Below the pieces are notes generated by a model. That model worked only from the letters and a program-made list of their open reading frames with translations, was not told the DNA's origin and made no database searches. A program made the position numbers and the translations under genes. Of a DNA stretch of 64,000 nt, positions 1 through 64,000 are shown piece by piece. Each line of letters begins with the position of its first letter. Within the stretch, counting starts at the first letter, position 1. Source of the stretch: an uncultured Pelagibacteraceae bacterium (lineage in GTDB: Bacteria; Pseudomonadota; Alphaproteobacteria; Pelagibacterales; Pelagibacteraceae); the NCBI GenBank assembly GCA_902627565.1, contig CACOJM010000005.1:1-64000 (forward strand). The letters are read 5' to 3'.

Positions 1-1137
1 TGATACAACCTCTAAGAATATTGGGTAAGTTGTACCAATCAAAATTACTGAGAGAAAATACATCATAAACCAATTATTAATTAATATAGATGTTTCTTTA
101 CTTAGAAAAAATATTGAATAATCAGTTTTATTATTTTCTCTATAAAAAAAGAAAAAAATAAAAAGTGACAAAAAAATTAATAAAAACAAAAAAATTAATA
201 TAAATAAACCTCGTTCTGGATCATTCGCAAATGTATGGACTGAATTCAATATACCTGATCTCACTAAAAAGGTACCACACATACTGAGACTGAATGTTGA
301 AATCGATAGGATAACCACCCAAGAAGTTAATAATAATCTTTTTTCTAAAACTAAAATACAATGAATTAAGGTAGTTAGAGCAAGCCAGGGCATTAATGAT
401 ACATTCTCAACGGGATCCCAAAACCAAAATCCACCCCATCCTAACTCATAGTAAGCCCAAATAGATCCTAATAAAATTCCTAAAGTTAAAAAAATCCAAG
501 AGATGAAAACCCAATTCTTAATATGAGATGCCCATTCTTTTGAAATATAATTTAAAACAACAGCAGACAACGTTGAGGAAAAAATTATTGATGATCCAAC
601 ATAGCCCAGATATAGAATTGGAGGGTGAATTGCTAAAGCTGGATCTTGTAAAATTGGATTTAAGCCCAAACCTTCATTTGGGATAGGATAAATGTAATTA
701 AATGGACTCGAAGTCTTCAATACAAAAATAAAAAATCCTAAAATTATAATCTGCTGGAATAATAAAGTTAAAATTCTGTAACGAGTTGGTTGTTTTTGAG
801 ATTTTGAAATAAATAAAACAATAAATAATGTTAATACTAATAGCCAAAGAAGCAAACTTCCTTCATGATTACCCCATGTTCCAGTAATTTTATAAAATAG
901 AGGTTTTGTTGTATGTGAATTATTGAAAACAGTTTCATTACTGAAGTCAGAATTAACAAAAGAAATAATGAGCCCTAAAAAACTTATACAAACTAGAAAA
1001 AATTGTAGAGAAGAAAAATAAATTATTCTCTTATCAAAAATTTTTGGGTTTCTAAAATTTTTTACTGAAAAAAATATTATCATTAGTGAAAACAAAACAC
1101 CAAGAACCAATGAGTAAAATCCAATTAAACTAGCCAA
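1..1137 (-). CDS. ccmF: Cytochrome c heme lyase subunit CcmF (partial, C-terminus off the window)
   Basis: This is the N-terminal 379 codons of a multi-pass inner-membrane protein that, in system I cytochrome c maturation, takes heme from holo-CcmE and attaches it to apocytochrome c. The minus-strand frame stays open to the window edge. It encodes the CcmF/NrfE signature GTWGNHEGSLLLW (around 890) and the tryptophan-rich heme-handling WWD motif GWGGFWFWDPVEN (around 400-450). CcmF is usually about 630 residues, so roughly 250 are missing. The frame has no ATG near its beginning. I choose TTG at 1137 because the end of ccmE supplies a strong Shine-Dalgarno stretch (GAGGAG) at the right distance. 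It directly follows the ccmE stop codon, suggesting translational coupling. Confidence 0.93.
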   Translation of the reverse strand, partial: MASLIGFYSLVLGVLFSLMIIFFSVKNFRNPKIFDKRIIYFSSLQFFLVCISFLGLIISFVNSDFSNETVFNNSHTTKPLFYKITGTWGNHEGSLLLWLLVLTLFIVLFISKSQKQPTRYRILTLLFQQIIILGFFIFVLKTSSPFNYIYPIPNEGLGLNPILQDPALAIHPPILYLGYVGSSIIFSSTLSAVVLNYISKEWASHIKNWVFISWIFLTLGILLGSIWAYYELGWGGFWFWDPVENVSLMPWLALTTLIHCILVLEKRLLLTSWVVILSISTFSLSMCGTFLVRSGILNSVHTFANDPERGLFILIFLFLLIFLSLFIFFFFYRENNKTDYSIFFLSKETSILINNWFMMYFLSVILIGTTYPIFLEVVS

Positions 1138-1140
1138 AAT

Positions 1141-1560
1141 TTATTTCTCCTCTAATGCAGCTTTAACTTCGGGTGGCATATAATTTTCATCATGTTTTGC
1201 TAAAATTTTAGATGCTAGAAAATAATTTTTATCTTTTAAAATTCCTTCGGCAACGACACCTTTACCTTCCTCGAAAAGATTTGGTACTACACCAGAATAA
1301 CTAACGTTTATTTCATTTTTAAAATCAGTAATTATAAAACTTATTTCATTAGCATCAGCAGAAATAGAATTTTTTTTTACCATACCACCAATTCTTATCT
1401 TTTTTTTTTCAAGTTCAGCAAAATTTTTAATATCAGATGGAGATTGAAAATATATAACATTTTCCTCTAATGATCTCAAAATAAGAAATGATGATAAAAT
1501 TAATGTAACTAAAATTGCTATTACAAAAAAAAATCTTAGTTTAACTTTTCGACCATACAT
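1141..1560 (-). CDS. ccmE: Cytochrome c maturation heme chaperone CcmE
   Basis: Periplasmic heme chaperone, anchored by one N-terminal membrane helix (about residues 9-28), that binds heme covalently and passes it from CcmC to CcmF. The heme-binding histidine lies in the C-terminal motif [10 protein letters not shown] (His123, with Tyr127 as the usual axial ligand). The beta-barrel core region [11 protein letters not shown] and [21 protein letters not shown] is typical of the family. Its 139 residues are close to the usual length. It lies between ccmD and ccmF in one minus-strand operon. Its last codons hold the ribosome-binding site for ccmF. Confidence 0.97.
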
Positions 1561-1570
1561 GGCTTAAAGT

Positions 1571-1798
1571 TTAAATATTTGACGTATTAGATAATATTTC
1601 TTTAATAGTACCCTGTGATTTTGCGAAAGATGCTCTCTTTGGGTTTAGAGCTCCATATTTGGCAATAAATTTTTTCTTCTCTTTTACAAACTGTATTTTT
1701 GTTATTGCATAAAGTGAGGCAAAACAAAAAAGAGTAAATGCAAATGCAGACCAAACATAAAGTCCGTATCCATTCATAAAAAGTAATTCGCTTATCAT
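1571..1798 (-). CDS. ccmD: Heme exporter protein CcmD
   Basis: Small single-pass membrane protein that helps release holo-CcmE from the CcmABC complex. The 75-residue product has an N-terminal motif MNGYGLYVWSAF followed by a hydrophobic helix and a basic cytoplasmic tail, the usual CcmD plan; it is slightly longer than many CcmD proteins. The start overlaps the ccmC stop by 4 bp and ccmE follows after 10 bp. Assignment relies on the short YVW..F pattern together with the position between ccmC and ccmE. Confidence 0.88.
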   Translation of the reverse strand: MISELLFMNGYGLYVWSAFAFTLFCFASLYAITKIQFVKEKKKFIAKYGALNPKRASFAKSQGTIKEILSNTSNI

Positions 1799-2502
1799 AA
1801 TCTATCTAAACCTTTATTCTTAATCTTTATCAGTTCTGTATTATATTTCATTAAAAAAATTAATAACGAAAATAGAGCAAATGCCGCAGTCATTATCATT
1901 AATGGAAATAACATTGATGAATGTATTGTAGATTTCGATAAAATATTTATTGAAGCTGGTTGATGTAGTGTATTCCACCAATCAACAGAATATTTAATTA
2001 TTGGAACATTTATAATTCCTATAATAGTAATTAGTGAAGTAACTTTATAAACTTTATCATCATTCTGATAAATTCTCCAAGCTAGTAAGTACATCACATA
2101 AAATAGTGCGAGAATTAACATAGATGTAATTCTAGCATCCCATGCCCACCATGTTCCCCAAGTTGGTTTTCCCCAAATTGCTCCGGTAACTAGTGCAATT
2201 ATATTAAAAATTAATCCTGATGGTGCTAAACTTTTAGAAATTAAAAAAAAATTTTTGATTTTAAAAATATAACCAATAGTTGATAAAAAAGTAATTGAGG
2301 AAAAGATTCCGAGAGTAATCCATGCTGCAGGAACATGAACATACATAATTCTGACAGAATGACTTTGTTTATAGTCCTCAGGTGAAAATATTAGTGATTC
2401 TATTAAACCTATAGTTAAAACTACTATAAAAAGAATTAAAACATATTTTGGTGCTTTAGACGTAATAGAAAAAATTTTATTAACTTCAAAATATTTAATC
2501 AT
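1795..2502 (-). CDS. ccmC: Heme export protein CcmC
   Basis: Inner-membrane protein of system I cytochrome c biogenesis that loads heme onto CcmE in the periplasm. The 235-residue sequence has six predicted membrane helices and a WWD motif, WGTWWAWDAR, at residues 115-124. Histidines His56 (VHVPAAW) and His180 (LHQPASI) occupy the positions of the axial heme ligands known in the family. It is the first gene of the ccmC-D-E-F run; ccmA and ccmB are not in the window. A -10 like TATAAT lies 9 bp upstream of the ATG. Confidence 0.97.
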   Translation of the reverse strand: MIKYFEVNKIFSITSKAPKYVLILFIVVLTIGLIESLIFSPEDYKQSHSVRIMYVHVPAAWITLGIFSSITFLSTIGYIFKIKNFFLISKSLAPSGLIFNIIALVTGAIWGKPTWGTWWAWDARITSMLILALFYVMYLLAWRIYQNDDKVYKVTSLITIIGIINVPIIKYSVDWWNTLHQPASINILSKSTIHSSMLFPLMIMTAAFALFSLLIFLMKYNTELIKIKNKGLDRL

Positions 2503-2511
2503 AATTAATAA

Positions 2512-2539
2512 ATTATACTTTAATTCTAAAATTGGTAAA
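2512..2539 (-). promoter_or_regulatory. Candidate sigma-70 type promoter of ccmC
   Basis: Reading the minus strand, TTTACC (2539-2534) and a perfect TATAAT (2517-2512) are separated by 16 bp. The -10 ends 9 bp before the ccmC ATG, so transcription would begin only 1-3 bases ahead of the start codon. In such AT-rich DNA a chance match is possible. The same spacing at two other genes raises confidence. Confidence 0.5.
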
Positions 2540-2559
2540 ATTAATGTGAAAAATTATCC

Positions 2560-2615
2560 GATCAAGAATGCAGAGGGAGATAATAACGAAGGGTAAATAT
2601 TTTACATCCTTGATC
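2560..2615 (-). other. Hairpin-forming intergenic element between hspQ and ccmC
   Basis: An 11-base inverted repeat, gatcaagaatg at 2560-2570 and catccttgatc at 2605-2615, encloses a 34-base loop. On the minus-strand transcript the single mismatch becomes a G-U pair, so the stem is uninterrupted. It lies in the 178-bp gap downstream of hspQ and upstream of ccmC. There is no T tract after it, so it is not a standard intrinsic terminator. A second weak repeat (cacttt at 2625 and aaagtg at 2672) flanks it. It could be an mRNA 3' end element or a small RNA; no known RNA family was recognised. Confidence 0.4.
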
Positions 2616-2680
2616 AGATATATATCACTTTATCTATGAGGTATGTCTAAGATTTGAGCTAAATGTGTTAAAAAAGTGGT

Positions 2681-3001
2681 TTAATTAGATTGTTTAAAAT
2701 AACTAGAACCTTTTTTACCTGAAAATATCTCTTCTATAAGTGGATGCTTAATGGGCTCATCAGAGTCATCCGTTAATAAATTTTGCTCAGATACATAGGC
2801 CTCATAAGTAATCTCATCATTTTCAGCAAGCAGATGATAAAATGGTTGATCCTTTCTTGGTCTCACATTTTTTGGAATAGATTGATACCATTCCTCTGAA
2901 TTATTAAATTCAAAATCAACATCATAAATTACACCTCTGAATTCAAAGTGCTTATGTTTTACAATGTCGCCTATTGAGAATTTTGCTTTTTGAACTGCCA
3001 T
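2681..3001 (-). CDS. hspQ: Heat shock protein HspQ (YccV family)
   Basis: A 106-residue protein with the full hemimethylated-DNA-binding/YccV-like domain: FSIGDIVKHKHFEFRGVIYDVD at the N-terminus, the RPRKDQPFYHLL core and the YEAYVSEQNL strand. HspQ is a heat-inducible protein that in Enterobacteria stimulates Lon proteolysis and promotes breakdown of mutant DnaA. It stands alone, divergent from yciB. A sequence resembling a heat-shock (sigma-32) promoter lies just upstream, which fits the known regulation in E. coli. Confidence 0.92.
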   Translation of the reverse strand: MAVQKAKFSIGDIVKHKHFEFRGVIYDVDFEFNNSEEWYQSIPKNVRPRKDQPFYHLLAENDEITYEAYVSEQNLLTDDSDEPIKHPLIEEIFSGKKGSSYFKQSN

Positions 3002-3010
3002 ATGGTTGAG

Positions 3011-3037
3011 TATGGGTATTTAAAAATAAAAATCAAT
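3011..3037 (-). promoter_or_regulatory. hspQ: Candidate heat-shock (RpoH-type) promoter of hspQ
   Basis: On the minus strand ATTGAT (3037-3032), 15 bp, then CCCATA (3016-3011) resemble the sigma-32 pattern CTTGAA...CCCAT. The same 15-bp spacing occurs in front of hslV. The -35 part matches only four of six bases, so this is a moderate call supported mainly by gene identity and by the shared spacing. Confidence 0.4.
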
Positions 3038-3089
3038 AGGAAAAAATATAAAGTTTTTATAAATTTCTATTTGTGTTAATATCTTTAAA

Positions 3090-3641
3090 GTGAACAAATC
3101 TCTTATTAAATTTCTTACAGATTTTGGACCTTTGCTAATTTTTTTTTACTATTATTACGATAGTGGGAAAAATTTAAAGATTGCTATTCCACCATTTATA
3201 ATCGCGACAATTATTGCTCTTCTTATAATGTGGATTTTAGAAAAAAAAATTCCCAAAGTACCACTTGTTAGTGGAATATTAGTTACTCTGTTTGGTGGTC
3301 TCACTATTTATTTTAATAACCCAATTTTTATTTATATGAAACCAACGATAATAAACATTTTATTTGGGATAGGATTAATTTTTGGAAAATATATTACAAA
3401 TGAACCTATTCTAAAAAAATTAATGGGAAATTCAATTTCATTATCAAATGAGGGATGGGAAATTTTGAATAAAAGATGGATTTACTTTTTTTTTAGTTTG
3501 GCAATTTTAAATGAATTGGTGTGGAGAACACAATCTGAAGAATTTTGGGTAAATTTTAAAGTCTGGGGATTATTACCAATTACTTTTATTTTTACTGCTT
3601 TTCAAATTGGTTTAATTAATAAATACAAAACAAATGAATAA
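3090..3641 (+). CDS. yciB: Inner membrane septation protein YciB/IspZ family
   Basis: Integral membrane protein with about five or six hydrophobic helices. It carries the family hallmarks KFLTDFGPLLIFF at the N-terminus, the PLVSGILVTLFGGLTIYF central helix, and LNKRWIYFFFSLAILNELVWR in the second half. YciB proteins affect cell division and envelope integrity, although the exact mechanism is unsettled. The start is GTG at 3090; no in-frame ATG precedes the conserved N-terminus. The 3' end overlaps the DUF2794 gene by 8 bp, so the two are probably cotranscribed. Confidence 0.9.
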   Translation: MNKSLIKFLTDFGPLLIFFYYYYDSGKNLKIAIPPFIIATIIALLIMWILEKKIPKVPLVSGILVTLFGGLTIYFNNPIFIYMKPTIINILFGIGLIFGKYITNEPILKKLMGNSISLSNEGWEILNKRWIYFFFSLAILNELVWRTQSEEFWVNFKVWGLLPITFIFTAFQIGLINKYKTNE

Positions 3642-3981
3642 CAATCTAAGATTAGTAATAAATAACGATAATAACAAAAGAATTGATCAAAAATATTTTT
3701 TTGAGAAAGATGAATTAAAGATAATTTTAGACTTATATGCCAAAATGGTTTCTGAGGGATCTTGGAAAGATTATGGTTTAAATATATCAAGTAGACAAGT
3801 GGGATTTAGTGTTTTCAAAAATGCAACAGAAAATGCACTTTATAAAATTTGCAAAAATTTCAAACCTAAAAATAAAAATCTTAAATATTTGATTACTAAT
3901 ACAAATGGTAAGATACTAAAAAATTCTGACAATTTGAATTTATTGCTTAAAAGTACGAACTGGAAAAAACTTGCGGTTTAA
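3634..3981 (+). CDS. DUF2794 family protein
   Basis: A 115-residue soluble protein matching the alphaproteobacterial DUF2794 pattern: an acidic FEKDELKIILDLYAKMVSEG helix, then W.DY.L...S....FSVF..A.E..LYKI, and a C-terminal strand pair around NTNGKILK. No function is established for the family. It overlaps the end of yciB and converges on the Bax-inhibitor-like gene with 2 bp between stop codons. Confidence 0.82.
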   Translation: MNNNLRLVINNDNNKRIDQKYFFEKDELKIILDLYAKMVSEGSWKDYGLNISSRQVGFSVFKNATENALYKICKNFKPKNKNLKYLITNTNGKILKNSDNLNLLLKSTNWKKLAV

Positions 3982-3983
3982 AA

Positions 3984-4745
3984 TTATCTTCTCTGACCAA
4001 AAAGCCTCAAAAGCATTATAAATAAATTGATAAAATCTAAATATAAAGTTAAAGCTCCCATCACAGCTTTTTTTCCCATTAATTCACCTGAGTCAGAAAC
4101 TGTGTACATATTTTTAATTTTTTGAGTATCATATGCAGTTAAACCAACAAATATCAAAACACCTAAAATTGAAATTACAAAATACATCATTGAGGATTTC
4201 ATAAAAATATTAACTATAGAAGCAATTATAATTCCAATTAAACCCATCATAAGAAAAGATCCTAGTTTTGTAAGATCTCTTTTAGTTGTATAACCATAAA
4301 TGCTCATTGCACCAAATGTTGCAGATGTTATAAAAAATACTCTCGTAACACTCATGCCAGTGTAAACTAATAAAATTGAGGATAAAGATAATCCCATTAA
4401 TGCTGCAAAAATCCAAAATGTAGTTTGTGCTTTGGATGCACTCATCTTATTAATTCCAAAGCTCATATAAAAAACAATGCCAAGAGGAGCTAACATTACC
4501 AGCCATTTAAGACCAGATAAATAAATTGCATTACCCACTTGTGTCAGTCCTACTATAGATCCTGAGGCATCAGTAACAACTGACATTTTGAATGTTATAA
4601 GTGCAATTATTCCAGTAAGTAAAATTCCTGTTGCCATGTAGTTGTAAACTTTAAGCATGTAAGCTCTTAGACCTTCATCTGTAACTACACTTTCTTTAGT
4701 GGCTGCTCTAGCTCTAGCAAGTATTCCTTTTTTATCGAATTCCAT
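3984..4745 (-). CDS. Bax inhibitor-1/YccA family membrane protein
   Basis: Seven-helix membrane protein (253 residues) of the BI-1/YccA (TMBIM) family. Seen features are the N-terminal LRAYMLKVYNYMATGILLTG stretch, TYDTQKI-like C-terminal signature (GLTAYDTQKIKNMY) and a final helix ending in LRLFGQRR. Bacterial members include a pH-gated calcium leak channel (BsYetJ) and the FtsH substrate YccA; the role here is not known. It is monocistronic, with its own candidate promoter. Confidence 0.92.
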   Translation of the reverse strand: MEFDKKGILARARAATKESVVTDEGLRAYMLKVYNYMATGILLTGIIALITFKMSVVTDASGSIVGLTQVGNAIYLSGLKWLVMLAPLGIVFYMSFGINKMSASKAQTTFWIFAALMGLSLSSILLVYTGMSVTRVFFITSATFGAMSIYGYTTKRDLTKLGSFLMMGLIGIIIASIVNIFMKSSMMYFVISILGVLIFVGLTAYDTQKIKNMYTVSDSGELMGKKAVMGALTLYLDFINLFIMLLRLFGQRR

Positions 4746-4754
4746 GATGAGGGA

Positions 4755-4782
4755 AATATATAGTCTTTTACTAATTATTCAA
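4755..4782 (-). promoter_or_regulatory. Candidate promoter of the Bax-inhibitor-like gene
   Basis: Minus-strand TTGAAT (4782-4777), 16-bp spacer, TATATT (4760-4755). The -10 ends 9 bp before the ATG at 4745, giving a predicted leader of only a few bases. Confidence 0.5.
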
Positions 4783-4825
4783 GATGCCTTAAAAGATAAG
4801 TAAAAAATAAACACAAAAAACCTTA

Positions 4826-5863
4826 ATGAATTACAAAAAATTAGGAAATACAGATCTCGATGTTAGTACAATTTGTCTCGGTACAATGACCTGGGGTGAA
4901 CAAAATACTCAAACTGAGGGATTTGAGCAAATGGATTTTGCTATAGATAAAGGTGTAAATTTTTGGGACACCGCTGAGATTTATTCTATACCCCCAAGAG
5001 AAGAAACCTTCGGAAGTACAGAAAAAATTATAGGTAACTGGTTTGAACAAACTAAAAAAAGAGACAAAGTAATTCTTGCCTCAAAAGTTTGCGGGCCAAT
5101 GAGAGAATATGTTCGGGGAGGTGGAAATCAATTTGGTAAAAAAAATATTACAGAAGCTTTAGAAGGAAGTTTAAGAAGGTTAAAAACTGATTATATTGAC
5201 TTATATCAACTTCATTGGCCAGAAAGAAATACAAATTTTTTTGGTAAATTAGGCTACGAACATAGTGAAGATGAAGTATGGACTAAGTTTGAGGATATTT
5301 TAGAAAATCTCAAGAAATTTATAGAGCAAGGAAAAATTAGATATGTTGGATTATCAAATGAAACTCCCTGGGGACTTTCAAAATTTCTTGAAATATCAAA
5401 AAAAGAAAATCTTCCAAGAATGCTCTCTGTTCAAAATCCATACAACCTTCTTAATAGAACTTATGAAGTTGGTCTTGCTGAAATGTCTGTACGAGAACAA
5501 GCTGGATTACTTGCTTATTCTCCACTCGCTTGTGGATATCTTTCTGGAAAATATAGAAATAATCAGTTACCAGAAAAATCTAGGTTAGCTCTACATAAGG
5601 ATTTCTGGACAAGATATAACAAACCTAACTCTGACAAAGCAATTGATGCTTACTATAAAATAGCAATGAAACACAAATTAGACTTGGCACAAATGTCATT
5701 AAAATTTTTAGAAATTCAACCTTTTGTGACATCTGTAATTATTGGAGCAACTACTATGGAGCAGTTGAAAACTAACATAGAAAGTGTAAATATAAATCTG
5801 ACTAACGAAATAATTAATGAAATTAACGAAATACAAAAAATTTATCCAAATCCATGTCCTTAG
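4826..5863 (+). CDS. Aldo/keto reductase (Tas-like)
   Basis: NAD(P)H-dependent oxidoreductase with the (beta/alpha)8 fold, 345 residues. The catalytic tetrad can be placed at Asp48, Tyr53, Lys87 and His130 (VNFWDTAEIY, ILASKV, LYQLHWP). The start MNYKKLGNTDLDVSTICLGTM is the typical family N-terminus. The insert YSIPPREETFGSTEKIIG and the GRGGN-like loop resemble E. coli Tas more than small sugar reductases. The natural substrate cannot be told from sequence. The ialB-like gene overlaps its end by 10 bp. Confidence 0.92.
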   Translation: MNYKKLGNTDLDVSTICLGTMTWGEQNTQTEGFEQMDFAIDKGVNFWDTAEIYSIPPREETFGSTEKIIGNWFEQTKKRDKVILASKVCGPMREYVRGGGNQFGKKNITEALEGSLRRLKTDYIDLYQLHWPERNTNFFGKLGYEHSEDEVWTKFEDILENLKKFIEQGKIRYVGLSNETPWGLSKFLEISKKENLPRMLSVQNPYNLLNRTYEVGLAEMSVREQAGLLAYSPLACGYLSGKYRNNQLPEKSRLALHKDFWTRYNKPNSDKAIDAYYKIAMKHKLDLAQMSLKFLEIQPFVTSVIIGATTMEQLKTNIESVNINLTNEIINEINEIQKIYPNPCP

Positions 5864-6366
5864 TTAAAAACATATTATTATTATCAATCATATTTTTGGT
5901 GGTATCTTTATCAAATACTTTTGCTTCAGATCTTAAAAAAGTTGGCAAATTTAAAGACTGGGAAGTAATGGTTGTCTCTGAGGCCTCTGGAAAAGTATGT
6001 TTCGCTCAATCAATTCCTGTTTTACAAGCTCCCAAAAAAGGCAAAAGAGATGCAAGATTATTTGTAACTTTTAGACCAAATGAAAAAATCTCAAATGAAA
6101 TCAGTACGACTTCAGGATACGAATTTAATAAAAATAATTCAGTGCTAGCAACATCAGGAAATAATAAATTTAAGTTTGATATAAAACAACAAGGATTTGC
6201 ATGGATGACTAGTACTAAGAAGGAAAAAATCATGGTTAAGGTCATGAAAAAAGGTTCAAGAATTATGGTAACTGGCTACAATGAAAAAGGGTCTCAAACT
6301 ATAGATCATTATTCATTACTTGGATTTACAAAAGCATACAGCACTGCAAAAAAAGCTTGCAGTTAA
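5854..6366 (+). CDS. Invasion-associated locus B (IalB)-like exported protein
   Basis: A 170-residue secreted protein: signal peptide of about 24 residues ending TFA-S, then a domain with the IalB pattern GKFKDWEVMVVSE...CFAQS and a late beta-strand region ending in GFTKAYSTAKKAC. The family is widespread in free-living Alphaproteobacteria, so the name does not imply invasion; function is unknown. Two cysteines (in VCFAQ and the penultimate residue) could form a disulfide in the periplasm. It is translationally overlapped with the reductase gene upstream and followed by argG after 3 bp. Confidence 0.8.
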   Translation: MSLVKNILLLSIIFLVVSLSNTFASDLKKVGKFKDWEVMVVSEASGKVCFAQSIPVLQAPKKGKRDARLFVTFRPNEKISNEISTTSGYEFNKNNSVLATSGNNKFKFDIKQQGFAWMTSTKKEKIMVKVMKKGSRIMVTGYNEKGSQTIDHYSLLGFTKAYSTAKKACS

Positions 6367-6369
6367 TAA

Positions 6370-7557
6370 ATGAAATCAAAAAAAAGAATAGTATTAGCTT
6401 ACTCTGGAGGATTAGATACATCTATAATTCTAAAGTGGCTTCAAGAAAATTACAATGCAGATGTAATTTGTTATACAGCAGATATAGGTCAAAAAATTGA
6501 TAGAAAAAAAATTATTTCAAACGCAAAAAAGTTTGGGGTTAAAAATATAATTATTAATGATTTAAAAAATATTTTCATAAAAGATTATGTATTTCCAATG
6601 ATACGTGGTCATGCGATTTATGAAGGTGTATATTTATTGGGAACCTCAATAGCTAGACCGCTTATTGCAAAAGATCAAATTAAAGTTGCTAAAAGATACA
6701 AAGCATTTGCGGTATCTCACGGGGCTACTGGTAAAGGAAATGATCAGATCAGATTTGAACTTGGTTATCATTACTTTGATCCAAAAATAAAAATTATTGC
6801 ACCTTGGAGAATTTGGAAGTTAAAATCTAGAACAGATTTAATTGATTACGCAAAGAAACATAAAATTTCAATTCCTAAAGATAAAAAAGGTGCACCTCCT
6901 TTTTCTGTAGATGATAATTTATTTCATACTTCAACTGAGGGAAAAATCTTAGAAAATCCAAAAAATTCTGCACCAGAATTTATTTTTCAAAGAACTCTTT
7001 CACCAGAAAAAGCAAACAATAAACCATTGATTGTTACAATTAATTTTAGAAATGGAGATCCAATAGGAGTGAATGGAAAAAAATTACAACCTTCAAAATT
7101 ACTTGAAAAATTAAATCAATTAGCTGGTAAGAATGGTATTGGAAGAGTTGATCTCGTTGAAAACAGATTTCTTGGAATTAAATCTAGAGGAGTTTATGAA
7201 ACACCTGGAGGAACATTGTTAATTCATGCTCATAGAGCAATTGAATCAGTTACCTTAGATAAAGAAACAATGCATAAGAAGGATTCAATTATGTCAAGAT
7301 ATGCTGAATTAATTTATAATGGTTATTGGTTTTCAAAAGAGAGATTTAAGCTTCAAAAAATTATAGATTTAAAAAAAAATAAAGTTAATGGATCTGTTAA
7401 ACTAAAGCTTTATAAAGGCAACATTACAATTCAGTCTAGAGATACTAAAAGTTCTGCTTATTCCTTAAAAAAAGTTTCATTCGAGGAAAATAAATCATTT
7501 AATAGATCAAATGTGGAGAAATTTATTAATTTTCATAAAAAAAAATTAAGAAACTAG
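6370..7557 (+). CDS. argG: Argininosuccinate synthase
   Basis: Joins citrulline and aspartate with ATP to make argininosuccinate, the seventh step of arginine synthesis. The 395-residue sequence has the N-type ATP pyrophosphatase loop AYSGGLDTS (residues 10-18), the GAT-GKGNDQ motif near residue 118 and the ENRFLGIKSRGVYETPGG segment. Length and motif order are normal. It sits 3 bp after the IalB-like gene. No argH is in this window. Confidence 0.98.
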   Translation: MKSKKRIVLAYSGGLDTSIILKWLQENYNADVICYTADIGQKIDRKKIISNAKKFGVKNIIINDLKNIFIKDYVFPMIRGHAIYEGVYLLGTSIARPLIAKDQIKVAKRYKAFAVSHGATGKGNDQIRFELGYHYFDPKIKIIAPWRIWKLKSRTDLIDYAKKHKISIPKDKKGAPPFSVDDNLFHTSTEGKILENPKNSAPEFIFQRTLSPEKANNKPLIVTINFRNGDPIGVNGKKLQPSKLLEKLNQLAGKNGIGRVDLVENRFLGIKSRGVYETPGGTLLIHAHRAIESVTLDKETMHKKDSIMSRYAELIYNGYWFSKERFKLQKIIDLKKNKVNGSVKLKLYKGNITIQSRDTKSSAYSLKKVSFEENKSFNRSNVEKFINFHKKKLRN

Positions 7558-7615
7558 CTAATTATTAGCGGAATTTGGGGATTGTTTATTTTTAAAAAAA
7601 ACATAACTTAATTTT

Positions 7616-8071
7616 ATGGAAAACTTAAAAAATTGGATGAAAGATACAGCAAACATTTTGTTTGATGACAGTAAAAATGATCTTCGCTCTCTTCCTAAAA
7701 CTGTAAGATTACAAATTTTATTAGTTTTGAGTTTTATTTGGACTACAGTTTTTAGTTTATACGTATTTTCATATACGACTTTTGTATTCGGCTGGACAGG
7801 ACTTTTTTTAGCTCACATTGGATTAATATTTGCCGTGTATATGACTTTTAAACATTTTCACAGAGCAGAAGAAAACTCATCTAGTGTTTTTAAGACGAAA
7901 AATTTTGACCCCTTTAAGATAATGGTTCTAGTTTTTGTAATTGTATTTATATTCGTTTTTTCAAAAGGAATTGAGGTATTAACTAGTCCAAACCCATACT
8001 CATATTCAATTCCATATGACGGCTCTTCAAAATCAGTATTTGAAAAATGGTTACCATTTAGTAAAGATTAG
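7616..8071 (+). CDS. Small membrane protein of unknown function
   Basis: A 151-residue protein with a soluble N-terminus of about 30 residues and three hydrophobic helices (around 31-52, 57-78 and 98-118), followed by a C-terminal tail rich in Ser, Pro and Tyr (SPNPYSYSIPYDGS). No family was recognised. The end is 2 bp from the PsiE-like gene, so the two are likely expressed together. Confidence 0.72.
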   Translation: MENLKNWMKDTANILFDDSKNDLRSLPKTVRLQILLVLSFIWTTVFSLYVFSYTTFVFGWTGLFLAHIGLIFAVYMTFKHFHRAEENSSSVFKTKNFDPFKIMVLVFVIVFIFVFSKGIEVLTSPNPYSYSIPYDGSSKSVFEKWLPFSKD

Positions 8072-8073
8072 AT

Positions 8074-8454
8074 ATGCAAAATATAGCCAAAAATTTACAA
8101 CTAATTCTAATGTGTATAATTTTAGTAAGTACAGTAATTGCTGTAGGAATTGAAATAAAAAAAATGTTTTTAAATCAATCTGTAACTTTAGCAGATCTTT
8201 TATTAATGTTTCTTTACTTAGAAGTATTAGCAATGGTAAGGGTCTTCTGGGACCAACAATCAATTAGTATTACATTACCTCTGTTAATAGCAATTACGGC
8301 TTTGGCCCGATTTATAATTCTCCAAGGAAAAGAAATGGATCCTGCGGCACTTGTTTATGAAGCGGTTGCTATAGTACTTATTGCTGGAGCAATAGTAATT
8401 TTAAGATTAAGGCACAGTGATAAGCTTGGATTAAAGAAAAAAAAATCAAAATAA
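8074..8454 (+). CDS. PsiE-like phosphate-starvation-inducible family membrane protein
   Basis: A 126-residue protein with four membrane helices and the PsiE-family pattern LADLLLMFLYLEVLAMVRVFW followed by a short loop, SITLPLLIAITALARFIIL and a charged C-terminus of lysines. In E. coli psiE is induced by phosphate starvation but its activity is unknown. Position between another membrane gene and a photolyase-like gene gives no functional hint. Confidence 0.82.
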   Translation: MQNIAKNLQLILMCIILVSTVIAVGIEIKKMFLNQSVTLADLLLMFLYLEVLAMVRVFWDQQSISITLPLLIAITALARFIILQGKEMDPAALVYEAVAIVLIAGAIVILRLRHSDKLGLKKKKSK

Positions 8455-8460
8455 CAAAGA

Positions 8461-9600
8461 ATGAATTTTGAAGCTTCGCGGTCCAAGGCCATTGAGAAAT
8501 TAAATAATTTTATTGAAAAAAATCTTTCGGAATATTCAAAACTTAGAAACTTTGATTTTGGACCCAAAAATAGATCTAATATTTCCTGTTTATCTCCATA
8601 TGTAACACACGGGATAATTAATGAAAATGAGATAATAAAAAAATCGCTTAGTAAATTTCCATTTTCAAAAATTGAAAAATTTATTCAAGAAGTTTTATGG
8701 CGTATATATTGGAAAGGCTGGTTGGAATTAAGACCTAATGTTTGGACAGATTATTTAATTGAATTAAATAAAATCAGGGAAGAATTTAAAAATAATCAGA
8801 ACTATCTTAACGCAATAAAGGGCAAAACAAATGTTGAATGTTTTAATGCATGGGTAAATGAACTTAGAGAAAATAATTATTTACATAACCACGCAAGAAT
8901 GTGGTTTGCTAGTATTTGGATTTTTACTCTTGAACTCCCATGGCAGTTAGGTGCAGAACTTTTTATGAAACATCTTTATGACGGGGATGCTGCATCAAAT
9001 ACTCTTGGATGGAGGTGGGTTGCTGGTGTTCAAACCCAAGGAAAACATTACCTGGCAAGTGAATGGAATATTAAAAAATTCTCCAATAACAGATTTAGCA
9101 AAATAAAATTGAATGAAAATGCGCCCCCTAAAGTATCTGAAAAAACTTACTCAATAATAAAACAAGATTTTAATAATCCTCAAAATATTGAAGGTAAAAA
9201 TTTACTGATTTTTGAAAATAATCTTTCTTTTGAAATTACAGATTTTCAGAATAATAAATTTAAAAAAGTTCATTTAATTTCAAATAAAAATGAAAATAGA
9301 TCTATCAATTTTGATGAAAAAGTAGTGAAGTTTAAATCTTTACTTATCAGAGATCAGGAACAAAGATTAAAAAATAATTCTATTGATTGTGAGATCACCG
9401 ATATAAGTGAAATTAAAAATATTGAAAATAGTTGTGCCTTATACCCAAATGTTGGCGAAAACTTAGATTATTTAAATTTAAATAATATAAAAACAGATTT
9501 TTTATTTAGAAAACTCGATCAGTATTCTTGGCAATTTTGTAATAAAGGGTTCTTTAATTTTAAAAATTATATTCCTAAAATAATTTCAACTTTAAGTTAA
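8461..9600 (+). CDS. Photolyase/cryptochrome-like FAD-binding protein without the usual N-terminal domain
   Basis: A 379-residue flavoprotein candidate. Residues about 35-220 match the helical FAD-binding domain of the photolyase/cryptochrome superfamily: LSPYVTHG, EVLWRIYWKGW, the NHARM motif, and DGDAASNTLGWRWVAG followed by NIKKFSNNRF. In ordinary photolyases this domain follows an N-terminal alpha/beta antenna domain; here the protein starts directly with it. An alternating strand/helix region lies after it (about 235-379: NLLIFE, KKVHLIS, a long helix, CEITDISE, and a final KGFFNFKNYIPKI). DNA repair or light sensing are both possible. The 3' end shares a TTAA with the converging gene. 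Confidence 0.82.
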   Translation: MNFEASRSKAIEKLNNFIEKNLSEYSKLRNFDFGPKNRSNISCLSPYVTHGIINENEIIKKSLSKFPFSKIEKFIQEVLWRIYWKGWLELRPNVWTDYLIELNKIREEFKNNQNYLNAIKGKTNVECFNAWVNELRENNYLHNHARMWFASIWIFTLELPWQLGAELFMKHLYDGDAASNTLGWRWVAGVQTQGKHYLASEWNIKKFSNNRFSKIKLNENAPPKVSEKTYSIIKQDFNNPQNIEGKNLLIFENNLSFEITDFQNNKFKKVHLISNKNENRSINFDEKVVKFKSLLIRDQEQRLKNNSIDCEITDISEIKNIENSCALYPNVGENLDYLNLNNIKTDFLFRKLDQYSWQFCNKGFFNFKNYIPKIISTLS

Positions 9601-9818
9601 AACCACCTAAACATCCCAATAATTCCGGCTGTCGCGTAAAAGAATTGTAAAAATAATATTCCTCTATGACCTCCTCTATAAGCCCAAATTCCAATTAAGA
9701 TTGCGGATATAAGTAATAAACAAAAACCAAAAAACTCTATACCAATATTCATAGCTACAAATAATGAATATAATATTGCCGTAATAACTCCTGCCCATTC
9801 AAAAATTTTATTATTCAT
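9597..9818 (-). CDS. Small two- to three-helix membrane protein of unknown function
   Basis: A 73-residue hydrophobic protein with two or three membrane helices and a short polar loop (WAYRGGHRG) between them. No family recognised. Its start overlaps the stop of the amidotransferase gene by 4 bp, so the two are probably coupled. The stop is built on the same TTAA as the stop of the opposing photolyase-like gene. Confidence 0.7.
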   Translation of the reverse strand: MNNKIFEWAGVITAILYSLFVAMNIGIEFFGFCLLLISAILIGIWAYRGGHRGILFLQFFYATAGIIGMFRWF

Positions 9819-10534
9819 AAAAGTTTTTTAAAATTACTGTAGAGAATCTTAGAATAATTATTCATATCTGTCATATTATCTTTTGCAGATTGATCAAATT
9901 TCTCTAATGCTCCATCACCTAATTGATCCTCTAAAGCTTTTTTATATTCTGGTACACATCCCCACTCGTTGACCGTAGTGTCTTTTATTTCAATATGAAA
10001 TTGAATACCGTAGGCATGATTTTGATATTTAAAAATTTGATATTTTGTAACTGGTGATGAAGCTAACAAAGTAATATCTTTATTATTCTCTATTCCTTGA
10101 ACCTCATATGAATGCCATTGCAAACTTTTAATTTTATCAGGAAATTTAGAAAACAAATTGTCTTGATTTTTTTCTTTGGTAAAATTTATATCCATCATGC
10201 CAATCTCTGCTGGACTTGATTTAACAACCTTGCCACCAACAACTTCACCTAGTAACTGACAACCTAAACAAAAACCTAAATAGGGTTTTTTTAAATCAAC
10301 AACAAACTCCTTAATTCTTTTTTTTTCTTCAATTAACCAAGTATATTCTTTTTCCATATAAGTATCCATTGGACCACCCATGCAAAACATTCCATCAAAT
10401 TTATTTAAATCTTTTGGAATTTTCTCACCTTCATCTAGCTCAATTGTAGTAAGATTTAATCCATCAGCTAACATAAGGTCTTTTATGTAACCCGGATCTT
10501 CAATTTTAATATGCTGTAAAATAATAATATTCAA
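9815..10534 (-). CDS. Class I glutamine amidotransferase-like protein
   Basis: A 239-residue stand-alone GATase1 domain related to the glutaminase of GMP synthase. The catalytic triad is visible as Cys89 (GFCLGCQ), His180 and Glu182 (YGIQFHIEI). The N-terminus MNIIILQHIKIEDPG has the form seen in free-standing GMP-synthase-like amidotransferases, some of which are gamma-glutamyl hydrolases. It starts at TTG (10534): a stop codon lies two codons upstream, and the conserved N-terminus leaves no later choice. A good promoter lies 9 bp upstream of this start. Confidence 0.87.
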   Translation of the reverse strand: MNIIILQHIKIEDPGYIKDLMLADGLNLTTIELDEGEKIPKDLNKFDGMFCMGGPMDTYMEKEYTWLIEEKKRIKEFVVDLKKPYLGFCLGCQLLGEVVGGKVVKSSPAEIGMMDINFTKEKNQDNLFSKFPDKIKSLQWHSYEVQGIENNKDITLLASSPVTKYQIFKYQNHAYGIQFHIEIKDTTVNEWGCVPEYKKALEDQLGDGALEKFDQSAKDNMTDMNNYSKILYSNFKKLL

Positions 10535-10543
10535 TATTTAACT

Positions 10544-10573
10544 ATTATACATATTCAATTTTTAAATTCTCAA
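10544..10573 (-). promoter_or_regulatory. Candidate promoter of the amidotransferase gene
   Basis: Minus-strand TTGAGA (10573-10568), 18-bp spacer, perfect TATAAT (10549-10544). It lies in the 44-bp gap below the cysteine-rich gene and ends 9 bp before the TTG start codon, so the mRNA would be almost leaderless. Confidence 0.55.
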
Positions 10574-10578
10574 AAATT

Positions 10579-11268
10579 TTATCTTGCGAGCTTTATAAAG
10601 ATATCACCCATACCAGCATCTAAATTTTCTAAAGAGGTATTGTTTCTTAATTCACAATACCTGCCAGTAACCTGATGACTTTTTACATAATCAATCTCAT
10701 CCTTATTACAATTTCTTCCATCATGTAGTAATCCTATAACAATTTGATCATTAAGATTATAAACTTGTTTATCATTAATTTTTTTTCCATTACAGAAATA
10801 GTCTTTATTTACTCTATTAGGAAAATCATTTTTATTACAAGGATTTTTTATCGTAAAAACGAAAAATTCTTTAATACCATCAACGAATTCATATTTCATT
10901 TTTTGAACCTTGGAGTACTTCATTATATCACATGAACAAGGGATACAGCATTTGTAATAATTTCCACAAATTTTTATATTAGTTTCGCTTTCATTAACAA
11001 ATAAAAAATCTGGTTCACTACCAGGATCAATTAATGATCCTGAAACTGCGCAATATAATTTGTTAAACTCAACGAAATCTTTATATGTAATTTTTTTATC
11101 TATAATATATCTGAAAAATTTAGGACCAGCTGCATTTCGATTTTGATCAGGAAATATTCTAGACCAATCAGTAATCAACTCTTTATGATAATTTTTTTCC
11201 TCAGCAAATGAATTAAAATTAAATAGTATTATAATTATAAATACTAATATTTTAGAAATTTTTTTCAT
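10579..11268 (-). CDS. Cysteine-rich exported protein of unknown function
   Basis: A 229-residue protein with a clear signal peptide (about residues 1-22, ending in SFA-EE). The mature part has about ten cysteines, several packed in the short stretch CGNYYKCCIPCSCD near the middle and others paired with Asn/Asp/Lys-rich turns toward the C-terminus (NPCNKND, YFCNGK, RNCNKDE). This suggests disulfide bonding or metal binding in the periplasm. No family was recognised. The start overlaps the stop of the FG-GAP/UnbV protein by 4 bp, so the two are probably made together. Confidence 0.75.
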   Translation of the reverse strand: MKKISKILVFIIIILFNFNSFAEEKNYHKELITDWSRIFPDQNRNAAGPKFFRYIIDKKITYKDFVEFNKLYCAVSGSLIDPGSEPDFLFVNESETNIKICGNYYKCCIPCSCDIMKYSKVQKMKYEFVDGIKEFFVFTIKNPCNKNDFPNRVNKDYFCNGKKINDKQVYNLNDQIVIGLLHDGRNCNKDEIDYVKSHQVTGRYCELRNNTSLENLDAGMGDIFIKLAR

Positions 11269-12707
11269 TTTTGCTTTATTGTAACTGTTTTATTTAACTC
11301 AATTATATTAATTAATTCTTTTTTTCCATTAGTCCACATCACTTCCAATTTAAAATTTTTTTCATTTTTTCTAATTCCATAATGTGCCACAGGCTCCATT
11401 TGACATAAATAACCTGACCCAGCATCAATAGTTTTTGAATGTTTTCTTTGATCAGTTATCAACGTTACTGTGGCTCCTCTAGCTGGTGCACCATATTTAT
11501 TTAAGGGTTTTATTCTTAAATATTTACTATCTTTTTTAACTTTTGCTTTGTAAAGAGTTAATGGTTGTTCTTTACTTTCGCCCCGAGAAACTAGTAATTC
11601 TAAAATACCATCTCCATCAATGTCAGCAACCGCAGCTCCCGTGCCAAACCCATCTGGTTCAAGGCCAGTTTCCAATATTATTTCTTCAAAAATTCCATTC
11701 TCTTTTATTCTAAATAACTTATTAGGCTCAGCTATGTTATTCATAAAAACTTCATCATAACCGTCATTATCAAAATCTGCAGATATAATAGTTCTAATTC
11801 TAGATGGTTTATCAAATTTAATATTACCTATGTCTTTAAATTTATTATCTCTTAACACATAAGCTCTGTGATAACCTTTCCAGTTACCACTTATTATATC
11901 TAACCTTCCTCTATAAAGTATATCTGATAATGTTGTTCCTCTACCATTCTGGATAACGTCATCTACTCGATAATCAAACGCTACGTCTTCAAAAAATCCA
12001 TTGTTATTTTTTAAAAGAAAATTTGCGCCTCTCTCATTTGCTGCAAAAATATCTGATCTATCAGTTAAAATATGTCCTGACACAACTGCTCTTCCTCCTG
12101 TGACCTTATCTAAATTTAAATCAGCTGATTTGTCTTTAATCTTATTATCTTCAATCTCATAAAACCTTGTTGGTCCTCCATAGTTTGATACGTAGAGACC
12201 ATAACCGCCGTTACCTTTTCTATCCACACAAGCAACTGATCTTCCTGCTGTTAAATTTAATTCCTTTTTATTTTTTTCAATTTCAAACATGTCTAAAAAC
12301 TTATCTCCTTCTAAATCTATTAGTCTATCAGAATATTTTTTTGTTCCACTGTATGTATCGGTGTTTAGAAAGTATATTTCCTCATATCCATCTCTATCAA
12401 CATCACACGCAGCAACCCCAATAGTTTTTCTAAACCCATCAGAGAATATCTTTTGATTGGCAACATTAATTAATTTTCCTTTATCATAGGATAAAGCCAA
12501 ATTAGGATAACCAAATCCTGTAACTATAAATTCATATTTTTCATTTTGATCTATATCTGCAACAGAAATGCCGTAACTAAGTCTTTTTGGATTATTAACA
12601 ATTTTATTGGATATATCCTCAAAAAAATCAGCATTAACAATGTTAGGTGTTATTAAAATTGAAAAAAGAATTATTTTTTTTAAAAAATTCGATAACTTAA
12701 TTTTCAT
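11265..12707 (-). CDS. Exported FG-GAP repeat protein with C-terminal ASPIC/UnbV domain (CRTAC1-like)
   Basis: A 480-residue secreted protein: signal peptide of about 26 residues (ending VNA-DF), then a beta-propeller of FG-GAP/VCBS repeats carrying calcium-type loops such as DVDRDGYEEI, DFDNDGYDEV and DIDGDGILEL. The last about 90 residues form an ASPIC/UnbV domain (GAPARGATVTL, DAGSGYLCQMEP). Proteins with this plan are extracellular or cell-surface proteins of mostly unknown role. It overlaps both neighbours by 4 bp, lying between the DUF4174-like gene and the cysteine-rich gene. Confidence 0.88.
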   Translation of the reverse strand: MKIKLSNFLKKIILFSILITPNIVNADFFEDISNKIVNNPKRLSYGISVADIDQNEKYEFIVTGFGYPNLALSYDKGKLINVANQKIFSDGFRKTIGVAACDVDRDGYEEIYFLNTDTYSGTKKYSDRLIDLEGDKFLDMFEIEKNKKELNLTAGRSVACVDRKGNGGYGLYVSNYGGPTRFYEIEDNKIKDKSADLNLDKVTGGRAVVSGHILTDRSDIFAANERGANFLLKNNNGFFEDVAFDYRVDDVIQNGRGTTLSDILYRGRLDIISGNWKGYHRAYVLRDNKFKDIGNIKFDKPSRIRTIISADFDNDGYDEVFMNNIAEPNKLFRIKENGIFEEIILETGLEPDGFGTGAAVADIDGDGILELLVSRGESKEQPLTLYKAKVKKDSKYLRIKPLNKYGAPARGATVTLITDQRKHSKTIDAGSGYLCQMEPVAHYGIRKNEKNFKLEVMWTNGKKELINIIELNKTVTIKQK

Positions 12708-13231
12708 TTTTTCTTACTCTTATATTTTTTCATCCAGCCATCAAATACTTTTATGGCGCCCCCCATGTCTTTAGTTTTATTTGGATGATTTTTGGCTCTG
12801 CCTAACATGGTCGAAACTACATTAACTTGATATTTGATAGGTCTATTTTTAATAGCATCAATAGTAAATAAAGCTTTTTCTTTATTTTTAAAACCTAATC
12901 CATGTGTAGTAGTTTTAGGATTATAATCTGAATATAAGGATAAATTAATTGGTTTAATTTTTTTATTTATTGGCATCTTGTCAATAATTTGAAAAATAAG
13001 TTTATAGTTAAAATCATTCATAACTTTTTTTGATTTACCATCGAACCCAATAAGATTTACTGAAAAAGCTTTGTTTTTATTTGATTTGCATATTAATTTT
13101 ACATATCTTTTGTGAAATTCCTTAATCTTGCTTTGATATATTTTTTTTACTTTTTTATATGATCTATCTTTAAAATTTGGAGTAATTACTAATAAAATTC
13201 TGCTCTTCCATTTGTATTTTTCTAGACTCAT
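12704..13231 (-). CDS. DUF4174-like protein with extra C-terminal domain
   Basis: A 175-residue protein. Residues 1-95 resemble DUF4174 (YKWKSRILLVITPN, a basic helix, then FSVNLIGFDGKSKKVM and IIDKMP), a thioredoxin-like fold family of unknown role. The remaining part has a pattern A-TIDAIKNRP-KYQVNVVSTM-GRAKNHPNKTKDM that I do not recognise as a named domain. DUF4174 proteins often carry a signal peptide; none is seen here, so this form seems cytoplasmic. It starts 2 bp after the DUF2256 stop codon, in one operon with the photolyase-related gene. Confidence 0.68.
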   Translation of the reverse strand: MSLEKYKWKSRILLVITPNFKDRSYKKVKKIYQSKIKEFHKRYVKLICKSNKNKAFSVNLIGFDGKSKKVMNDFNYKLIFQIIDKMPINKKIKPINLSLYSDYNPKTTTHGLGFKNKEKALFTIDAIKNRPIKYQVNVVSTMLGRAKNHPNKTKDMGGAIKVFDGWMKKYKSKKK

Positions 13232-13233
13232 AT

Positions 13234-13365
13234 TTAAATTCTTTTATTAGAACACCTTTTTGAGCAGTATTTGACTCTCTCCCAATTTAACCTCCATTTC
13301 TTGCGCCAAACAAAAAGTCTCTTACAGACAGGGCAAATTTTTGAGGGAAGATTTTGTTTTTTCAC
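13234..13365 (-). CDS. DUF2256 small zinc-ribbon protein
   Basis: A 43-residue protein that is easily overlooked. It reads with the DUF2256 pattern [16 protein letters not shown]...W..VKYCSKRC, where two CxxC/CxxxC pairs can bind one zinc ion. The start is GTG at 13365 and shares a G with the stop of the upstream photolyase-related gene (TAGTG). The DUF4174-like gene starts 2 bp after its stop. Family members are frequently encoded beside photolyase/cryptochrome genes, which matches the arrangement here; a role in that flavoprotein's assembly or activity is inference. Confidence 0.85.
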
Positions 13366-14855
13366 TAAATAGTATTTTGCTTAATAAATTTATCTGCAGC
13401 AGATAAAATTAATTTTTTTCTTTCAGCTTTCATTTTATCAAAAATTCTTACCATCATAGAAAGTCTTGGATTTTTTAAAAAAAATTTTCTATTACGATCA
13501 ATAAATCTCCAGTACAGTCCATCCATTGTGTTACACCACTCACCTTTTTTAAAATCCATCATTTTCATAAAATAACTTGATCCACATATGTAGGGTTTGG
13601 TAGCAAATATTCCTCCGTCACTAAATAATCCCATACCATAAACATTAGGCACCATTACCCAATCAGAAGAGTCTACAAACATTTCCATAAACCATTTGTA
13701 AACAAAAGTTGGTTTTATTTCACAAAGATTCATAATGTTAGATAAAATCATTAACCTTTCAATGTGATGAGACCATCCATGGTCTAAAGCATTCTTAATT
13801 GCATAATCAAGTGGAGGCAATCCAGTAGTGCCCTCATACCAAGATTTTTTCATTTTTCTATTTTGTTTAAAAAAATTTCCAGTTTCCATTTCATTTGAAT
13901 AGCTTTGATATATTCCTCTCATAAATTCTCTCCAACCAATTACCTGACGTACGTAACCCTCTAATGAATTTAATCTTATTTTTTTACTTTTATGAAACTC
14001 TAAAACTTTTTTGATAATGAGTTCTGGAGTTATTAGTCCTAAATTAATGTATGGACTTAGTGCACTGTGGAATAAAACATTATCTTTTTGATCAACAGCA
14101 TCTTCATAATCTCCAAATAAATTTGATTTCTCTTTGATAAAAAAATTTAAAAGCTTGATGACATCATTATATTCAGTAGCGAACCAAAAATTATCAGTTT
14201 TACCCGGATGATCTTTAAATAATTTTTCAATAATTGGTTTTAACTTTTTAGTATGATTAGTTTCATTTATTTTTGGAAATTTTGGAATTGAAATATTTTT
14301 TGGCAATTTATTTCTATTATCTTCATCAAAGCTCCATTTACCTCCAATTGGGTTTCCATCTGAACCCATCAATATTCCTGATTTTTTTCTGACATCTTTA
14401 TAAAAAGTTGCCATAAAAGGTTTTTTTGATTTAGATAGATATTGTTTAAATTCCTCTCTTGAATTTAAAAACATTGGAGTTTGTATAACATTCCATTTTA
14501 TTTTTTCCTTTTTAAGAAATTGATTTATTTTTTTTTCAAAGAATTTATCTTCAATTTCAAAACTCGAAATCTCTTTAATTTTTTTTGAGCTAATTATTTT
14601 TTTTAATTTTTTTAAGTAGTCATCTTTAAACTCTTTATCCTCAATTTTAATGTACTCTAATTTGAATTTATCATTTTTAAGACTATCTGCATGTGAGCGC
14701 ATTGATGATAAAAAAAGGAGTATTTTTTGTTTATGATGTTTTTCGTATGTACATAATTGGTAATCTTCAGCCATAAAAAATAGGTGGTCTTTTTTGAAGC
14801 GGTCCAAGTATTTTGATGGAAATAATTGATTACCCAGTATAAAAAATAACTTCAT
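13365..14855 (-). CDS. Deoxyribodipyrimidine photolyase-related protein (PhrB/FeS-BCP-like)
   Basis: A 496-residue member of the photolyase-related family that includes bacterial (6-4) photolyase PhrB. The N-terminal alpha/beta domain begins [17 protein letters not shown]; the C-terminal helical FAD domain contains LSPYINLG, the [13 protein letters not shown] helix, the [13 protein letters not shown] helix, [16 protein letters not shown] and [11 protein letters not shown]. PhrB-type enzymes hold a 4Fe-4S cluster through four cysteines. Here only a [10 protein letters not shown] cysteine is at an equivalent place, so the cluster is probably absent. It heads a minus-strand run with DUF2256. Confidence 0.88.
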
Positions 14856-14882
14856 AATTAAATATAACTAATAAAATTTTTT

Positions 14883-15593
14883 ATGTCAGAAAAATATCTC
14901 ATTTTTGGTGCGACAGGTTCAATCGGATCTAGTTTAGCCGAACAACTAGTAAACTCAGGAAATTCTGTTCATTTAATTGGAAGAAATGAAAATGAAACAA
15001 AAAGCATTTCTGAAAAACTTGGTTGCACTTTTACCATTGCTGATGTTTTAAAAGATGGATTTATAGAAAAGGTTAAAAATGATATTTCAGATATTAAAGG
15101 TGTTGCTTATTGCGTTGGTTCAATAGATTTAAAACCTTTGAGAATGGTTAATGAAAATGATTTTAATAAATGTATGAAATTAAACCTCTATTCAGCTGTG
15201 GAAGTCATTAAAGGTTATCAGGAGAGTTTAAAAAAGAATAAAGGTTCGGTAGTTTTATTCTCCACAGTTGCGGCACAAAGAGGATTTACTAATCATGCAA
15301 TAATTGCTTCAACTAAAGCCGCTGTTGAAGGATTAACTGTTTCGTTAGCAGCTGAATTTGCTCCAAATATTAGAGTAAACTGTATTGCACCAAGTTTAAC
15401 TAATTCAAAAATTGCTGAACCAATGTTGAAAAACAAAGCATTAGCAGACGGGATAGCAAAGGCTCATCCCTTAAAAAGATTAGGTGAAGGAAAAGACTCA
15501 GCTTCACTTGCAAAATTTTTAATTACTGATGATAGCTCTTGGGTCACAGGGCAGATTATAGCAGTTGATGGAGGAAGATCTAAACTATCTTAG
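14883..15593 (+). CDS. SDR family oxidoreductase lacking the catalytic tyrosine
   Basis: A 236-residue Rossmann-fold protein of the short-chain dehydrogenase/reductase family. The nucleotide-binding loop FGATGSIGSS (residues 8-17) and the late VNCIAPSLT and GQIIAVDGGRS segments are normal. In the active site, Lys145 and Ser127 are kept, but the tyrosine of YxxxK is replaced by Ile141 (HAIIASTK). It may be a non-catalytic or altered-mechanism member; the substrate is unknown. It heads a plus-strand run with the ABM-domain gene 6 bp downstream. Confidence 0.85.
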   Translation: MSEKYLIFGATGSIGSSLAEQLVNSGNSVHLIGRNENETKSISEKLGCTFTIADVLKDGFIEKVKNDISDIKGVAYCVGSIDLKPLRMVNENDFNKCMKLNLYSAVEVIKGYQESLKKNKGSVVLFSTVAAQRGFTNHAIIASTKAAVEGLTVSLAAEFAPNIRVNCIAPSLTNSKIAEPMLKNKALADGIAKAHPLKRLGEGKDSASLAKFLITDDSSWVTGQIIAVDGGRSKLS

Positions 15594-15599
15594 TAAATT

Positions 15600-15902
15600 A
15601 TGTATATTGCAATGAATAGATTTAAAATTGTTCTTGGTAGAGAAAAAGAATTTGAAGATGTTTGGAAAAATAGAGATACACATCTGGAGGGAGTTAAAGG
15701 ATTTAAGAATTTTAATTTAATTAAAGGTGAAACTAATGAAAAGTATTCTTTATATTCATCTCACAGCACATGGGACTCGAAAGATGATTTTATAAACTGG
15801 ACAAAATCAGAAGCCTTTAAACTAGCTCACAAAAATGCTGCTCAACACAGAGATTTATATTTAGGTCCACCAGACTTTGAAGGTTTTGAAGTAGTTTTTT
15901 AA
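15600..15902 (+). CDS. ABM-domain (heme-degrading monooxygenase-like) protein
   Basis: A 100-residue ferredoxin-like alpha/beta-barrel protein of the antibiotic biosynthesis monooxygenase superfamily. The segments MNRFKIVLGREKEFEDVWKNR, GFKNFNLIKGE and WTKSEAFKLAHKN are typical of the HmoA/IsdG-like branch, and the end GPPDFEGFEVV is usual for this branch. A heme-degrading role is plausible by similarity but not shown; many related proteins have other functions. It lies 6 bp after the SDR gene and 5 bp before the sugar dehydrogenase gene. Confidence 0.8.
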   Translation: MYIAMNRFKIVLGREKEFEDVWKNRDTHLEGVKGFKNFNLIKGETNEKYSLYSSHSTWDSKDDFINWTKSEAFKLAHKNAAQHRDLYLGPPDFEGFEVVF

Positions 15903-15907
15903 TATAT

Positions 15908-16966
15908 ATGAAAATTTTTTTCATATTGTTAATCTTTATTTTTTCAAACATAGCTAGTGCAGAAAATCTTAATTTCAAAAAAATTATAGACCTAAAAGAT
16001 CCATGGGGATCAACTTTTATTGATGAAAATAATTTACTTATTACTGAAAAAGGCGGATTAATTAAATTAGTAAATATAAATAACAAAAAAACAAATCTAT
16101 TAAATCATAACCTAAATTTTCTTGAGCATGGCCAAGGAGGCCTACTGGATATTCTCTTTAATGATAATTTTGTCTACATTGCATACACTGAAAATAGGGG
16201 TGATTGGAAAACAAGTACTTCAATAGCAAAAGCAAAATTTAATAATAAAAATTTAATGTTTGAAAATATTTTTCAAGCAAATCCACCAATAGATTCTGGT
16301 TATCATTTCGGATCAAGATTAGCAATCAAAGGCAATTATCTTTTTGCATCAGCAGGTGAAAGAAATCAAGGTATGATTGCACAAGATCCAACAAAACATC
16401 CGGGGAGTATTATTAGAATAAATATTGATGGGAGTATTCCAAAAGATAATCCTAAATTTGAAGGTAATTCAAATTGGCTACCAGAAATTTATCAAATTGG
16501 AATTAGGAACCCCCAAGGTTTAACAGTGTCTCCATTTGATGGAAAAATTTATATGAGTAATCACGGAGCAAAAGGTGGTGACTGGTTTGGTGAAGCGAAA
16601 AAAGGAGAGAATTATGGATGGAAAATATTAGGTTGGGGAGGAAAAAATTATTCAGGTATACCTATTGGTCCTAAATGGAAACCAGGTTTTACAAAAGCAA
16701 TACAATATTGGGTACCTTCAATCGCAACAAGTGCCATAACTATCTATAAAGGTGATGAATTTAATGAGTGGAATGGACATGCTTTAGTAACGTCACTTAA
16801 AGATCAATCTTTAAGAAAATTAATATTTAGTGATTTAACTAATGTTAAAGAAGATATCATTTTTAAAAACGAAATTGGAAGAATAAGAGATATACAAGTT
16901 CATCCTATTAATGGAAAAATTTATTTTTTAGCTGGAGATACTTTGTGGTTGATGGAAAAAAGTTAA
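15908..16966 (+). CDS. Exported PQQ-dependent sugar dehydrogenase (YliI/Asd family)
   Basis: A 352-residue secreted six-bladed propeller protein of the soluble aldose sugar dehydrogenase family. A signal peptide of about 19 residues (IASA-EN) precedes blades containing HGQGGLLDI, YHFGSRLAI, GIRNPQGLTVSPFDGKIY and NHGAKGGDWFGEAKKGENYGW, which carry typical PQQ and calcium contact positions. It would oxidise sugars in the periplasm. PQQ synthesis genes are not in this window, so cofactor supply is unproven. Its last 22 bp overlap the start of the MBL-fold gene. Confidence 0.88.
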   Translation: MKIFFILLIFIFSNIASAENLNFKKIIDLKDPWGSTFIDENNLLITEKGGLIKLVNINNKKTNLLNHNLNFLEHGQGGLLDILFNDNFVYIAYTENRGDWKTSTSIAKAKFNNKNLMFENIFQANPPIDSGYHFGSRLAIKGNYLFASAGERNQGMIAQDPTKHPGSIIRINIDGSIPKDNPKFEGNSNWLPEIYQIGIRNPQGLTVSPFDGKIYMSNHGAKGGDWFGEAKKGENYGWKILGWGGKNYSGIPIGPKWKPGFTKAIQYWVPSIATSAITIYKGDEFNEWNGHALVTSLKDQSLRKLIFSDLTNVKEDIIFKNEIGRIRDIQVHPINGKIYFLAGDTLWLMEKS

Positions 16967-18018
16967 TTCATATCGCATTAATTTTAGTTGGAATTTTTTT
17001 TTATAATTGTTTAAGTATTGCAATGGAAAAGCCCTATCATCATTTGCCAGACGGAACTTTTAGAAACCCAGAAGGTTCACCAAAAAGAGACCCTAATATT
17101 AAATGGTCTTTTAAAATATTCAATCAAGAAAAAAAGAAGCTTGATATGACGGTACCAAAAGAACATGTTGTGGAAAAAGAAAAAGTTTTATTAAATCTTA
17201 AAAAATATCAGGAAGATGATTATATTGCTTGGATAGGTCATGCTACTTTTTTAATAAAATTGGGTGAAACTACAATAATTACTGATCCTGTGTTTTCAAA
17301 AAATGCAGGTCCATTAGTCTTTGGACCAGACAGGTTTACTGATCCAGCTTTAACACTAAACGAAATTCCTAAAATAAATTTATTTTTACTTACTCATAAT
17401 CATTATGATCATCAAGACATGTCTACCATAAGAAAATTTCCTTATAAAGATGCAAAGGTTTTACTTCCATTAAGATTAGGTAAATATTTTAAGAGATATA
17501 AGGATGTAAATGAAATGGATTGGTATGATGAAATTAAAATCAATGATAAACTAAAAATAACATTTCTTCCAGCAGTTCACTGGTCCAAAAGAAGTTTAAC
17601 AGATACAAACAAATCTTTGTGGGGAAACTTTTTAATTGAATATGATGGAAAAAAAATTTTATTTGGGTGTGACACAGGAATTGGCAGTATTTATAAAGAT
17701 ATAGGAAATAGATATGGTCCAATTGATCTTACATTTATTAACATAGGCGCTTACAATTTTTATCCTATAATGCCCTATAAAGATAAATCTGTTTATCATA
17801 CTAACCCGGAAGAAGCTTTAGAAATCGCACAAAATTTAAAAAGTAAGAAAGTAATTGGGATGCATTGGGGAACATTTGTTTTATCTTTAGAGCCAATTAT
17901 GGAACCACCGATTAGATTCAAAAACAGTGCAGAAAAATATGGGTTTAAAAAAGAGGATGCTATTATTTATAAAATAGGAGAGTTCGGATCATTAAAAAAA
18001 CTACTTAATTATAATTAA
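16945..18018 (+). CDS. MBL-fold metal-dependent hydrolase (NAPE-PLD/UlaG-like)
   Basis: A 357-residue protein with one N-terminal hydrophobic helix (about residues 8-26) and a metallo-beta-lactamase fold. Metal-binding motifs are WIGHATFLIK, LTHNHYDHQD (HxHxDH), PAVHWSKR and the late HWGTF histidine. Similarity is to the outer-membrane-lipid-hydrolase-like branch containing NAPE-PLD and UlaG; the substrate is unknown. The start is GTG at 16945, overlapping the sugar dehydrogenase end by 22 bp. The stop lies in a TTAA shared with the converging gene. Confidence 0.85.
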   Translation: MVDGKKLIHIALILVGIFFYNCLSIAMEKPYHHLPDGTFRNPEGSPKRDPNIKWSFKIFNQEKKKLDMTVPKEHVVEKEKVLLNLKKYQEDDYIAWIGHATFLIKLGETTIITDPVFSKNAGPLVFGPDRFTDPALTLNEIPKINLFLLTHNHYDHQDMSTIRKFPYKDAKVLLPLRLGKYFKRYKDVNEMDWYDEIKINDKLKITFLPAVHWSKRSLTDTNKSLWGNFLIEYDGKKILFGCDTGIGSIYKDIGNRYGPIDLTFINIGAYNFYPIMPYKDKSVYHTNPEEALEIAQNLKSKKVIGMHWGTFVLSLEPIMEPPIRFKNSAEKYGFKKEDAIIYKIGEFGSLKKLLNYN

Positions 18019-18293
18019 TCATCTAATAGTTTTTTTTTTGCCTTTTCAAATTCCTCTTGGGTTAAAATACCGTCCTTAAAAAGTTGATTTAATTTTTTAA
18101 CTTCATCACTAAGTTTACTATCATCACTTGGAAATTCACTAGTATTTTCATAATCTGTATTTTCTTGATCTGTATTTTCATTAGATTTGTTTGCACTTTT
18201 AGCACTAAAACCATTCATAATAGCTGTGCCACCTAAATACAAAACAAATCCAAGAATTGGAATTACCAAACCAAAAAAAATAATTTTTTCCAT
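18015..18293 (-). CDS. SHOCT-domain membrane protein
   Basis: A 92-residue protein with one N-terminal membrane helix (about 3-27), a low-complexity acidic linker rich in Asn, Glu and Thr repeats (NENTDQENTDYENT), and a C-terminal SHOCT domain (LNQLFKDGILTQEEFEKAKKKLL). SHOCT domains are short helical adaptors usually joined to unrelated domains. Its function is unknown. The stop codon uses a TTAA shared with the opposing MBL-fold gene. Confidence 0.82.
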   Translation of the reverse strand: MEKIIFFGLVIPILGFVLYLGGTAIMNGFSAKSANKSNENTDQENTDYENTSEFPSDDSKLSDEVKKLNQLFKDGILTQEEFEKAKKKLLDD

Positions 18294-18296
18294 TAA

Positions 18297-18500
18297 TTAA
18301 TCTTCATCTTCCTCTCTCCAGTTTTTTTCATACATAAGCCATGCTGCAAATACTACAGAAAATGTTCCCACAATCATACCATAATCAAATCCGGTTTGTT
18401 GATCATAAAGGTACCAACCTAATTGAGTTGCACCAATCGGTGGAATAGTAAGTATACCCATTATAATAGCGATTCTATATGGATATTTTGGTTTTTTCAT
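18297..18500 (-). CDS. Small membrane protein of unknown function
   Basis: A 67-residue protein with two predicted membrane helices separated by the loop YLYDQQTGFDYG and a charged end (NWREEDED). I choose ATG at 18500; the frame could also start at TTG 18515, adding five residues, but has no support. It lies 3 bp upstream of the SHOCT gene and downstream of folD. No family recognised. Confidence 0.68.
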   Translation of the reverse strand: MKKPKYPYRIAIIMGILTIPPIGATQLGWYLYDQQTGFDYGMIVGTFSVVFAAWLMYEKNWREEDED

Positions 18501-18537
18501 ATTCAAACTTATCAAATATTTTTTAGAGATTTAAATA

Positions 18538-19383
18538 CTAAATTTGCGATCTTTTGAAACAGTCAATCGTATTTTTAAGTAAACATGCAATAGTCATTGG
18601 GCCAACGCCACCAGGAACTGGAGTCAAAGCCTTTGCATTTTTTGAAACTTCATCAAAAGCCACATCTCCAACAATTCCCTTTTCTGTTTTATTAATTCCT
18701 ACGTCAATAACAATAGTATCTTTTTTAATCCAATCACCTTTAACGAGTTCAGGTATTCCAACAGCTGCCACAATAATATCAGCTTCAAGACATTCAGCTT
18801 TTAAATCTTTTGTTTTTGAATGAGTTATTGTTACAGTGCAATTTTCTTTTAAGAGCAGTTGCGTCATTGGTTTTCCATTTAAATTTGATCTACCAACTAT
18901 AACGGCTTTTTTTCCATTTAAATTAGGTTCTATCTTTTTGATTAAAAGATAACAACCCAGTGGTGTACATGGGACTGAACTTTCATATCCTGAAGAAAGA
19001 TTTCCTACATTCATAGGATGAAAGCCATCTACATCTTTTGAGGGATCAATGGCTTCAATAACTTTTTGTTTGTCTATATGTTTTGGTAGGGGTAGCTGAA
19101 CTAAAATACCAGATACGGACTCATCATTGTTAAGTTCCCTTATTTTTTCTAAAACAATTTTTTCCTCAACTGACTCTGGATACTTTATAACATCAGATTT
19201 AAGCCCAACTTCATTTGCAGATTTTTCTTTATTTCGAACATAAATTTGGCTTGGTGTTAAATCACCTATAAGAATTACAGTTAATCCGGGCACTTTGTTA
19301 TATTTTGCTTTTAATTCTAAAACTTCTTTTTTAAGTTCTTCTCTTAAAAGTGCTGCTTCTTTTTTTCCATCAATTAAAATCAT
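18538..19383 (-). CDS. folD: Bifunctional methylenetetrahydrofolate dehydrogenase/cyclohydrolase
   Basis: Interconverts 5,10-methylene-, 5,10-methenyl- and 10-formyl-tetrahydrofolate, with NADP. The 281-residue protein has both family signatures: the catalytic YVRNKEKSANEVG segment (Lys about 54), ILVQLPLPKHID, the GRSNLNGKPMTQLLL cofactor region, and the closing PVPGGVGPMTIACLL. Length is normal. It is the sixth gene in a minus-strand run that begins at hemC. Confidence 0.97.
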   Translation of the reverse strand: MILIDGKKEAALLREELKKEVLELKAKYNKVPGLTVILIGDLTPSQIYVRNKEKSANEVGLKSDVIKYPESVEEKIVLEKIRELNNDESVSGILVQLPLPKHIDKQKVIEAIDPSKDVDGFHPMNVGNLSSGYESSVPCTPLGCYLLIKKIEPNLNGKKAVIVGRSNLNGKPMTQLLLKENCTVTITHSKTKDLKAECLEADIIVAAVGIPELVKGDWIKKDTIVIDVGINKTEKGIVGDVAFDEVSKNAKALTPVPGGVGPMTIACLLKNTIDCFKRSQI

Positions 19384-19390
19384 AAATTTT

Positions 19391-19681
19391 TTAAAATATC
19401 AACGGTGCGATGTAGAGCTTCATACACATTTCTATGAACCAAATCAATAGAAGTAAAATTATTGGGGATATATCAAGAGAACCTAAATTTGGAAGAAATT
19501 GTCTTATTTTTCTTAAAAAAGGCTCAGTTAGTCTGTAAGTAAAATCTAATATTAAAAATACAAATCTACTCTGAGTATTTAAAATGTTAAAAGCAATTAA
19601 CCAACTTACTATTACATTTGCTATTACTACATATGAATAAAGTTTTAATAATTGTAAAACTAAATAAAAGATAGCAATCAT
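19391..19681 (-). CDS. YggT family membrane protein
   Basis: A 96-residue protein with two YggT-type hydrophobic segments: an N-terminal helix YSYVVIANVIVSWLIAFN and a second half with PFLRKIRQFLPNLGSLDISPIILLL, matching the R.FLP.lGglDlSPiv consensus. The role of YggT proteins is poorly known (potassium or osmotic tolerance and cell division links are reported). It overlaps mscS by 4 bp and precedes folD. Confidence 0.9.
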   Translation of the reverse strand: MIAIFYLVLQLLKLYSYVVIANVIVSWLIAFNILNTQSRFVFLILDFTYRLTEPFLRKIRQFLPNLGSLDISPIILLLLIWFIEMCMKLYIAPLIF

Positions 19682-20763
19682 TTTTTTTCTACATAAATAG
19701 ACTGGCTAGGAAATGCAAAAGAAGCTTTATTACCTTCGACTATTTGTTTTATCTCAATTGCTAGTCTCTCTTTAACTGAAAGCCATTCATTCCAACTGTC
19801 AGTTTTTGTAAAACAACGAACATACATATCTATTGAACTATCAGAAAATTTATCTACTCTTACTGCAACACCTATGCTTGTATTAAAATCATCACTCTTA
19901 TTAATATGATCCTCAATCTGATTTCTTATGGTTTTTAATTGATCAACTGTGGTGTCATACTGAAGAGTAATTATCCAGCTTATCAACCAATTTGATGTTT
20001 CACTAATGTTAATAACCGCATTTTCTGCAAATTGAAAATTTGGAATAATAGCTAAAGATTTATCAAATTTTCTAATAGTGGTAGATCTAAAACCAATCTT
20101 CTCAACAATTCCTTCGATTATTCCATCAACTAAAATCCAATCACCAATTCTAAATCTCTTTTCCACAAGAACTAAAATTCCTGAAATCAAATTCTTAAAT
20201 AAATCCTGCGCTCCCAAAGCTACCGCTACCCCAAACAAACCTAGTCCGGCAATAATCGGTCCAATTTTAATACCCCATAATTCTAAAACTGCTGCCAAAC
20301 CTAAAATAAAGATCAGAATTTTTAATGATTTAATTATCCACCCAATTAATTCTCGAGTCAAAAGTTTATCAAGACCACTTAAAATATATGATACTGGTTC
20401 GATAACCTGGTGAATTATCCAAAAAATTAAAATTGTAATTAGAGTTCTATTAATAGTATCAACAACTTCTCTTCCCTCAGTTGAAAATGTCATGTAATAA
20501 CTGGCAATAAAAAAACCTAAAACTATCGGCAAAAATCTTGCTGGTCCGATTAAAGCATTCACAAATGTATCATCCAATTTATTTGTTGTCCTTTTAGATA
20601 TAATTTCTAACTTTTTAATAATCAATTTACTTATTAAACCTCGGAAAATTAAGAAAATAAGAAAAATTCCAATTCCAATTAATATTTGGAAAATATCTAC
20701 ACCAAGAATTCCTTTGTTCCACACAGATAAAAATATTTCAGAAAAATTATTTATTAATTCCAT
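19678..20763 (-). CDS. Mechanosensitive ion channel, MscS family
   Basis: A 361-residue membrane protein with several helices in the first half and an MscS core: the pore-lining helix GPIIAGLGLFGVAVALGAQ, then the beta-domain starting RFRIGDWILVDGIIEGIVEKIGFRSTTIRKFD. Such channels open under membrane tension and release solutes during hypo-osmotic shock. The C-terminal alpha/beta domain is complete (VDKFSDSSIDMYVRCFTK). It lies 2 bp after hemD and overlaps the yggT gene. Confidence 0.94.
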   Translation of the reverse strand: MELINNFSEIFLSVWNKGILGVDIFQILIGIGIFLIFLIFRGLISKLIIKKLEIISKRTTNKLDDTFVNALIGPARFLPIVLGFFIASYYMTFSTEGREVVDTINRTLITILIFWIIHQVIEPVSYILSGLDKLLTRELIGWIIKSLKILIFILGLAAVLELWGIKIGPIIAGLGLFGVAVALGAQDLFKNLISGILVLVEKRFRIGDWILVDGIIEGIVEKIGFRSTTIRKFDKSLAIIPNFQFAENAVINISETSNWLISWIITLQYDTTVDQLKTIRNQIEDHINKSDDFNTSIGVAVRVDKFSDSSIDMYVRCFTKTDSWNEWLSVKERLAIEIKQIVEGNKASFAFPSQSIYVEKK

Positions 20764-20765
20764 AA

Positions 20766-21464
20766 TTAAATTTTATATAACAAAAACTCCTCTTCTCCAG
20801 GATTAAAAAGAAATATTTTTTTCCATTTAATTTCATTCAATATAGACGAGGTTTTTTCACCTATACACATTAAATTGGTATCCATCCATATTTTTTCCAT
20901 TTGATGAATTTTTATAAAATTTAAAAGACTAGAAGCACTATTTTGAGAATAAACATAGACAATATTTGGTATATTATTTTTTAAATCTTTAATAAAATTT
21001 TCATCAAATTTTTGATTATGACTCACTCGATAATTAATAATCCTTTTTATTTTATAACCTTCGTTTGAAAGCTGCTGATCTAAATCAGATGAAATTAATT
21101 CACCACTTATATAAAGAAGTGGTTTATTATTAATCTCATAATTTTGGATAATTAATTCTTTTAAATTCGAAACTCTTCCCTCAGCAGCAATAGTGTTTTG
21201 AAATCCAGCCATTCTCGCTTTTTTTTCAGTCATATCTCCTACACAGAAACAAATGATATTTTTTTCAATTTCATTTAAATCTAAAAATTTTATTGAATTA
21301 GCACTTGTAAAAATAATTGCACCATACTCGAAAAAATCAATTTTTTCATAATTCATTTTTTCTATAACTAATAATGGAAGATGAGAAACCCGATGTCCTA
21401 AAGATTTTAATTTTAAAATCATTTCTAAACAATCCTCCAACGGTCTAGTTAATAAAATATGCAT
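20766..21464 (-). CDS. hemD: Uroporphyrinogen-III synthase
   Basis: A 232-residue HemD-type protein that closes hydroxymethylbilane to uroporphyrinogen III. Sequence conservation in this family is low; the visible cues are the N-terminal ILLTRP start, IIFTSANSIKFL, the GxxTxxxxxxxGF-like region CVGDMTEKKARMAG and YVYSQNSASSLLNF. The location directly after hemC, with 1 bp between genes, makes the call firm. Confidence 0.9.
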   Translation of the reverse strand: MHILLTRPLEDCLEMILKLKSLGHRVSHLPLLVIEKMNYEKIDFFEYGAIIFTSANSIKFLDLNEIEKNIICFCVGDMTEKKARMAGFQNTIAAEGRVSNLKELIIQNYEINNKPLLYISGELISSDLDQQLSNEGYKIKRIINYRVSHNQKFDENFIKDLKNNIPNIVYVYSQNSASSLLNFIKIHQMEKIWMDTNLMCIGEKTSSILNEIKWKKIFLFNPGEEEFLLYKI

Positions 21465-21465
21465 A

Positions 21466-22383
21466 TTATCTTTTATATGAATTATTTGATTTATCTTTTA
21501 ATATTTTACCAATCTCTGTTCCAATTTCTTTAAACTTTTCAATTTTTTCAATTTTTTTTTCATAGAAACTTTTTGAACCATCTAAAGAAAAAAGTTCAGC
21601 CTCAACAACAATATTCTTTCCATCAATTACTGCATGCGCACCTATAGCAGTTTCACAATCTCCCTCTAAAACTTTTAAAATATTTCTCTCTGCAAAAGCT
21701 CTTTTATAAGTTTCCTCGTGATTAATTTTTTTTAAAAGAGAAATTATTTTCTCATTATTCTCTCTACATTGTAAAGCAATAATACCTTGACCTACACTTG
21801 GAATTATTTCCTCAGTTGTAAATGTCTCAGAAATTTCATTTTCTAATTTTAAATATTGTATTCCTGCATAAGACAAAATTATTGCATCATACAAACCATC
21901 TTTTAACTTTTTAATTCTAGTATCAACGTTGCCCCTTATAAGTTTACAATTTAAATCAGGTCTTATTTTTTTTAATTGAAATTCTCTTCTTAAGGAAGAT
22001 GTTCCCACGACGGATCTTACATCAAGCTCTTTCAATTTTTTATTGTCTTTGGAAATTAAAATTTCTTTTGGATTATTTCTCTCTAAAAATGAATGAATAA
22101 CTAAACCATCTGTTTCTATGGCAGGCAAATCTTTTAATGCATGGACTGCTATATCAATATTCTTATTTTGAAGTTCTTTTTCTATGTTGCTCGAGAACAA
22201 ACCTTTTCCTCCAAACTCAGATAATCTCGTATCTTTTATTTGGTCACCTTTAGTCGTAATTATCTTTATCAAAATATCATCACCATTTAATCCTGTTTTT
22301 TGAATAATAGTATCTTTAGCTTTTTGAGCGTAGAGTAATGCTAATTTACTACCTCTAGATCCAAGTATAATTTTTTTATTCAT
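21466..22383 (-). CDS. hemC: Hydroxymethylbilane synthase (porphobilinogen deaminase)
   Basis: Polymerises four porphobilinogen units to hydroxymethylbilane in heme synthesis. The 305-residue sequence has LGSRGSKLAL at the start, the VHALKDLP substrate motif, GTSSLRREFQL, and LEGDCETAIGAHA with Cys243 as the dipyrromethane cofactor attachment residue. It begins the minus-strand run hemC-hemD-mscS-yggT-folD and is divergent from tsaD. Confidence 0.98.
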   Translation of the reverse strand: MNKKIILGSRGSKLALLYAQKAKDTIIQKTGLNGDDILIKIITTKGDQIKDTRLSEFGGKGLFSSNIEKELQNKNIDIAVHALKDLPAIETDGLVIHSFLERNNPKEILISKDNKKLKELDVRSVVGTSSLRREFQLKKIRPDLNCKLIRGNVDTRIKKLKDGLYDAIILSYAGIQYLKLENEISETFTTEEIIPSVGQGIIALQCRENNEKIISLLKKINHEETYKRAFAERNILKVLEGDCETAIGAHAVIDGKNIVVEAELFSLDGSKSFYEKKIEKIEKFKEIGTEIGKILKDKSNNSYKR

Positions 22384-22439
22384 TAATAAATTTATTTCTT
22401 TTTTGTATTGAGATTGTACAATTATTAAAAACTATTTGA

Positions 22440-23513
22440 ATGAGTAAAAAGCCCTTAATTCTAGGAATAGAGACTAGTTGTGACGAGACGGCTGCATCAA
22501 TAATTTCAGAAAATGACCGAGGAAATCCTATTGTCTTAGCAAATATTGTTTCTAGCCAAGAAGATGTTCACAAGCAATTTGGCGGAGTTGTCCCTGAATT
22601 AGCAGCTAGATCCCATATCGAAAAAATTGATTGGATTGTCAAAAAAGCAATCGATAATAGTGGAATAAGAATTAATGAATTGGATGCTATTGCCTCAACA
22701 GCTGGACCTGGCTTGATTGTTTGTCTTTCAGTTGGATTAAGTTTTGGAAAAGCTTTAGCTGCCTCTCTAAACAAACCTTTTATAGCAGTAAATCATCTAG
22801 AAGGTCACGCTTTAAGTCCTATGTTAAATTCAAAATTAAATTATCCATATTTGCTTCTTTTGATATCAGGAGGACACTCACAATATCTAGGTGTTAAAAA
22901 TTTAGGTAAATATAAAAGACTAGGAACAACTATTGATGATGCAATTGGAGAGGCATTTGATAAAACTGCGAAACTTTTAGGAATAGAATTTCCCGGTGGT
23001 CCGCAAATAGAAGTTTTAGCCAAAAAAGGAGATCCAAATAAATATAATCTGCCAAAACCTATTTTTAATAAAGGTGGATGTAATTTATCTTTTGCTGGAC
23101 TTAAAACAGCAATACTTAAAATCTCAAAAGAAATCAAAAATGATCAAGAAAAATTTAATCTCGCTGCATCATTCCAAAAAACTATAATTGAAATTTTACA
23201 AAAAAAAACAAAAATAGCTTTTACAGAATTTGAAAGACAAATTAAACCAAAAGAAAAAAAATTTGTTGTTGCAGGGGGGGTTGCTGCAAATAAAGAAATT
23301 AGAGGCATGCTAATTAAGATTTGCAAAGAAGAAAACTATGAACCTATTTTTCCTTCTATAGAACTTTGTGGAGATAATGCAGCAATGATTGCAATGGTAG
23401 GATTAGAAAAATTCAAATTAAAAAAATTTGATGAATTAGATTATCCTGCTAAGCCTAGATGGGCTTTAGATGAAGATGCTTTATTTTTAAAAGGAGCAGG
23501 AGTGAAACTATGA
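22440..23513 (+). CDS. tsaD: tRNA N6-adenosine threonylcarbamoyltransferase TsaD
   Basis: Transfers threonylcarbamoyl to A37 of tRNAs that read ANN codons, together with TsaB and TsaE (not in this window). The 357-residue ASKHA-fold protein has IETSCDETAAS, the metal-binding pair His119 and His123 in NHLEGHALSP, LLISGGHSQY, and GELFDK-like GEAFDKTAKLLGIEFPGGP. Length is usual. Divergent from hemC; the EVE-domain gene follows after 12 bp. Confidence 0.98.
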   Translation: MSKKPLILGIETSCDETAASIISENDRGNPIVLANIVSSQEDVHKQFGGVVPELAARSHIEKIDWIVKKAIDNSGIRINELDAIASTAGPGLIVCLSVGLSFGKALAASLNKPFIAVNHLEGHALSPMLNSKLNYPYLLLLISGGHSQYLGVKNLGKYKRLGTTIDDAIGEAFDKTAKLLGIEFPGGPQIEVLAKKGDPNKYNLPKPIFNKGGCNLSFAGLKTAILKISKEIKNDQEKFNLAASFQKTIIEILQKKTKIAFTEFERQIKPKEKKFVVAGGVAANKEIRGMLIKICKEENYEPIFPSIELCGDNAAMIAMVGLEKFKLKKFDELDYPAKPRWALDEDALFLKGAGVKL

Positions 23514-23525
23514 AAATAAAAAAGA

Positions 23526-23945
23526 ATGAGTAAAAATTATTGGTTGATGAAATCTGAGCCAGATGTCTGGTCCATTGAACAACAAAAGAAAGCTGGGAAC
23601 AAAGGAGCTGCTTGGGATGGTGTTAGAAACTATCAAGCCGCAAAAAATTTAAAAAAAATGAAAAAAGGAGATCAGTGCTTTTTTTATCATTCTAACATTG
23701 GAAAAGAAATAGTGGGTATTATTGAAGTTATTAAGGAAGCTTACACAGATAAAACAGACCAATCTGGGCGATTTGTAGCTGTAACAGTTAAATTTATCAA
23801 AAAATTAAAAAAACCAATTACGCTCGAAAATATTAAGAAAATTAAGGAATTGAGCCATTTATCATTAATTAAGCAAAGTCGTTTATCAGTTATGCCCATC
23901 GACTCTAAAAGCTGGAAAATTTTAAATAACATGGGTAAGATTTAA
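23526..23945 (+). CDS. EVE-domain protein (thymocyte nuclear protein 1-like)
   Basis: A 139-residue PUA-like EVE domain: [17 protein letters not shown] at the start, [28 protein letters not shown], and the [12 protein letters not shown] strand toward the end. EVE domains bind modified bases in DNA or RNA; the target here is unknown. It lies between tsaD and acs on the same strand, with 12 and 16 bp spacing. Confidence 0.93.
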
Positions 23946-23961
23946 TAAAAAAATTTTATAT

Positions 23962-26058
23962 ATGCCAAAAAAAAGAAAAAAAACCAAAATTAAAAAAAAA
24001 TCTTCAAAGAAGAAAAGAAGAAAAATCAAAAAAAAATCATCAATAAAAAGAAAAGTTTTAAGGAAAAAAAATAAAAGCCAAAAAAAAATTACTAAAAATA
24101 TAAAAAAAAATGAAAATCCATCTGCAGAGTTAATATTTAAAACCAGACCAGAATGGATTAAAAGCAGTTTAGCGAATAAAGCCCAATATCAAAAAAAATA
24201 CAATGACTCGATTAAAAATAATAACGCTTTTTGGAAAAAAGAGGGAAAAAGAATTACTTGGATAAAGCCTTATAAAAAAATCAAAGATGTTAAATATAGT
24301 AAAGATGAGGTAAGAATAAAATGGTTTGAGGATGGAACATTAAATGCATCAGCTAACTGTATTGATAGACATTTAAAAGACAAAAAGGATAAGACTGCAA
24401 TTATTTGGGTTGGAGATGATCCAAAAGATAATCAAAAAATCTCATATAAACAACTTCATCAAAAAGTTTCTAAAGCAGCAAATGGTTTGAAAAAATTAGG
24501 TATTAAAAAGGGAGATAGAGTAACAATTTATTTAACTATGATCCCAGAACTGGCAATTTTAATGTTAGCTTGTGCTAGAATAGGAGCAATTCACTCGATT
24601 ATTTTCGGGGGTTTTTCTGCAGAGTCTATCTCCGGAAGAGTTAATGATTGTGAGTCCGAATTTATAATTACTGCTGATGAAGGTGTTCGAGGTGGAAAAA
24701 CTATTCCTCTCAAAGCCACAACAGATGAAGCACTTACTAATTGTCCAAATGTAAAAAAATGTATTGTAGTTAAAAGAACTGGAAATTACGTATTTTGGGA
24801 TAATGATAGAGATGTTTGGTATCATGATTTAATTAAAGATGTTTCAAATCATTGCGATCCTGAGGAAATGAATGCAGAAGATCCTTTGTTTATTCTTTAT
24901 ACATCTGGATCAACTGGAAAACCAAAAGGCGTATTACATACTACTGGTGGATATATGGTTTATGCTTCAATGACACATCAATATATCTTTAATTATAAGC
25001 CAAAAGATATTTACTGGTGTACAGCAGATATTGGTTGGGTTACAGGTCATAGTTATATCATTTATGGACCACTTTCTAATGGAGCAACTACTATAATGTT
25101 CGAAGGTGTTCCTAATTATCCTGACAGCTCTAGATGGTGGCAAATTGTAGATAAGTTCAAAGTAAACACTTTTTATACAGCTCCTACTGCTATTAGGGCA
25201 TTAATGAGGGAAGGTGAAGAACCAGTCAATAAAACATCAAGGAAATCTTTAAAATTACTTGGTACAGTTGGTGAGCCAATAAATCCAGAAGCTTGGATGT
25301 GGTATTACAAGACAGTTGGAAATTCAAAATGTCCAATTGTAGATACTTGGTGGCAAACTGAAACGGGTGGAATTTTAATTGCACCTCAAACAGGAGCTAT
25401 ACCACTCAAACCTGGTTCAGCAACGAAACCATTTTATGGTATTAAACCTTCTCTTGTAGATAAAGATGGAAGAGAGATTAAAGGTGCTGGAGAAGGAAGA
25501 TTGTGTATTTCACAATCATGGCCCGGACAAATGAGAACAGTATATGGAGACCACCAAAGATTTATAGACACATATTTTTCACAATTTGATGGAAAATATT
25601 TTACTGGAGATGGTTGTAGACGGGATAAAGACGGTTATTATTGGATAACAGGCAGAGTGGATGATGTTATAATTGTTTCAGGACATAACCTTGGTACAGC
25701 TGAAATAGAAAGTGCTTTTGTTGCACATCCAAAAGTTGCTGAAGCAGCTGTAGTTGGATATCCACATGATATTAAAGGAAATGGTTTATATTGTTACGTT
25801 ACTCTTAACGCTGGTGAAGCAGGAACAGGAGATTTGGATAGAGAATTAAAATTATGGGTTAGAAAACAAATTGGGCCCTTAGCAACACCTGATTTAATTC
25901 ATTTTACACCTGGATTACCTAAAACAAGATCGGGTAAAATTATGAGAAGAATTTTAAGAAAAATTGCTGCCAATGAACACGGTCAACTTGGTGATACAAC
26001 AACTTTAGCTGATCCAAGCGTTGTTGATAGTTTAGTTGAAAATAGAAAAAATACTTAA
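23962..26058 (+). CDS. acs: Acetyl-CoA synthetase with lysine-rich N-terminal tail
   Basis: Activates acetate with ATP and CoA. The catalytic part is complete: ACS N-terminal domain, A3 loop [11 protein letters not shown] (about residues 312-322), [31 protein letters not shown], and the C-terminal Lys659 in TRSGKIMRR, the residue acetylated in other Acs enzymes. Unusual is the first about 52 residues, which are mostly lysine, arginine and serine; a normal Acs begins near [14 protein letters not shown]. The total of 698 residues is longer than the usual about 650. The next plus-strand genes, past one opposing gene, encode a symporter pair likely to import its substrate. Confidence 0.95.
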
Positions 26059-26678
26059 AAATTTATTCTCTCCTTAAATTCTTTTTTAACTATATCCCAT
26101 TTTAAAATCACTGAATTAAGAACTATTTTACGATCTAGTGTCTTCAAATCTTCTGCTATTGGAGCCCACTCATATAATGACAAGGCACTTGGATTGAATG
26201 GAAGATCATTGTAATAACTTTCCCAATTTATATTTTGATATCTTTCATTAAAATTTTTTTTTGCTTTATCTATAATTTCTAGAGGCATCTTATTTGATAT
26301 TTCATCATCTAAAATTTTCAAAAAAATTTCTTTAGCATTACTTATTTCATTGTAATGATGATTAGCTTTTAAATAAGAAATTGTAAAAAAAGTAAGGTCC
26401 TGAAGAGCAACAGCATAAATATTCCATTTAGCTAAATTAACGGAAGACATGAATTCATCATTTTCAAAATGAAGAACATATCTGGTTCCCATCCTTGTTT
26501 TTAAGTATCCGTAAAGTGTTACTTGTGTTACCCAAGCTGACTTGGCTTGAATAAATGCCTCAAGATCATTTACATTTTTAATTTTTTTCTTAGGAATAAA
26601 TGCTTTAAATAAAGCAAATAAATAAATCTTAAAATCATTCCAAGTAAGATCTTTCCAAGATAATTTATATTTTGCCAT
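26055..26678 (-). CDS. Conserved-looking hypothetical protein
   Basis: A 207-residue soluble protein rich in aromatic residues, largely helical by eye. Recognisable stretches are [21 protein letters not shown] near residues 48-68 and [31 protein letters not shown] near the C-terminus. No named family was recognised. It stands alone, its stop codon sharing TTAA with acs and its start facing the symporter promoter region. Confidence 0.7.
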
Positions 26679-26742
26679 AAATGCGGTATTTTGCTTATTT
26701 ATAACCCAAAAAGTCCCTTATTATTAACAATTTTAATACTTT

Positions 26743-26797
26743 GAATTCCTTTCATAATAAGTATGATTTTCGCCAGTTATAACTAAAAGAGAGAGGT
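26743..26797 (+). promoter_or_regulatory. Promoter region and strong ribosome-binding site of the symporter operon
   Basis: The 124-bp gap between the hypothetical gene and the DUF4212 gene holds a TTGAAT-like element near 26743, a TATGAT-like element near 26763 and a run GAGAGAGG at 26789-26796, seven bases before the ATG at 26803. The purine-rich site is one of the best in the window. The promoter boxes are approximate, because spacing is 15-16 bp and the sequence is AT-rich. Confidence 0.4.
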
Positions 26798-26802
26798 ATA
26801 TA

Positions 26803-27063
26803 ATGTCAAAACAAGAACAACATTGGGAAAAAACCAGGGGATTGTTAATGGTCACATTAGCAATTTGGTTTGTATTCTCAATTGGCATCTTCCTTTTCGG
26901 AGCAGAAATGAACGAAGTTACGGGACCATTTGGTTATCCCCTAACTTATTGGTTCACTTGTCAAGGTTCTCTTGGAATTTTCGTAATCTTAATTTTTTGG
27001 TTTGCGAATAGACAAGAAAAAATTGATGAAGAGTTCGGCTTCAGTGAGAGAGGAGAGGACTAA
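26803..27063 (+). CDS. DUF4212 small subunit of a sodium:solute symporter
   Basis: An 86-residue membrane protein with two helices, TLAIWFVFSIGIFLFGAEM and PLTYWFTCQGSLGIFVILIFWFANR, and a polar C-terminus. DUF4212 proteins are encoded directly before sodium:solute symporters of the VC_2705 group and are thought to be their small partner subunit. The stop codon overlaps the symporter start by 1 bp (TAATG), so they are translationally coupled. Confidence 0.92.
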   Translation: MSKQEQHWEKTRGLLMVTLAIWFVFSIGIFLFGAEMNEVTGPFGYPLTYWFTCQGSLGIFVILIFWFANRQEKIDEEFGFSERGED

Positions 27064-28877
27064 TGTTAAAAGGTAATTTTATAGACAATTTGCCTAAAGT
27101 TTATGGAATCTATACAGGTGGATTTTTAGCTTTCATAATAATTATGGCAATTGCTGAGCAGATGGGTATGTCAGCTAAAGCTATCGGAATTTGTTTCGTA
27201 GCATTTACAGTAGCCATCTACGCGATTATTGGTTATCTATCACGTACAGCTCAAGCAGATGCGTATTACGTAGCTGGAAGACAAGTACCTACCGTGTTCA
27301 ACGGAATGGCGACAGCAGCAGACTGGATGTCTGGTGCATCATTCGTTGCAATGGCCGGTGGTATTTACTTTAAAGGTTATGGTTATATGGCGCTACTTGT
27401 TGGTTGGACTGGTGGTTATGTATTGGTTGCATCTTTATTAGCACCATACCTAAGAAAATTTGGCTGTTACACAGTTCCAGATTTTATTGGTACAAGATAC
27501 GGTGGTAATTTATCAAGGTTAATGGCAGTAATAGTTTTAACTGTTGCTTCATTTACTTATGTGACTGCACAAATTAACGCTACAGGTACTATTGCGTCTG
27601 TTGCTCTTGATATCCCGTTCCAATACGCAGTTTATGTTGGACTAATAAGTATTTTATTATGTTCCATGTTAGGAGGTATGAGAGGGGTAACTTGGACACA
27701 GGTTGCACAGTACATTGTACTAATTATAGCTTACTTACTTCCAGTATTCTGGATCAGTAACAAAATGGGTGCGGGTTTCTTCCCACACTTCATGTTAGCT
27801 GATGAAGTTTCTAGAATTGCTGAATTAGAAGCTCAGTTTGGTTTTGTAAAAAACTCAGCTGAAAATCTAAAAGAAGTACCTAAAGGCTTAGCTGGTATAA
27901 CTAAAGCTCACTCAGCGGTTAACGCTACACCTTGGGCATTTATTTCATTAGCGCTAGCGATGATGATGGGAACAGCCTCATTACCGCACGTGATGATGAG
28001 ATATTTCACAACTCCAAGTGTAAAAGCAGCTAGAAAATCAGTAGGTTGGTCATTATTCTTTATCTTCCTACTTTATTCTTCTGCTCCAATGTTAGCTACA
28101 CTTTCTAAATTGTCATTGATTGATCCGTCACTACCTACAGGTATTATTGGTAAATCAATTTCAGAAGTTCAAGCGATAGATTGGTATCAAAACTGGAACC
28201 AAGCAAACTTAATGTTTGTAAGCGACTTTAACGGAAATGGAACTCTAGAATTAAATGAGTTTTTCATGGGTGGTAAAGCCGTTGTGTTAGCAACTCCGGA
28301 AATAGCTGGATTACCATATGTAATCTCAGGTCTAGTTGCTGCTGGAGGTATGGCTGCTGCCATGTCAACAGCTGATGGTTTGATTCTAGCAATTGCAAAT
28401 GCTTTATCTCATGACTTGTATTACAAGATCATTGATCCAAAAGCAGAAACTGCAAAACGACTAGTTGTTGCAAGGGTATTACTTGTAGTAATTGGTTTTG
28501 CTGGAGCAACTATTGCAGCAATGGAGATCCAAGGTATCTTAGGTTCGGTAATCTGGGCTTTTGACTTTGCGATGTCAGGATTGTTCTTCCCACTTGTACT
28601 TGGTGTATGGTGGAAGAGAGCTAACAGAGAAGGTGCTATTGCAGGTATGGCTTTAGGATTAATTTCTGGTGCTGGTTACCTAATTTGGGTAAGAAACGGC
28701 GGAAGTGGATTCTTAGGTATTACGCAATTAACATTTGGTATCTTTGGTTCAGCTGTCAGCTTGGTGTCTATGGTAGTCGTTAGTTTGATTACTGCAGAGC
28801 CTAATGCTGCAACGCAAAAAATGGTTGATGAGGTTCGTGTACCATCTGGTAAATCGATCCTTGGCAAACAACACTAA
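27063..28877 (+). CDS. Sodium:solute symporter (VC_2705/ActP-like), probable acetate/carboxylate uptake
   Basis: A 604-residue secondary transporter with about thirteen membrane helices. Family cues: YYVAGRQVPTVFNGMATAADWMSGASFVAMAG near residues 68-100, GGMRGVTWTQVAQY, the ALAMMMGTASLPHVMMRYF segment, and AAAMSTADGLILAIANALSHDLYYK. It is longer than plain SSS proteins, with an extra loop near residues 245-290. Paired with DUF4212 and near acs, acetate or another short carboxylate is the most likely substrate, by inference. Codons are noticeably more C-ending than in neighbouring genes. Confidence 0.93.
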   Translation: MLKGNFIDNLPKVYGIYTGGFLAFIIIMAIAEQMGMSAKAIGICFVAFTVAIYAIIGYLSRTAQADAYYVAGRQVPTVFNGMATAADWMSGASFVAMAGGIYFKGYGYMALLVGWTGGYVLVASLLAPYLRKFGCYTVPDFIGTRYGGNLSRLMAVIVLTVASFTYVTAQINATGTIASVALDIPFQYAVYVGLISILLCSMLGGMRGVTWTQVAQYIVLIIAYLLPVFWISNKMGAGFFPHFMLADEVSRIAELEAQFGFVKNSAENLKEVPKGLAGITKAHSAVNATPWAFISLALAMMMGTASLPHVMMRYFTTPSVKAARKSVGWSLFFIFLLYSSAPMLATLSKLSLIDPSLPTGIIGKSISEVQAIDWYQNWNQANLMFVSDFNGNGTLELNEFFMGGKAVVLATPEIAGLPYVISGLVAAGGMAAAMSTADGLILAIANALSHDLYYKIIDPKAETAKRLVVARVLLVVIGFAGATIAAMEIQGILGSVIWAFDFAMSGLFFPLVLGVWWKRANREGAIAGMALGLISGAGYLIWVRNGGSGFLGITQLTFGIFGSAVSLVSMVVVSLITAEPNAATQKMVDEVRVPSGKSILGKQH

Positions 28878-28888
28878 ATAATTTTATT

Positions 28889-28913
28889 AAGGGGCGATTA
28901 ATTTCGCCCCTTT
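28889..28913 (+). terminator. Intrinsic terminator after the symporter gene
   Basis: A perfect 9-bp stem, aaggggcga (28889-28897) and tcgcccctt (28904-28912), around a 6-base loop, followed by a short T-containing tail. It lies 11 bp after the symporter stop. It is the only clear intrinsic terminator seen in the window, and is GC-rich relative to its surroundings. Confidence 0.88.
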
Positions 28914-28945
28914 AAATTTCATAATTTTTCCAATATAAATTTTAA

Positions 28946-29302
28946 ATGTCAGCTAACTTTCATCCTTTAGTTTATATAATTGATTACATACTTGGAGTAA
29001 TAATGTGGACTTTAATTGGAAGGGTTGCAATGAACATATTCCAAAGAGAAGACTCCCAATTTTTTTTCATGAAAGTCTTTGTAAAATTTACGAACCCTTT
29101 AATGACTTTATTTAAACCTATAACACCATCTTTTATTATTGGACCGTTAGTTCCTCTTTATGTTGCATGGTTTTTCTTTATGATTAGATTTTACTTAATG
29201 CCATGGATTTTGGGATATTCAGTTATGGGTATGTTATCTTTTCCATTGGAAAGTGAAATTTCGAGACAAATTTACCAATTTTTTAATTCAATTAAATTTT
29301 AA
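28946..29302 (+). CDS. Small membrane protein, possibly YggT-like
   Basis: A 118-residue protein with two or three hydrophobic segments (YIIDYILGVIMWTLIGRVAM and PLVPLYVAWFFFMIRFYLMPWILGY). The arrangement of an amphipathic NPLMTLFKPITP stretch before the second membrane region recalls YggT proteins, but the match is weak. It lies between the terminator and rpe, 28 bp before the latter. Confidence 0.7.
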   Translation: MSANFHPLVYIIDYILGVIMWTLIGRVAMNIFQREDSQFFFMKVFVKFTNPLMTLFKPITPSFIIGPLVPLYVAWFFFMIRFYLMPWILGYSVMGMLSFPLESEISRQIYQFFNSIKF

Positions 29303-29330
29303 AAGTTGATACTAGTTATTCTAGTTATCA

Positions 29331-29990
29331 ATGAAAAAAATACAAATTTCACCTTCGATTTTATCTGCTGATTTTAGTCAATTAGGTAATGAAATTAAAA
29401 AACTAAGTGATGCTGGTGCAGATATGATACACGTTGATGTAATGGATGGACACTTTGTTCCAAACTTAACTATTGGACCGCCTGTTATTAAAGACCTTAA
29501 AAAATATTCATCTATACCTTTTGATGTTCATCTAATGATTTCTCCAGTTCATAAATACATAGAGGCCTATGCGAAAGCAGGAGCGGATATAATTACAATC
29601 CATCCTGAAGCAACTAATAATCTGCAAGAGTCAATTGATAAAATCAGTGAATTGAATAAAAAAGTCGGAGTTTCCTTAAATCCTAAGTCTAAAATAGACT
29701 TAATTGAGAAATACCTAAATCAAATAGATTTAGTTTTAATTATGAGTGTTAATCCTGGGTTTGGAGGACAGAAATTTATGCCAGAAGTTTTAGAAAAAAT
29801 AAAAAAGTTAGTACAAATTCGTGAGTCAAAAAATTTGAAATTCGATATTGAAATCGATGGTGGAATTAATTTTGATAATTCTAAGTTAGCTATTGAAGCT
29901 GGAGCAAATATTTTAGTTTCCGGAACAACTATTTTTAAAAGCAATGATGGAAATATCAAAAAAAATATAGATTTATTGAGATCAATATAA
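29331..29990 (+). CDS. rpe: Ribulose-phosphate 3-epimerase
   Basis: Interconverts ribulose 5-phosphate and xylulose 5-phosphate in the pentose phosphate pathway. The 219-residue TIM barrel shows SPSILSADFSQL, HVDVMDGHFVPNLTIG, the VHLMI strand, MSVNPGFGGQKFMP and IEIDGGI, with the paired metal-binding Asp/His residues in place. It is followed by the heparinase-like gene after 28 bp, on the same strand. Confidence 0.98.
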   Translation: MKKIQISPSILSADFSQLGNEIKKLSDAGADMIHVDVMDGHFVPNLTIGPPVIKDLKKYSSIPFDVHLMISPVHKYIEAYAKAGADIITIHPEATNNLQESIDKISELNKKVGVSLNPKSKIDLIEKYLNQIDLVLIMSVNPGFGGQKFMPEVLEKIKKLVQIRESKNLKFDIEIDGGINFDNSKLAIEAGANILVSGTTIFKSNDGNIKKNIDLLRSI

Positions 29991-30018
29991 TTAATTATCT
30001 CAAATAATCTTCTCGTTT

Positions 30019-31602
30019 ATGTTCGATATTTTTAAACAAATATATTTCAACTCTATATTTTATGACAAAAAGATATCAAATTTTTACAACAAAAGTTTAG
30101 AATATAAACCCAGTGCTTATTTACTTACTTCAATTGTAAAATTTCAGACAAAAAAATTTAACATTAATGATTTTTCTTTCGATGATGTATGGATTAATCA
30201 AGAATTGAACGAGAAACATTTAAGTAAATTAAATAATTTCTTTTGGCTTTTTAGTCTTGACCTCAAATCCTCTAGTGCTGCAGTACAATTAGTCATTAAA
30301 AATTGGATTGAAATAAACTTTAAGTATAATTCTAAAAATTGGAATATTGATACAACTTCTAAAAGAATTATATCTTGGTTATCAAATCATAGACTAACTT
30401 ACGAGAACTCCAATGAGCAGTATAAAATAGATTTTAATAAAATCATTCACAAACAAACATCACACTTAATCAATCAAATAGATAAAATTCAAAATTATGA
30501 GGATAAACTTTCAAGCATTGCAGCAATTATTCTTGTTGGCCTTTGTTACAAAGATGAAAAAAATTTAACAACAAAAGGTTTGGATAATTTAAAAAAGATT
30601 ATTAAAAATTCATTAGATAATTTTGGCTTTCCCAAATCTAGAAACATAAAGTATTCGATTATATTTCTTAAATATTTAGTTTTAATAAGAGAATGGTTTA
30701 AAGAGTCTCAAACACAAATTCCAGAATTTATTAATGAAAATATACTTCAACTTGGCCAATCCTACTCATTTTTTTGGAATGAAAATAAATTAGATCCTTT
30801 ATTTAATGGAAATAATATCTCTAATAATAATGAATTTGATCTTTATCTTAAAAGGTTAGGGTATTCTTTTAAAAATGATAATTATGAATTTTCTAATTAT
30901 ATAAATCTTAAAAATAAAAAAATAAATTTGATTATGGATCTTGGCTCATCACCAAATAAAAAATTCTCAGGTGATTATCAGGCTGGAGCTTTATCTTTTG
31001 AATTTATATCTAATGGAAAAAAATTATTAACTAATGGTGGTTATTTTAATAATAATAACTTTAAATTAAATAAATTATCAAGATCTTCTGCACTTCATAA
31101 CGTTTTGACAATCGACGATAATTCATCATGTAAATTTAAAAAAAAGTCTAATCTTAAATCTGAAGTAAAAGAAGGATTAAAAGTTTTTAAAAAAGAAATT
31201 ATATATGAAAAAGATTATTGGAAAATATCATCAGCACATGATGGTTATCAAAAAAAATATAATGTATTTTATGAGAGAGATATTGAATTTTATCCCAAAG
31301 AAAATAGATTAATTGGATTAGAAAAAATAATTGGAAAAAAAAATCTTCCAAACCTTAAATTTGATGTTAGATTTCATTTGGAGCCCACCTCAAAAATAAT
31401 GAAGACTCAAAACAATAAATCAATATTAGTTGAGCTAGACAGAGAAGGATGGAAATTTACATGCGAAAATTTTGAGATAAATATTGATAATGGATTATAT
31501 TTCGGTAAGAAAAATAATTTTATAGAAAATAAAAATATTTTTATTTCTGGAATAACTAGTTCACACGATAATATTATTAAATGGGAGTTTGTTAAGATCT
31601 AA
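30019..31602 (+). CDS. Heparinase II/III-like family protein
   Basis: A 527-residue protein with a helical first half and a beta-rich heparinase II/III-like C-terminal domain starting near residue 315: GDYQAGALSFEF, NGKKLLTNGGYF, and RSSALHNVLTIDD with the catalytic-type His. In characterised relatives this fold cleaves uronic-acid polysaccharides, but in Alphaproteobacteria a gene of this kind is commonly found just before purH with no known substrate. Its stop codon overlaps the purH start by 1 bp, so it is coupled to a purine gene without obvious logic. Confidence 0.87.
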   Translation: MFDIFKQIYFNSIFYDKKISNFYNKSLEYKPSAYLLTSIVKFQTKKFNINDFSFDDVWINQELNEKHLSKLNNFFWLFSLDLKSSSAAVQLVIKNWIEINFKYNSKNWNIDTTSKRIISWLSNHRLTYENSNEQYKIDFNKIIHKQTSHLINQIDKIQNYEDKLSSIAAIILVGLCYKDEKNLTTKGLDNLKKIIKNSLDNFGFPKSRNIKYSIIFLKYLVLIREWFKESQTQIPEFINENILQLGQSYSFFWNENKLDPLFNGNNISNNNEFDLYLKRLGYSFKNDNYEFSNYINLKNKKINLIMDLGSSPNKKFSGDYQAGALSFEFISNGKKLLTNGGYFNNNNFKLNKLSRSSALHNVLTIDDNSSCKFKKKSNLKSEVKEGLKVFKKEIIYEKDYWKISSAHDGYQKKYNVFYERDIEFYPKENRLIGLEKIIGKKNLPNLKFDVRFHLEPTSKIMKTQNNKSILVELDREGWKFTCENFEINIDNGLYFGKKNNFIENKNIFISGITSSHDNIIKWEFVKI

Positions 31603-33137
31603 TGAAAAAGATTAAACGAGCATTAATTTCAGTATCAGATAAAAAATATTTAAAAAATATTTTAACGATATTAAAAAAATTTAAAGTTGAAATAATAAGC
31701 ACTGGAGGAACCTTTAAAGAGATAAAAAAATTAAAATTTAAATGTATCAAATTATCTAATTACACTAATTTTCCAGAAATCTTAGGAGGAAGAGTAAAAA
31801 CACTTCATCCAAAAATTTATGGAGGAATTTTGAATATTAGAAAAAATAAAAAACACTTAAAAGACCTAAAAAAAAATAATTTAAAAGATATTGATTTAAT
31901 TATTGTAAATTTTTATCCTTTTGAAAAAATAGTTCAAAAAACAACTGATCATAAAAAAATTATAGAAAATATTGATATTGGTGGTCCAACAATGGTTAGG
32001 GCTGCAGCCAAAAATTATAATGATGTAACTATATTAACCTCTCCCCATCAATACCTTAGTTTCGTAAATCAATTAAATCAAAATAATGGCTCAACTTCAT
32101 TAGAATTTAGAAAGACAATGTCTCGAATTGCATTTACAGAAACTGCATATTATGACGCTTTAATAGCTAATTATTTTAATAAAATTTCGAATATTCAATT
32201 TCCAAAAAAAAAAATTTTTCATTACAAACTAATAGAGAAACTAAGATATGGTGAAAATCCACATCAACAAGGTGCAATTTATTCTTTAGGTTCATCAATA
32301 AATTTAAATCAATTACACGGAAAACAATTAAGTTATAATAATTTCAATGATATAAATGCAGCACTTACTATTTCAAATACTCTTCCAAATAATACCGGGG
32401 TAGTTATCGTGAAACATGCCAATCCTTGCGGTGTATCAATTATCAAAGATAAATTAAAATGTTACAAATCAGCTTTAGCCACTGACCCAATTAGCGCATT
32501 CGGAGGAATAGTTTTATGTAATTTTAAGATTAATCTTAAATTAGCTTTAGAGTTAAATAAAATATTTTTAGAGGTTATAATTGCAAAAAAATTTGATAAT
32601 GATGCTCTTCAAATTCTTAAAAAGAAAAAAAATGTAAGATTAATTGACTCAAGTAATTTTAGATTTAATCAAGATTCTAAGATTAATTTATTTAATGATA
32701 TTTTATTACTACAAAATGAAGATAAAATTAAATTTAAGACCAAAGATTTTAAAGTTGTTTCAAAAATTAAACCAAACTATCAACAAATGAAAAACTTAAT
32801 ATTTGCCTTTAATGTATGTAGGTATACTAAATCAAATGCTATTGTATTAGCGCAGAATGAGAGTACTGTAGGCATTGGGTCAGGACAACCAAGTAGAATT
32901 GATAGTTGTAAAATAGCAATTAATAAAATGAAAAAATTTTCTAAAAACCATTATGATATAGTTGCAGCGTCTGACGCATTTTTTCCTTTTGTAGATGGAA
33001 TCGAAAAACTTGTTCAATCAGGTATATCAGCGGTAATTCAACCTTCAGGGTCAATAAATGATAAAGAAATAATCAAATTTGCAAATGATACAAATACTGT
33101 TTTAGTTTTTTCAAAAACTAGACATTTTAGACATTAA
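31602..33137 (+). CDS. purH: Bifunctional AICAR formyltransferase/IMP cyclohydrolase
   Basis: Catalyses the last two steps of IMP synthesis. The N-terminal MGS-like cyclohydrolase domain begins RALISVSDKK and contains STGGTFKEIKKL, GGRVKTLHPKIYGGIL and DLIIVNFYPF; the formyltransferase domain has KLRYGENPHQQG, VVIVKHANPCGVS (catalytic Lys-His) and SDAFFPFVDGIE. It has 511 residues, close to the usual size. The 3' end overlaps the opposing phhB gene by 11 bp. Confidence 0.98.
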   Translation: MKKIKRALISVSDKKYLKNILTILKKFKVEIISTGGTFKEIKKLKFKCIKLSNYTNFPEILGGRVKTLHPKIYGGILNIRKNKKHLKDLKKNNLKDIDLIIVNFYPFEKIVQKTTDHKKIIENIDIGGPTMVRAAAKNYNDVTILTSPHQYLSFVNQLNQNNGSTSLEFRKTMSRIAFTETAYYDALIANYFNKISNIQFPKKKIFHYKLIEKLRYGENPHQQGAIYSLGSSINLNQLHGKQLSYNNFNDINAALTISNTLPNNTGVVIVKHANPCGVSIIKDKLKCYKSALATDPISAFGGIVLCNFKINLKLALELNKIFLEVIIAKKFDNDALQILKKKKNVRLIDSSNFRFNQDSKINLFNDILLLQNEDKIKFKTKDFKVVSKIKPNYQQMKNLIFAFNVCRYTKSNAIVLAQNESTVGIGSGQPSRIDSCKIAINKMKKFSKNHYDIVAASDAFFPFVDGIEKLVQSGISAVIQPSGSINDKEIIKFANDTNTVLVFSKTRHFRH

Positions 33138-33468
33138 TTTTGTCTATTTTAGCTGCCAATATAAAATCGTTTTCTGATAAACCTTTAATTGCATGGGTGG
33201 TAATCTTTATTTTTGCATAACCCCATCCAAATAATATATCTGGGTGATGACCCTCTGACTCAGAGACATCTCCAACCTGATTTATAAAACTCTGGCTTTG
33301 TTTAAAGTTTTTAAAAGTAAATTCTTTCTCTAAAAAAAACATTTCTGTTTTATCTTTAACAAGCTCCCATCCATCAACTTTTTTTTGATACTTGTGAATT
33401 TCAGATATATCAAAAGGAATAACTCCTCCTTCACAAGGCGCACATTTTTTTTGGGTCAAATCATCCAT
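33127..33468 (-). CDS. phhB: Pterin-4a-carbinolamine dehydratase
   Basis: Dehydrates 4a-hydroxytetrahydrobiopterin during pterin recycling. The 113-residue protein has the family core: WELVKDKTEMFFLEKEFTFKNFKQSQSFINQV, then EGHHPDILFGWGYAKIKITTHAIKGLSENDFILAAKID, with the two active-site histidines of EGHHPD. I start at ATG 33468. A longer frame running back to 33537 would translate through the tRNA-Gly gene and is not credible. It lies 8 bp downstream of the tRNA 3' end on the same strand and overlaps the purH end. Confidence 0.92.
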   Translation of the reverse strand: MDDLTQKKCAPCEGGVIPFDISEIHKYQKKVDGWELVKDKTEMFFLEKEFTFKNFKQSQSFINQVGDVSESEGHHPDILFGWGYAKIKITTHAIKGLSENDFILAAKIDKINV

Positions 33469-33476
33469 AAAATAAT

Positions 33477-33551
33477 TGGAGCGGGCAAAGGGGGTCGAAC
33501 CCTCGACCTTCTCGTTGGCAACGAGACGCTCTACCACTGAGCTATACCCGC
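33477..33551 (-). tRNA. tRNA-Gly (GCC anticodon)
   Basis: The minus strand gives a complete cloverleaf: acceptor GCGGGTA/TGCCCGC, D-arm GCTCAGTGGTAGAGC, anticodon arm CTCGTTGCCAACGAG with loop TTGCCAA and anticodon GCC, T-arm with GGTTCGACCC, discriminator T and an encoded CCA (33479-33477). The acceptor stem has one U-G pair at position 6. It decodes GGC/GGU. It is followed 8 bp later by phhB on the same strand. Confidence 0.97.
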
Positions 33552-33622
33552 TTATTTAAAATTCATTATAATTGGATGTTTTTTTTAATTCAAGCAATAT
33601 GAAAAAAGTAAATATCTTGAGT

Positions 33623-35230
33623 TTAATAATTAAACTCTTTTATCCATTTATTAAGTGAATGTTCTATTTCTAGAAATTTTTTATCATAATTTTTCCATCT
33701 ATTGACAGATTTATTATAGATCTTTTGATTTACTTGGTTAAAACTTGGAGTAGATATAATTCCTCTGTTGTTGGCAGTCTCATAAAACTTTTTTACTTTT
33801 TCTTCCCATTCTAAATCTAAAAAATTTAACAAATCATTTATAGATTTATCAAAATTTGTAACAACATCTTCATACTTTATCTCATAAATGTTAGAATAAA
33901 ATAATCTTTTATATTTCAAGTATAAAGTCATTACTCGATCATAGAGGTGAGCGGCATCACGTAAGTTGATAAAATTCATCATCGCATCATTAGGAGTAAA
34001 TTGCTGCATAAAACAACTTAAGATAACATCATATGGATTTCTTAAAGCTACTATAAATTTAGCATTAGGAAAAAAACGGTGTATTTCTCCAATAAAGATT
34101 AAGTTTAGTGGTAGCTTGTCTATATAAATTTTATTTTTATCAAATTTAACGTACTTATTTCTTTCCTCAAAATAAATTTTTCTCATTTTAATAAAAAAAT
34201 TTTTATCTGATTTTTCAAGTTTAGAAAAATCGTCACCAATCGTATTCTTTAATTCATCTATAAATTTTTCCATAATTGGTTTTTCTTCTATAACCTCTAT
34301 AGCACTATGACTTCTCAATATTGTATCTAAAAGTGTTGTTCCTGATCTTGGAAAACCTAAAAGAAAAATTGGATCTTTTTTTTCTGAAAGTTCTAAACTC
34401 CATTTATTTAAGTCAAATTCTAAAAAAAAATTGATACGTTTATTAATAGCGTCAATATAATTATCTTTTTTATATTTTTCTTTAAAAGTTTTATAAACAA
34501 TACTATTAGCTTCAACAAAGTATTCATAAGCTTTGTCGTAATTACCTACGTTGTCATAACTTTTTGCTAAAAGTTCATTTCTATTAATATTTATATTTAC
34601 TTCATGATTTGGAATATTCAAATTTTCAAAATTGTTTATAACCGACTCATACTTTTTATTTTCAAAATCATAAATACCCTCAAAAAAATCAACTACAAAA
34701 TTTTTTCCCAGATTATTTTTAGCTTTTATCAAAATCTCTTTTAATTTTTTGAATTGATTTGATTTATAAAAAATGAAAAAAAGATTTTTGTAAACTTGCA
34801 ACATATCTGGCTTAAGATTTAAAGCAGAATTATAATATTTCTCAGCTTTGATAATATCATTCTTATCTTTATACAAATTTCCTAAGTTGAAATAAGCTAC
34901 GATATTTTTCTTGTCTAAAGATATGGATTTATTATAATTTATTTCTGATAATCTAAAATTACCAATTTTAGAGTAAGCCATACCAAGATTACAAAAGGCA
35001 ATTGAGAATTTAGGATTTAAGTTGATCGAAATATTGAAACATTCTTTTGCTTTTTCAAAATTGTTATCATTCATATAGATAATTCCAAGATTATTATAAA
35101 CTTCAGGAATTTTTTTGTTTATTGAGATTATTTTTTCAAATAAATCTTTTGCTCTGCCAAAGTTTTTTACTTGAAGAGCCTCATATGCCAACTTTAGTAA
35201 TTGATTTATATCAAAATTTTCTTTACTCAT
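33623..35230 (-). CDS. TPR-repeat sulfotransferase family protein
   Basis: A 535-residue cytoplasmic protein with about seven tetratricopeptide repeats in the first 260 residues (e.g. PEVYNNLGIIYMNDNNFEKA, FSIAFCNLGMAYSKIGNF, AYFNLGNLYKDKNDI) followed by a PAPS-dependent sulfotransferase domain. The 5'-phosphosulfate loop FLLGFPRSGTTLLD is near residues 289-301 and the 3'-phosphate binding part FIVALRNPYDVILS follows about 100 residues later. The acceptor (protein, glycan or small molecule) is unknown. A related gene lies at 45.5 kb. It faces the Lon-domain gene divergently. Confidence 0.9.
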   Translation of the reverse strand: MSKENFDINQLLKLAYEALQVKNFGRAKDLFEKIISINKKIPEVYNNLGIIYMNDNNFEKAKECFNISINLNPKFSIAFCNLGMAYSKIGNFRLSEINYNKSISLDKKNIVAYFNLGNLYKDKNDIIKAEKYYNSALNLKPDMLQVYKNLFFIFYKSNQFKKLKEILIKAKNNLGKNFVVDFFEGIYDFENKKYESVINNFENLNIPNHEVNININRNELLAKSYDNVGNYDKAYEYFVEANSIVYKTFKEKYKKDNYIDAINKRINFFLEFDLNKWSLELSEKKDPIFLLGFPRSGTTLLDTILRSHSAIEVIEEKPIMEKFIDELKNTIGDDFSKLEKSDKNFFIKMRKIYFEERNKYVKFDKNKIYIDKLPLNLIFIGEIHRFFPNAKFIVALRNPYDVILSCFMQQFTPNDAMMNFINLRDAAHLYDRVMTLYLKYKRLFYSNIYEIKYEDVVTNFDKSINDLLNFLDLEWEEKVKKFYETANNRGIISTPSFNQVNQKIYNKSVNRWKNYDKKFLEIEHSLNKWIKEFNY

Positions 35231-35275
35231 AATTTGCTTAATAATTAAAATATTATTAATGATATAATTTTTATT

Positions 35276-35923
35276 ATGAAAAAAATAGATTTGCCAAGAG
35301 AAATTCCAGTTTTTCCTCTAAGTAACTTTATAATTTTTCCAAAAACGACTGTTCCACTTAATATTTTTGAACCTAGATACGTCGATATGATAAATGATTC
35401 CATGAAAAAAGATAAGCTTATTGGAATGATACAACCAAAATCCTCACAAGAAGAAAATTTTTCGGTGCCAGAATTACATCAAGTTGGCTGTATGGGAAAA
35501 ATTGTTACTTTTAAAGAAAATGAAAATAATATGTTCTTAATTGAATTAAAAGGAATAATAAGATTTGAAATAGAAAATGAGATTCAGACAAATAAGAAAT
35601 ATCGTTTATGTAAAATAAACTTCAATAAATTTTATGATGATTTAGACGATAAAAAAGAAAGCATAAAATTTTCAGATCTTGAATTAATCTTTAAAGATTT
35701 AAAAGATCTTTTTGAAAAAAGAGGTTTTATAATTAATTGGAAAGCTTTAGAAAAGCAAAGTTTAAGTGAAATTATAAATGCTTTAGCAATGGCCTCACCA
35801 TTTACTTTAGAAGAAAAACAAGTACTGCTTGAAGCTGAAAATTTAAAATCTAGGAAATCCAAAATAGCAGATATTTTAACAACCTATACTTTCGATAATT
35901 ACAATAATAAAACTATACAATAG
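35276..35923 (+). CDS. Lon N-terminal (substrate-binding) domain protein
   Basis: A 215-residue protein holding only the PUA-like LON substrate-binding domain: IPVFPLSNFIIFPKTTVPLNIFEPRYVDMINDSM at the start, then PKSSQEENFSVPELHQVGCMGKIV and LIELKGIIRFEI. The ATPase and protease parts of Lon are absent, as is normal for this family, whose function is not known. The stop is 1 bp from the stop of the opposing gene. Confidence 0.9.
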   Translation: MKKIDLPREIPVFPLSNFIIFPKTTVPLNIFEPRYVDMINDSMKKDKLIGMIQPKSSQEENFSVPELHQVGCMGKIVTFKENENNMFLIELKGIIRFEIENEIQTNKKYRLCKINFNKFYDDLDDKKESIKFSDLELIFKDLKDLFEKRGFIINWKALEKQSLSEIINALAMASPFTLEEKQVLLEAENLKSRKSKIADILTTYTFDNYNNKTIQ

Positions 35924-35924
35924 T

Positions 35925-36995
35925 TTAAATGATCAGACCATTATCAGCAATATTAGTAAAAAAATTATTAACTAATTTATTTTTGCCTAATAATTTTACT
36001 GATCTACTTAAAATTTGGTTGTTCATTTTACTTTCCAAATTGAAGAATTCATAAATAAAGTCTACTCCACTAGAAAAAATTATATTTTTATGTCTTAAAT
36101 TTTTTTCAAAATCTATACAAATTGAACTATCTAAAGCTAATCCATTGTTTTTTCTTAGTGTAATTAATTTAAGTATTTCTCTAATATCTCTAATTGTCAT
36201 ATTAAATCCTTGGCCAGCTAATGGGTGGAGTTTATGTAATAAGTCTCCAAAAGCTAAAATATTTTTATAATAATATGACCTAAGACTAGATGACTTCAAA
36301 TTAAAACTTTTTACCTGTCCAAAACTAATGATTTCATAATTCTTATTATATTTATTAATAAAATAATTAAGATCTATTTTCGATTCGCCTCTTATTGAAT
36401 ATACAACTGATGTTTCATTATTTGAAATTGGGAGAAAAGCAAATGGCCCTTTTGAAGTAAAAATCTGAACAGCAGTATTATTCTTTATTTTTTTGTGTTT
36501 AATAATCGAAGTAAATGCAAAACTATGATAATTTTTTTTAATTTGTTTTTGAAAAAATTTCTTTGTTATTGAATTAGAAAAATCACAATTAATAAATAAA
36601 TCATAATTTTTTTTTAATAGATTACTTGATATTGGAACTTTTTTAAAATTACATAGTTTATCTTTAATGAGTTTTGAATGTATATAATTAAATAATTCAT
36701 AATTTTTGAGAATTGAGAAAAGTTTATGATTACTATTTTCAAAATTTAATATTTTTTCATTATTAAAACTTTCACTATATATTTCTATTTTATTAATATC
36801 CCACAATATTTTCTCTATATTCAAAATACTTTTGTTAAAAAAATCAATATTTGTTTTAGAAATTCCAATAGTCCTTGTTTTATCTTTATCTAAATTGCTT
36901 TTTGATAAAAAAATATCTACATATATTCCTTGATTCACCAAAGTTTTAGCAAGAGTCAAGCTTGTAAGACCACTACCTAATATACATACTTTCAT
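35925..36995 (-). CDS. FAD-dependent monooxygenase of the UbiH/UbiF type
   Basis: A 356-residue flavoprotein of the ubiquinone-biosynthesis hydroxylase family. It begins with the Rossmann loop VCILGSGLTSLTLAKTL and has the second FAD motif FGDLLHKLHPLAGQGFNMTIRDI (GD...HP.aGQG.N). The middle section is quite diverged and lysine/asparagine-rich. The most likely role is ring hydroxylation in ubiquinone synthesis, but which carbon is not decidable. I start at ATG 36995, directly before the FAD motif; the frame reaches 37034 but the extra 13 residues have no homology. Divergent from ftsK. Confidence 0.85.
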   Translation of the reverse strand: MKVCILGSGLTSLTLAKTLVNQGIYVDIFLSKSNLDKDKTRTIGISKTNIDFFNKSILNIEKILWDINKIEIYSESFNNEKILNFENSNHKLFSILKNYELFNYIHSKLIKDKLCNFKKVPISSNLLKKNYDLFINCDFSNSITKKFFQKQIKKNYHSFAFTSIIKHKKIKNNTAVQIFTSKGPFAFLPISNNETSVVYSIRGESKIDLNYFINKYNKNYEIISFGQVKSFNLKSSSLRSYYYKNILAFGDLLHKLHPLAGQGFNMTIRDIREILKLITLRKNNGLALDSSICIDFEKNLRHKNIIFSSGVDFIYEFFNLESKMNNQILSRSVKLLGKNKLVNNFFTNIADNGLII

Positions 36996-37025
36996 AATAA
37001 TTTTAATTTTAACAATAAAAATTAG

Positions 37026-39155
37026 ATGATACAAAGTGGTATATTTGATTCATCTGCTATGGACATAAAAAATATAGCCAATTCAATAGTAAATTTTGTT
37101 ATCAAAAGATTAATTGAGATCTCTGGAATTTTGATATCAATTTTAGGAGTTTTACTATTAATATCGCTCTTCTCTTATTCACCAGAAGATCCAAATTTTA
37201 TTTTTCCTGAAAACACCGAAATTAAAAACCTGCTTGGATTTAAAGGTAGTTACACTTCAGATCTTTTTTTTCAATCTGTAGGTTTAATAGCTTTTTTAAT
37301 TCCCCTTACATTTATTTTGACTGGTATAAATATTTTTAAACGTAAAGAAATTTTTCTTTTAATAGAAAATTTATTTTTCATACTGATTTATACATTTTTT
37401 GGCTCTTTATTTTTTAGCTATTTCTATATTGAAACATTTGCTTTACATATAAATGGAAATGGAGGTTTTGTTGGACAATATCTTAATGGAACTGTTTTAA
37501 ATAAATTTATTAATTTAAATGAAAATATTTCTTATTATTTTTTAATTTTATTAATCTTAATATTTTTTTTAATAAGTATCAATTTTAATCTTAAAAGTTT
37601 TTTACAAAACACAAAAAAAATATTTTTATTTTTTTTCACAAAAAATCGAAAAAATTATACAAATAAAAATGAAATAATAGATGAATACATTCCTCAAGAA
37701 GAAATTAAAAATCTTATTCAAGAAGATCTGCCATTCATCAAAGCTGAAAATAAAGATTTATTACAAAAGAAAACAAAATTCAAATTACCATCAATTGATT
37801 TACTAAGTTCGCCATCTAAAAATGAGAGAAATAAATCAAACAAGAATGAAAATAATGATCCAGAATTTCTCGAAAAAATACTTTTAGATTTTGGTGTAAA
37901 TGGAAATATAAAGAAAGTAAGTCGTGGTCCTGTTGTAACATTAAATGAATTTGAGCCTGCAGCAGGCATTAAAGTTTCAAAAATAATAAATTTAGCTGAT
38001 GATATAGCTAGAAACACCAGTTCAGAGTCAGCCAGAATATCAACAATTCCCGGAAGTAATACAATAGGAATTGAGTTACCTAATTTATTGAGGGAAAATG
38101 TGTACCTTAGTGAAATTTTAGATAACACAGATTTTAAAAAAAAGGAAATTAAACTACCAATTGCTCTAGGAAAAAATATTTCTGGTATACCTATTATAGG
38201 TGACTTAACCGCTATGCCTCATTTATTAATTGCAGGTACAACAGGTTCTGGTAAGTCAGTTTGTATAAATACAATTATTTTATCTTTACTATACAGACAT
38301 ACACCAGATAAATGTAAATTCATTTTAATTGATCCTAAAATGTTAGAACTTTCTACTTACGAAGGTGTTCCTCATTTGCTCTGTCCTGTGATAACAGAAG
38401 CAAAAAAAGCAGCATCAGTTTTGGGTTGGGTAGTAAAAGAAATGGAAAGCCGATATAAATTGATGACAAAAGAAGGAGTCAGAAATATTGATGGATATAA
38501 CTCCAAACATAAACTCCCTATGCCTTATATCGTTGTAGTTGTTGATGAAATGTCCGACTTAATGTTAGTCGCAGGCAAAGAAATTGAAAATTACATTCAA
38601 AAGTTATCTCAAATGGCAAGAGCAGCAGGTATACATATCATTATGGCAACTCAAAGACCAAGTGTTGATGTTATTACAGGTACGATTAAAGCTAATTTTC
38701 CCACAAGAATTTCATTTCAGGTATCTTCTAAAATTGACAGTAGAACAATTCTTGGGGAACAAGGAGCAGAGCAACTATTAGGCAAAGGTGATATGCTGTA
38801 TATGTCATCAGCAAATAGAATTATAAGAATTCATGCCCCTTTTGTATCTGAAAATGAAATTGAAAAAATAAATAACTTTTTAAGATCACAAGCAGAACCA
38901 GATTATGTTGATGAAATTTTAAATTTTGTGGATGAAAAAGAGATGTCGGAAAATTCAAAAAATCAAAGTGAAAAAGATGAATTATATCAAAGTGCTGTGG
39001 ATATTATTAAATCTGAGGGCAAAGCTTCTACATCTTTTTTACAAAGAAAATTACAAATTGGTTATAATCGAGCAGCTAGAATAATCGATATGATGGAAGC
39101 AGAAGGTATTGTCAGTAAAGCAAATCACGTTGGTAAACGTGATGTTCTAAAATGA
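37026..39155 (+). CDS. ftsK: DNA translocase FtsK
   Basis: Septum-anchored motor that pumps DNA toward dif and activates XerCD during division. The 709-residue protein is short: four N-terminal membrane helices (about residues 30-190), a brief charged linker (190-290), then the motor with LLIAGTTGSGKSVCINT (Walker A near 403-410), VVVVDEMSDLMLV (Walker B), and a C-terminal winged-helix gamma domain ending SKANHVGKRDVL. The ATG at 37062 is an alternative start that would remove 12 residues. The lolA-like gene overlaps its end by 4 bp. Confidence 0.97.
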   Translation: MIQSGIFDSSAMDIKNIANSIVNFVIKRLIEISGILISILGVLLLISLFSYSPEDPNFIFPENTEIKNLLGFKGSYTSDLFFQSVGLIAFLIPLTFILTGINIFKRKEIFLLIENLFFILIYTFFGSLFFSYFYIETFALHINGNGGFVGQYLNGTVLNKFINLNENISYYFLILLILIFFLISINFNLKSFLQNTKKIFLFFFTKNRKNYTNKNEIIDEYIPQEEIKNLIQEDLPFIKAENKDLLQKKTKFKLPSIDLLSSPSKNERNKSNKNENNDPEFLEKILLDFGVNGNIKKVSRGPVVTLNEFEPAAGIKVSKIINLADDIARNTSSESARISTIPGSNTIGIELPNLLRENVYLSEILDNTDFKKKEIKLPIALGKNISGIPIIGDLTAMPHLLIAGTTGSGKSVCINTIILSLLYRHTPDKCKFILIDPKMLELSTYEGVPHLLCPVITEAKKAASVLGWVVKEMESRYKLMTKEGVRNIDGYNSKHKLPMPYIVVVVDEMSDLMLVAGKEIENYIQKLSQMARAAGIHIIMATQRPSVDVITGTIKANFPTRISFQVSSKIDSRTILGEQGAEQLLGKGDMLYMSSANRIIRIHAPFVSENEIEKINNFLRSQAEPDYVDEILNFVDEKEMSENSKNQSEKDELYQSAVDIIKSEGKASTSFLQRKLQIGYNRAARIIDMMEAEGIVSKANHVGKRDVLK

Positions 39156-39700
39156 AAAAATATTACTTTTTTTTCTTTATTATATTCTTTTCCACTGAAA
39201 GTTCAGCATCTATAAAAAACGATATAATCAAAAATCTCAATAACATTAATAGTATGTCTTTTGATTTTGAACAAAATATCAATGACAAAATAGAGACGGG
39301 AAATTGTTCCATAAAATATCCAAAAAAAATTTATTGTAAATATAACCAAAGCAATAAAAAAATATTGGTATCTAATGGAAAATCACTAGTTATAAAAACA
39401 ATAACTAGTTATTATCTTTATCCATTAAAAAAAACTCCTTTGGAATTTATTTTAGATAAAGAATTTTTAATAAACAAAATTGAAAAAATTAATGACTATT
39501 TTTATGATGATAAATTTGTGAGTTTTAAATTTTATGAAAACGAAAATGAAATAAATCTTTTTTTTAGTAAAAAAAATTTAAACCTAATTGGTTGGCAGAC
39601 AATCGATATATACCAAAATTTAAGCATTACTTATTTATCATCAATAAAAATTAATAAAGAGATAAAAGAAAAATTATTTAATTTACCAGATCAAAATTGA
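39152..39700 (+). CDS. lolA: LolA-like outer membrane lipoprotein carrier protein
   Basis: A 182-residue exported protein with a signal peptide (about 19 residues, SSA-SI) and the LolA/RseB-like fold: the N-terminal MSFDFEQNI, CSIKYPKKIYCKYNQ, LVSNGKSLVIKT and WQTIDIYQNLSITYLSSIKIN. In the Lol system LolA carries lipoproteins across the periplasm. The gene follows ftsK in many Alphaproteobacteria, supporting the call; strong sequence drift makes the symbol less certain than the family. Confidence 0.78.
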   Translation: MKKYYFFFFIIFFSTESSASIKNDIIKNLNNINSMSFDFEQNINDKIETGNCSIKYPKKIYCKYNQSNKKILVSNGKSLVIKTITSYYLYPLKKTPLEFILDKEFLINKIEKINDYFYDDKFVSFKFYENENEINLFFSKKNLNLIGWQTIDIYQNLSITYLSSIKINKEIKEKLFNLPDQN

Positions 39701-39701
39701 T

Positions 39702-40205
39702 TTATATAGAAATGGTCTCTTTTTTAAAAATTTTCATCCCCCTAGAAATATAGTTGCTTAAAGCATTCTTATGATCTAGAGAACAAGTGTGTACCCATAC
39801 TCTTTTTGGTTTCTTAATAAATGATTTTTTAATTGCATTTGATAACAAAAATGATCCTAATTTTTTATTATGGTATTCCTCTAATAGTCCTAAGTATGCG
39901 ATTTCAGTCTCGTTTTCTTTTTTGTGAAAAATAAGTTCGAAATAACCAATCAGACCTTCATTTTCTTTTAACACATAAGTTTTAACGTTCTCATTAGATG
40001 TATATTCGATCCATTGTTTATCAATCCACGCTAATCTGTCTACCCATCGATGTTTTTTACCAACTTTTTTATAAAAAAATTTATTTAATTGAAAATCTGG
40101 AGGATCAATTAATTCCAGAATAAGATTATTTGTAGGTTTGTTTGACTCAACTAATTCATTTAAAGAATTTATCTCTAAGTAATTTCTATCTACTTTTTTA
40201 TTCAC
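39702..40205 (-). CDS. GNAT-family N-acetyltransferase
   Basis: A 167-residue protein of the GNAT superfamily. Visible elements are YVLKENEGLIGYFELIFHK (strands), AYLGLLEEYHNKKLGSFLLSNAIKKS (acetyl-CoA pyrophosphate loop, a degenerate R/QxxGxG/A: NKKLGS) and RVWVHTCSLDHKNALSNYISRGMKIFK, a terminal element of the fold. The substrate is unknown. It is last in a tightly packed minus-strand run after the HIT gene, overlapping it by 4 bp, and ends 1 bp from the LolA-like gene stop. Confidence 0.85.
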   Translation of the reverse strand: MNKKVDRNYLEINSLNELVESNKPTNNLILELIDPPDFQLNKFFYKKVGKKHRWVDRLAWIDKQWIEYTSNENVKTYVLKENEGLIGYFELIFHKKENETEIAYLGLLEEYHNKKLGSFLLSNAIKKSFIKKPKRVWVHTCSLDHKNALSNYISRGMKIFKKETISI

Positions 40206-40567
40206 TCAACCATCTTTCCAACCCTCTCACCTCCAAACAAATGAAAATGTAAATGGGGTACTTCTTGGCCACCATGCTCACTTATATTTGCTAAAGCTCT
40301 GTATCCATTTCCAGTGTCTACAGATATTTTAAGTTTTTTTGCTACTTTGTTTATACCTTTTATTAATCCTACCATTTCTTCTGGAGAGGCTTTTTCACTA
40401 AAATCATCTAGATCGATATAATTTCCTTTTGGTATTACCAGTGCATGAATTTTTTTTTGTGGATTAATATCGTGAAATGATAATACATATTTATCTTCGT
40501 AAATCTTTTTACAAGGAATTTCTCCTCTCAAGATTTTTGCAAAAATATTATTATTATCGTAACTCAT
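40202..40567 (-). CDS. HIT-family nucleotide-binding protein
   Basis: A 121-residue histidine-triad protein: NNIFAKILRGEIPCKKIYED, FHDINPQKKIHALVIPKG, and the catalytic VPHLHFHLFGGERVG (His-phi-His-phi-His). Such proteins hydrolyse aminoacyl- or amino-adenylates (HinT-type). It sits next to hisE and a GNAT gene, overlapping both by 4 bp, a frequent arrangement in Alphaproteobacteria. Confidence 0.95.
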   Translation of the reverse strand: MSYDNNNIFAKILRGEIPCKKIYEDKYVLSFHDINPQKKIHALVIPKGNYIDLDDFSEKASPEEMVGLIKGINKVAKKLKISVDTGNGYRALANISEHGGQEVPHLHFHLFGGERVGKMVE

Positions 40568-40836
40568 TTTTTTCTTTTATTTAATTCCTCCATAACATCC
40601 TCTATTTTTACATCATTAGACTCTAGATACATTATCAAGTGATAAAAAACATCTGCAGCTTCGTGAATTTTATTTGAGTTTTGATCAACTGCCTCGATCA
40701 ATTCATTTATTTCTTCAAGAATTTTTTCTTTACTTAATGATTTATCACTTAATAACTTATTAGTGTAAGATCCATCAACAGGAGATTTTTTTCTTTCTCT
40801 AGCAAGATTAAAAAGATTTTCTAATGTATCAAGCAT
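40564..40836 (-). CDS. hisE: Phosphoribosyl-ATP pyrophosphatase
   Basis: Second step of histidine synthesis: converts PR-ATP to PR-AMP. The 90-residue all-alpha MazG-like domain has SYTNKLLSDKSLSKEKILEEINELIEAV and EAADVFYHLIMYL with the metal-binding Glu/Asp residues. It is the free-standing form; hisI is not in this window. It overlaps the HIT gene by 4 bp and follows hisF after 1 bp. Confidence 0.95.
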   Translation of the reverse strand: MLDTLENLFNLARERKKSPVDGSYTNKLLSDKSLSKEKILEEINELIEAVDQNSNKIHEAADVFYHLIMYLESNDVKIEDVMEELNKRKK

Positions 40837-40837
40837 A

Positions 40838-41593
40838 TTAAATTCTAACAGGTATTCCTTTTGAGTCCAAATATTCCTTCGCCTCTCTCACAGAATGTTT
40901 TCCATAGTGAAATATAGAAGCCGCTAAAACAGCACTAGCTTTTCCTTTTGTTATTCCATCTACTAAGTGATCCAAATTACCTACACCTCCAGATGCAATT
41001 ACAGGGATATTAACTTTAGAAGAAATTTTATACATTAAGTCTATATCATAACCAACTTGAGTTCCGTCTCTATCCATTGAAGTTACTAGCAACTCTCCCG
41101 CACCGTTTTCCTCAATTTGTTTTGCATATTCTAATGCATCAATACCACTATTATTTCTTCCTCCATGAGTAAATACTTCCCATTTTTCTCCATTTTTTTT
41201 TGCATCAATCGCAACAACAATACATTGAGATCCAAACTTTTTTGAACTATCAAGAACTACCTTTGGATTTTCAACTGCTGCAGTATTTATTGAAACCTTA
41301 TCAGCGCCACAATTAAGTAATTTGTTAATATCCTCAACGCTTCTAATGCCCCCACCAACCGTCAAAGGAACAAAACATTTTTTTGATGTTTTTTTTACTA
41401 CATCGTAAATAGTATCTCTATTTTCATTAGAGGCAGTAATATCTAAAAAACAAATTTCATCTGCTCCACCATCACTATAAATTTTAGCTTGTTCTACAGG
41501 GTCACCTGCATCTTTTAGTTCTACAAAGTTAATTCCCTTAACAACTCGACCATTCTTTACATCTAAGCAAGGAATTATTCTATTTTTAAGCAT
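40838..41593 (-). CDS. hisF: Imidazole glycerol phosphate synthase, cyclase subunit
   Basis: With HisH, forms the IGP synthase that makes imidazole glycerol phosphate and AICAR. The 251-residue TIM barrel has the catalytic Asp11 ([10 protein letters not shown]) and Asp130 (VAIDAKK), [11 protein letters not shown], and [12 protein letters not shown], with VIASGGVG closing the barrel. The start overlaps hisA by 8 bp. Confidence 0.98.
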
Positions 41594-42302
41594 CTTCTTT
41601 CACAAGTTCTTCTAATTGAATATCACCATCATAAATAGCTTTACCAACTATTATACCCTCAACATTTTTTAAATTTTTCGCTTTTTTAACATCATTTATT
41701 GATGAAACACCGCCTGATATAATTACAGGACAATTTGATATCTCAGCGACTTTTGATGTCTCATCAAAATTTGGACTTTGTTTCATGCCATCTCGATTTA
41801 TATCAGTATAGATTAGCCTACTAACACCATAATCATTAACTTCTTTCAAGTAATCTAAAGTTAATTGATTAGAACTTTCTTTCCATCCAGATACTGACAA
41901 ATAACCATCTTTAGCATCTAAACCTAGGGCAATTTTATTTGGAAATTTTTCACATGCTCCTTTTAAAAAATTTTTGTCTTTAATGGCTGCACTTCCTAAG
42001 ATTACTTTCTCAACACCAGCATTGATATATTTTTTAATACTATCAGGATTTCTAATACCACCACCTACCTCAACCTTTAAATTAAATTTACCAACTATAT
42101 CCTTAATAATGTCTAAATTTACTGTTTCACCCTTTAAAGCCCCATCTAAGTCAACTATGTGTAAATTTTTAAATCCATGATCTTTATATTTACCAGCTTG
42201 TTCAATAGGAGACATTTCATACTCAGTTTTATTATCAAAATCTCCTTTAACTAATCTTACACACTTTTTATCTTTAATATCTATTGCGGGAAATATTTTC
42301 AT
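41586..42302 (-). CDS. hisA: ProFAR isomerase
   Basis: Isomerises ProFAR to PRFAR in histidine synthesis. The 238-residue TIM barrel shows the general acid/base Asp8 ([18 protein letters not shown]) and Asp129 (ALGLDAKDG), with VEVGGGIRN and VIISGGVSS phosphate-binding loops. Homologous to HisF and adjacent to it, as in most his operons. It follows hisH with 5 bp. Confidence 0.98.
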
Positions 42303-42307
42303 TATTT

Positions 42308-42934
42308 TTATAAATTTATAAAATTATCAATTATTTTGAGCCCCGACTTATCACTCTTTTCTGGATGAAATTGGGTTCCAAAAATATTTTCTTTTTCAAC
42401 AGAACAAACAATATTCGATGAATAATCTGTTGTTGCTGAAATTATTTTTTTATCATTCGGTACAAATTCGTAACTATGAACAAAATACATATGAGAATTA
42501 TTTTCTATATCTTTAAAAATTTTACTATCTTTGACAATATTGATTTGATTCCAACCAATGTGAGGTAGTTTATACTTACCATTTTGATTATCTATTTTTG
42601 AAACTTTACCTGAAATCCAGCCTAACCCTTTAGTTTCAGTCTCTTCATAACCAACATCGGCAAACATTTGTAAGCCAACACAAATTCCAAGAAGAGGTTT
42701 TTTATGGGTTATTGCAAATTCATTTAAAGCATCTGAAAGACCGTTAATTTTATTCAAAGCATATACACAACTTTTAAATGAACCCTGGCCAGGCAAAACC
42801 ACCTTGTCACTTGATTTAATCTTATTTAAATCTGAAGTAACTTCGATATTTACCTTATCTTTGGCAACTTCATTAAAAGAATTTATTACCGAGCTTATGT
42901 TACCCGAGTTATAATCAACTATTGTAACTTTCAT
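42308..42934 (-). CDS. hisH: Imidazole glycerol phosphate synthase, glutaminase subunit
   Basis: Supplies ammonia from glutamine to HisF. The 208-residue class I amidotransferase has the nucleophile Cys85 (LLGICVGLQMF), the oxyanion segment LPGQGSFKSC and the His-Glu pair GTQFHPEKS. It lies between hisB and hisA, both separated by 5 bp. Confidence 0.98.
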   Translation of the reverse strand: MKVTIVDYNSGNISSVINSFNEVAKDKVNIEVTSDLNKIKSSDKVVLPGQGSFKSCVYALNKINGLSDALNEFAITHKKPLLGICVGLQMFADVGYEETETKGLGWISGKVSKIDNQNGKYKLPHIGWNQINIVKDSKIFKDIENNSHMYFVHSYEFVPNDKKIISATTDYSSNIVCSVEKENIFGTQFHPEKSDKSGLKIIDNFINL

Positions 42935-42939
42935 TAATT

Positions 42940-43530
42940 TTATAATGAGCCTTTGGTAGAAGGAATAGATTTACTATTTCTTGGATCTATCTCTAATGCA
43001 GTTCTTAACGATCTTGCTAACCCTTTAAAACAAGACTCAATAATGTGGTGACTATTGTCACCGTAAATATTTTCAACATGTAATGTAATCCCAGCTGCTT
43101 GGGAAAAAGCCTGAAACCATTCTTTAAATAGCTCTGTATCCATTTCACCAAGTTTTTCTACTTTTAGGTTAACCTTCCAAATTAAATATGGCCTGTTTGA
43201 TATATCGATTGCAACGCGCGATAAAGTTTCATCCATAGGTATCATTGCGTGCGCATATCTTCTGATACCAATTGATTTTTTTAAAGCTTTTTTTAAAGCC
43301 TCACCTATTGCAATTCCTGTATCTTCAGTCGTATGATGCAAATCGATATGAGTATCACCCTTAGCTTTAATATTCATATCAATTGATGAATGCTTCGAAA
43401 GTTGCTCAAGCATATGATTTAAAAAACCAATACCAGTTTCAATTTTGTATTTACCTTTTCCGTCAATATTTAAATCAACACTTATGCTGGTCTCTTTAGT
43501 TTTTCGGCTAATTTTACCTTTACGCTTCAT
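42940..43530 (-). CDS. hisB: Imidazoleglycerol-phosphate dehydratase
   Basis: Dehydrates IGP to imidazole acetol phosphate. The 196-residue protein is the monofunctional form: [45 protein letters not shown] and the repeat [19 protein letters not shown] carry the manganese-binding histidines. No histidinol-phosphatase domain is attached. It is the first gene of the his run, divergent from hslV. Confidence 0.98.
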
Positions 43531-43586
43531 AATTTAGAACAGGTATACATATATTATTCAATTATAGCAATAATACTAAACCTGGT

Positions 43587-43614
43587 CTTGAAGTCTTAAA
43601 ATTAGTATCCATTT
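43587..43614 (+). promoter_or_regulatory. hslV: Candidate heat-shock (RpoH-type) promoter of hslVU
   Basis: CTTGAA (43587-43592), 15 bp, then TCCATTT (43608-43614) match the sigma-32 pattern well, with the -10 about 7 bp before the hslV ATG. hslVU is a classical heat-shock operon. The same 15-bp spacing is found in front of hspQ. Confidence 0.6.
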
Positions 43615-43621
43615 ATAAGCT

Positions 43622-44137
43622 ATGACAACAATTGTGCTTGTAAGAAAAAATAATGAAGTAGTCGTAGCTGGCGATGGCCAAGTAAGCATGGGAAATACTG
43701 TCGTAAAAAGTACTGCTTCAAAAGTTAGAAAAATTGAAAAAAGGGGTGTGGTAGCCGGATTTGCAGGATCAACAGCTGATGCTCTTACTTTGTTTGAACG
43801 TCTAGAGGCTAAATTAGAAAAACACGCTGGGAATTTATCAAGAGCTGCAGTTGAATTAGCTAAAGATTGGAGAACAGATAAGTATTTAAGAAGGTTAGAA
43901 GCTTTAATGGCTGTTGGAGATAAAGCAAACAGTTATATTATTTCTGGAACAGGGGATGTTTTAGAACCAGAGGGTGATGTAATTGGTATTGGATCAGGAG
44001 GTAACTACGCGTTAGCAGCAGGAAAAGTTTTAATGGGAACAGACATGAATGCTGAGCAACTCGCAAAAAAAGCTATTGAGGTAGCAGCTGAAATATGTGT
44101 CTTTACAAATAATAATGTCAAAATTGAAAAAATATAA
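43622..44137 (+). CDS. hslV: ATP-dependent protease subunit HslV (ClpQ)
   Basis: Proteasome-like threonine peptidase that degrades unfolded proteins with HslU. The 171-residue sequence begins MTTIVLVRK: the mature enzyme starts with catalytic Thr after Met removal. Then [23 protein letters not shown] and [17 protein letters not shown] follow as in other HslV proteins. It overlaps hslU by 1 bp (TAATG), giving coupled translation. Confidence 0.98.
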
Positions 44138-45510
44138 TGGATAAATCAAACGTCACAAAATTACACCCAAAAGATAAAAATTCATCAAATGAGTCTTTTC
44201 TAGGAAGTTCACTATCTCCAAGAGAGATAGTTTCAGAATTAGATAGATTTGTAGTCGGTCAAAATAAAGCAAAAAAAGCAGTGGCAGTTGCATTAAGAAA
44301 TAGATGGAGAAGACAAGCTCTCAAAGGTGAAATGAAAAATGAGGTATTACCGAAAAACATCTTAATGATTGGACCAACGGGTGTTGGTAAAACTGAAATC
44401 TCAAGAAGATTGTCAAAATTGGCTGAAGCACCATTTGTCAAGGTAGAGGCAACTAGATTTACTGAAGTTGGTTATGTTGGAAGAGACGTAGAACAGATTG
44501 TTAGAGATCTAGTCGAAATCGCCATCTCAATGGAAAGGGTTAAAAAAAGAAAAGAAGTAAAAGCTAAAGCACAAAAGCTTGCTGAAGAAAAAGTGCTTGA
44601 TGCTTTAGTAGGAAAAAAAGCGAGTGCTGCTACTAGAGAAAGTTTCAGACAAAGACTTAGAAATGGTGATTTAGATGATAATGAGATTGAAATTGCCATA
44701 AGTGATACAGGGAATAATTCTACATCTTTTGAAATTCCAGGAATGCCAGGTGCAAACGTTGGAATGATCAACATAGGTGAAATGCTTGGAAAATCTATGG
44801 GTGCAAAAGAGAAAAAGAAAAAAATGACAGTAAAAGAGTCTCATGAAATTTTAATAAATGATGAATCCGATAAATTAATTGAACAAGATAAAATTATAAA
44901 AGCTGCAAAAACCTCCACGGAAAATAATGGAATAGTTTTTTTAGATGAAATAGATAAAATTTCAGGACGAACTGATAGAGTTGGAGGAGATGTATCTAGG
45001 GAAGGAGTGCAAAGAGATTTATTACCACTAATTGAAGGTACTACTGTTAATACAAAATATGGTCCAATTAAAACTGATCATATTCTTTTTATTGCATCAG
45101 GAGCATTCCAACTTGCAAAACCATCAGATCTGTTGCCAGAACTTCAAGGTAGATTGCCAATTAGAGTTGAATTAGAGGCTTTAACTAGTGATGATTTCAA
45201 AAGAATTTTAAAAGAACCTGATTATAGTTTAATAAAACAATACATTGCCCTTTTAAAAACTGAAAATGTTGATCTTGAATTTTCTGATGATGGAATTGAT
45301 GCAATTGCAAATATAGCTTCGGAAGTAAACTCTACGGTGGAAAATATTGGAGCTAGAAGATTACATACAATAATTGAAAAGATTTTAGACGAAATAAGTT
45401 TTACAGCTACTGATAGATCTGGTGAAAAAATTTTAATAAATAAAGACTACATAAGCAAAAATTTAGACAATCTTGTTAAAGATACAGATTTATCAAAATT
45501 TATTCTTTAA
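44137..45510 (+). CDS. hslU: ATP-dependent protease ATPase subunit HslU (ClpY)
   Basis: AAA+ unfoldase partner of HslV, 457 residues. Start [34 protein letters not shown], Walker [10 protein letters not shown] near residue 80, a charged intermediate (I) domain at about 125-240, Walker [11 protein letters not shown] and the C-terminal sensor domain [19 protein letters not shown]. Length is usual. The stop codon is in a TTAA shared with the opposing TPR-sulfotransferase gene. Confidence 0.98.
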
Positions 45511-46976
45511 AGATTAAGAGTATCAAACATTTCTGAAAAATACTTTTCATAATTTAAATATGAATTTTTCGAACTTGTATAAATTCTTTTTCTAACTTGA
45601 ACACTACTTGTTGTTTTTACAACATTCTTATTATCATAATATTTCAAACAATTATCATCCCAATCAAGACCACAATTTTTTATTAAATTTCTGATTTCTT
45701 TTTCGGGATTAGATATTAAAAGTTCATAATCTAAACTAACAATAAAATTTGGTAATTTTTTCTCCCAAAAATTTATCATTTCAGAATAGATATTGAAGTA
45801 AGTGGCAATATCTTTTTGATCATAAGCCCAATTCATTCCGATGTCTTTAAATGTATTTTTAAAGATAGAAAAACAAACATCTTTTGGGTTTCTTTTGCAA
45901 TTAATTACAACACTTTTAGCAAAGAAAATTTTTATAAAACCAATCCATAAAAAGTTCTGATAAGTTTTATCTGTAAATACTTTATAAAAATTTTTTTTTG
46001 ACTCTAAACTTTTGAAATATTCTTTCACAATATAATTTTTTTTTAAATTTAAATCATTTAATATTTCAAAAGGATCTAGTGCTATATTTTTACAATAATT
46101 GTTAAAAATAGATTTACTTAAATAATTGTTTTCACCAGTAGCACAAACATCTTTATGAGCCGAAATAATTTGTTCAGCCAATGTGGTGCCCGATCTTGGC
46201 ATACCACAAATAAAGATTAATTTTTTTTCAGAATTATCATTGATACTAAATTTACTAAAATCAAAAGTGCTAAAAAAAGATTGAATACTATCAACAAGAT
46301 TTTTAAATTCTGACAATAAAAATTTAGAATTTTTTTTTCGAAGCAAATTTCCTGTTAAATAATTTTTAGCAGATAAATCAAATTTATTAATCTCTTCATA
46401 AGCTTTTCCTAAAGCAAAATAATAATTATCAACATTTGATTGGTTGTCATTTTTCAATTTGATAATTTCCTCAAGTTGTTTTATGTGAGGATCATCTATT
46501 TTGTAACTTTGAATAGAACTATAAAGTTTATGGGCAAAAGGATCGTATTTATCAATTTTAAATATTTCGTTAATATAATATTTAGATTTTTCAAAATTTC
46601 CCATCGACCTATTTGTATGAGCTAATTCAAATAAAATCTTTAATTGCCCTTTTTCATCACAATTTTTATAACAATCATCTAAAACTTCTAAAGCTTCTAA
46701 ATTTTTTTCCTCAATCATTTTTAATTTTGATAAATTGATATATGCATCTACAAATTTGGTATTTTTATTAATTGATTTATTAAAATAATTTTCTGCTAAA
46801 AAAAACTGGTTATTAAGTTGATATGTAATTGCTAAATTATTTAATAGAAAATAATTATCGGGATCATCCTTTAATAATTTCAAAAGGATTTTTATTGATT
46901 TTTGATACTTCCCATCAGTTCTTAGTTTTACAGCTTCATTAAATTTTTTTTCTATTTCTTTATTTGATGGTCTCAT
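45507..46976 (-). CDS. Second TPR-repeat sulfotransferase family protein
   Basis: A 489-residue protein with the same plan as the gene at 33.6 kb: N-terminal tetratricopeptide repeats ([54 protein letters not shown]) and a C-terminal sulfotransferase domain with the PAPS loop [17 protein letters not shown] near residue 257 and the [18 protein letters not shown] element. The C-terminus [24 protein letters not shown] is typical of the sulfotransferase end. The acceptor is unknown. It is first-read after smr in a minus-strand run. Confidence 0.88.
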
Positions 46977-46982
46977 TGGGGA

Positions 46983-47396
46983 TTATTTTAATCTTTTTAG
47001 ATAAATATAAAAAGCACCTCCTCCACCATCTTCTATATTTGCTTCTTTTATTTCATTTATTTTCTTCATTAAATTTTTATTGTTCTTTATAAATTCAGGG
47101 ACTGAATATTTTAAAATACCTAATTCTTTAGAAACGTATGGATCACCCTCATTTTTTGAATGAAGACCTTTTCCAGTCACAATAATAAGTTTACTAATTC
47201 CATTTTCGTAACTCTTGTTTATAAAATCTTCAACTACCAGATTTGCTTGATCAAGAGTTTGACCATGTAAATCTAATGTTCTTGTAATTTTTGATTTACT
47301 AATTTTGATTTTTGTATCTTTGTTTTGTAATTTTTCTTTGCTTTGTAGAAAATTTTGCCAGTCTCTTTTATCTTTGTCTGATAACTTTTTGTTCAA
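46983..47396 (-). CDS. Smr-domain protein
   Basis: A 137-residue protein with a charged N-terminus and a Smr (small MutS-related) domain: RTLDLHGQTLDQANLVVEDFINKSYENGISKLIIVTGKG, then YVSKELGILKYSVPEFI and GGGGAFYIYLKR. Smr domains are nicking nucleases in some settings, acting on DNA or RNA. The LDLHG motif and the GKG/GGGGA loop are preserved. It is 7 bp upstream of the TPR-sulfotransferase and abuts the Tim44-like gene. Confidence 0.92.
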   Translation of the reverse strand: MNKKLSDKDKRDWQNFLQSKEKLQNKDTKIKISKSKITRTLDLHGQTLDQANLVVEDFINKSYENGISKLIIVTGKGLHSKNEGDPYVSKELGILKYSVPEFIKNNKNLMKKINEIKEANIEDGGGGAFYIYLKRLK

Positions 47397-47993
47397 TTAA
47401 GTTAGAATATCAACTAGTTGCCAATTTGGATTATTTGATCTGACATCTCTTGAAAAAACCCATGTATCGTAAATTTTTTTAATTTTTTCAGGATCACCAG
47501 ATACAATTTTCTTATTCTTATCTTTTACGCAAGTAATTACTTCAGCCACAAAATCTACTGTAACTTTTAATATACTCTCATTTTTTTTATGATCTTTTAT
47601 ATTTGCTGAATTAATTCCAATGAAAGTTATCTCTGCTGAGTGACCTCTGTTGCTTCTCTCTCTTAATGCTTGATCGAATTGATCATAAACTTTTTCACTT
47701 AACAAAGTTTTACATTTTGTAAGCTTGTTATCATCATCACTAAAATCTGTAATGATTGTTTCGTAAGCAATTTTTGCTCCAATTAGAAATTCTTTTTTTG
47801 CACTTTCGTCAAAATTTTCATTTTTTTTTATATTTTTGTTTGGATCAATATTTTTGATCATTTCTTCAAATTGTGGAGCTGGCTTTCCATCAAAGCCTGT
47901 TCTTTTACCCAAAATTCCTCTTAATCTCAAAAAAATAAAACCAGCAATCATTGCAAGTAATATGATATCAATATATTCAAAACTATAATTCAT
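47397..47993 (-). CDS. Tim44-like (TimA) membrane-anchored protein
   Basis: A 198-residue protein with one N-terminal membrane helix (YIDIILLAMIAGFIFLRLRGILGKRTG) and a Tim44-like NTF2-fold domain (FLIGAKIAYETIITDF, LLSEKVYDQFDQALRER, AEITFIGINSANIKDH, ending WVFSRDVRSNNPNWQLVDI). In Alphaproteobacteria the gene stands near secB/fxsA, as here. It may be the relative from which mitochondrial Tim44 arose. It abuts the Smr gene and is divergent from fxsA. Confidence 0.92.
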   Translation of the reverse strand: MNYSFEYIDIILLAMIAGFIFLRLRGILGKRTGFDGKPAPQFEEMIKNIDPNKNIKKNENFDESAKKEFLIGAKIAYETIITDFSDDDNKLTKCKTLLSEKVYDQFDQALRERSNRGHSAEITFIGINSANIKDHKKNESILKVTVDFVAEVITCVKDKNKKIVSGDPEKIKKIYDTWVFSRDVRSNNPNWQLVDILT

Positions 47994-48050
47994 GATCTAA
48001 TAGTAATTACTATGTTGAATAATTTCAACTAGCAATTAGATTAAAGACAA

Positions 48051-48479
48051 ATGAACACAGTAATAATCAGTATAATTTTAATACCAATAATAGAAATTTA
48101 TCTATTTATAAAAATTGGCTCTCAAATTGGTGCTTTTAATACAATTTCTCTTGTTTTTATAACAGCAATAGTTGGAATTTTTTACGCTCGTTATGAAGGC
48201 CTGAACACACTCAGATCAGGTTTTTCTCAATTAGTGAAGAATGAATTGCCAGCTTATGAAATTTTATCAGGGGCGACAATAGCATTTGCAGCTTTGTTGT
48301 TGATAATACCTGGGTTTGCAACAGATATAATTGGATTTTTTCTTATATTTCCTTTAACAAGAAAAATTATTTTGAAAAAATTTTCTTCACAAAATATTAA
48401 ACAAAAAAAAAATATAAGTGATGATTTTATAGAAGGTGAAGCAGAAGATATAGAAGAAAACGATGACAAAAAATTATAA
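48051..48479 (+). CDS. fxsA: FxsA family membrane protein
   Basis: A 142-residue membrane protein with helices at about 4-20, 27-46, 74-92 and 92-112 and the family cues IPIIEIYLFIKIGSQIGAFNTISLVFITAIVGIFYARYEGL and LLIIPGFATDIIGFFLIFPLTRKII. In E. coli FxsA suppresses F exclusion of phage T7; the normal role is unknown. It overlaps secB by 17 bp. Confidence 0.93.
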   Translation: MNTVIISIILIPIIEIYLFIKIGSQIGAFNTISLVFITAIVGIFYARYEGLNTLRSGFSQLVKNELPAYEILSGATIAFAALLLIIPGFATDIIGFFLIFPLTRKIILKKFSSQNIKQKKNISDDFIEGEAEDIEENDDKKL

Positions 48480-48885
48480 AATCATTGCACAATTTATCAA
48501 AGATATGTCGAGTGAAACTCCTAATGTAGAAACTTATATGCATGTAAAGGATAATATTTCAAAGTATCAACTAGGTATAAATATTGATTCAAGAGCAATC
48601 AAAAATAAAATAATCGAAGTTGATACTAAAATTAGTTATCTTGATAAAGAGGAAAATACAAAAAAATCAATTTTTGAATTTATTTACACTTCTATAGTAA
48701 AAGTTGATGAAAAAATTAAAGAAAGAAATATTTTGGAAAAAATTGTTTTGGTTGAAGTTCAAAATGAAGTTTATCCAAATATAGAAAAAACATTATTAAA
48801 TTTACTTCATAACTCTGGCTATCCTGCAATTAAGATTGAAAAAAAAATTGATTTTGAAAGTTTATACAAAAAAAACTTTAATTAA
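48463..48885 (+). CDS. secB: Protein-export chaperone SecB
   Basis: A 140-residue export chaperone that holds preproteins unfolded for SecA. The match is diverged but consistent: IAQFIKDMSSETPN at the start, GINIDSRAIKNKIIEVDTKISY, and LVEVQNEVYPNIEKTLLNLLHNSGYPAIKIEKKIDFESLY, corresponding to the C-terminal helices of the family (LFPYAREVI..L....G.P.l.L..idF..LY). It starts inside the end of fxsA and overlaps the opposing dnaQ by 8 bp. Confidence 0.88.
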   Translation: MTKNYKIIAQFIKDMSSETPNVETYMHVKDNISKYQLGINIDSRAIKNKIIEVDTKISYLDKEENTKKSIFEFIYTSIVKVDEKIKERNILEKIVLVEVQNEVYPNIEKTLLNLLHNSGYPAIKIEKKIDFESLYKKNFN

Positions 48886-49543
48886 AAAAATTTTTTTTCA
48901 AATTTGTTTTCAAAAATTCTTGATGTTGTAATAACTCTTTTTCCGAAATATCAATCACTTTTTTGAAATACGAAATTTTTTTGTTATCAGCTTGATTTTT
49001 AATTGTTTCAAGGGTCTGAAAATCCAACATAGGCTCTTTTTGATCAGTCAGATTAATATAAACTTTGGCTAACAAATCACAATCAATCAAAGCAGTATGT
49101 TTTGATCTTTTTGAATTATCAATTCTATATCTTTTACATAGGGCATCTAAACTTATTGAAGATCCAGGAAATTTATCTCGTGCTAAAATTAAAGTATCTA
49201 CAATCTCATTATTAATTTTTTCTTTACCAAGTATTTTAAGTTCATTATTCAAATGTGACAAATCAAACTCTGCATTATGAATGATCAGTCTTTTACCACT
49301 TATAAAGTTTAAAAAATCTTCAGCAATTTCTTCAAATTTTTTTTGTTTTGACAAAAAATCATCTGTATATCCGTGCACTTCAAATGCTTTCTCTGAAACT
49401 TTTCTTTGGGGGTTAAGATAACAGTGAAAAGTTTTTTTTGTTGGTATTAAATTATTAAGTTCTATACATCCTATTTCAACAATTCTATGACCTTCCTTCA
49501 CTTTAAGACCAGTGGTTTCTGTATCAAGCACAATTTCTATCAT
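48878..49543 (-). CDS. dnaQ: DNA polymerase III epsilon subunit (3'-5' proofreading exonuclease)
   Basis: A 221-residue DEDDh exonuclease. The motifs are clear: IVLDTETTGLKVKEGHRIVEIGCIEL (ExoI Asp/Glu), LIIHNAEFDLSHLN (ExoII), and the KHTALIDCDLLAKVY ExoIII region with catalytic His and Asp. This is the stand-alone proofreading subunit. It overlaps the start region of coaE by 4 bp. Confidence 0.96.
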   Translation of the reverse strand: MIEIVLDTETTGLKVKEGHRIVEIGCIELNNLIPTKKTFHCYLNPQRKVSEKAFEVHGYTDDFLSKQKKFEEIAEDFLNFISGKRLIIHNAEFDLSHLNNELKILGKEKINNEIVDTLILARDKFPGSSISLDALCKRYRIDNSKRSKHTALIDCDLLAKVYINLTDQKEPMLDFQTLETIKNQADNKKISYFKKVIDISEKELLQHQEFLKTNLKKNFFN

Positions 49544-50112
49544 TTTTTAATTTGATCTAGAATGTATCTTAATGATTTTTTAGCCGAATTGTTAGAAAAA
49601 TTATTTTTGATAATAAAATTTGACCTCCTTTTTTTAACATCTAACGGGAGTTGAAATTTTTTAAAAATTCTTAAAAGTTTACTATTATAATCCTCTCTTT
49701 TTAAAAGTCTTTTTTTTATTTCTTTATCTTTTGCATGAACAAAAATTACTATATCATTTTTAAGATTTATTTTATTCTCAAAATAAAGGGGGATATCTAA
49801 TACTACAATTTTTTTGTATCTGTTTTTATTTAAAAAAAGGCTCAATTTTTTTCTTACAATTGGATGAACAATTTTTGACAATTTTTTTAAATTGTTTTGA
49901 TTAGATAAAATACACTCAATTAATTGATGTTTTTTTAAAGGATAAGAAAAATTAATTTTTGGGAATTGTTTTTTTATTTTTTGATAACATTTCCTGTCAC
50001 TTTTATAAATTTTTGAAACCTCATAATCTGCATTAAATAATGGAAACCCTAAAAGTCTGGAAATATATGTTTTTCCAGATCCAATACCGCCTACTAAAAC
50101 AATTCTAATCAT
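49540..50112 (-). CDS. coaE: Dephospho-CoA kinase
   Basis: Last step of CoA synthesis: phosphorylates dephospho-CoA at the 3' ribose hydroxyl. The 190-residue P-loop kinase has VGGIGSGKTYISRLLG near residues 7-18, IVHPIVRKKLSLFL and LDIPLYFENKINLKND. It is rather diverged, as is common in this AT-rich lineage. It lies between dnaQ and aroE, with 4- and 8-bp overlaps, in a gene order common in Alphaproteobacteria. Confidence 0.93.
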   Translation of the reverse strand: MIRIVLVGGIGSGKTYISRLLGFPLFNADYEVSKIYKSDRKCYQKIKKQFPKINFSYPLKKHQLIECILSNQNNLKKLSKIVHPIVRKKLSLFLNKNRYKKIVVLDIPLYFENKINLKNDIVIFVHAKDKEIKKRLLKREDYNSKLLRIFKKFQLPLDVKKRRSNFIIKNNFSNNSAKKSLRYILDQIKK

Positions 50113-50905
50113 CTTTTATAAAATCTAAAAATTTTTTATCTAAATTTGGTAGTAAATTATTCCAGCACTGAAAGGCTTTTTGAGCTTGATAAGCTAACAT
50201 AAGTTTACCGTTAATAGAACGATGTCCATCTGATTTTGCTTTAGATAAAAAATTAGTTACCGGTGGATTATATATAGTATCATAAAAAATTTTATGATTC
50301 TCTAGATTATCAAAGTCGATATTTATTTTATCGTCAGATTTAAGACCGATGCTTGTTGCATTTATTACAATATCAAAATTAGTTACTTCTCCCCATTTCA
50401 ATAATTGTAATTCAGGATATTTTATTTTCAATTTTTCTATTTTGTAAAATGTTCTATTGGTTAAAAAAATTTCTTTTACAGATAAATCTTTGAGTGCAGT
50501 TATAATAGACGGAACTACACCACCTGCCCCAATTATAAAAGCTATTTTATCCTTTAAGTAAATATTTTGATTAATTAAAGATTCTTTAAACCCATAAATA
50601 TCTGTATTATCTCCAACAATCATATTATCACTTTTATAAACTGTATTTACTGATTCTGTTTTTTTTGCCAAATCTGACAATTTATCTAAAAACGGTATTA
50701 TTTTTTGCTTATATGGAACAGTAACATTTATTCCATGTATTTTCTCATTTTTAATATCATTTACTACATTTTTTAATTCATTTTCAGAAATTTCTTTTTT
50801 TTCATAAACTGCATTAATATTATTTCTCTCAAACCAGTAATTGTGAATCTTCGGAGACAGTGAATGACTTACTGGGTTTCCTATAATAAAATATTTTTTA
50901 GTCAT
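50105..50905 (-). CDS. aroE: Shikimate dehydrogenase
   Basis: NADP-dependent reduction of 3-dehydroshikimate in the aromatic amino-acid pathway. The 266-residue protein has the shikimate site NPVSHSLSPKIHNYWF, the catalytic lysine in VTVPYKQKI, GDNTDIYGF, and the cofactor loop IIGAGGVVPSII. Start overlaps the maf end by 8 bp. Confidence 0.97.
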   Translation of the reverse strand: MTKKYFIIGNPVSHSLSPKIHNYWFERNNINAVYEKKEISENELKNVVNDIKNEKIHGINVTVPYKQKIIPFLDKLSDLAKKTESVNTVYKSDNMIVGDNTDIYGFKESLINQNIYLKDKIAFIIGAGGVVPSIITALKDLSVKEIFLTNRTFYKIEKLKIKYPELQLLKWGEVTNFDIVINATSIGLKSDDKINIDFDNLENHKIFYDTIYNPPVTNFLSKAKSDGHRSINGKLMLAYQAQKAFQCWNNLLPNLDKKFLDFIKDD

Positions 50906-51488
50906 TTTGTTGATTTAAATATTCTTTTATCCTTTCTACTGGAATTCCCATTATAGTATTCTCATTTCCCTCTATTTTTGAAAACAAGCTTCTGCCAAGA
51001 CCTTCTATTTGATAAACATTATAAGAGTATAACGCGTCATCGCTTATTTTGGATAAATATTTTTCTAATTCACTTTCTTCCATTTTTTTCATTGTGAGAG
51101 TGGCCTTATCAGTATAATTCCATATCATATTCCCTCCCTTAGATATGCAAACAGAACTTATTAACTGGTGTGTTTCGCCGTTTAAATTATTTAATATTTT
51201 TAGTGCTTCTTTTCTATTCTCTGGTTTTGATATCACCCTTCCCTTTAGGTCAATTACACTATCAGCTCCAATTACATAGCTTTCGGGAAATTTTTGACTT
51301 ACTTTATTAGATTTAAGTTCAGCAAGATTTTTTGATATAATTTCTGGAGAAGCATTTTGTTTTTCCAAGCTTTTTTTAATTATATCTTCATCAATATTAG
51401 AAGGTTGAACGTTGCAAATAATATTGTTTTTTTCTAAAATTTCTTTTCTGACTTTGCTTTTTGAAGCTAAAATAATTTTTTTAACCAT
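50898..51488 (-). CDS. maf: Maf-family nucleotide pyrophosphatase
   Basis: A 196-residue Maf protein of the house-cleaning NTP pyrophosphatase type: ILASKSKVRKEILEKNNI at the start, VIGADSVIDLKGRVISKPENRKEA and LNGETHQLISSVCI. Such enzymes hydrolyse dTTP, UTP or modified nucleotides. It overlaps ppsR by 8 bp. Confidence 0.94.
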   Translation of the reverse strand: MVKKIILASKSKVRKEILEKNNIICNVQPSNIDEDIIKKSLEKQNASPEIISKNLAELKSNKVSQKFPESYVIGADSVIDLKGRVISKPENRKEALKILNNLNGETHQLISSVCISKGGNMIWNYTDKATLTMKKMEESELEKYLSKISDDALYSYNVYQIEGLGRSLFSKIEGNENTIMGIPVERIKEYLNQQND

Positions 51489-52311
51489 TTTTTTTACTTA
51501 GATAAATCTCATGAATCTTAATTACTGATGCTGCTGTTTCTTCAACAGATTTTCTCGTCACGTCTATTGTTGGCCACTTATATTTTTTAAATGTTGCTTT
51601 AGCATCATCTACTTCTTTCCTAATAATTTCCAAATTTGTATAATCTTGGCTTTTTGTTTCTTTCAACGAATTAATTCTGTTCTTTCTAATATCTGCTAGC
51701 CTTTCGGCCTCTGATGTTAAGCCAATTACACAAAATGCATCTGGATTTTTCTTCAAATTATCAGGTAAAGAATTATGATTCACCAAAGGAATATTTGTTG
51801 TTTTGTAGCCTTTATTGGCCAAATATATTGATGTAGGGGTTTTGCTGGTCCTGCTTACTCCTAATAAGATTATATCAGATTTTTCAACATCATTTAATAA
51901 ATTCCCGTCATCATGATTCATTGTAAATTGTATGGCTTCAATCCTATTATAATATTCTTCGTTTAAAGCGTATTGACCACTAGGTTCATGAGATGCTTCT
52001 TGATTAAATAACTTTGAAAAACTTAAAATTAAACTTCCAAGAACCCCAAAACATGGAATTTTTTTTTCATTACATGAATTTGCTAAAAATTTAGCTAAAT
52101 TATTATCGACAATTGTGTATAAAATTATTGAATTTTCTTCTTTCACCGCCAAATCTAGTATTTTGAGTATTTGGTTCTCGGTTCTGGTGAAAGAATATGA
52201 ATTAACTTTACATTCAATATTTTTAAATTGTGCCTTTAATGACAAAAAAATTCTCTCTAATGTTTCCCCAGTAGAGTCGGAAATTAAGAAAATTTGGTAA
52301 GTATTACTCAT
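51481..52311 (-). CDS. Pyruvate,phosphate dikinase regulatory protein (PSRP/ppsR family)
   Basis: A 276-residue bifunctional kinase/pyrophosphorylase family protein (DUF299) that controls PPDK or PEP synthetase. Visible cues are LISDSTGETLERIF at the start, FTMNHDDG, and the nucleotide loop LLGVSRTSKTPTSIYLANKGYKT near residue 150. Its homologue in Caulobacter is the gene that flanks the replication origin on the side opposite hemE, and the same pairing is present here. It begins a minus-strand operon ppsR-maf-aroE-coaE-dnaQ. Confidence 0.93.
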   Translation of the reverse strand: MSNTYQIFLISDSTGETLERIFLSLKAQFKNIECKVNSYSFTRTENQILKILDLAVKEENSIILYTIVDNNLAKFLANSCNEKKIPCFGVLGSLILSFSKLFNQEASHEPSGQYALNEEYYNRIEAIQFTMNHDDGNLLNDVEKSDIILLGVSRTSKTPTSIYLANKGYKTTNIPLVNHNSLPDNLKKNPDAFCVIGLTSEAERLADIRKNRINSLKETKSQDYTNLEIIRKEVDDAKATFKKYKWPTIDVTRKSVEETAASVIKIHEIYLSKKNG

Positions 52312-52501
52312 GTATATCTTGTTAATATCTTTGTAATATCTAAATAAAATTAAACAAATTTATTTTTTTTTAAAATTGCTTGAAAAACAAGGGTTTTATT
52401 AACAAAATTAATCCTGTGGGAAATAAATATACAAATGGTTGGGTAAATTCAAAATAACAAGTAAATTAATTTAAAAATTATGAATAAAACGGTTAATAAA
52501 A

Positions 52502-52510
52502 TGTTGATAA
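52502..52510 (-). promoter_or_regulatory. Candidate DnaA box, one mismatch
   Basis: The minus strand reads TTATCAACA, eight of nine matches to TTATCCACA. It is 13 bp from the perfect box. Confidence 0.55.
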
Positions 52511-52523
52511 ATAATAATTACCA

Positions 52524-52532
52524 TTATTCACA
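52524..52532 (+). promoter_or_regulatory. DnaA box TTATTCACA
   Basis: An exact match to the DnaA-box consensus TTATNCACA, in an AT-rich surround next to hemE. Confidence 0.7.
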
Positions 52533-52571
52533 TTATCTACTAAAGATACTATCTAAATATATATTAATATA

Positions 52572-53573
52572 ATGACACCTATAAATAGAGTTTTAAAAGA
52601 AAAGAATACAACTATCAACCCAATTTGGATTATGAGACAAGCTGGAAGATATTTGCCTGAATTTCGAGATATTAGAAAATTAAATACTGATTTTATAAAA
52701 TTATGTTTAAACACAAAATTAGCAAAAGAAATTACCTTACAGCCTCTTAAAAGATTTGATTTAGACGCTGCAATAATCTTTTCTGATATTCTAATGTTGC
52801 CATATGCTCTAAACCAAAAAGTTGAATTCAAAAAAAATTTTGGCCCTATTCTGGGTGAATTGGATTTAGATGATATATTAAATGTGAATGAAGATGAATT
52901 TGTTCAAAAAATTTATCCAGTTTACGACGCAATAAATATGGTTAGCAATGATAATCTTACTAAAAATAAGAGTACAATCGGGTTTGTTGGAGCGCCATGG
53001 ACATTATTGGTTTATATGCTTAATAAACAATCACCAAAATTAGGATTAAAAAAAGATTTTTTTGAAGATAAATCTTTAATTAAAAAATTGTTAATTATTA
53101 TAGAAAAATTTTTAAAAATTCATATAAAAAATCAAATTAATAATGGAGCAGATGTTATTCAAATCTTTGATAGTTGGGCAGGGTTGTTAGAAAAGAAAGA
53201 CTTATCAGAATATATATATGATCCAACTTTAAGTTTAGTAAATTTCGTTAAATCTTTAAACATACCAGTGATATGTTTTCCTAGAGAAATTAAAAATTAT
53301 AAGGAATTTTGTGAGATTGTAAAACCAGACGCAATAAACATCGACTACAACACGAATCCTAAAATAATAGTTAATAACATAAAAATTCCGGTTCAAGGCG
53401 GACTAGATCCTAAAATATTGTTAACAGACAAGGAAATATTAAAAAAAGAAGCTACAAAATATCTCGATATTTTTAAAGATCATCCATATATATTTAATTT
53501 AGGACATGGAGTACTTCCGGAAACAGATCCAAATATGTTTGATTATTTGGTTAAAACAGTAAAAAATTATTAA
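52572..53573 (+). CDS. hemE: Uroporphyrinogen decarboxylase
   Basis: Converts uroporphyrinogen III to coproporphyrinogen III. The 333-residue TIM-barrel shows WIMRQAGRYLPEFR, FSDILMLPYALNQKVEF, GFVGAPWTLLVYML and the closing FNLGHGVLPETDP. Its start is 40 bp from a DnaA box, and hemH starts 1 bp after its stop, suggesting a hemE-hemH-hemG operon. Confidence 0.98.
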   Translation: MTPINRVLKEKNTTINPIWIMRQAGRYLPEFRDIRKLNTDFIKLCLNTKLAKEITLQPLKRFDLDAAIIFSDILMLPYALNQKVEFKKNFGPILGELDLDDILNVNEDEFVQKIYPVYDAINMVSNDNLTKNKSTIGFVGAPWTLLVYMLNKQSPKLGLKKDFFEDKSLIKKLLIIIEKFLKIHIKNQINNGADVIQIFDSWAGLLEKKDLSEYIYDPTLSLVNFVKSLNIPVICFPREIKNYKEFCEIVKPDAINIDYNTNPKIIVNNIKIPVQGGLDPKILLTDKEILKKEATKYLDIFKDHPYIFNLGHGVLPETDPNMFDYLVKTVKNY

Positions 53574-53574
53574 A

Positions 53575-54693
53575 ATGAGTCAGACCTATAAACACCCAAA
53601 AAGAAAAACCAAAGTTGTTTTTGTACAACTCGGATCTCCCTCTGAACCAACAACTAAAGCTTTAAGAAAATATCTTAGAAAATTTTTAGGAGACCCTAGA
53701 GTAGTTGACATTAATCCATGGTTATGGAAAATAATTTTGAATTTTTTTGTATTGCCTTTTAGACCTAGAAAATCTGCAAAACTTTATGCAAGAATTTGGG
53801 ATGGAAAAAGTTTCCCTTTGATTACCAATACAAGAGATTTTACAAAAAATGTGAGGGATGAGTTAAAAAAAATTGATCCTCATGGCTATGTTGAGGTGAA
53901 TCATGCATTTCTTTTATCTCCTCCATATGTAAATGAAATTTACGATAGCTGGGAAGATGATTTAAAAAAAGGTGTTGGAGCAACAAAGTTAATGGTAATA
54001 CCAATGTTTCCTCAATATTCTGAAAGCACAATAGCATCTGGCATAGATGCATTAGCCAAAGAACTATCTAAAAGAGTTAAAATTCCAACTTTCGAAGTTA
54101 TTACGAATTTTCACAGAACACATGCGTTCATAAACAACTCTGTAATACAAGTAGATACAAAGATAAATGAGCTCAAACAGCAAGGAAAAAAAATTGATAA
54201 TTTAATAATCACTTTTCATGGTATGCAAAAAAGAAGAATTGTTAATAAAGGAGACGATTATTATAGACATTGTTATGAAACATTTTGTTTAATCACAAAT
54301 AATTTAAAAAATATCAAACCTGAGCAATGTACGATGAGTTTTCAAAGCCGTTTTGGATCTGAGGAATGGATTACCCCTTACACCGAAGATGTAGTAAAAC
54401 AATTAATTACCGACGGAAAAAAAGAAATAGCCATATACTCTCCAAGTTTTGTTGCTGATTGTCTTGAGACTACAGATGAATTAGGTCATGAGCTTGTAAA
54501 TGATGCAAAAGATTGGGGAGGCAATATTTATCCTATAGAATGTTTAAATACCAAAGAAAATTGGTGTAAAGATTTCGCAAAATACACATTTATACAAGCC
54601 GAGGGGTCTGCCCAAGATAAAGAGGACATAGAATATCAGCTAGATCAAAAGTTCTATGAAAAAATGCCCAAACAAGAAATGAATAAGTCATAA
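53575..54693 (+). CDS. hemH: Ferrochelatase
   Basis: Inserts iron into protoporphyrin IX, the last step of heme synthesis. The 372-residue protein has VFVQLGSPSEPTTKALRKYLRKFLGDPRVVD, FPQYSESTIAS, the catalytic-type ITFHGMQKRR, and the FVADCLETTDELGHE terminal motif with the conserved Glu. It is the middle of the hemE-hemH-hemG run and is followed after 12 bp by the flavodoxin-like gene. Confidence 0.97.
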   Translation: MSQTYKHPKRKTKVVFVQLGSPSEPTTKALRKYLRKFLGDPRVVDINPWLWKIILNFFVLPFRPRKSAKLYARIWDGKSFPLITNTRDFTKNVRDELKKIDPHGYVEVNHAFLLSPPYVNEIYDSWEDDLKKGVGATKLMVIPMFPQYSESTIASGIDALAKELSKRVKIPTFEVITNFHRTHAFINNSVIQVDTKINELKQQGKKIDNLIITFHGMQKRRIVNKGDDYYRHCYETFCLITNNLKNIKPEQCTMSFQSRFGSEEWITPYTEDVVKQLITDGKKEIAIYSPSFVADCLETTDELGHELVNDAKDWGGNIYPIECLNTKENWCKDFAKYTFIQAEGSAQDKEDIEYQLDQKFYEKMPKQEMNKS

Positions 54694-54705
54694 TGTTACC
54701 TCAAC

Positions 54706-55233
54706 ATGTCTAGTTTTTTAATTATTTATTCAAGTACCGATGGTCATACAAAAAGAATTTGTGAAAGAATAAAAAGTTTTTTAAATGAAGGAAGCTTAGT
54801 TAAACTCATTTCTTTAAAAGAGGTGAAAAAAATTAATTTGTCCGATTTTGAAAAAATTATAATTGGTGCAAGTATAAGATATGGTAGACACTCTAAAGAA
54901 TTATATAAATTTGTAAATTTAAATAAAGATATTTTAAATCAAAGACAATCTGCTTTTTTTTCAGTGAATGTTGTTGCAAGAAAATTAGAAAAAAATACAG
55001 CTGCAACAAATCCTTATATTAAAAAGTTTTTAAAAATTTCTGATTGGAAACCAAAAAAAATAAAAGTCTTTGCGGGAAAAGTTGATTATCCTAATTATAA
55101 TTTTTTCGATAAATATATAATTAAACTTATAATGTTTATTACCAATGGTCCGACAGATGTTTCTCAAACGTACGAATTCACAGATTGGTCAAAAGTCGAT
55201 GATTTTACAAAGGAACTTAAAAATAGTTACTAA
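54706..55233 (+). CDS. hemG: HemG-type flavodoxin protoporphyrinogen oxidase
   Basis: A 175-residue flavodoxin-domain protein: LIIYSSTDGHTKRICERI (FMN phosphate loop), IIIGASIRYGRHSKELYKF, and the HemG-like C-terminus VDYPNYNFFDKYIIKLIMFITNGPTD. HemG oxidises protoporphyrinogen IX with quinones as electron acceptors. The position after hemE and hemH strongly supports this. Many Alphaproteobacteria use HemJ instead. Confidence 0.88.
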   Translation: MSSFLIIYSSTDGHTKRICERIKSFLNEGSLVKLISLKEVKKINLSDFEKIIIGASIRYGRHSKELYKFVNLNKDILNQRQSAFFSVNVVARKLEKNTAATNPYIKKFLKISDWKPKKIKVFAGKVDYPNYNFFDKYIIKLIMFITNGPTDVSQTYEFTDWSKVDDFTKELKNSY

Positions 55234-55288
55234 ATATTAACAAAAAGCTCATATTTTACTGATTTTTTTTAATATTTCATAAACTCCC

Positions 55289-55316
55289 TTGAAATAGTTT
55301 AAAGAGTATATATATT
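55289..55316 (+). promoter_or_regulatory. rho: Candidate promoter of rho
   Basis: TTGAAA (55289-55294), 16-bp spacer, TATATT (55311-55316), followed by a palindrome and the rho start 36 bp downstream. Confidence 0.55.
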
Positions 55317-55324
55317 AACAGAAA

Positions 55325-55342
55325 TTGATAAGTCCTTATCAA
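55325..55342. promoter_or_regulatory. Perfect palindrome in the rho leader
   Basis: TTGATAAG-TC-CTTATCAA: two 8-bp arms with a 2-bp centre. It sits just downstream of the candidate transcription start and 10 bp before the rho ATG. It could be an operator for a dimeric regulator, or an mRNA hairpin overlapping the ribosome-binding region. No regulator was identified. Confidence 0.5.
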
Positions 55343-55352
55343 ATTAAAAATC

Positions 55353-56621
55353 ATGAATATTCAAGAATTAAAACTAAAATCATCTGAACAGCTTATTACT
55401 CAAGCAGAACAGCTTGGGATTGAAAATGCTAGCACATTAAGAAAACAAGAAATTCTTTTTGCAATTCTCAAAAAAGTAGCCGAAAAAGAGGAAATTACTG
55501 GTGCAGGTGTGCTGCAATTGTTACAGGATGGTTTTGGATTTTTAAGAGCAATGGAGTCAAATTATTTGCCTGGTCCAGATGATATTTATGTAAGCCCGAG
55601 TCAGATTAGAAAATTTGGTCTGAGAACAGGTGATACTGTTGAAGGCCCGGTTAGGGCACCCAAAGAAGGCGAGAGATATTTTGCATTGCTCCAAGTAAGT
55701 AAAATAAACTTTGAGGAACCAGAAAAATCAAGACATAAAATTGCATTTGATAATTTAACTCCCCTATATCCAGACAAACAATTAGTAATGGAAGTAGAAA
55801 TTGTTAAACCCGAAAAAAAACAAGATTTAACACCAAGATTAATTGATCTCGTAAGCCCAATAGGTAAAGGTCAGAGATCAATAATTATTTCGCCGCCAAA
55901 AGCAGGTAAGACAATGATACTTCAAAGTATAGCTAACTCAATAGCTAAGAATTATCCAGAATGCTATCTTATTGTTTTGTTAATTGATGAAAGACCTGAA
56001 GAGGTAACAGATATGCAAAGAACTGTTAAAGGTGAAGTTATTAGTTCTACTTTTGATGAACCCGCTCAAAGACACGTTGCTGTAGCTGAAATGGTTATAG
56101 AAAAAGCCAAAAGGTTAACAGAGCATAAAAAAGATGTAGTAATCTTGTTAGATTCTATTACGAGATTGGGCAGAGCATACAATGCCGTAATACCAAGTTC
56201 TGGTAAAGTTTTGACAGGTGGTGTAGATGCAAATGCTCTTCAAAGACCAAAAAGATTTTTTGGTGCAGCCAGAAATATTGAAGAGGGAGGATCTTTAACA
56301 ATTATTTCAACTGCTTTGATTGATACTGGAAGTAGAATGGATGAAGTTATTTTCGAAGAATTTAAGGGAACTGGAAATAGTGAAACTGTTCTTGATAGGA
56401 AAATTGCAGACAAAAGAATCTATCCAGCAATTGACATTACTAAATCTGGAACAAGAAGAGAAGAATTGTTGTTTAACAAAGATGATTTACAAAAAATGAA
56501 TGTTTTAAGAAGAATAATTGCTCCAATGGGAACAATGGATGCTATCGAATTTATAAGTTCAAAATTAAAAGATACAAAAAACAATGCAGAATTTTTTAAT
56601 TCAATGAATAAACCTGCTTAA
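55353..56621 (+). CDS. rho: Transcription termination factor Rho
   Basis: Hexameric RNA-dependent ATPase that ends transcription. The 422-residue protein has the N-terminal helical domain ([34 protein letters not shown]), the RNA-binding OSB fold ([15 protein letters not shown]...[16 protein letters not shown]), Walker A PPKAGKT (near 181-187), [14 protein letters not shown] and the Q-loop [23 protein letters not shown]. With few intrinsic terminators in the window, Rho may carry much of the termination load. It is preceded by its own promoter. Confidence 0.99.
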
Positions 56622-56686
56622 ATTAGTTTACCAAGAGTAAATTATAAAATTATTTTTTTTTCAATTTATTATATATTGTCTCCACC

Positions 56687-58369
56687 ATGAGTTATCAAAA
56701 TTTTGATTTTAAAAAACTTTATGAAGAAAAAAAGTATAGTGAAATAATATCGATTATAGAAAACTTTGATGATCAAGATTTAAATTCAGGATTAATAAAT
56801 TTATGCGGGGCTTGTAAATTATTATCTGATAAATCCGAAGAATCATTAAAAAGCGCAATTAGTGATTTTAGAAAAGCATATTTAAGAGAAAAAAATAAGA
56901 CTGAGCATTCCTTTAATGCTTTAAAAAATTTTATAAATGCATCAATTGATTTATTTGATATAGAATTTAGAACTAATGAAAAAAATTTAACTAATAACCT
57001 TGAAGAAATTTTTTTATATTTTGAAGAAAATAAAGAATATTTTAAAAAAAATGAAAGTCTTACTAGGGCATTAGTAAGAGCTTTAATTCGTAATTTAGAC
57101 ATAGAAAATGCAGTTTATTATTTAAATGAAATAGTAGACAAAAATAGCTCAAGTATCGACGCTTGGGCTTCATATATATATTTTAATAATTTTTTAGACA
57201 AATGGGATCAAAAAAAGTTTTTAGAGAGTTCTAAAATTTTAGATCAAAAATTAATTAAATATCCTTCAAATAAATTAGTTGAACTAAAAGGGTCAGATAA
57301 GAAAAAAATTAACATAGGTTTTCATACAGCTGACATAAGAGCAAAACATTCTGTTACTCATTTTTTAAAAACAATTTTGACTAATTATAATAAAGATAAA
57401 TTTAATATAAATCTCTATTTGGGAAACAAGAAAGAAGATCAAACAACTAATGAATTTAAAGAATATGTTAATAAAGCTATAAACATAACTTTTATGGATG
57501 ATATAGAAGTTATTAATTTAGTCAGAAATGATAAAATAGATATCTTGTTTGATCTTATGGGTTTAACCTCTAATCATAGATTGTCTTTATATAAAAATCG
57601 TTTAGCCCCAATACAAATATCGTGGTGTGGATATTTGAATACTACTGGGTTAAAGGAGATGGATTATATGATTGCCGATAGAAATATTGTTCCTCAAGAG
57701 GAACAAAATTCATATTCTGAAAAAATAATTTATCTTGATGATATATGGAATTGTCATGCTGGTTATGAACTCAAAAGATCAAAATATCCTATCCCTTACA
57801 GACAAAATAAATTCATTACTTTTGGATCTTTCAATAATTTCAATAAGATTAATGATAGCGTAATTGCTGTTTGGTCAAAAATATTGAAAAAAATTGAAAA
57901 TTCTAAATTAATTTTAAAATCTTCGAATGCTGTATTTAGATCCGTAATGGCTGAGAAGTTCGAAAAAAATGATGTTTTGAATTCAATTGAATTTATATCT
58001 TATAAAGGCAATTTTAATGATCATTTAAATGAATATAAAAAAATAGATATTGCATTAGATACTTTTCCTCATAATGGAGTTACAACCTCTTTTGAGGCAA
58101 TTTGGATGGGAGTCCCAGTTTTAACAATGAAAGGTTTTAATTTTAGCTCAAGATGTGGAGAGTCGATTAATAAAAATATTAATTTAAATGATTTAATAGC
58201 AAATAATAAGCAAGATTATGTAGATAAGGCTATTTTTTTATCTGAAAATATAGATAAAATTGAAAAGATCAGAAATGAAATTTATGAAAATGCTTTAGGA
58301 ACACCGTTATTTGATCAAAAAAAATTCGTAAATCATTTTTTTACTTCTTTAGAAAAACTATATAATTAA
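56687..58369 (+). CDS. SPINDLY-family O-GlcNAc transferase-like glycosyltransferase (GT41)
   Basis: A 560-residue protein: a helical, TPR-like first part (about residues 1-195) and a two-lobed GT41 catalytic region. Clear cues are NIGFHTADIRAKHSVTHFLKTIL, ISWCGYLNTTGLKEMDYMIAD, FGSFNNFNKINDSVIAVW and DTFPHNGVTTSFEAIWMGVPVLTMKG. Related bacterial enzymes glycosylate proteins, but the acceptor here is unknown. It lies between rho and mnmE with no obvious functional link. Confidence 0.88.
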   Translation: MSYQNFDFKKLYEEKKYSEIISIIENFDDQDLNSGLINLCGACKLLSDKSEESLKSAISDFRKAYLREKNKTEHSFNALKNFINASIDLFDIEFRTNEKNLTNNLEEIFLYFEENKEYFKKNESLTRALVRALIRNLDIENAVYYLNEIVDKNSSSIDAWASYIYFNNFLDKWDQKKFLESSKILDQKLIKYPSNKLVELKGSDKKKINIGFHTADIRAKHSVTHFLKTILTNYNKDKFNINLYLGNKKEDQTTNEFKEYVNKAINITFMDDIEVINLVRNDKIDILFDLMGLTSNHRLSLYKNRLAPIQISWCGYLNTTGLKEMDYMIADRNIVPQEEQNSYSEKIIYLDDIWNCHAGYELKRSKYPIPYRQNKFITFGSFNNFNKINDSVIAVWSKILKKIENSKLILKSSNAVFRSVMAEKFEKNDVLNSIEFISYKGNFNDHLNEYKKIDIALDTFPHNGVTTSFEAIWMGVPVLTMKGFNFSSRCGESINKNINLNDLIANNKQDYVDKAIFLSENIDKIEKIRNEIYENALGTPLFDQKKFVNHFFTSLEKLYN

Positions 58370-58382
58370 AAAATAAAAAGTT

Positions 58383-59714
58383 ATGACTATTTTTGCTTTA
58401 TCGACGGGACCCGGTGTATCTGGAGTAGCTATAATAAGAATTTCCGGCTCCGACGCATCGTCAGTTATAGAAAAACTTACTGGAAAGAACTTGCCAAGTC
58501 CTAGAATGGCAACTCTGCGAAAAATCAACAATATCAACACTTCTGAGTTAATTGATGAAGCTATAATATTGTGGTTTCCTGGGCCTCACAGCTATACAGG
58601 AGAGGATATGGCCGAAATTCAGATACATGGAGGTAAAGCAGTAGTGATGGCACTCCAAAACGAAATTTCTAAAATTAAAAATTGTAGATTAGCCGAACCA
58701 GGAGAGTTTACAAAACTTGCCTTTCAAAATGGAAAAGTAAATTTACTAAAAGCCGAGAGTATAGCTGATTTAATTTCTGCCGAAACTGAAATTCAAAGAT
58801 TACAAGCTATAAAAATTATGGATGGTAAATCGTCTGAAAAATTTAACGAGTTGAGAGGAAAGTTGTTAAAAGTATTATCTTTTATTGAAGCGAAAATAGA
58901 TTTTCCCGAGGAAGACATACCAGAAGAAAATATAAGAATAATAAAACGAGACTCTTTAGACATTCAACACCAGATAAATAAAATTTTAAATGATCAAAAA
59001 GTTGGAGAGATAATTCGCGAAGGATTTAAAATTGCAATTGTAGGACCAACTAATGCAGGTAAATCGAGCTTATTAAATAACTTATCAAATAGAGAAGTTG
59101 CTATAGTGTCTGAGATTGCCGGTACCACAAGAGATGTTATAGAAACGCATTTAGACTTAGATGGATATCCTGTTATCATCTCAGATACAGCAGGAATAAG
59201 AGATTCAAAAGATGAAATTGAAAAAAAAGGAATAAAGTTATCTCTCCAAAAAGCTGAAAATGCAGACTTAAAATTAGTTGTAGTTGATGCTAAAAACATT
59301 GATTTAAGCGGTTTTTTAAATGATTTGTTAAAAAACGATGCTATACTTGTAATCAATAAGTTAGATCTTTTAAAAGGAAAATTGGACCCAGAAATTTCTA
59401 AGCTCAACCATGTTCAAATTTCACTAAAAGATAATTTAAATATAGATAAGTTAATTAAAAAAATGAAAGATCATCTTAAAAATAAATTTATAACTGAAGA
59501 AGATATTCTAATCACTAGAGAAAGACACAGACAACATTTAGTGCAATGTGAAAATTATCTAAAAAATTTTTTAGACAAAAATGATAAAAAGGATTTTGAC
59601 AAAGCAGCTGAAGATTTAAGATTAGCAACCAGGCATTTAGGTATGATAGTTGGAAAAGTAGATGTAGAGGAGATATTAGGCAGTATTTTCAACGATTTTT
59701 GTATTGGGAAATAA
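58383..59714 (+). CDS. mnmE: tRNA uridine-5-carboxymethylaminomethyl modification GTPase MnmE
   Basis: With MnmG, modifies U34 of certain tRNAs. The 443-residue protein has the N-terminal folate-binding domain (GPGVSGVAIIRISG), a helical part, and a Ras-like GTPase domain with G1 GPTNAGKSS (about residues 221-229), G2 GTTRD, G3 DTAGIRD and the NKLD motif; the C-terminus FNDFCIGK matches the conserved CIGK ending. It follows the glycosyltransferase gene after 13 bp. Confidence 0.98.
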   Translation: MTIFALSTGPGVSGVAIIRISGSDASSVIEKLTGKNLPSPRMATLRKINNINTSELIDEAIILWFPGPHSYTGEDMAEIQIHGGKAVVMALQNEISKIKNCRLAEPGEFTKLAFQNGKVNLLKAESIADLISAETEIQRLQAIKIMDGKSSEKFNELRGKLLKVLSFIEAKIDFPEEDIPEENIRIIKRDSLDIQHQINKILNDQKVGEIIREGFKIAIVGPTNAGKSSLLNNLSNREVAIVSEIAGTTRDVIETHLDLDGYPVIISDTAGIRDSKDEIEKKGIKLSLQKAENADLKLVVVDAKNIDLSGFLNDLLKNDAILVINKLDLLKGKLDPEISKLNHVQISLKDNLNIDKLIKKMKDHLKNKFITEEDILITRERHRQHLVQCENYLKNFLDKNDKKDFDKAAEDLRLATRHLGMIVGKVDVEEILGSIFNDFCIGK

Positions 59715-59826
59715 TCATTTTTTCCTTATTTGGCTTATTTTTTCTATTTTTCTTTGATAATCAAGGGTTATTTAGGAGAAAAAACTCAAATCTTGTAAAT
59801 ATTTTAATCGAATATAAATTCATGTA

Positions 59827-61698
59827 ATGAAAAAAGATTTAACCTTTGATGTAGTTGTGATTGGTGGAGGTCATGCTGGTTGCGAGGCTGCAGCAGCATC
59901 GGCAAGACTTGGTATTAACACTGCTCTTTTCACTCATAACAAAAATACAATTGGAGAAATGTCATGTAATCCTGCCATTGGTGGTTTAGGAAAAGGTCAT
60001 TTAGTGAGAGAAATTGATGCTTTAGATGGAGTTATGGGTGTGATAGCCGATAAGTCTGGAATACAATTTAGATTATTAAATAGAAGTAGAGGACCTGCAG
60101 TAAGAGGGCCAAGAACTCAATCAGATAGATCATTATATCGTAAATTTATGCAAGAAAAACTTGTAAACTACTGTAATTTAACGATTTTTTCTGATCCTGT
60201 AATTAAATTTATATTTTCAAATAATCAAATAAGTGGATTTATAACTAAGAAAGGTAACAAGGTAAATTGTAGCAAGTTAATACTAACAACTGGTACATTT
60301 TTAAATGGGTTGATACACATTGGTGATAATAAAATACCTGCGGGGAGATTTAACGAAAAACCTAGCACTGGTTTGAGCGAACAGTTAGAGAAATATAATT
60401 TTAAAATAGGTAGATTAAAAACTGGAACCCCACCAAGATTAGATTCTAGAACTATAAATTTTGAGAATTTAGAGAAACAGTTTGCTGATGATGATCCTTA
60501 TTTTTTTTCTTTTTTAACTAAAAGCAATCTAAATAAACAAGTATCATGCTCGATGACTTACACCAACGAAAAGGTTCACAAGATTATTGAAAAGAATTTA
60601 TCTAAAAGTGCAATGTATTCTGGTAGCATACAAGGTGTTGGACCAAGATATTGTCCATCTATAGAGGACAAAATAGTAAAATTTGCTGATAAGACTAGAC
60701 ATCAGATTTTTTTAGAGCCAGAGGGTCTTAATGATCATACAATTTATCCAAATGGGATATCAACGTCTCTACCTGAGGTTGTTCAAAACGAAATTCTCAA
60801 TAATATCAATGGTTTAGAGAATGTCAAAGTTATTAGACCTGGTTATGCTATAGAATATGACTATATTGATCCCAGAGAACTTTTTTTAACATTAGAGACT
60901 AAAAAGATTAAAAATTTATATCTAGCAGGACAAATTAATGGAACAACAGGATATGAGGAAGCTGCGGCCCAAGGTTTAATAGCTGGTATTAATGCTGCTC
61001 TTTCTCTAAAAAATATGGAGCCTTTTATTTTAGATCGATCTGATGCTTATATTGGAGTTATGATTGATGATTTGGTTACAAAGGGCGTCGCAGAACCATA
61101 TAGAATGTTTACGTCTCGAGCAGAGTATAGATTAAGTCTTAGATCAGATAATGCCGACCTTAGACTCACACATAAAGGAATTAATATTGGATTAATATCA
61201 AAGGATAGGAAACAAATTTTTGAGGATAAATTTGCGAAATTGAGTAAAATTTCTTTGCAAATGTCTGAATTAAATATTTCTCCATCAAAAGCAGATAAAT
61301 TTGGTATAAAAATTGCTAAAGATGGAGTTTTTCGATCTGCCGAGGAAGTTTTGACTCAAAAAGACGTAAATATGAGAAAAATTAGAGAAATTTGGCCTGA
61401 AATACCAGATCATGGTTCAGATATTGATGAACAAATTGAAATTAATTCACATTATAGGGGTTATTTAAAAAAACAAAAGGCTGATATCCTAGCTTTTAAG
61501 AGAGATGAAAATTTATTAATCCCAGAAAATATTGATTATGATCAGTTTTCGGGTTTGTCAAATGAGGTTAAAGCTAAATTTAAGCAAATTAGGCCAAAAA
61601 CCATGGGACAAGCACTTAGAATTGATGGAATTACACCAGCAGCTGTATATATTTTGTTGTCACACGTCAAAAGAAGGTCTATTAAGCATATAGCTTAA
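59827..61698 (+). CDS. mnmG: tRNA uridine-5-carboxymethylaminomethyl modification enzyme MnmG (GidA)
   Basis: FAD/NADH-dependent partner of MnmE. The 623-residue protein has [15 protein letters not shown] near residues 8-20, the long conserved segment [44 protein letters not shown], and the terminal region [25 protein letters not shown]. Start at ATG 59827; a 112-bp gap separates it from mnmE. It overlaps rsmG by 1 bp. Confidence 0.98.
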
Positions 61699-62345
61699 TG
61701 GATAATCAAATTTTAGATTCTTACTCAAAAATATCGAACTTGAATGTTTCACGTGAAACTTGTAATGAACTTGAAAGCTTAATTTCTATGATTCAGGAGA
61801 AAAATAAAAAAATTAACCTAATAAGCCGAGAAATATACGAAAAAGAGCAAATAAGACAAAGACATATAATAGATTCAGCGCAAATAATTGATTTTGTTGA
61901 TTTAAATTGTAATACAACCTCTGATTTAGGTACGGGAGGAGGAATGCCTGGATTAATAATAGCAATCGTAATGAAAAAAATAAAAAACGATATGAAAATT
62001 AATCTTTATGAAAAAAGTTATCACAAGTGTGCTTTTTTAAAAGAGGTCTCAAAAAAATTAAATTTGAACACTGATGTAATTCAAAAAGATATTTTTGCAG
62101 TTAAAAACATAGAAACCGGAACAATAATGACCAGAGCCTTTAAACCTATGCCAGTAATTCTTGATTTAGTTAATGAAAATTTTAAAACATATAAAAATTT
62201 AATCATGTTCATGGGCAGTACAGGAAAAAAAATTTTAAACGAAACACTTAAGGAGTGGGATTTAGATTATGATGAAAAAAAAAGCCTAACAAATGAAGAC
62301 TCGTTTATATTAAATATTAAAAAAATTAAAAAAAAAGTCTCATGA
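61698..62345 (+). CDS. rsmG: 16S rRNA (guanine527-N7)-methyltransferase
   Basis: Methylates G527 of 16S rRNA. The 215-residue protein has NVSRETCNELESL near its start, the SAM-binding SDLGTGGGMPGLIIAIV (near residue 75) and LYEKSYHKCAFLKEVSKKL. The N-terminal VSRET segment is encoded by a near-perfect parS site, as often in this gene. It starts at the ATG overlapping the mnmG stop by 1 bp. Confidence 0.97.
   Translation: MDNQILDSYSKISNLNVSRETCNELESLISMIQEKNKKINLISREIYEKEQIRQRHIIDSAQIIDFVDLNCNTTSDLGTGGGMPGLIIAIVMKKIKNDMKINLYEKSYHKCAFLKEVSKKLNLNTDVIQKDIFAVKNIETGTIMTRAFKPMPVILDLVNENFKTYKNLIMFMGSTGKKILNETLKEWDLDYDEKKSLTNEDSFILNIKKIKKKVS
61745..61760. promoter_or_regulatory. parS: parS centromere-like site inside rsmG
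   Basis: TGTTTCACGTGAAACT matches the parS consensus TGTTTCACGTGAAACA at 15 of 16 positions. It is the binding site at which ParB starts to spread. It is inside the first codons of rsmG, about 0.6 kb from parA and about 9 kb from the candidate origin, the usual neighbourhood for parS. Confidence 0.9.
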
Positions 62346-63136
62346 AAATAATATCAATAATAAATCAAAAGGGTGGTGTGGGCAAAACAACAACAGTTAT
62401 AAATTTGGCTTCAGCACTATCCCAGCAAGGAAAAAAAATTTTAGTAATTGATTTAGACCCGCAAGGAAATGCCACAACTGGATTGGGACTATCTAACACT
62501 GAACAATCAGATCAAACAATATATGGAATTTTAAATGGAACAATGCAAATCAGAGATGTAATCAAGAAAACAAAGTTTGAAAATCTAGATTTAATCTCAT
62601 CTAACGTAGATCTGTCAGGGTTAGAGGTTGAAACAGCAGGAGATAATGACAGAGCTTTTATTTTGAAAAGTAAATTAACCGCATATTTAAACAATTCTGG
62701 AGCATCATATGATTACATTCTAATAGACTGTCCTCCATCTTTAAGCCTGCTAACTGTTATGGCTTTAGTATCCTCAAATTCGCTTTTAGTTCCTCTTCAG
62801 ACAGAATTTTTTGCTTTAGAAGGTTTAACTCAGCTTATGAAAACTATTGAAAGAATAAAAGTCAATTTAAATCCTAGCTTAACAATTCAAGGAATACTTT
62901 TAACAATGTATGATAGAAGAAATAAATTGTCGTCTCAAGTTGAAGCAGAAGCAAGGAATTATTTTAAGGATAAAGTATACCAAACAGTCATACCAAGAAA
63001 TGTTAGATTGTCCGAAGCACCTTCTCATGGTATGCCAGTTCTAATTTACGATAAAAATTGTCCAGGGAGTAAATCATATTATAGTTTTACAGACGAATTT
63101 GTTAATCAGGAAAATAATATTGGGAGTGCTGCATAA
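62342..63136 (+). CDS. parA: Chromosome partitioning protein ParA
   Basis: Walker-type ATPase of the ParABS segregation system; ATP-bound dimers bind DNA nonspecifically and pull ParB-parS complexes. The 264-residue protein has KGGVGKTTTVINLASAL (deviant Walker A, residues 10-17), VIDLDPQGNATTGLG, YILIDCPPSLSLLT and the C-terminal IPRNVRLSEAPSHGMPVLIYD. It overlaps rsmG by 4 bp and parB by 1 bp. Confidence 0.98.
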   Translation: MKIISIINQKGGVGKTTTVINLASALSQQGKKILVIDLDPQGNATTGLGLSNTEQSDQTIYGILNGTMQIRDVIKKTKFENLDLISSNVDLSGLEVETAGDNDRAFILKSKLTAYLNNSGASYDYILIDCPPSLSLLTVMALVSSNSLLVPLQTEFFALEGLTQLMKTIERIKVNLNPSLTIQGILLTMYDRRNKLSSQVEAEARNYFKDKVYQTVIPRNVRLSEAPSHGMPVLIYDKNCPGSKSYYSFTDEFVNQENNIGSAA

Positions 63137-63978
63137 TGAATTCGCAAATTAAAAAAGGTTTAGGAAGGGGTTTATCTTCTTTGATAGGTGAAACTAAAGT
63201 AGAGTCAAGAACTAACAAGCTCTCATTGAGCGACATTATCCCAAATAAATTTCAGCCAAGAAAAAATTTTGACGAAGAAAACCTGATTGACCTCACAAAC
63301 TCTATAAAAGAACGAGGAGTTATTCAGCCAATAATAGTAAGAAAATCTAGTTCTGACTTATCTAAATATGAAATTATAGCAGGTGAAAGAAGATGGTTGG
63401 CTGCTAGAAGAGCAAACCTTCATGAAATACCAGTAGTAGTTACAGAAGCAGACGATTTAAAATCATTAGAATTTGCTATTGTTGAAAATGTTCAAAGACA
63501 CGATTTAAATCCATTAGAAGAGGCTGAGGGTTATAAGCGATTAATTGACGATTTTTCCTATGACCAAGAAAAAGTCTCAAGATTCATCGGAAAAAGTAGA
63601 AGTTATATAACTAATTCACTTCGCTTATTAAACTTGCCATTAGAAGTTTTAAGATTTGTTAAAGAAAAAAAAATATCAGCAGGTCATGCAAAGATCTTAG
63701 TAGGATTAGATAACGCAGAATTTATTGCTAATAAGATAATAGAAAAAAAATTATCAGTTAGACAAGCCGAAAATTTTGTTAAAATTTTTAAAAAGAAAAA
63801 GAAAAATTTTTCTTATAAAGACGCGAATATTAAAAATCTTGAAGAGACTATATCTGCTAAAACTGGTCTTAGTGTGTCAATTAAAAATACAAAAAAAAAC
63901 AAAGGAACAATAATTTTTTCATATCATGATTTAGATCAATTGAATAAAATTATAGAAATAATAAAAAAAAATTATTAA
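63136..63978 (+). CDS. parB: Chromosome partitioning protein ParB
   Basis: CTP-dependent clamp that loads at parS. The 280-residue protein starts with KGLGRGLSSLIG, then the ParB/Srx CTPase fold (IVRKSSS, ENVQRHDLNPLEEAEGYKRL with the ENVQR motif and a GERRWLAARRA box), a helix-turn-helix (VSRFIGKSRSYITNSLRLLNLP) and a C-terminal dimerisation segment. Complete; the stop lies 22 bp before the window end. Confidence 0.98.
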   Translation: MNSQIKKGLGRGLSSLIGETKVESRTNKLSLSDIIPNKFQPRKNFDEENLIDLTNSIKERGVIQPIIVRKSSSDLSKYEIIAGERRWLAARRANLHEIPVVVTEADDLKSLEFAIVENVQRHDLNPLEEAEGYKRLIDDFSYDQEKVSRFIGKSRSYITNSLRLLNLPLEVLRFVKEKKISAGHAKILVGLDNAEFIANKIIEKKLSVRQAENFVKIFKKKKKNFSYKDANIKNLEETISAKTGLSVSIKNTKKNKGTIIFSYHDLDQLNKIIEIIKKNY

Positions 63979-64000
63979 TATTTTTAGCTATATTGCTGAT

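Follow-up and report, generated by a model that had tools for sequence, protein, structure and literature searches.

Where does replication begin on the chromosome of SAR11 bacteria (Pelagibacteraceae), and is the short gap between ppsR and hemE in the present contig the place? The gene pair hemE-COG1806 bounds both the Caulobacter Cori and the Rickettsia origins, as described in PMC1914354, and a sequence-only reading of the window (the whole 64-kb stretch of DNA analysed here) had placed a likely chromosomal origin between hemE and ppsR on the Caulobacter model. The boundary pair is indeed COG1806-hemE, and the comparisons below indicate that the gap at 52312-52571 is very probably the oriC of the SAR11 chromosome. 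PMC1914354 sets out seven criteria for an oriC, not all of which need hold; on the first two, boundary genes homologous to those of a relative's origin (a) and an intergenic length of 200-1000 bp (b), the locus offers COG1806 and hemE, 260 bp apart.

51481-52311, minus strand: ppsR (COG1806), left boundary gene (Pfam Kinase-PPPase PF03618, 5.7e-88)
52312-52571, no strand: non-coding gap of 260 bp between ppsR and hemE, candidate oriC
52572-53573, plus strand: hemE, right boundary gene (Pfam URO-D PF01208, 3.3e-84)

The gap and its boundary genes

By the ORF calls the gap is exactly 52312-52571, and Pfam confirms the two boundary genes. ppsR ends a minus-strand block and hemE opens a plus-strand block, with the gap in between, just as the sequence-only reading had it. 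Its description of the gap as very AT-rich also holds, with 45 of the 260 bases being G or C (17%), which is below every 2-kb window of the 64 kb (22-39%) and constitutes the raised A+T content of criterion (e). A gap that separates divergent genes could be a mere promoter or regulatory region of ppsR and hemE, its repeats being regulator sites, and four promoter-like matches do occur in it. That number is, however, at chance (3.6 in shuffles), and the word that recurs in the gap is that of a DnaA box.

DnaA boxes

Scored with a weight matrix built from other species, the gap contains five sites above 8 bits, one of 5.2 and one of 4.8 bits, which by sequence are the predicted DnaA binding sites of criterion (c).

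52320-52328, minus strand: DnaA box F, ATATTAACA (9.6 bits; TTATTAACA at this column in 39 of 109 loci)
52396-52404, plus strand: DnaA box C, TTATTAACA (12.6 bits; at this column 59 of 109 loci have TTATTAACA and 16 have TTATCAACA)
52415-52423, minus strand: weak DnaA box D, TTTCCCACA (5.2 bits; column poorly conserved)
52479: further weak site (4.8 bits by the weight matrix)
52491-52499, minus strand: DnaA box E, TTATTAACC (8.3 bits)
52502-52510, minus strand: DnaA box B, TTATCAACA (11.7 bits)
52524-52532, plus strand: DnaA box A, TTATTCACA, adjoining the triplets described below (12.7 bits; TTATTCACA at this column in 68 of 109 loci)

Boxes A and B lie 13 bp apart, the distance at which a second box had been reported from the first, and box D is the weak third box of the same account. 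The box called perfect there is perfect for the degenerate consensus TTATNCACA but not for TTATCCACA, from which boxes A and B each differ by one mismatch. The impression that boxes are few did not survive: under the SAR11 consensus TTATT(A/C)ACA there are the five sites above 8 bits in addition to the weak ones, and the earlier count was low because another consensus had been used, with TTATTAACA at 52396 (plus), ATATTAACA at 52320 (minus) and TTATTAACC at 52491 (minus) being overlooked.

The canonical word TTATCCACA was rejected as the SAR11 consensus. It has no exact copy anywhere in the 64-kb window (eight copies are listed in the assembly of this organism, none of them on the window's contig, C5), one-mismatch matches to it are common in the window (38 versus 22 expected in shuffles), and window totals of TTWTNCACA (10 versus 12.4 expected) and TTATNMACA (16 versus 13.5 expected) are at chance. 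Thus, the textbook word alone is insufficient to make the case. What distinguishes the gap is clustering: nowhere else in the window do three TTATNMACA sites fall within 261 bp, and the other-species weight matrix ranks this stretch first.

Conservation of the gap across SAR11

Two sets of loci were compared, 30 from relatives (the window being L001) and 80 from the best hemE matches; the sets may share genomes, and related loci in the counts are not independent of one another. The window's hemE is 71-78% identical to these best 80 of 161 matches. In 109 of the 110 loci, the window included, ppsR and hemE are divergent and 260-287 bp apart, while the remaining locus, L082, is cut by a contig end and starts inside hemE.

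When every 9-mer of the 109 gaps was counted without supervision and compared with shuffled sequence, TTATTAACA ranked first (166 versus 5.8), the same word shifted by one base second, and TTATTCACA third (83 versus 1.1). TTATNMACA occurs 355 times versus 18 in shuffles, at 11.9 per kb and in 108 of the 109 gaps; the 118 bp preceding rho, taken from 76 loci as a control, contain none versus 2.4 expected. Over 800 kb scanned in the complete relative G012, the gap is again the sole 261-bp stretch with three TTATNMACA sites, and by weight matrix it ranks second of 40 stretches, the first (462407) lying inside an ORF. Sites are therefore denser here than in other intergenic regions, as criterion (d) has it. 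On criterion (f), higher homology among relatives than elsewhere, the gap does not stand out, its mean pairwise identity being 66.5% versus 67.7% for the region upstream of rho (30 of the 76 loci).

The sixth position of the box divides the sites. At box A it is mostly C (84 of 96 near-consensus rows), whereas A prevails at box B (73 of 86), box C (94 of 105) and box F (84 of 93); at box E, A is found in 48 of 73. According to PMC4468827, the weak boxes of Caulobacter have a function, and replication can decrease when mutations make them stronger. From these patterns we infer an affinity ranking in which box A would be the strong anchor by the opening site and the others weaker sites of an array.

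Matches to the IHF site, which criterion (c) names as well, are at chance level, with one in the window's gap and 32 versus 38 expected over the 109 gaps. TTAAN7TTAA, a CtrA-type motif, has no match in the window's gap; over the 109 gaps it occurs 92 times versus 62 expected. The CcrM site GANTC is rarer than expected in the 109 SAR11 gaps (8 versus 27), but the 76 rho-upstream controls are short of it too (0 versus 23 expected), and we rejected its depletion as an origin-specific trait.

A triplet element beside box A

In the DnaA-trio layout, a box is followed after about 4 bp by triplets whose central base on the complementary strand is A, the published rule asking for at least three consecutive 3'-NAN-5' triplets with the box 0-16 bp away (PMC8287927). 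A recognisable DnaA-trio-like element, as judged from the sequence, follows box A, and behind it an A+T-only tract that is the likely unwinding region.

52533-52536, no strand: spacer of 4 bp (of the 93 loci in which at least two NTA triplets follow one another, 86 have a spacer of 4)
52537-52551, minus strand: DnaA-trio-like element (top strand CTA CTA AAG ATA CTA; bottom strand 3'-GAT GAT TTC TAT GAT-5')
52555-52571, no strand: A+T-only tract that reaches the start of hemE, predicted from sequence as the unwinding region

The box-to-triplet distance of 4 bp is within the published range of 0-16 bp. The window's third triplet is degenerate, its own run being two, and because this triplet is AAG the window lacks the three consecutive NAN triplets of the rule. 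As a discriminator the rule was discarded as uninformative here: it is passed by 73 of the 109 loci and by 82 of 160 control sites, the latter being other TTATNMACA sites from 39 of the 40 G012 stretches, with the origin stretch left out.

TA recurs in register. Counted from the start of box A, TA stands at offsets 14, 17, 20 and 23 in 101, 90, 66 and 100 of 109 loci, and at the neighbouring offsets 13, 15, 16, 18, 19, 21, 22 and 24 in 0-12 of 109; at offset 12 it is found in 52 of 109, and at offsets of at least 26, in the AT tract, in 4-56. The 160 control sites give 11, 20, 12 and 20, with no periodicity, and the 21 gaps that are less than 72% identical to each other give 18, 17, 16 and 18. 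A strict box-plus-triplet pattern searched in 61 whole genomes has 12 matches, none outside the window's genus, and 11 of the 12 immediately precede hemE (the reversed pattern has 5); it is found neither in the genome of the window itself nor in 24 sister-family genomes.

The broken run of the window leaves room for an origin that unwinds without a DnaA-trio, its triplets reflecting constraints of the hemE promoter or of the AT tract. We regard this as unlikely, given the three-base register over 109 loci and the fixed 4-bp spacer, and the relatives with other neighbours or greater divergence bear on it further.

Relatives with the same and with changed neighbours

ppsR has a match in 79 of the 114 Alphaproteobacterial genomes searched, that of the window included. 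In the best 30 of these 79 loci (again with the window), hemE is divergent beside ppsR in 28, so that the pair is present in 27 of the 29 other best-scoring loci; in L174 and L185 a rho-like gene takes the place of hemE beside the gap. Within 200 bp of hemE, runs of at least three C(T/A/C)A triplets occur in 15 of the 27 loci versus 0.81 expected from base shuffles, and in these 27 distant gaps no such run lies on the other strand or on the ppsR side. This pattern was chosen after the sequences were seen, which makes the asymmetry of side and strand the stronger part of the result. Narrower patterns give weak results, with CTA x3 in 1 of 27 distant gaps versus 0.04 expected, and NTA x3 in 5 of 27 versus 2.27 expected, 3 being on the other strand. 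Unwinding without a trio would fit strict CTA/NTA runs that are near chance in distant relatives; it does not explain why the broader runs share strand and side.

None of 20 sister-family loci has ppsR in the 1.5 kb that precede hemE, and the gene was not found in any of 14 genomes of this family searched with the query that matched 79 genomes across the class. In the seven loci with ORFs inspected, a maf-like gene, so named by its resemblance to the maf-like gene of the window, lies directly beside the gap. The gap itself is 271-281 bp in 19 of the 20 loci; in L147 it is 207 bp, owing to a misplaced hemE start. TA-rich tracts stand at the same place as the window's A+T tract, and CTA repeats precede hemE as x4, x3 and x4 in L133, L150 and L152, respectively. 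Four further loci have CTA-ATA-CTA, and in the other 13 of 20 the NTA runs are one or two triplets long. These short runs again speak for unwinding without a trio, and the threefold and fourfold CTA repeats against it.

Box words in the sister family differ from those of the window's genus. TTATNMACA occurs 10 times versus 2.2 expected, in 7 of 20 gaps; TTATCCACA is present in 4 and TTGCCCACA in 16 of the 20, and TTATTAACA and TTATTCACA in none of the 20.

The opposite replacement is seen in G143, a complete genome from another genus of the window's family, in which ppsR is present and a rho-like gene stands in the place of hemE. Its only hemE match is distant (33% identity) and lies at 718 kb, about half a genome away. 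The gap (L174:2317-2669, 353 bp) contains three copies of TTATAAACA, one of them followed by 4 bp and CTA ATA. In this genus, g5, the triplets accordingly precede rho rather than hemE, contrary to what a constraint from the hemE promoter would predict.

A non-coding gap with origin features is thus retained where either gene is absent from its side. Its persistence without ppsR in the sister family, and without hemE in the other genus, argues against a mere promoter, and together with the chance number of promoter-like matches leaves the regulatory-region account very improbable.

We see about even chances for a broader hypothesis, in which the window's genus has shifted its DnaA-box language to TTATT(A/C)ACA, with a single anchor carrying C at position 6 and the other conserved boxes carrying A, in a graded-affinity origin of about 260 bp. 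Its non-coding core would have outlived the loss or exchange of either boundary gene in related lineages, and if this is true, the origin, and not its neighbours, is the conserved unit.

Replication axis

Metagenomic coverage of SAR11 is V-shaped, with one origin and one terminus (as reported in PMC9589681), and GANTC methylation in Pelagibacter follows an ori-to-ter gradient (PMC9516812). The assembly to which the window belongs has 1,034,696 bases in 31 unordered contigs and is 84.66% complete. We therefore measured the axis in the complete relatives G012 (40 stretches, L112-L131 and L153-L172, with 698 ORFs) and G143 (20 stretches, 326 ORFs).

The replication axis at the gap is clear in the first relative and partial in the second. 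In G012, raw GC skew changes at the gap from -0.055 on the left to +0.044 on the right; the first 20 stretches by themselves gave a smaller contrast, -0.013 / +0.040. With all 40 stretches and correction for gene strand, third-position and 4-fold skews separate leading from lagging genes at the gap axis (reached in 0-1 of 200 permutations), the skew extremes lie 0-60 kb from the antipode of the gap, and gene orientation places the best origin 37 kb from the gap, with 64% of coding bases leading as compared with 63.6% at the gap itself. In G143, raw GC skew is -0.074 / +0.083 on the two sides, the third-position GC skew peaks at 7 kb from the gap's antipode (1 of 200 permutations at the gap), and gene orientation puts the best origin 28 kb from the gap; at odds with this axis, three of the four skew measures do not reach significance at the gap, and third-position AT skew has its extreme 188 kb from it (2 of 200 permutations). 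The GC-skew plot that had been proposed as a check thus agrees with the gap in G012, in skew and orientation alike, and in G143 only for third-position GC skew and orientation. On criterion (g), both genomes have a GC-skew shift, which is weak and resolves tens of kilobases.

As a separate observation, at the 4-fold sites of G012 G minus C is lower, and A minus T higher, in leading-strand than in lagging-strand genes. The 4-fold GC skew is opposite in sign to the third-position skew, which counts against the skew evidence.

dnaA, DnaA and parABS

E. coli has DnaA-binding sites, datA and DARS, with titration or regulatory roles, and the gap could be such a site, the true origin lying elsewhere, for example at dnaA. 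The cluster of boxes is an observation while its function is deduced, dnaA is indeed elsewhere (in G012 it lies about 63 kb away), and skew resolves the axis to tens of kilobases only, all of which a titration site would accommodate. The dnaA loci themselves offer little to this account: that of the window's own genome has one TTATNMACA, inside the start of the gene, and none in the 393 bp covered upstream, and the G012 stretch holding dnaA is without a triple TTATNMACA cluster. The triplet register and A+T tract by box A moreover fit opening rather than titration, and a parS-like site lies 9 kb from the gap. On balance, we find a titration or regulatory site improbable.

61745-61760, plus strand: parS-like site TGTTTCACGTGAAACT, inside the start of gidB (rsmG; PF02527), one mismatch to the 16-mer used as the parS reference
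62342-63978, plus strand: parA and parB (PF13614; PF02195, PF17762, PF23552)

The parABS system that had been noted 9 kb away is thus in place. The parS-like site, inside the start of gidB and just upstream of parA, would be a centromere embedded in coding sequence.

The DnaA of this organism has N-terminal, ATPase and helix-turn-helix domains (Pfam). In an alignment with 8btg (B. subtilis DnaA), the RDHTT motif is identical, such that the shift in box word is not explained by an obvious change of the recognition helix. Hydrophobic residues are kept in the presumed single-strand-binding stretch.

The gap as a probable chromosomal origin

Considering the computed position, conservation, clustering of boxes, triplet register in relatives, persistence of the gap and replication axis, the best explanation as a whole is a chromosomal origin with box A and weaker boxes, opening by a trio filament, and segregation by ParAB, to which we give a probability of roughly 0.86. 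The origin proposed between ppsR and hemE is hence supported by gene neighbourhood, box clustering, gap persistence and replication axis. DnaA would bind box A (TTATTCACA, strong type) and the weaker-type boxes B, C, E and F with A at position 6; a filament growing from box A would cross the 4-bp spacer onto the minus-strand triplets (the DnaA-trio) and open the A+T-only tract before hemE, where the helicase may be loaded, and the nearby parS with ParAB would then segregate the new origins.

With its signature of boxes and triplets, an origin placed this precisely provides a fixed coordinate, and a small natural origin for in vitro work. It would also be a case of an origin persisting while neighbouring genes change.

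Comparison with known origins

Set against the origins of Caulobacter and Rickettsia type, the SAR11 gap is shorter, at 260 bp. Compared with Caulobacter, it has the box TTATT(A/C)ACA instead of G- and W-boxes, and the window's gap is without a match to the CtrA-type motif TTAAN7TTAA. We found no description of SAR11 origin boxes or triplets in the literature searched, and DoriC or supplementary tables may list the gap.

With respect to the basal unwinding system as set out in PMC8287927, the first base of the SAR11 top-strand triplet is A, C or T, and the window's degenerate third triplet departs from the rule given there. The likeness to this system lies in the box, the 4-bp gap, the T-A triplets in fixed register in relatives and the AT tract (PMC8287927). 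With the oriC of Caulobacter and Rickettsia, the locus has in common its boundary genes, divergent layout and AT-rich gap (PMC1914354), and with that of Caulobacter also DnaA boxes of the weak type and a parS no more than about 10 kb away (PMC4468827). The gap is very probably an origin in the known Alphaproteobacterial place, whose box word is specific to the lineage and whose unwinding element can be recognised.
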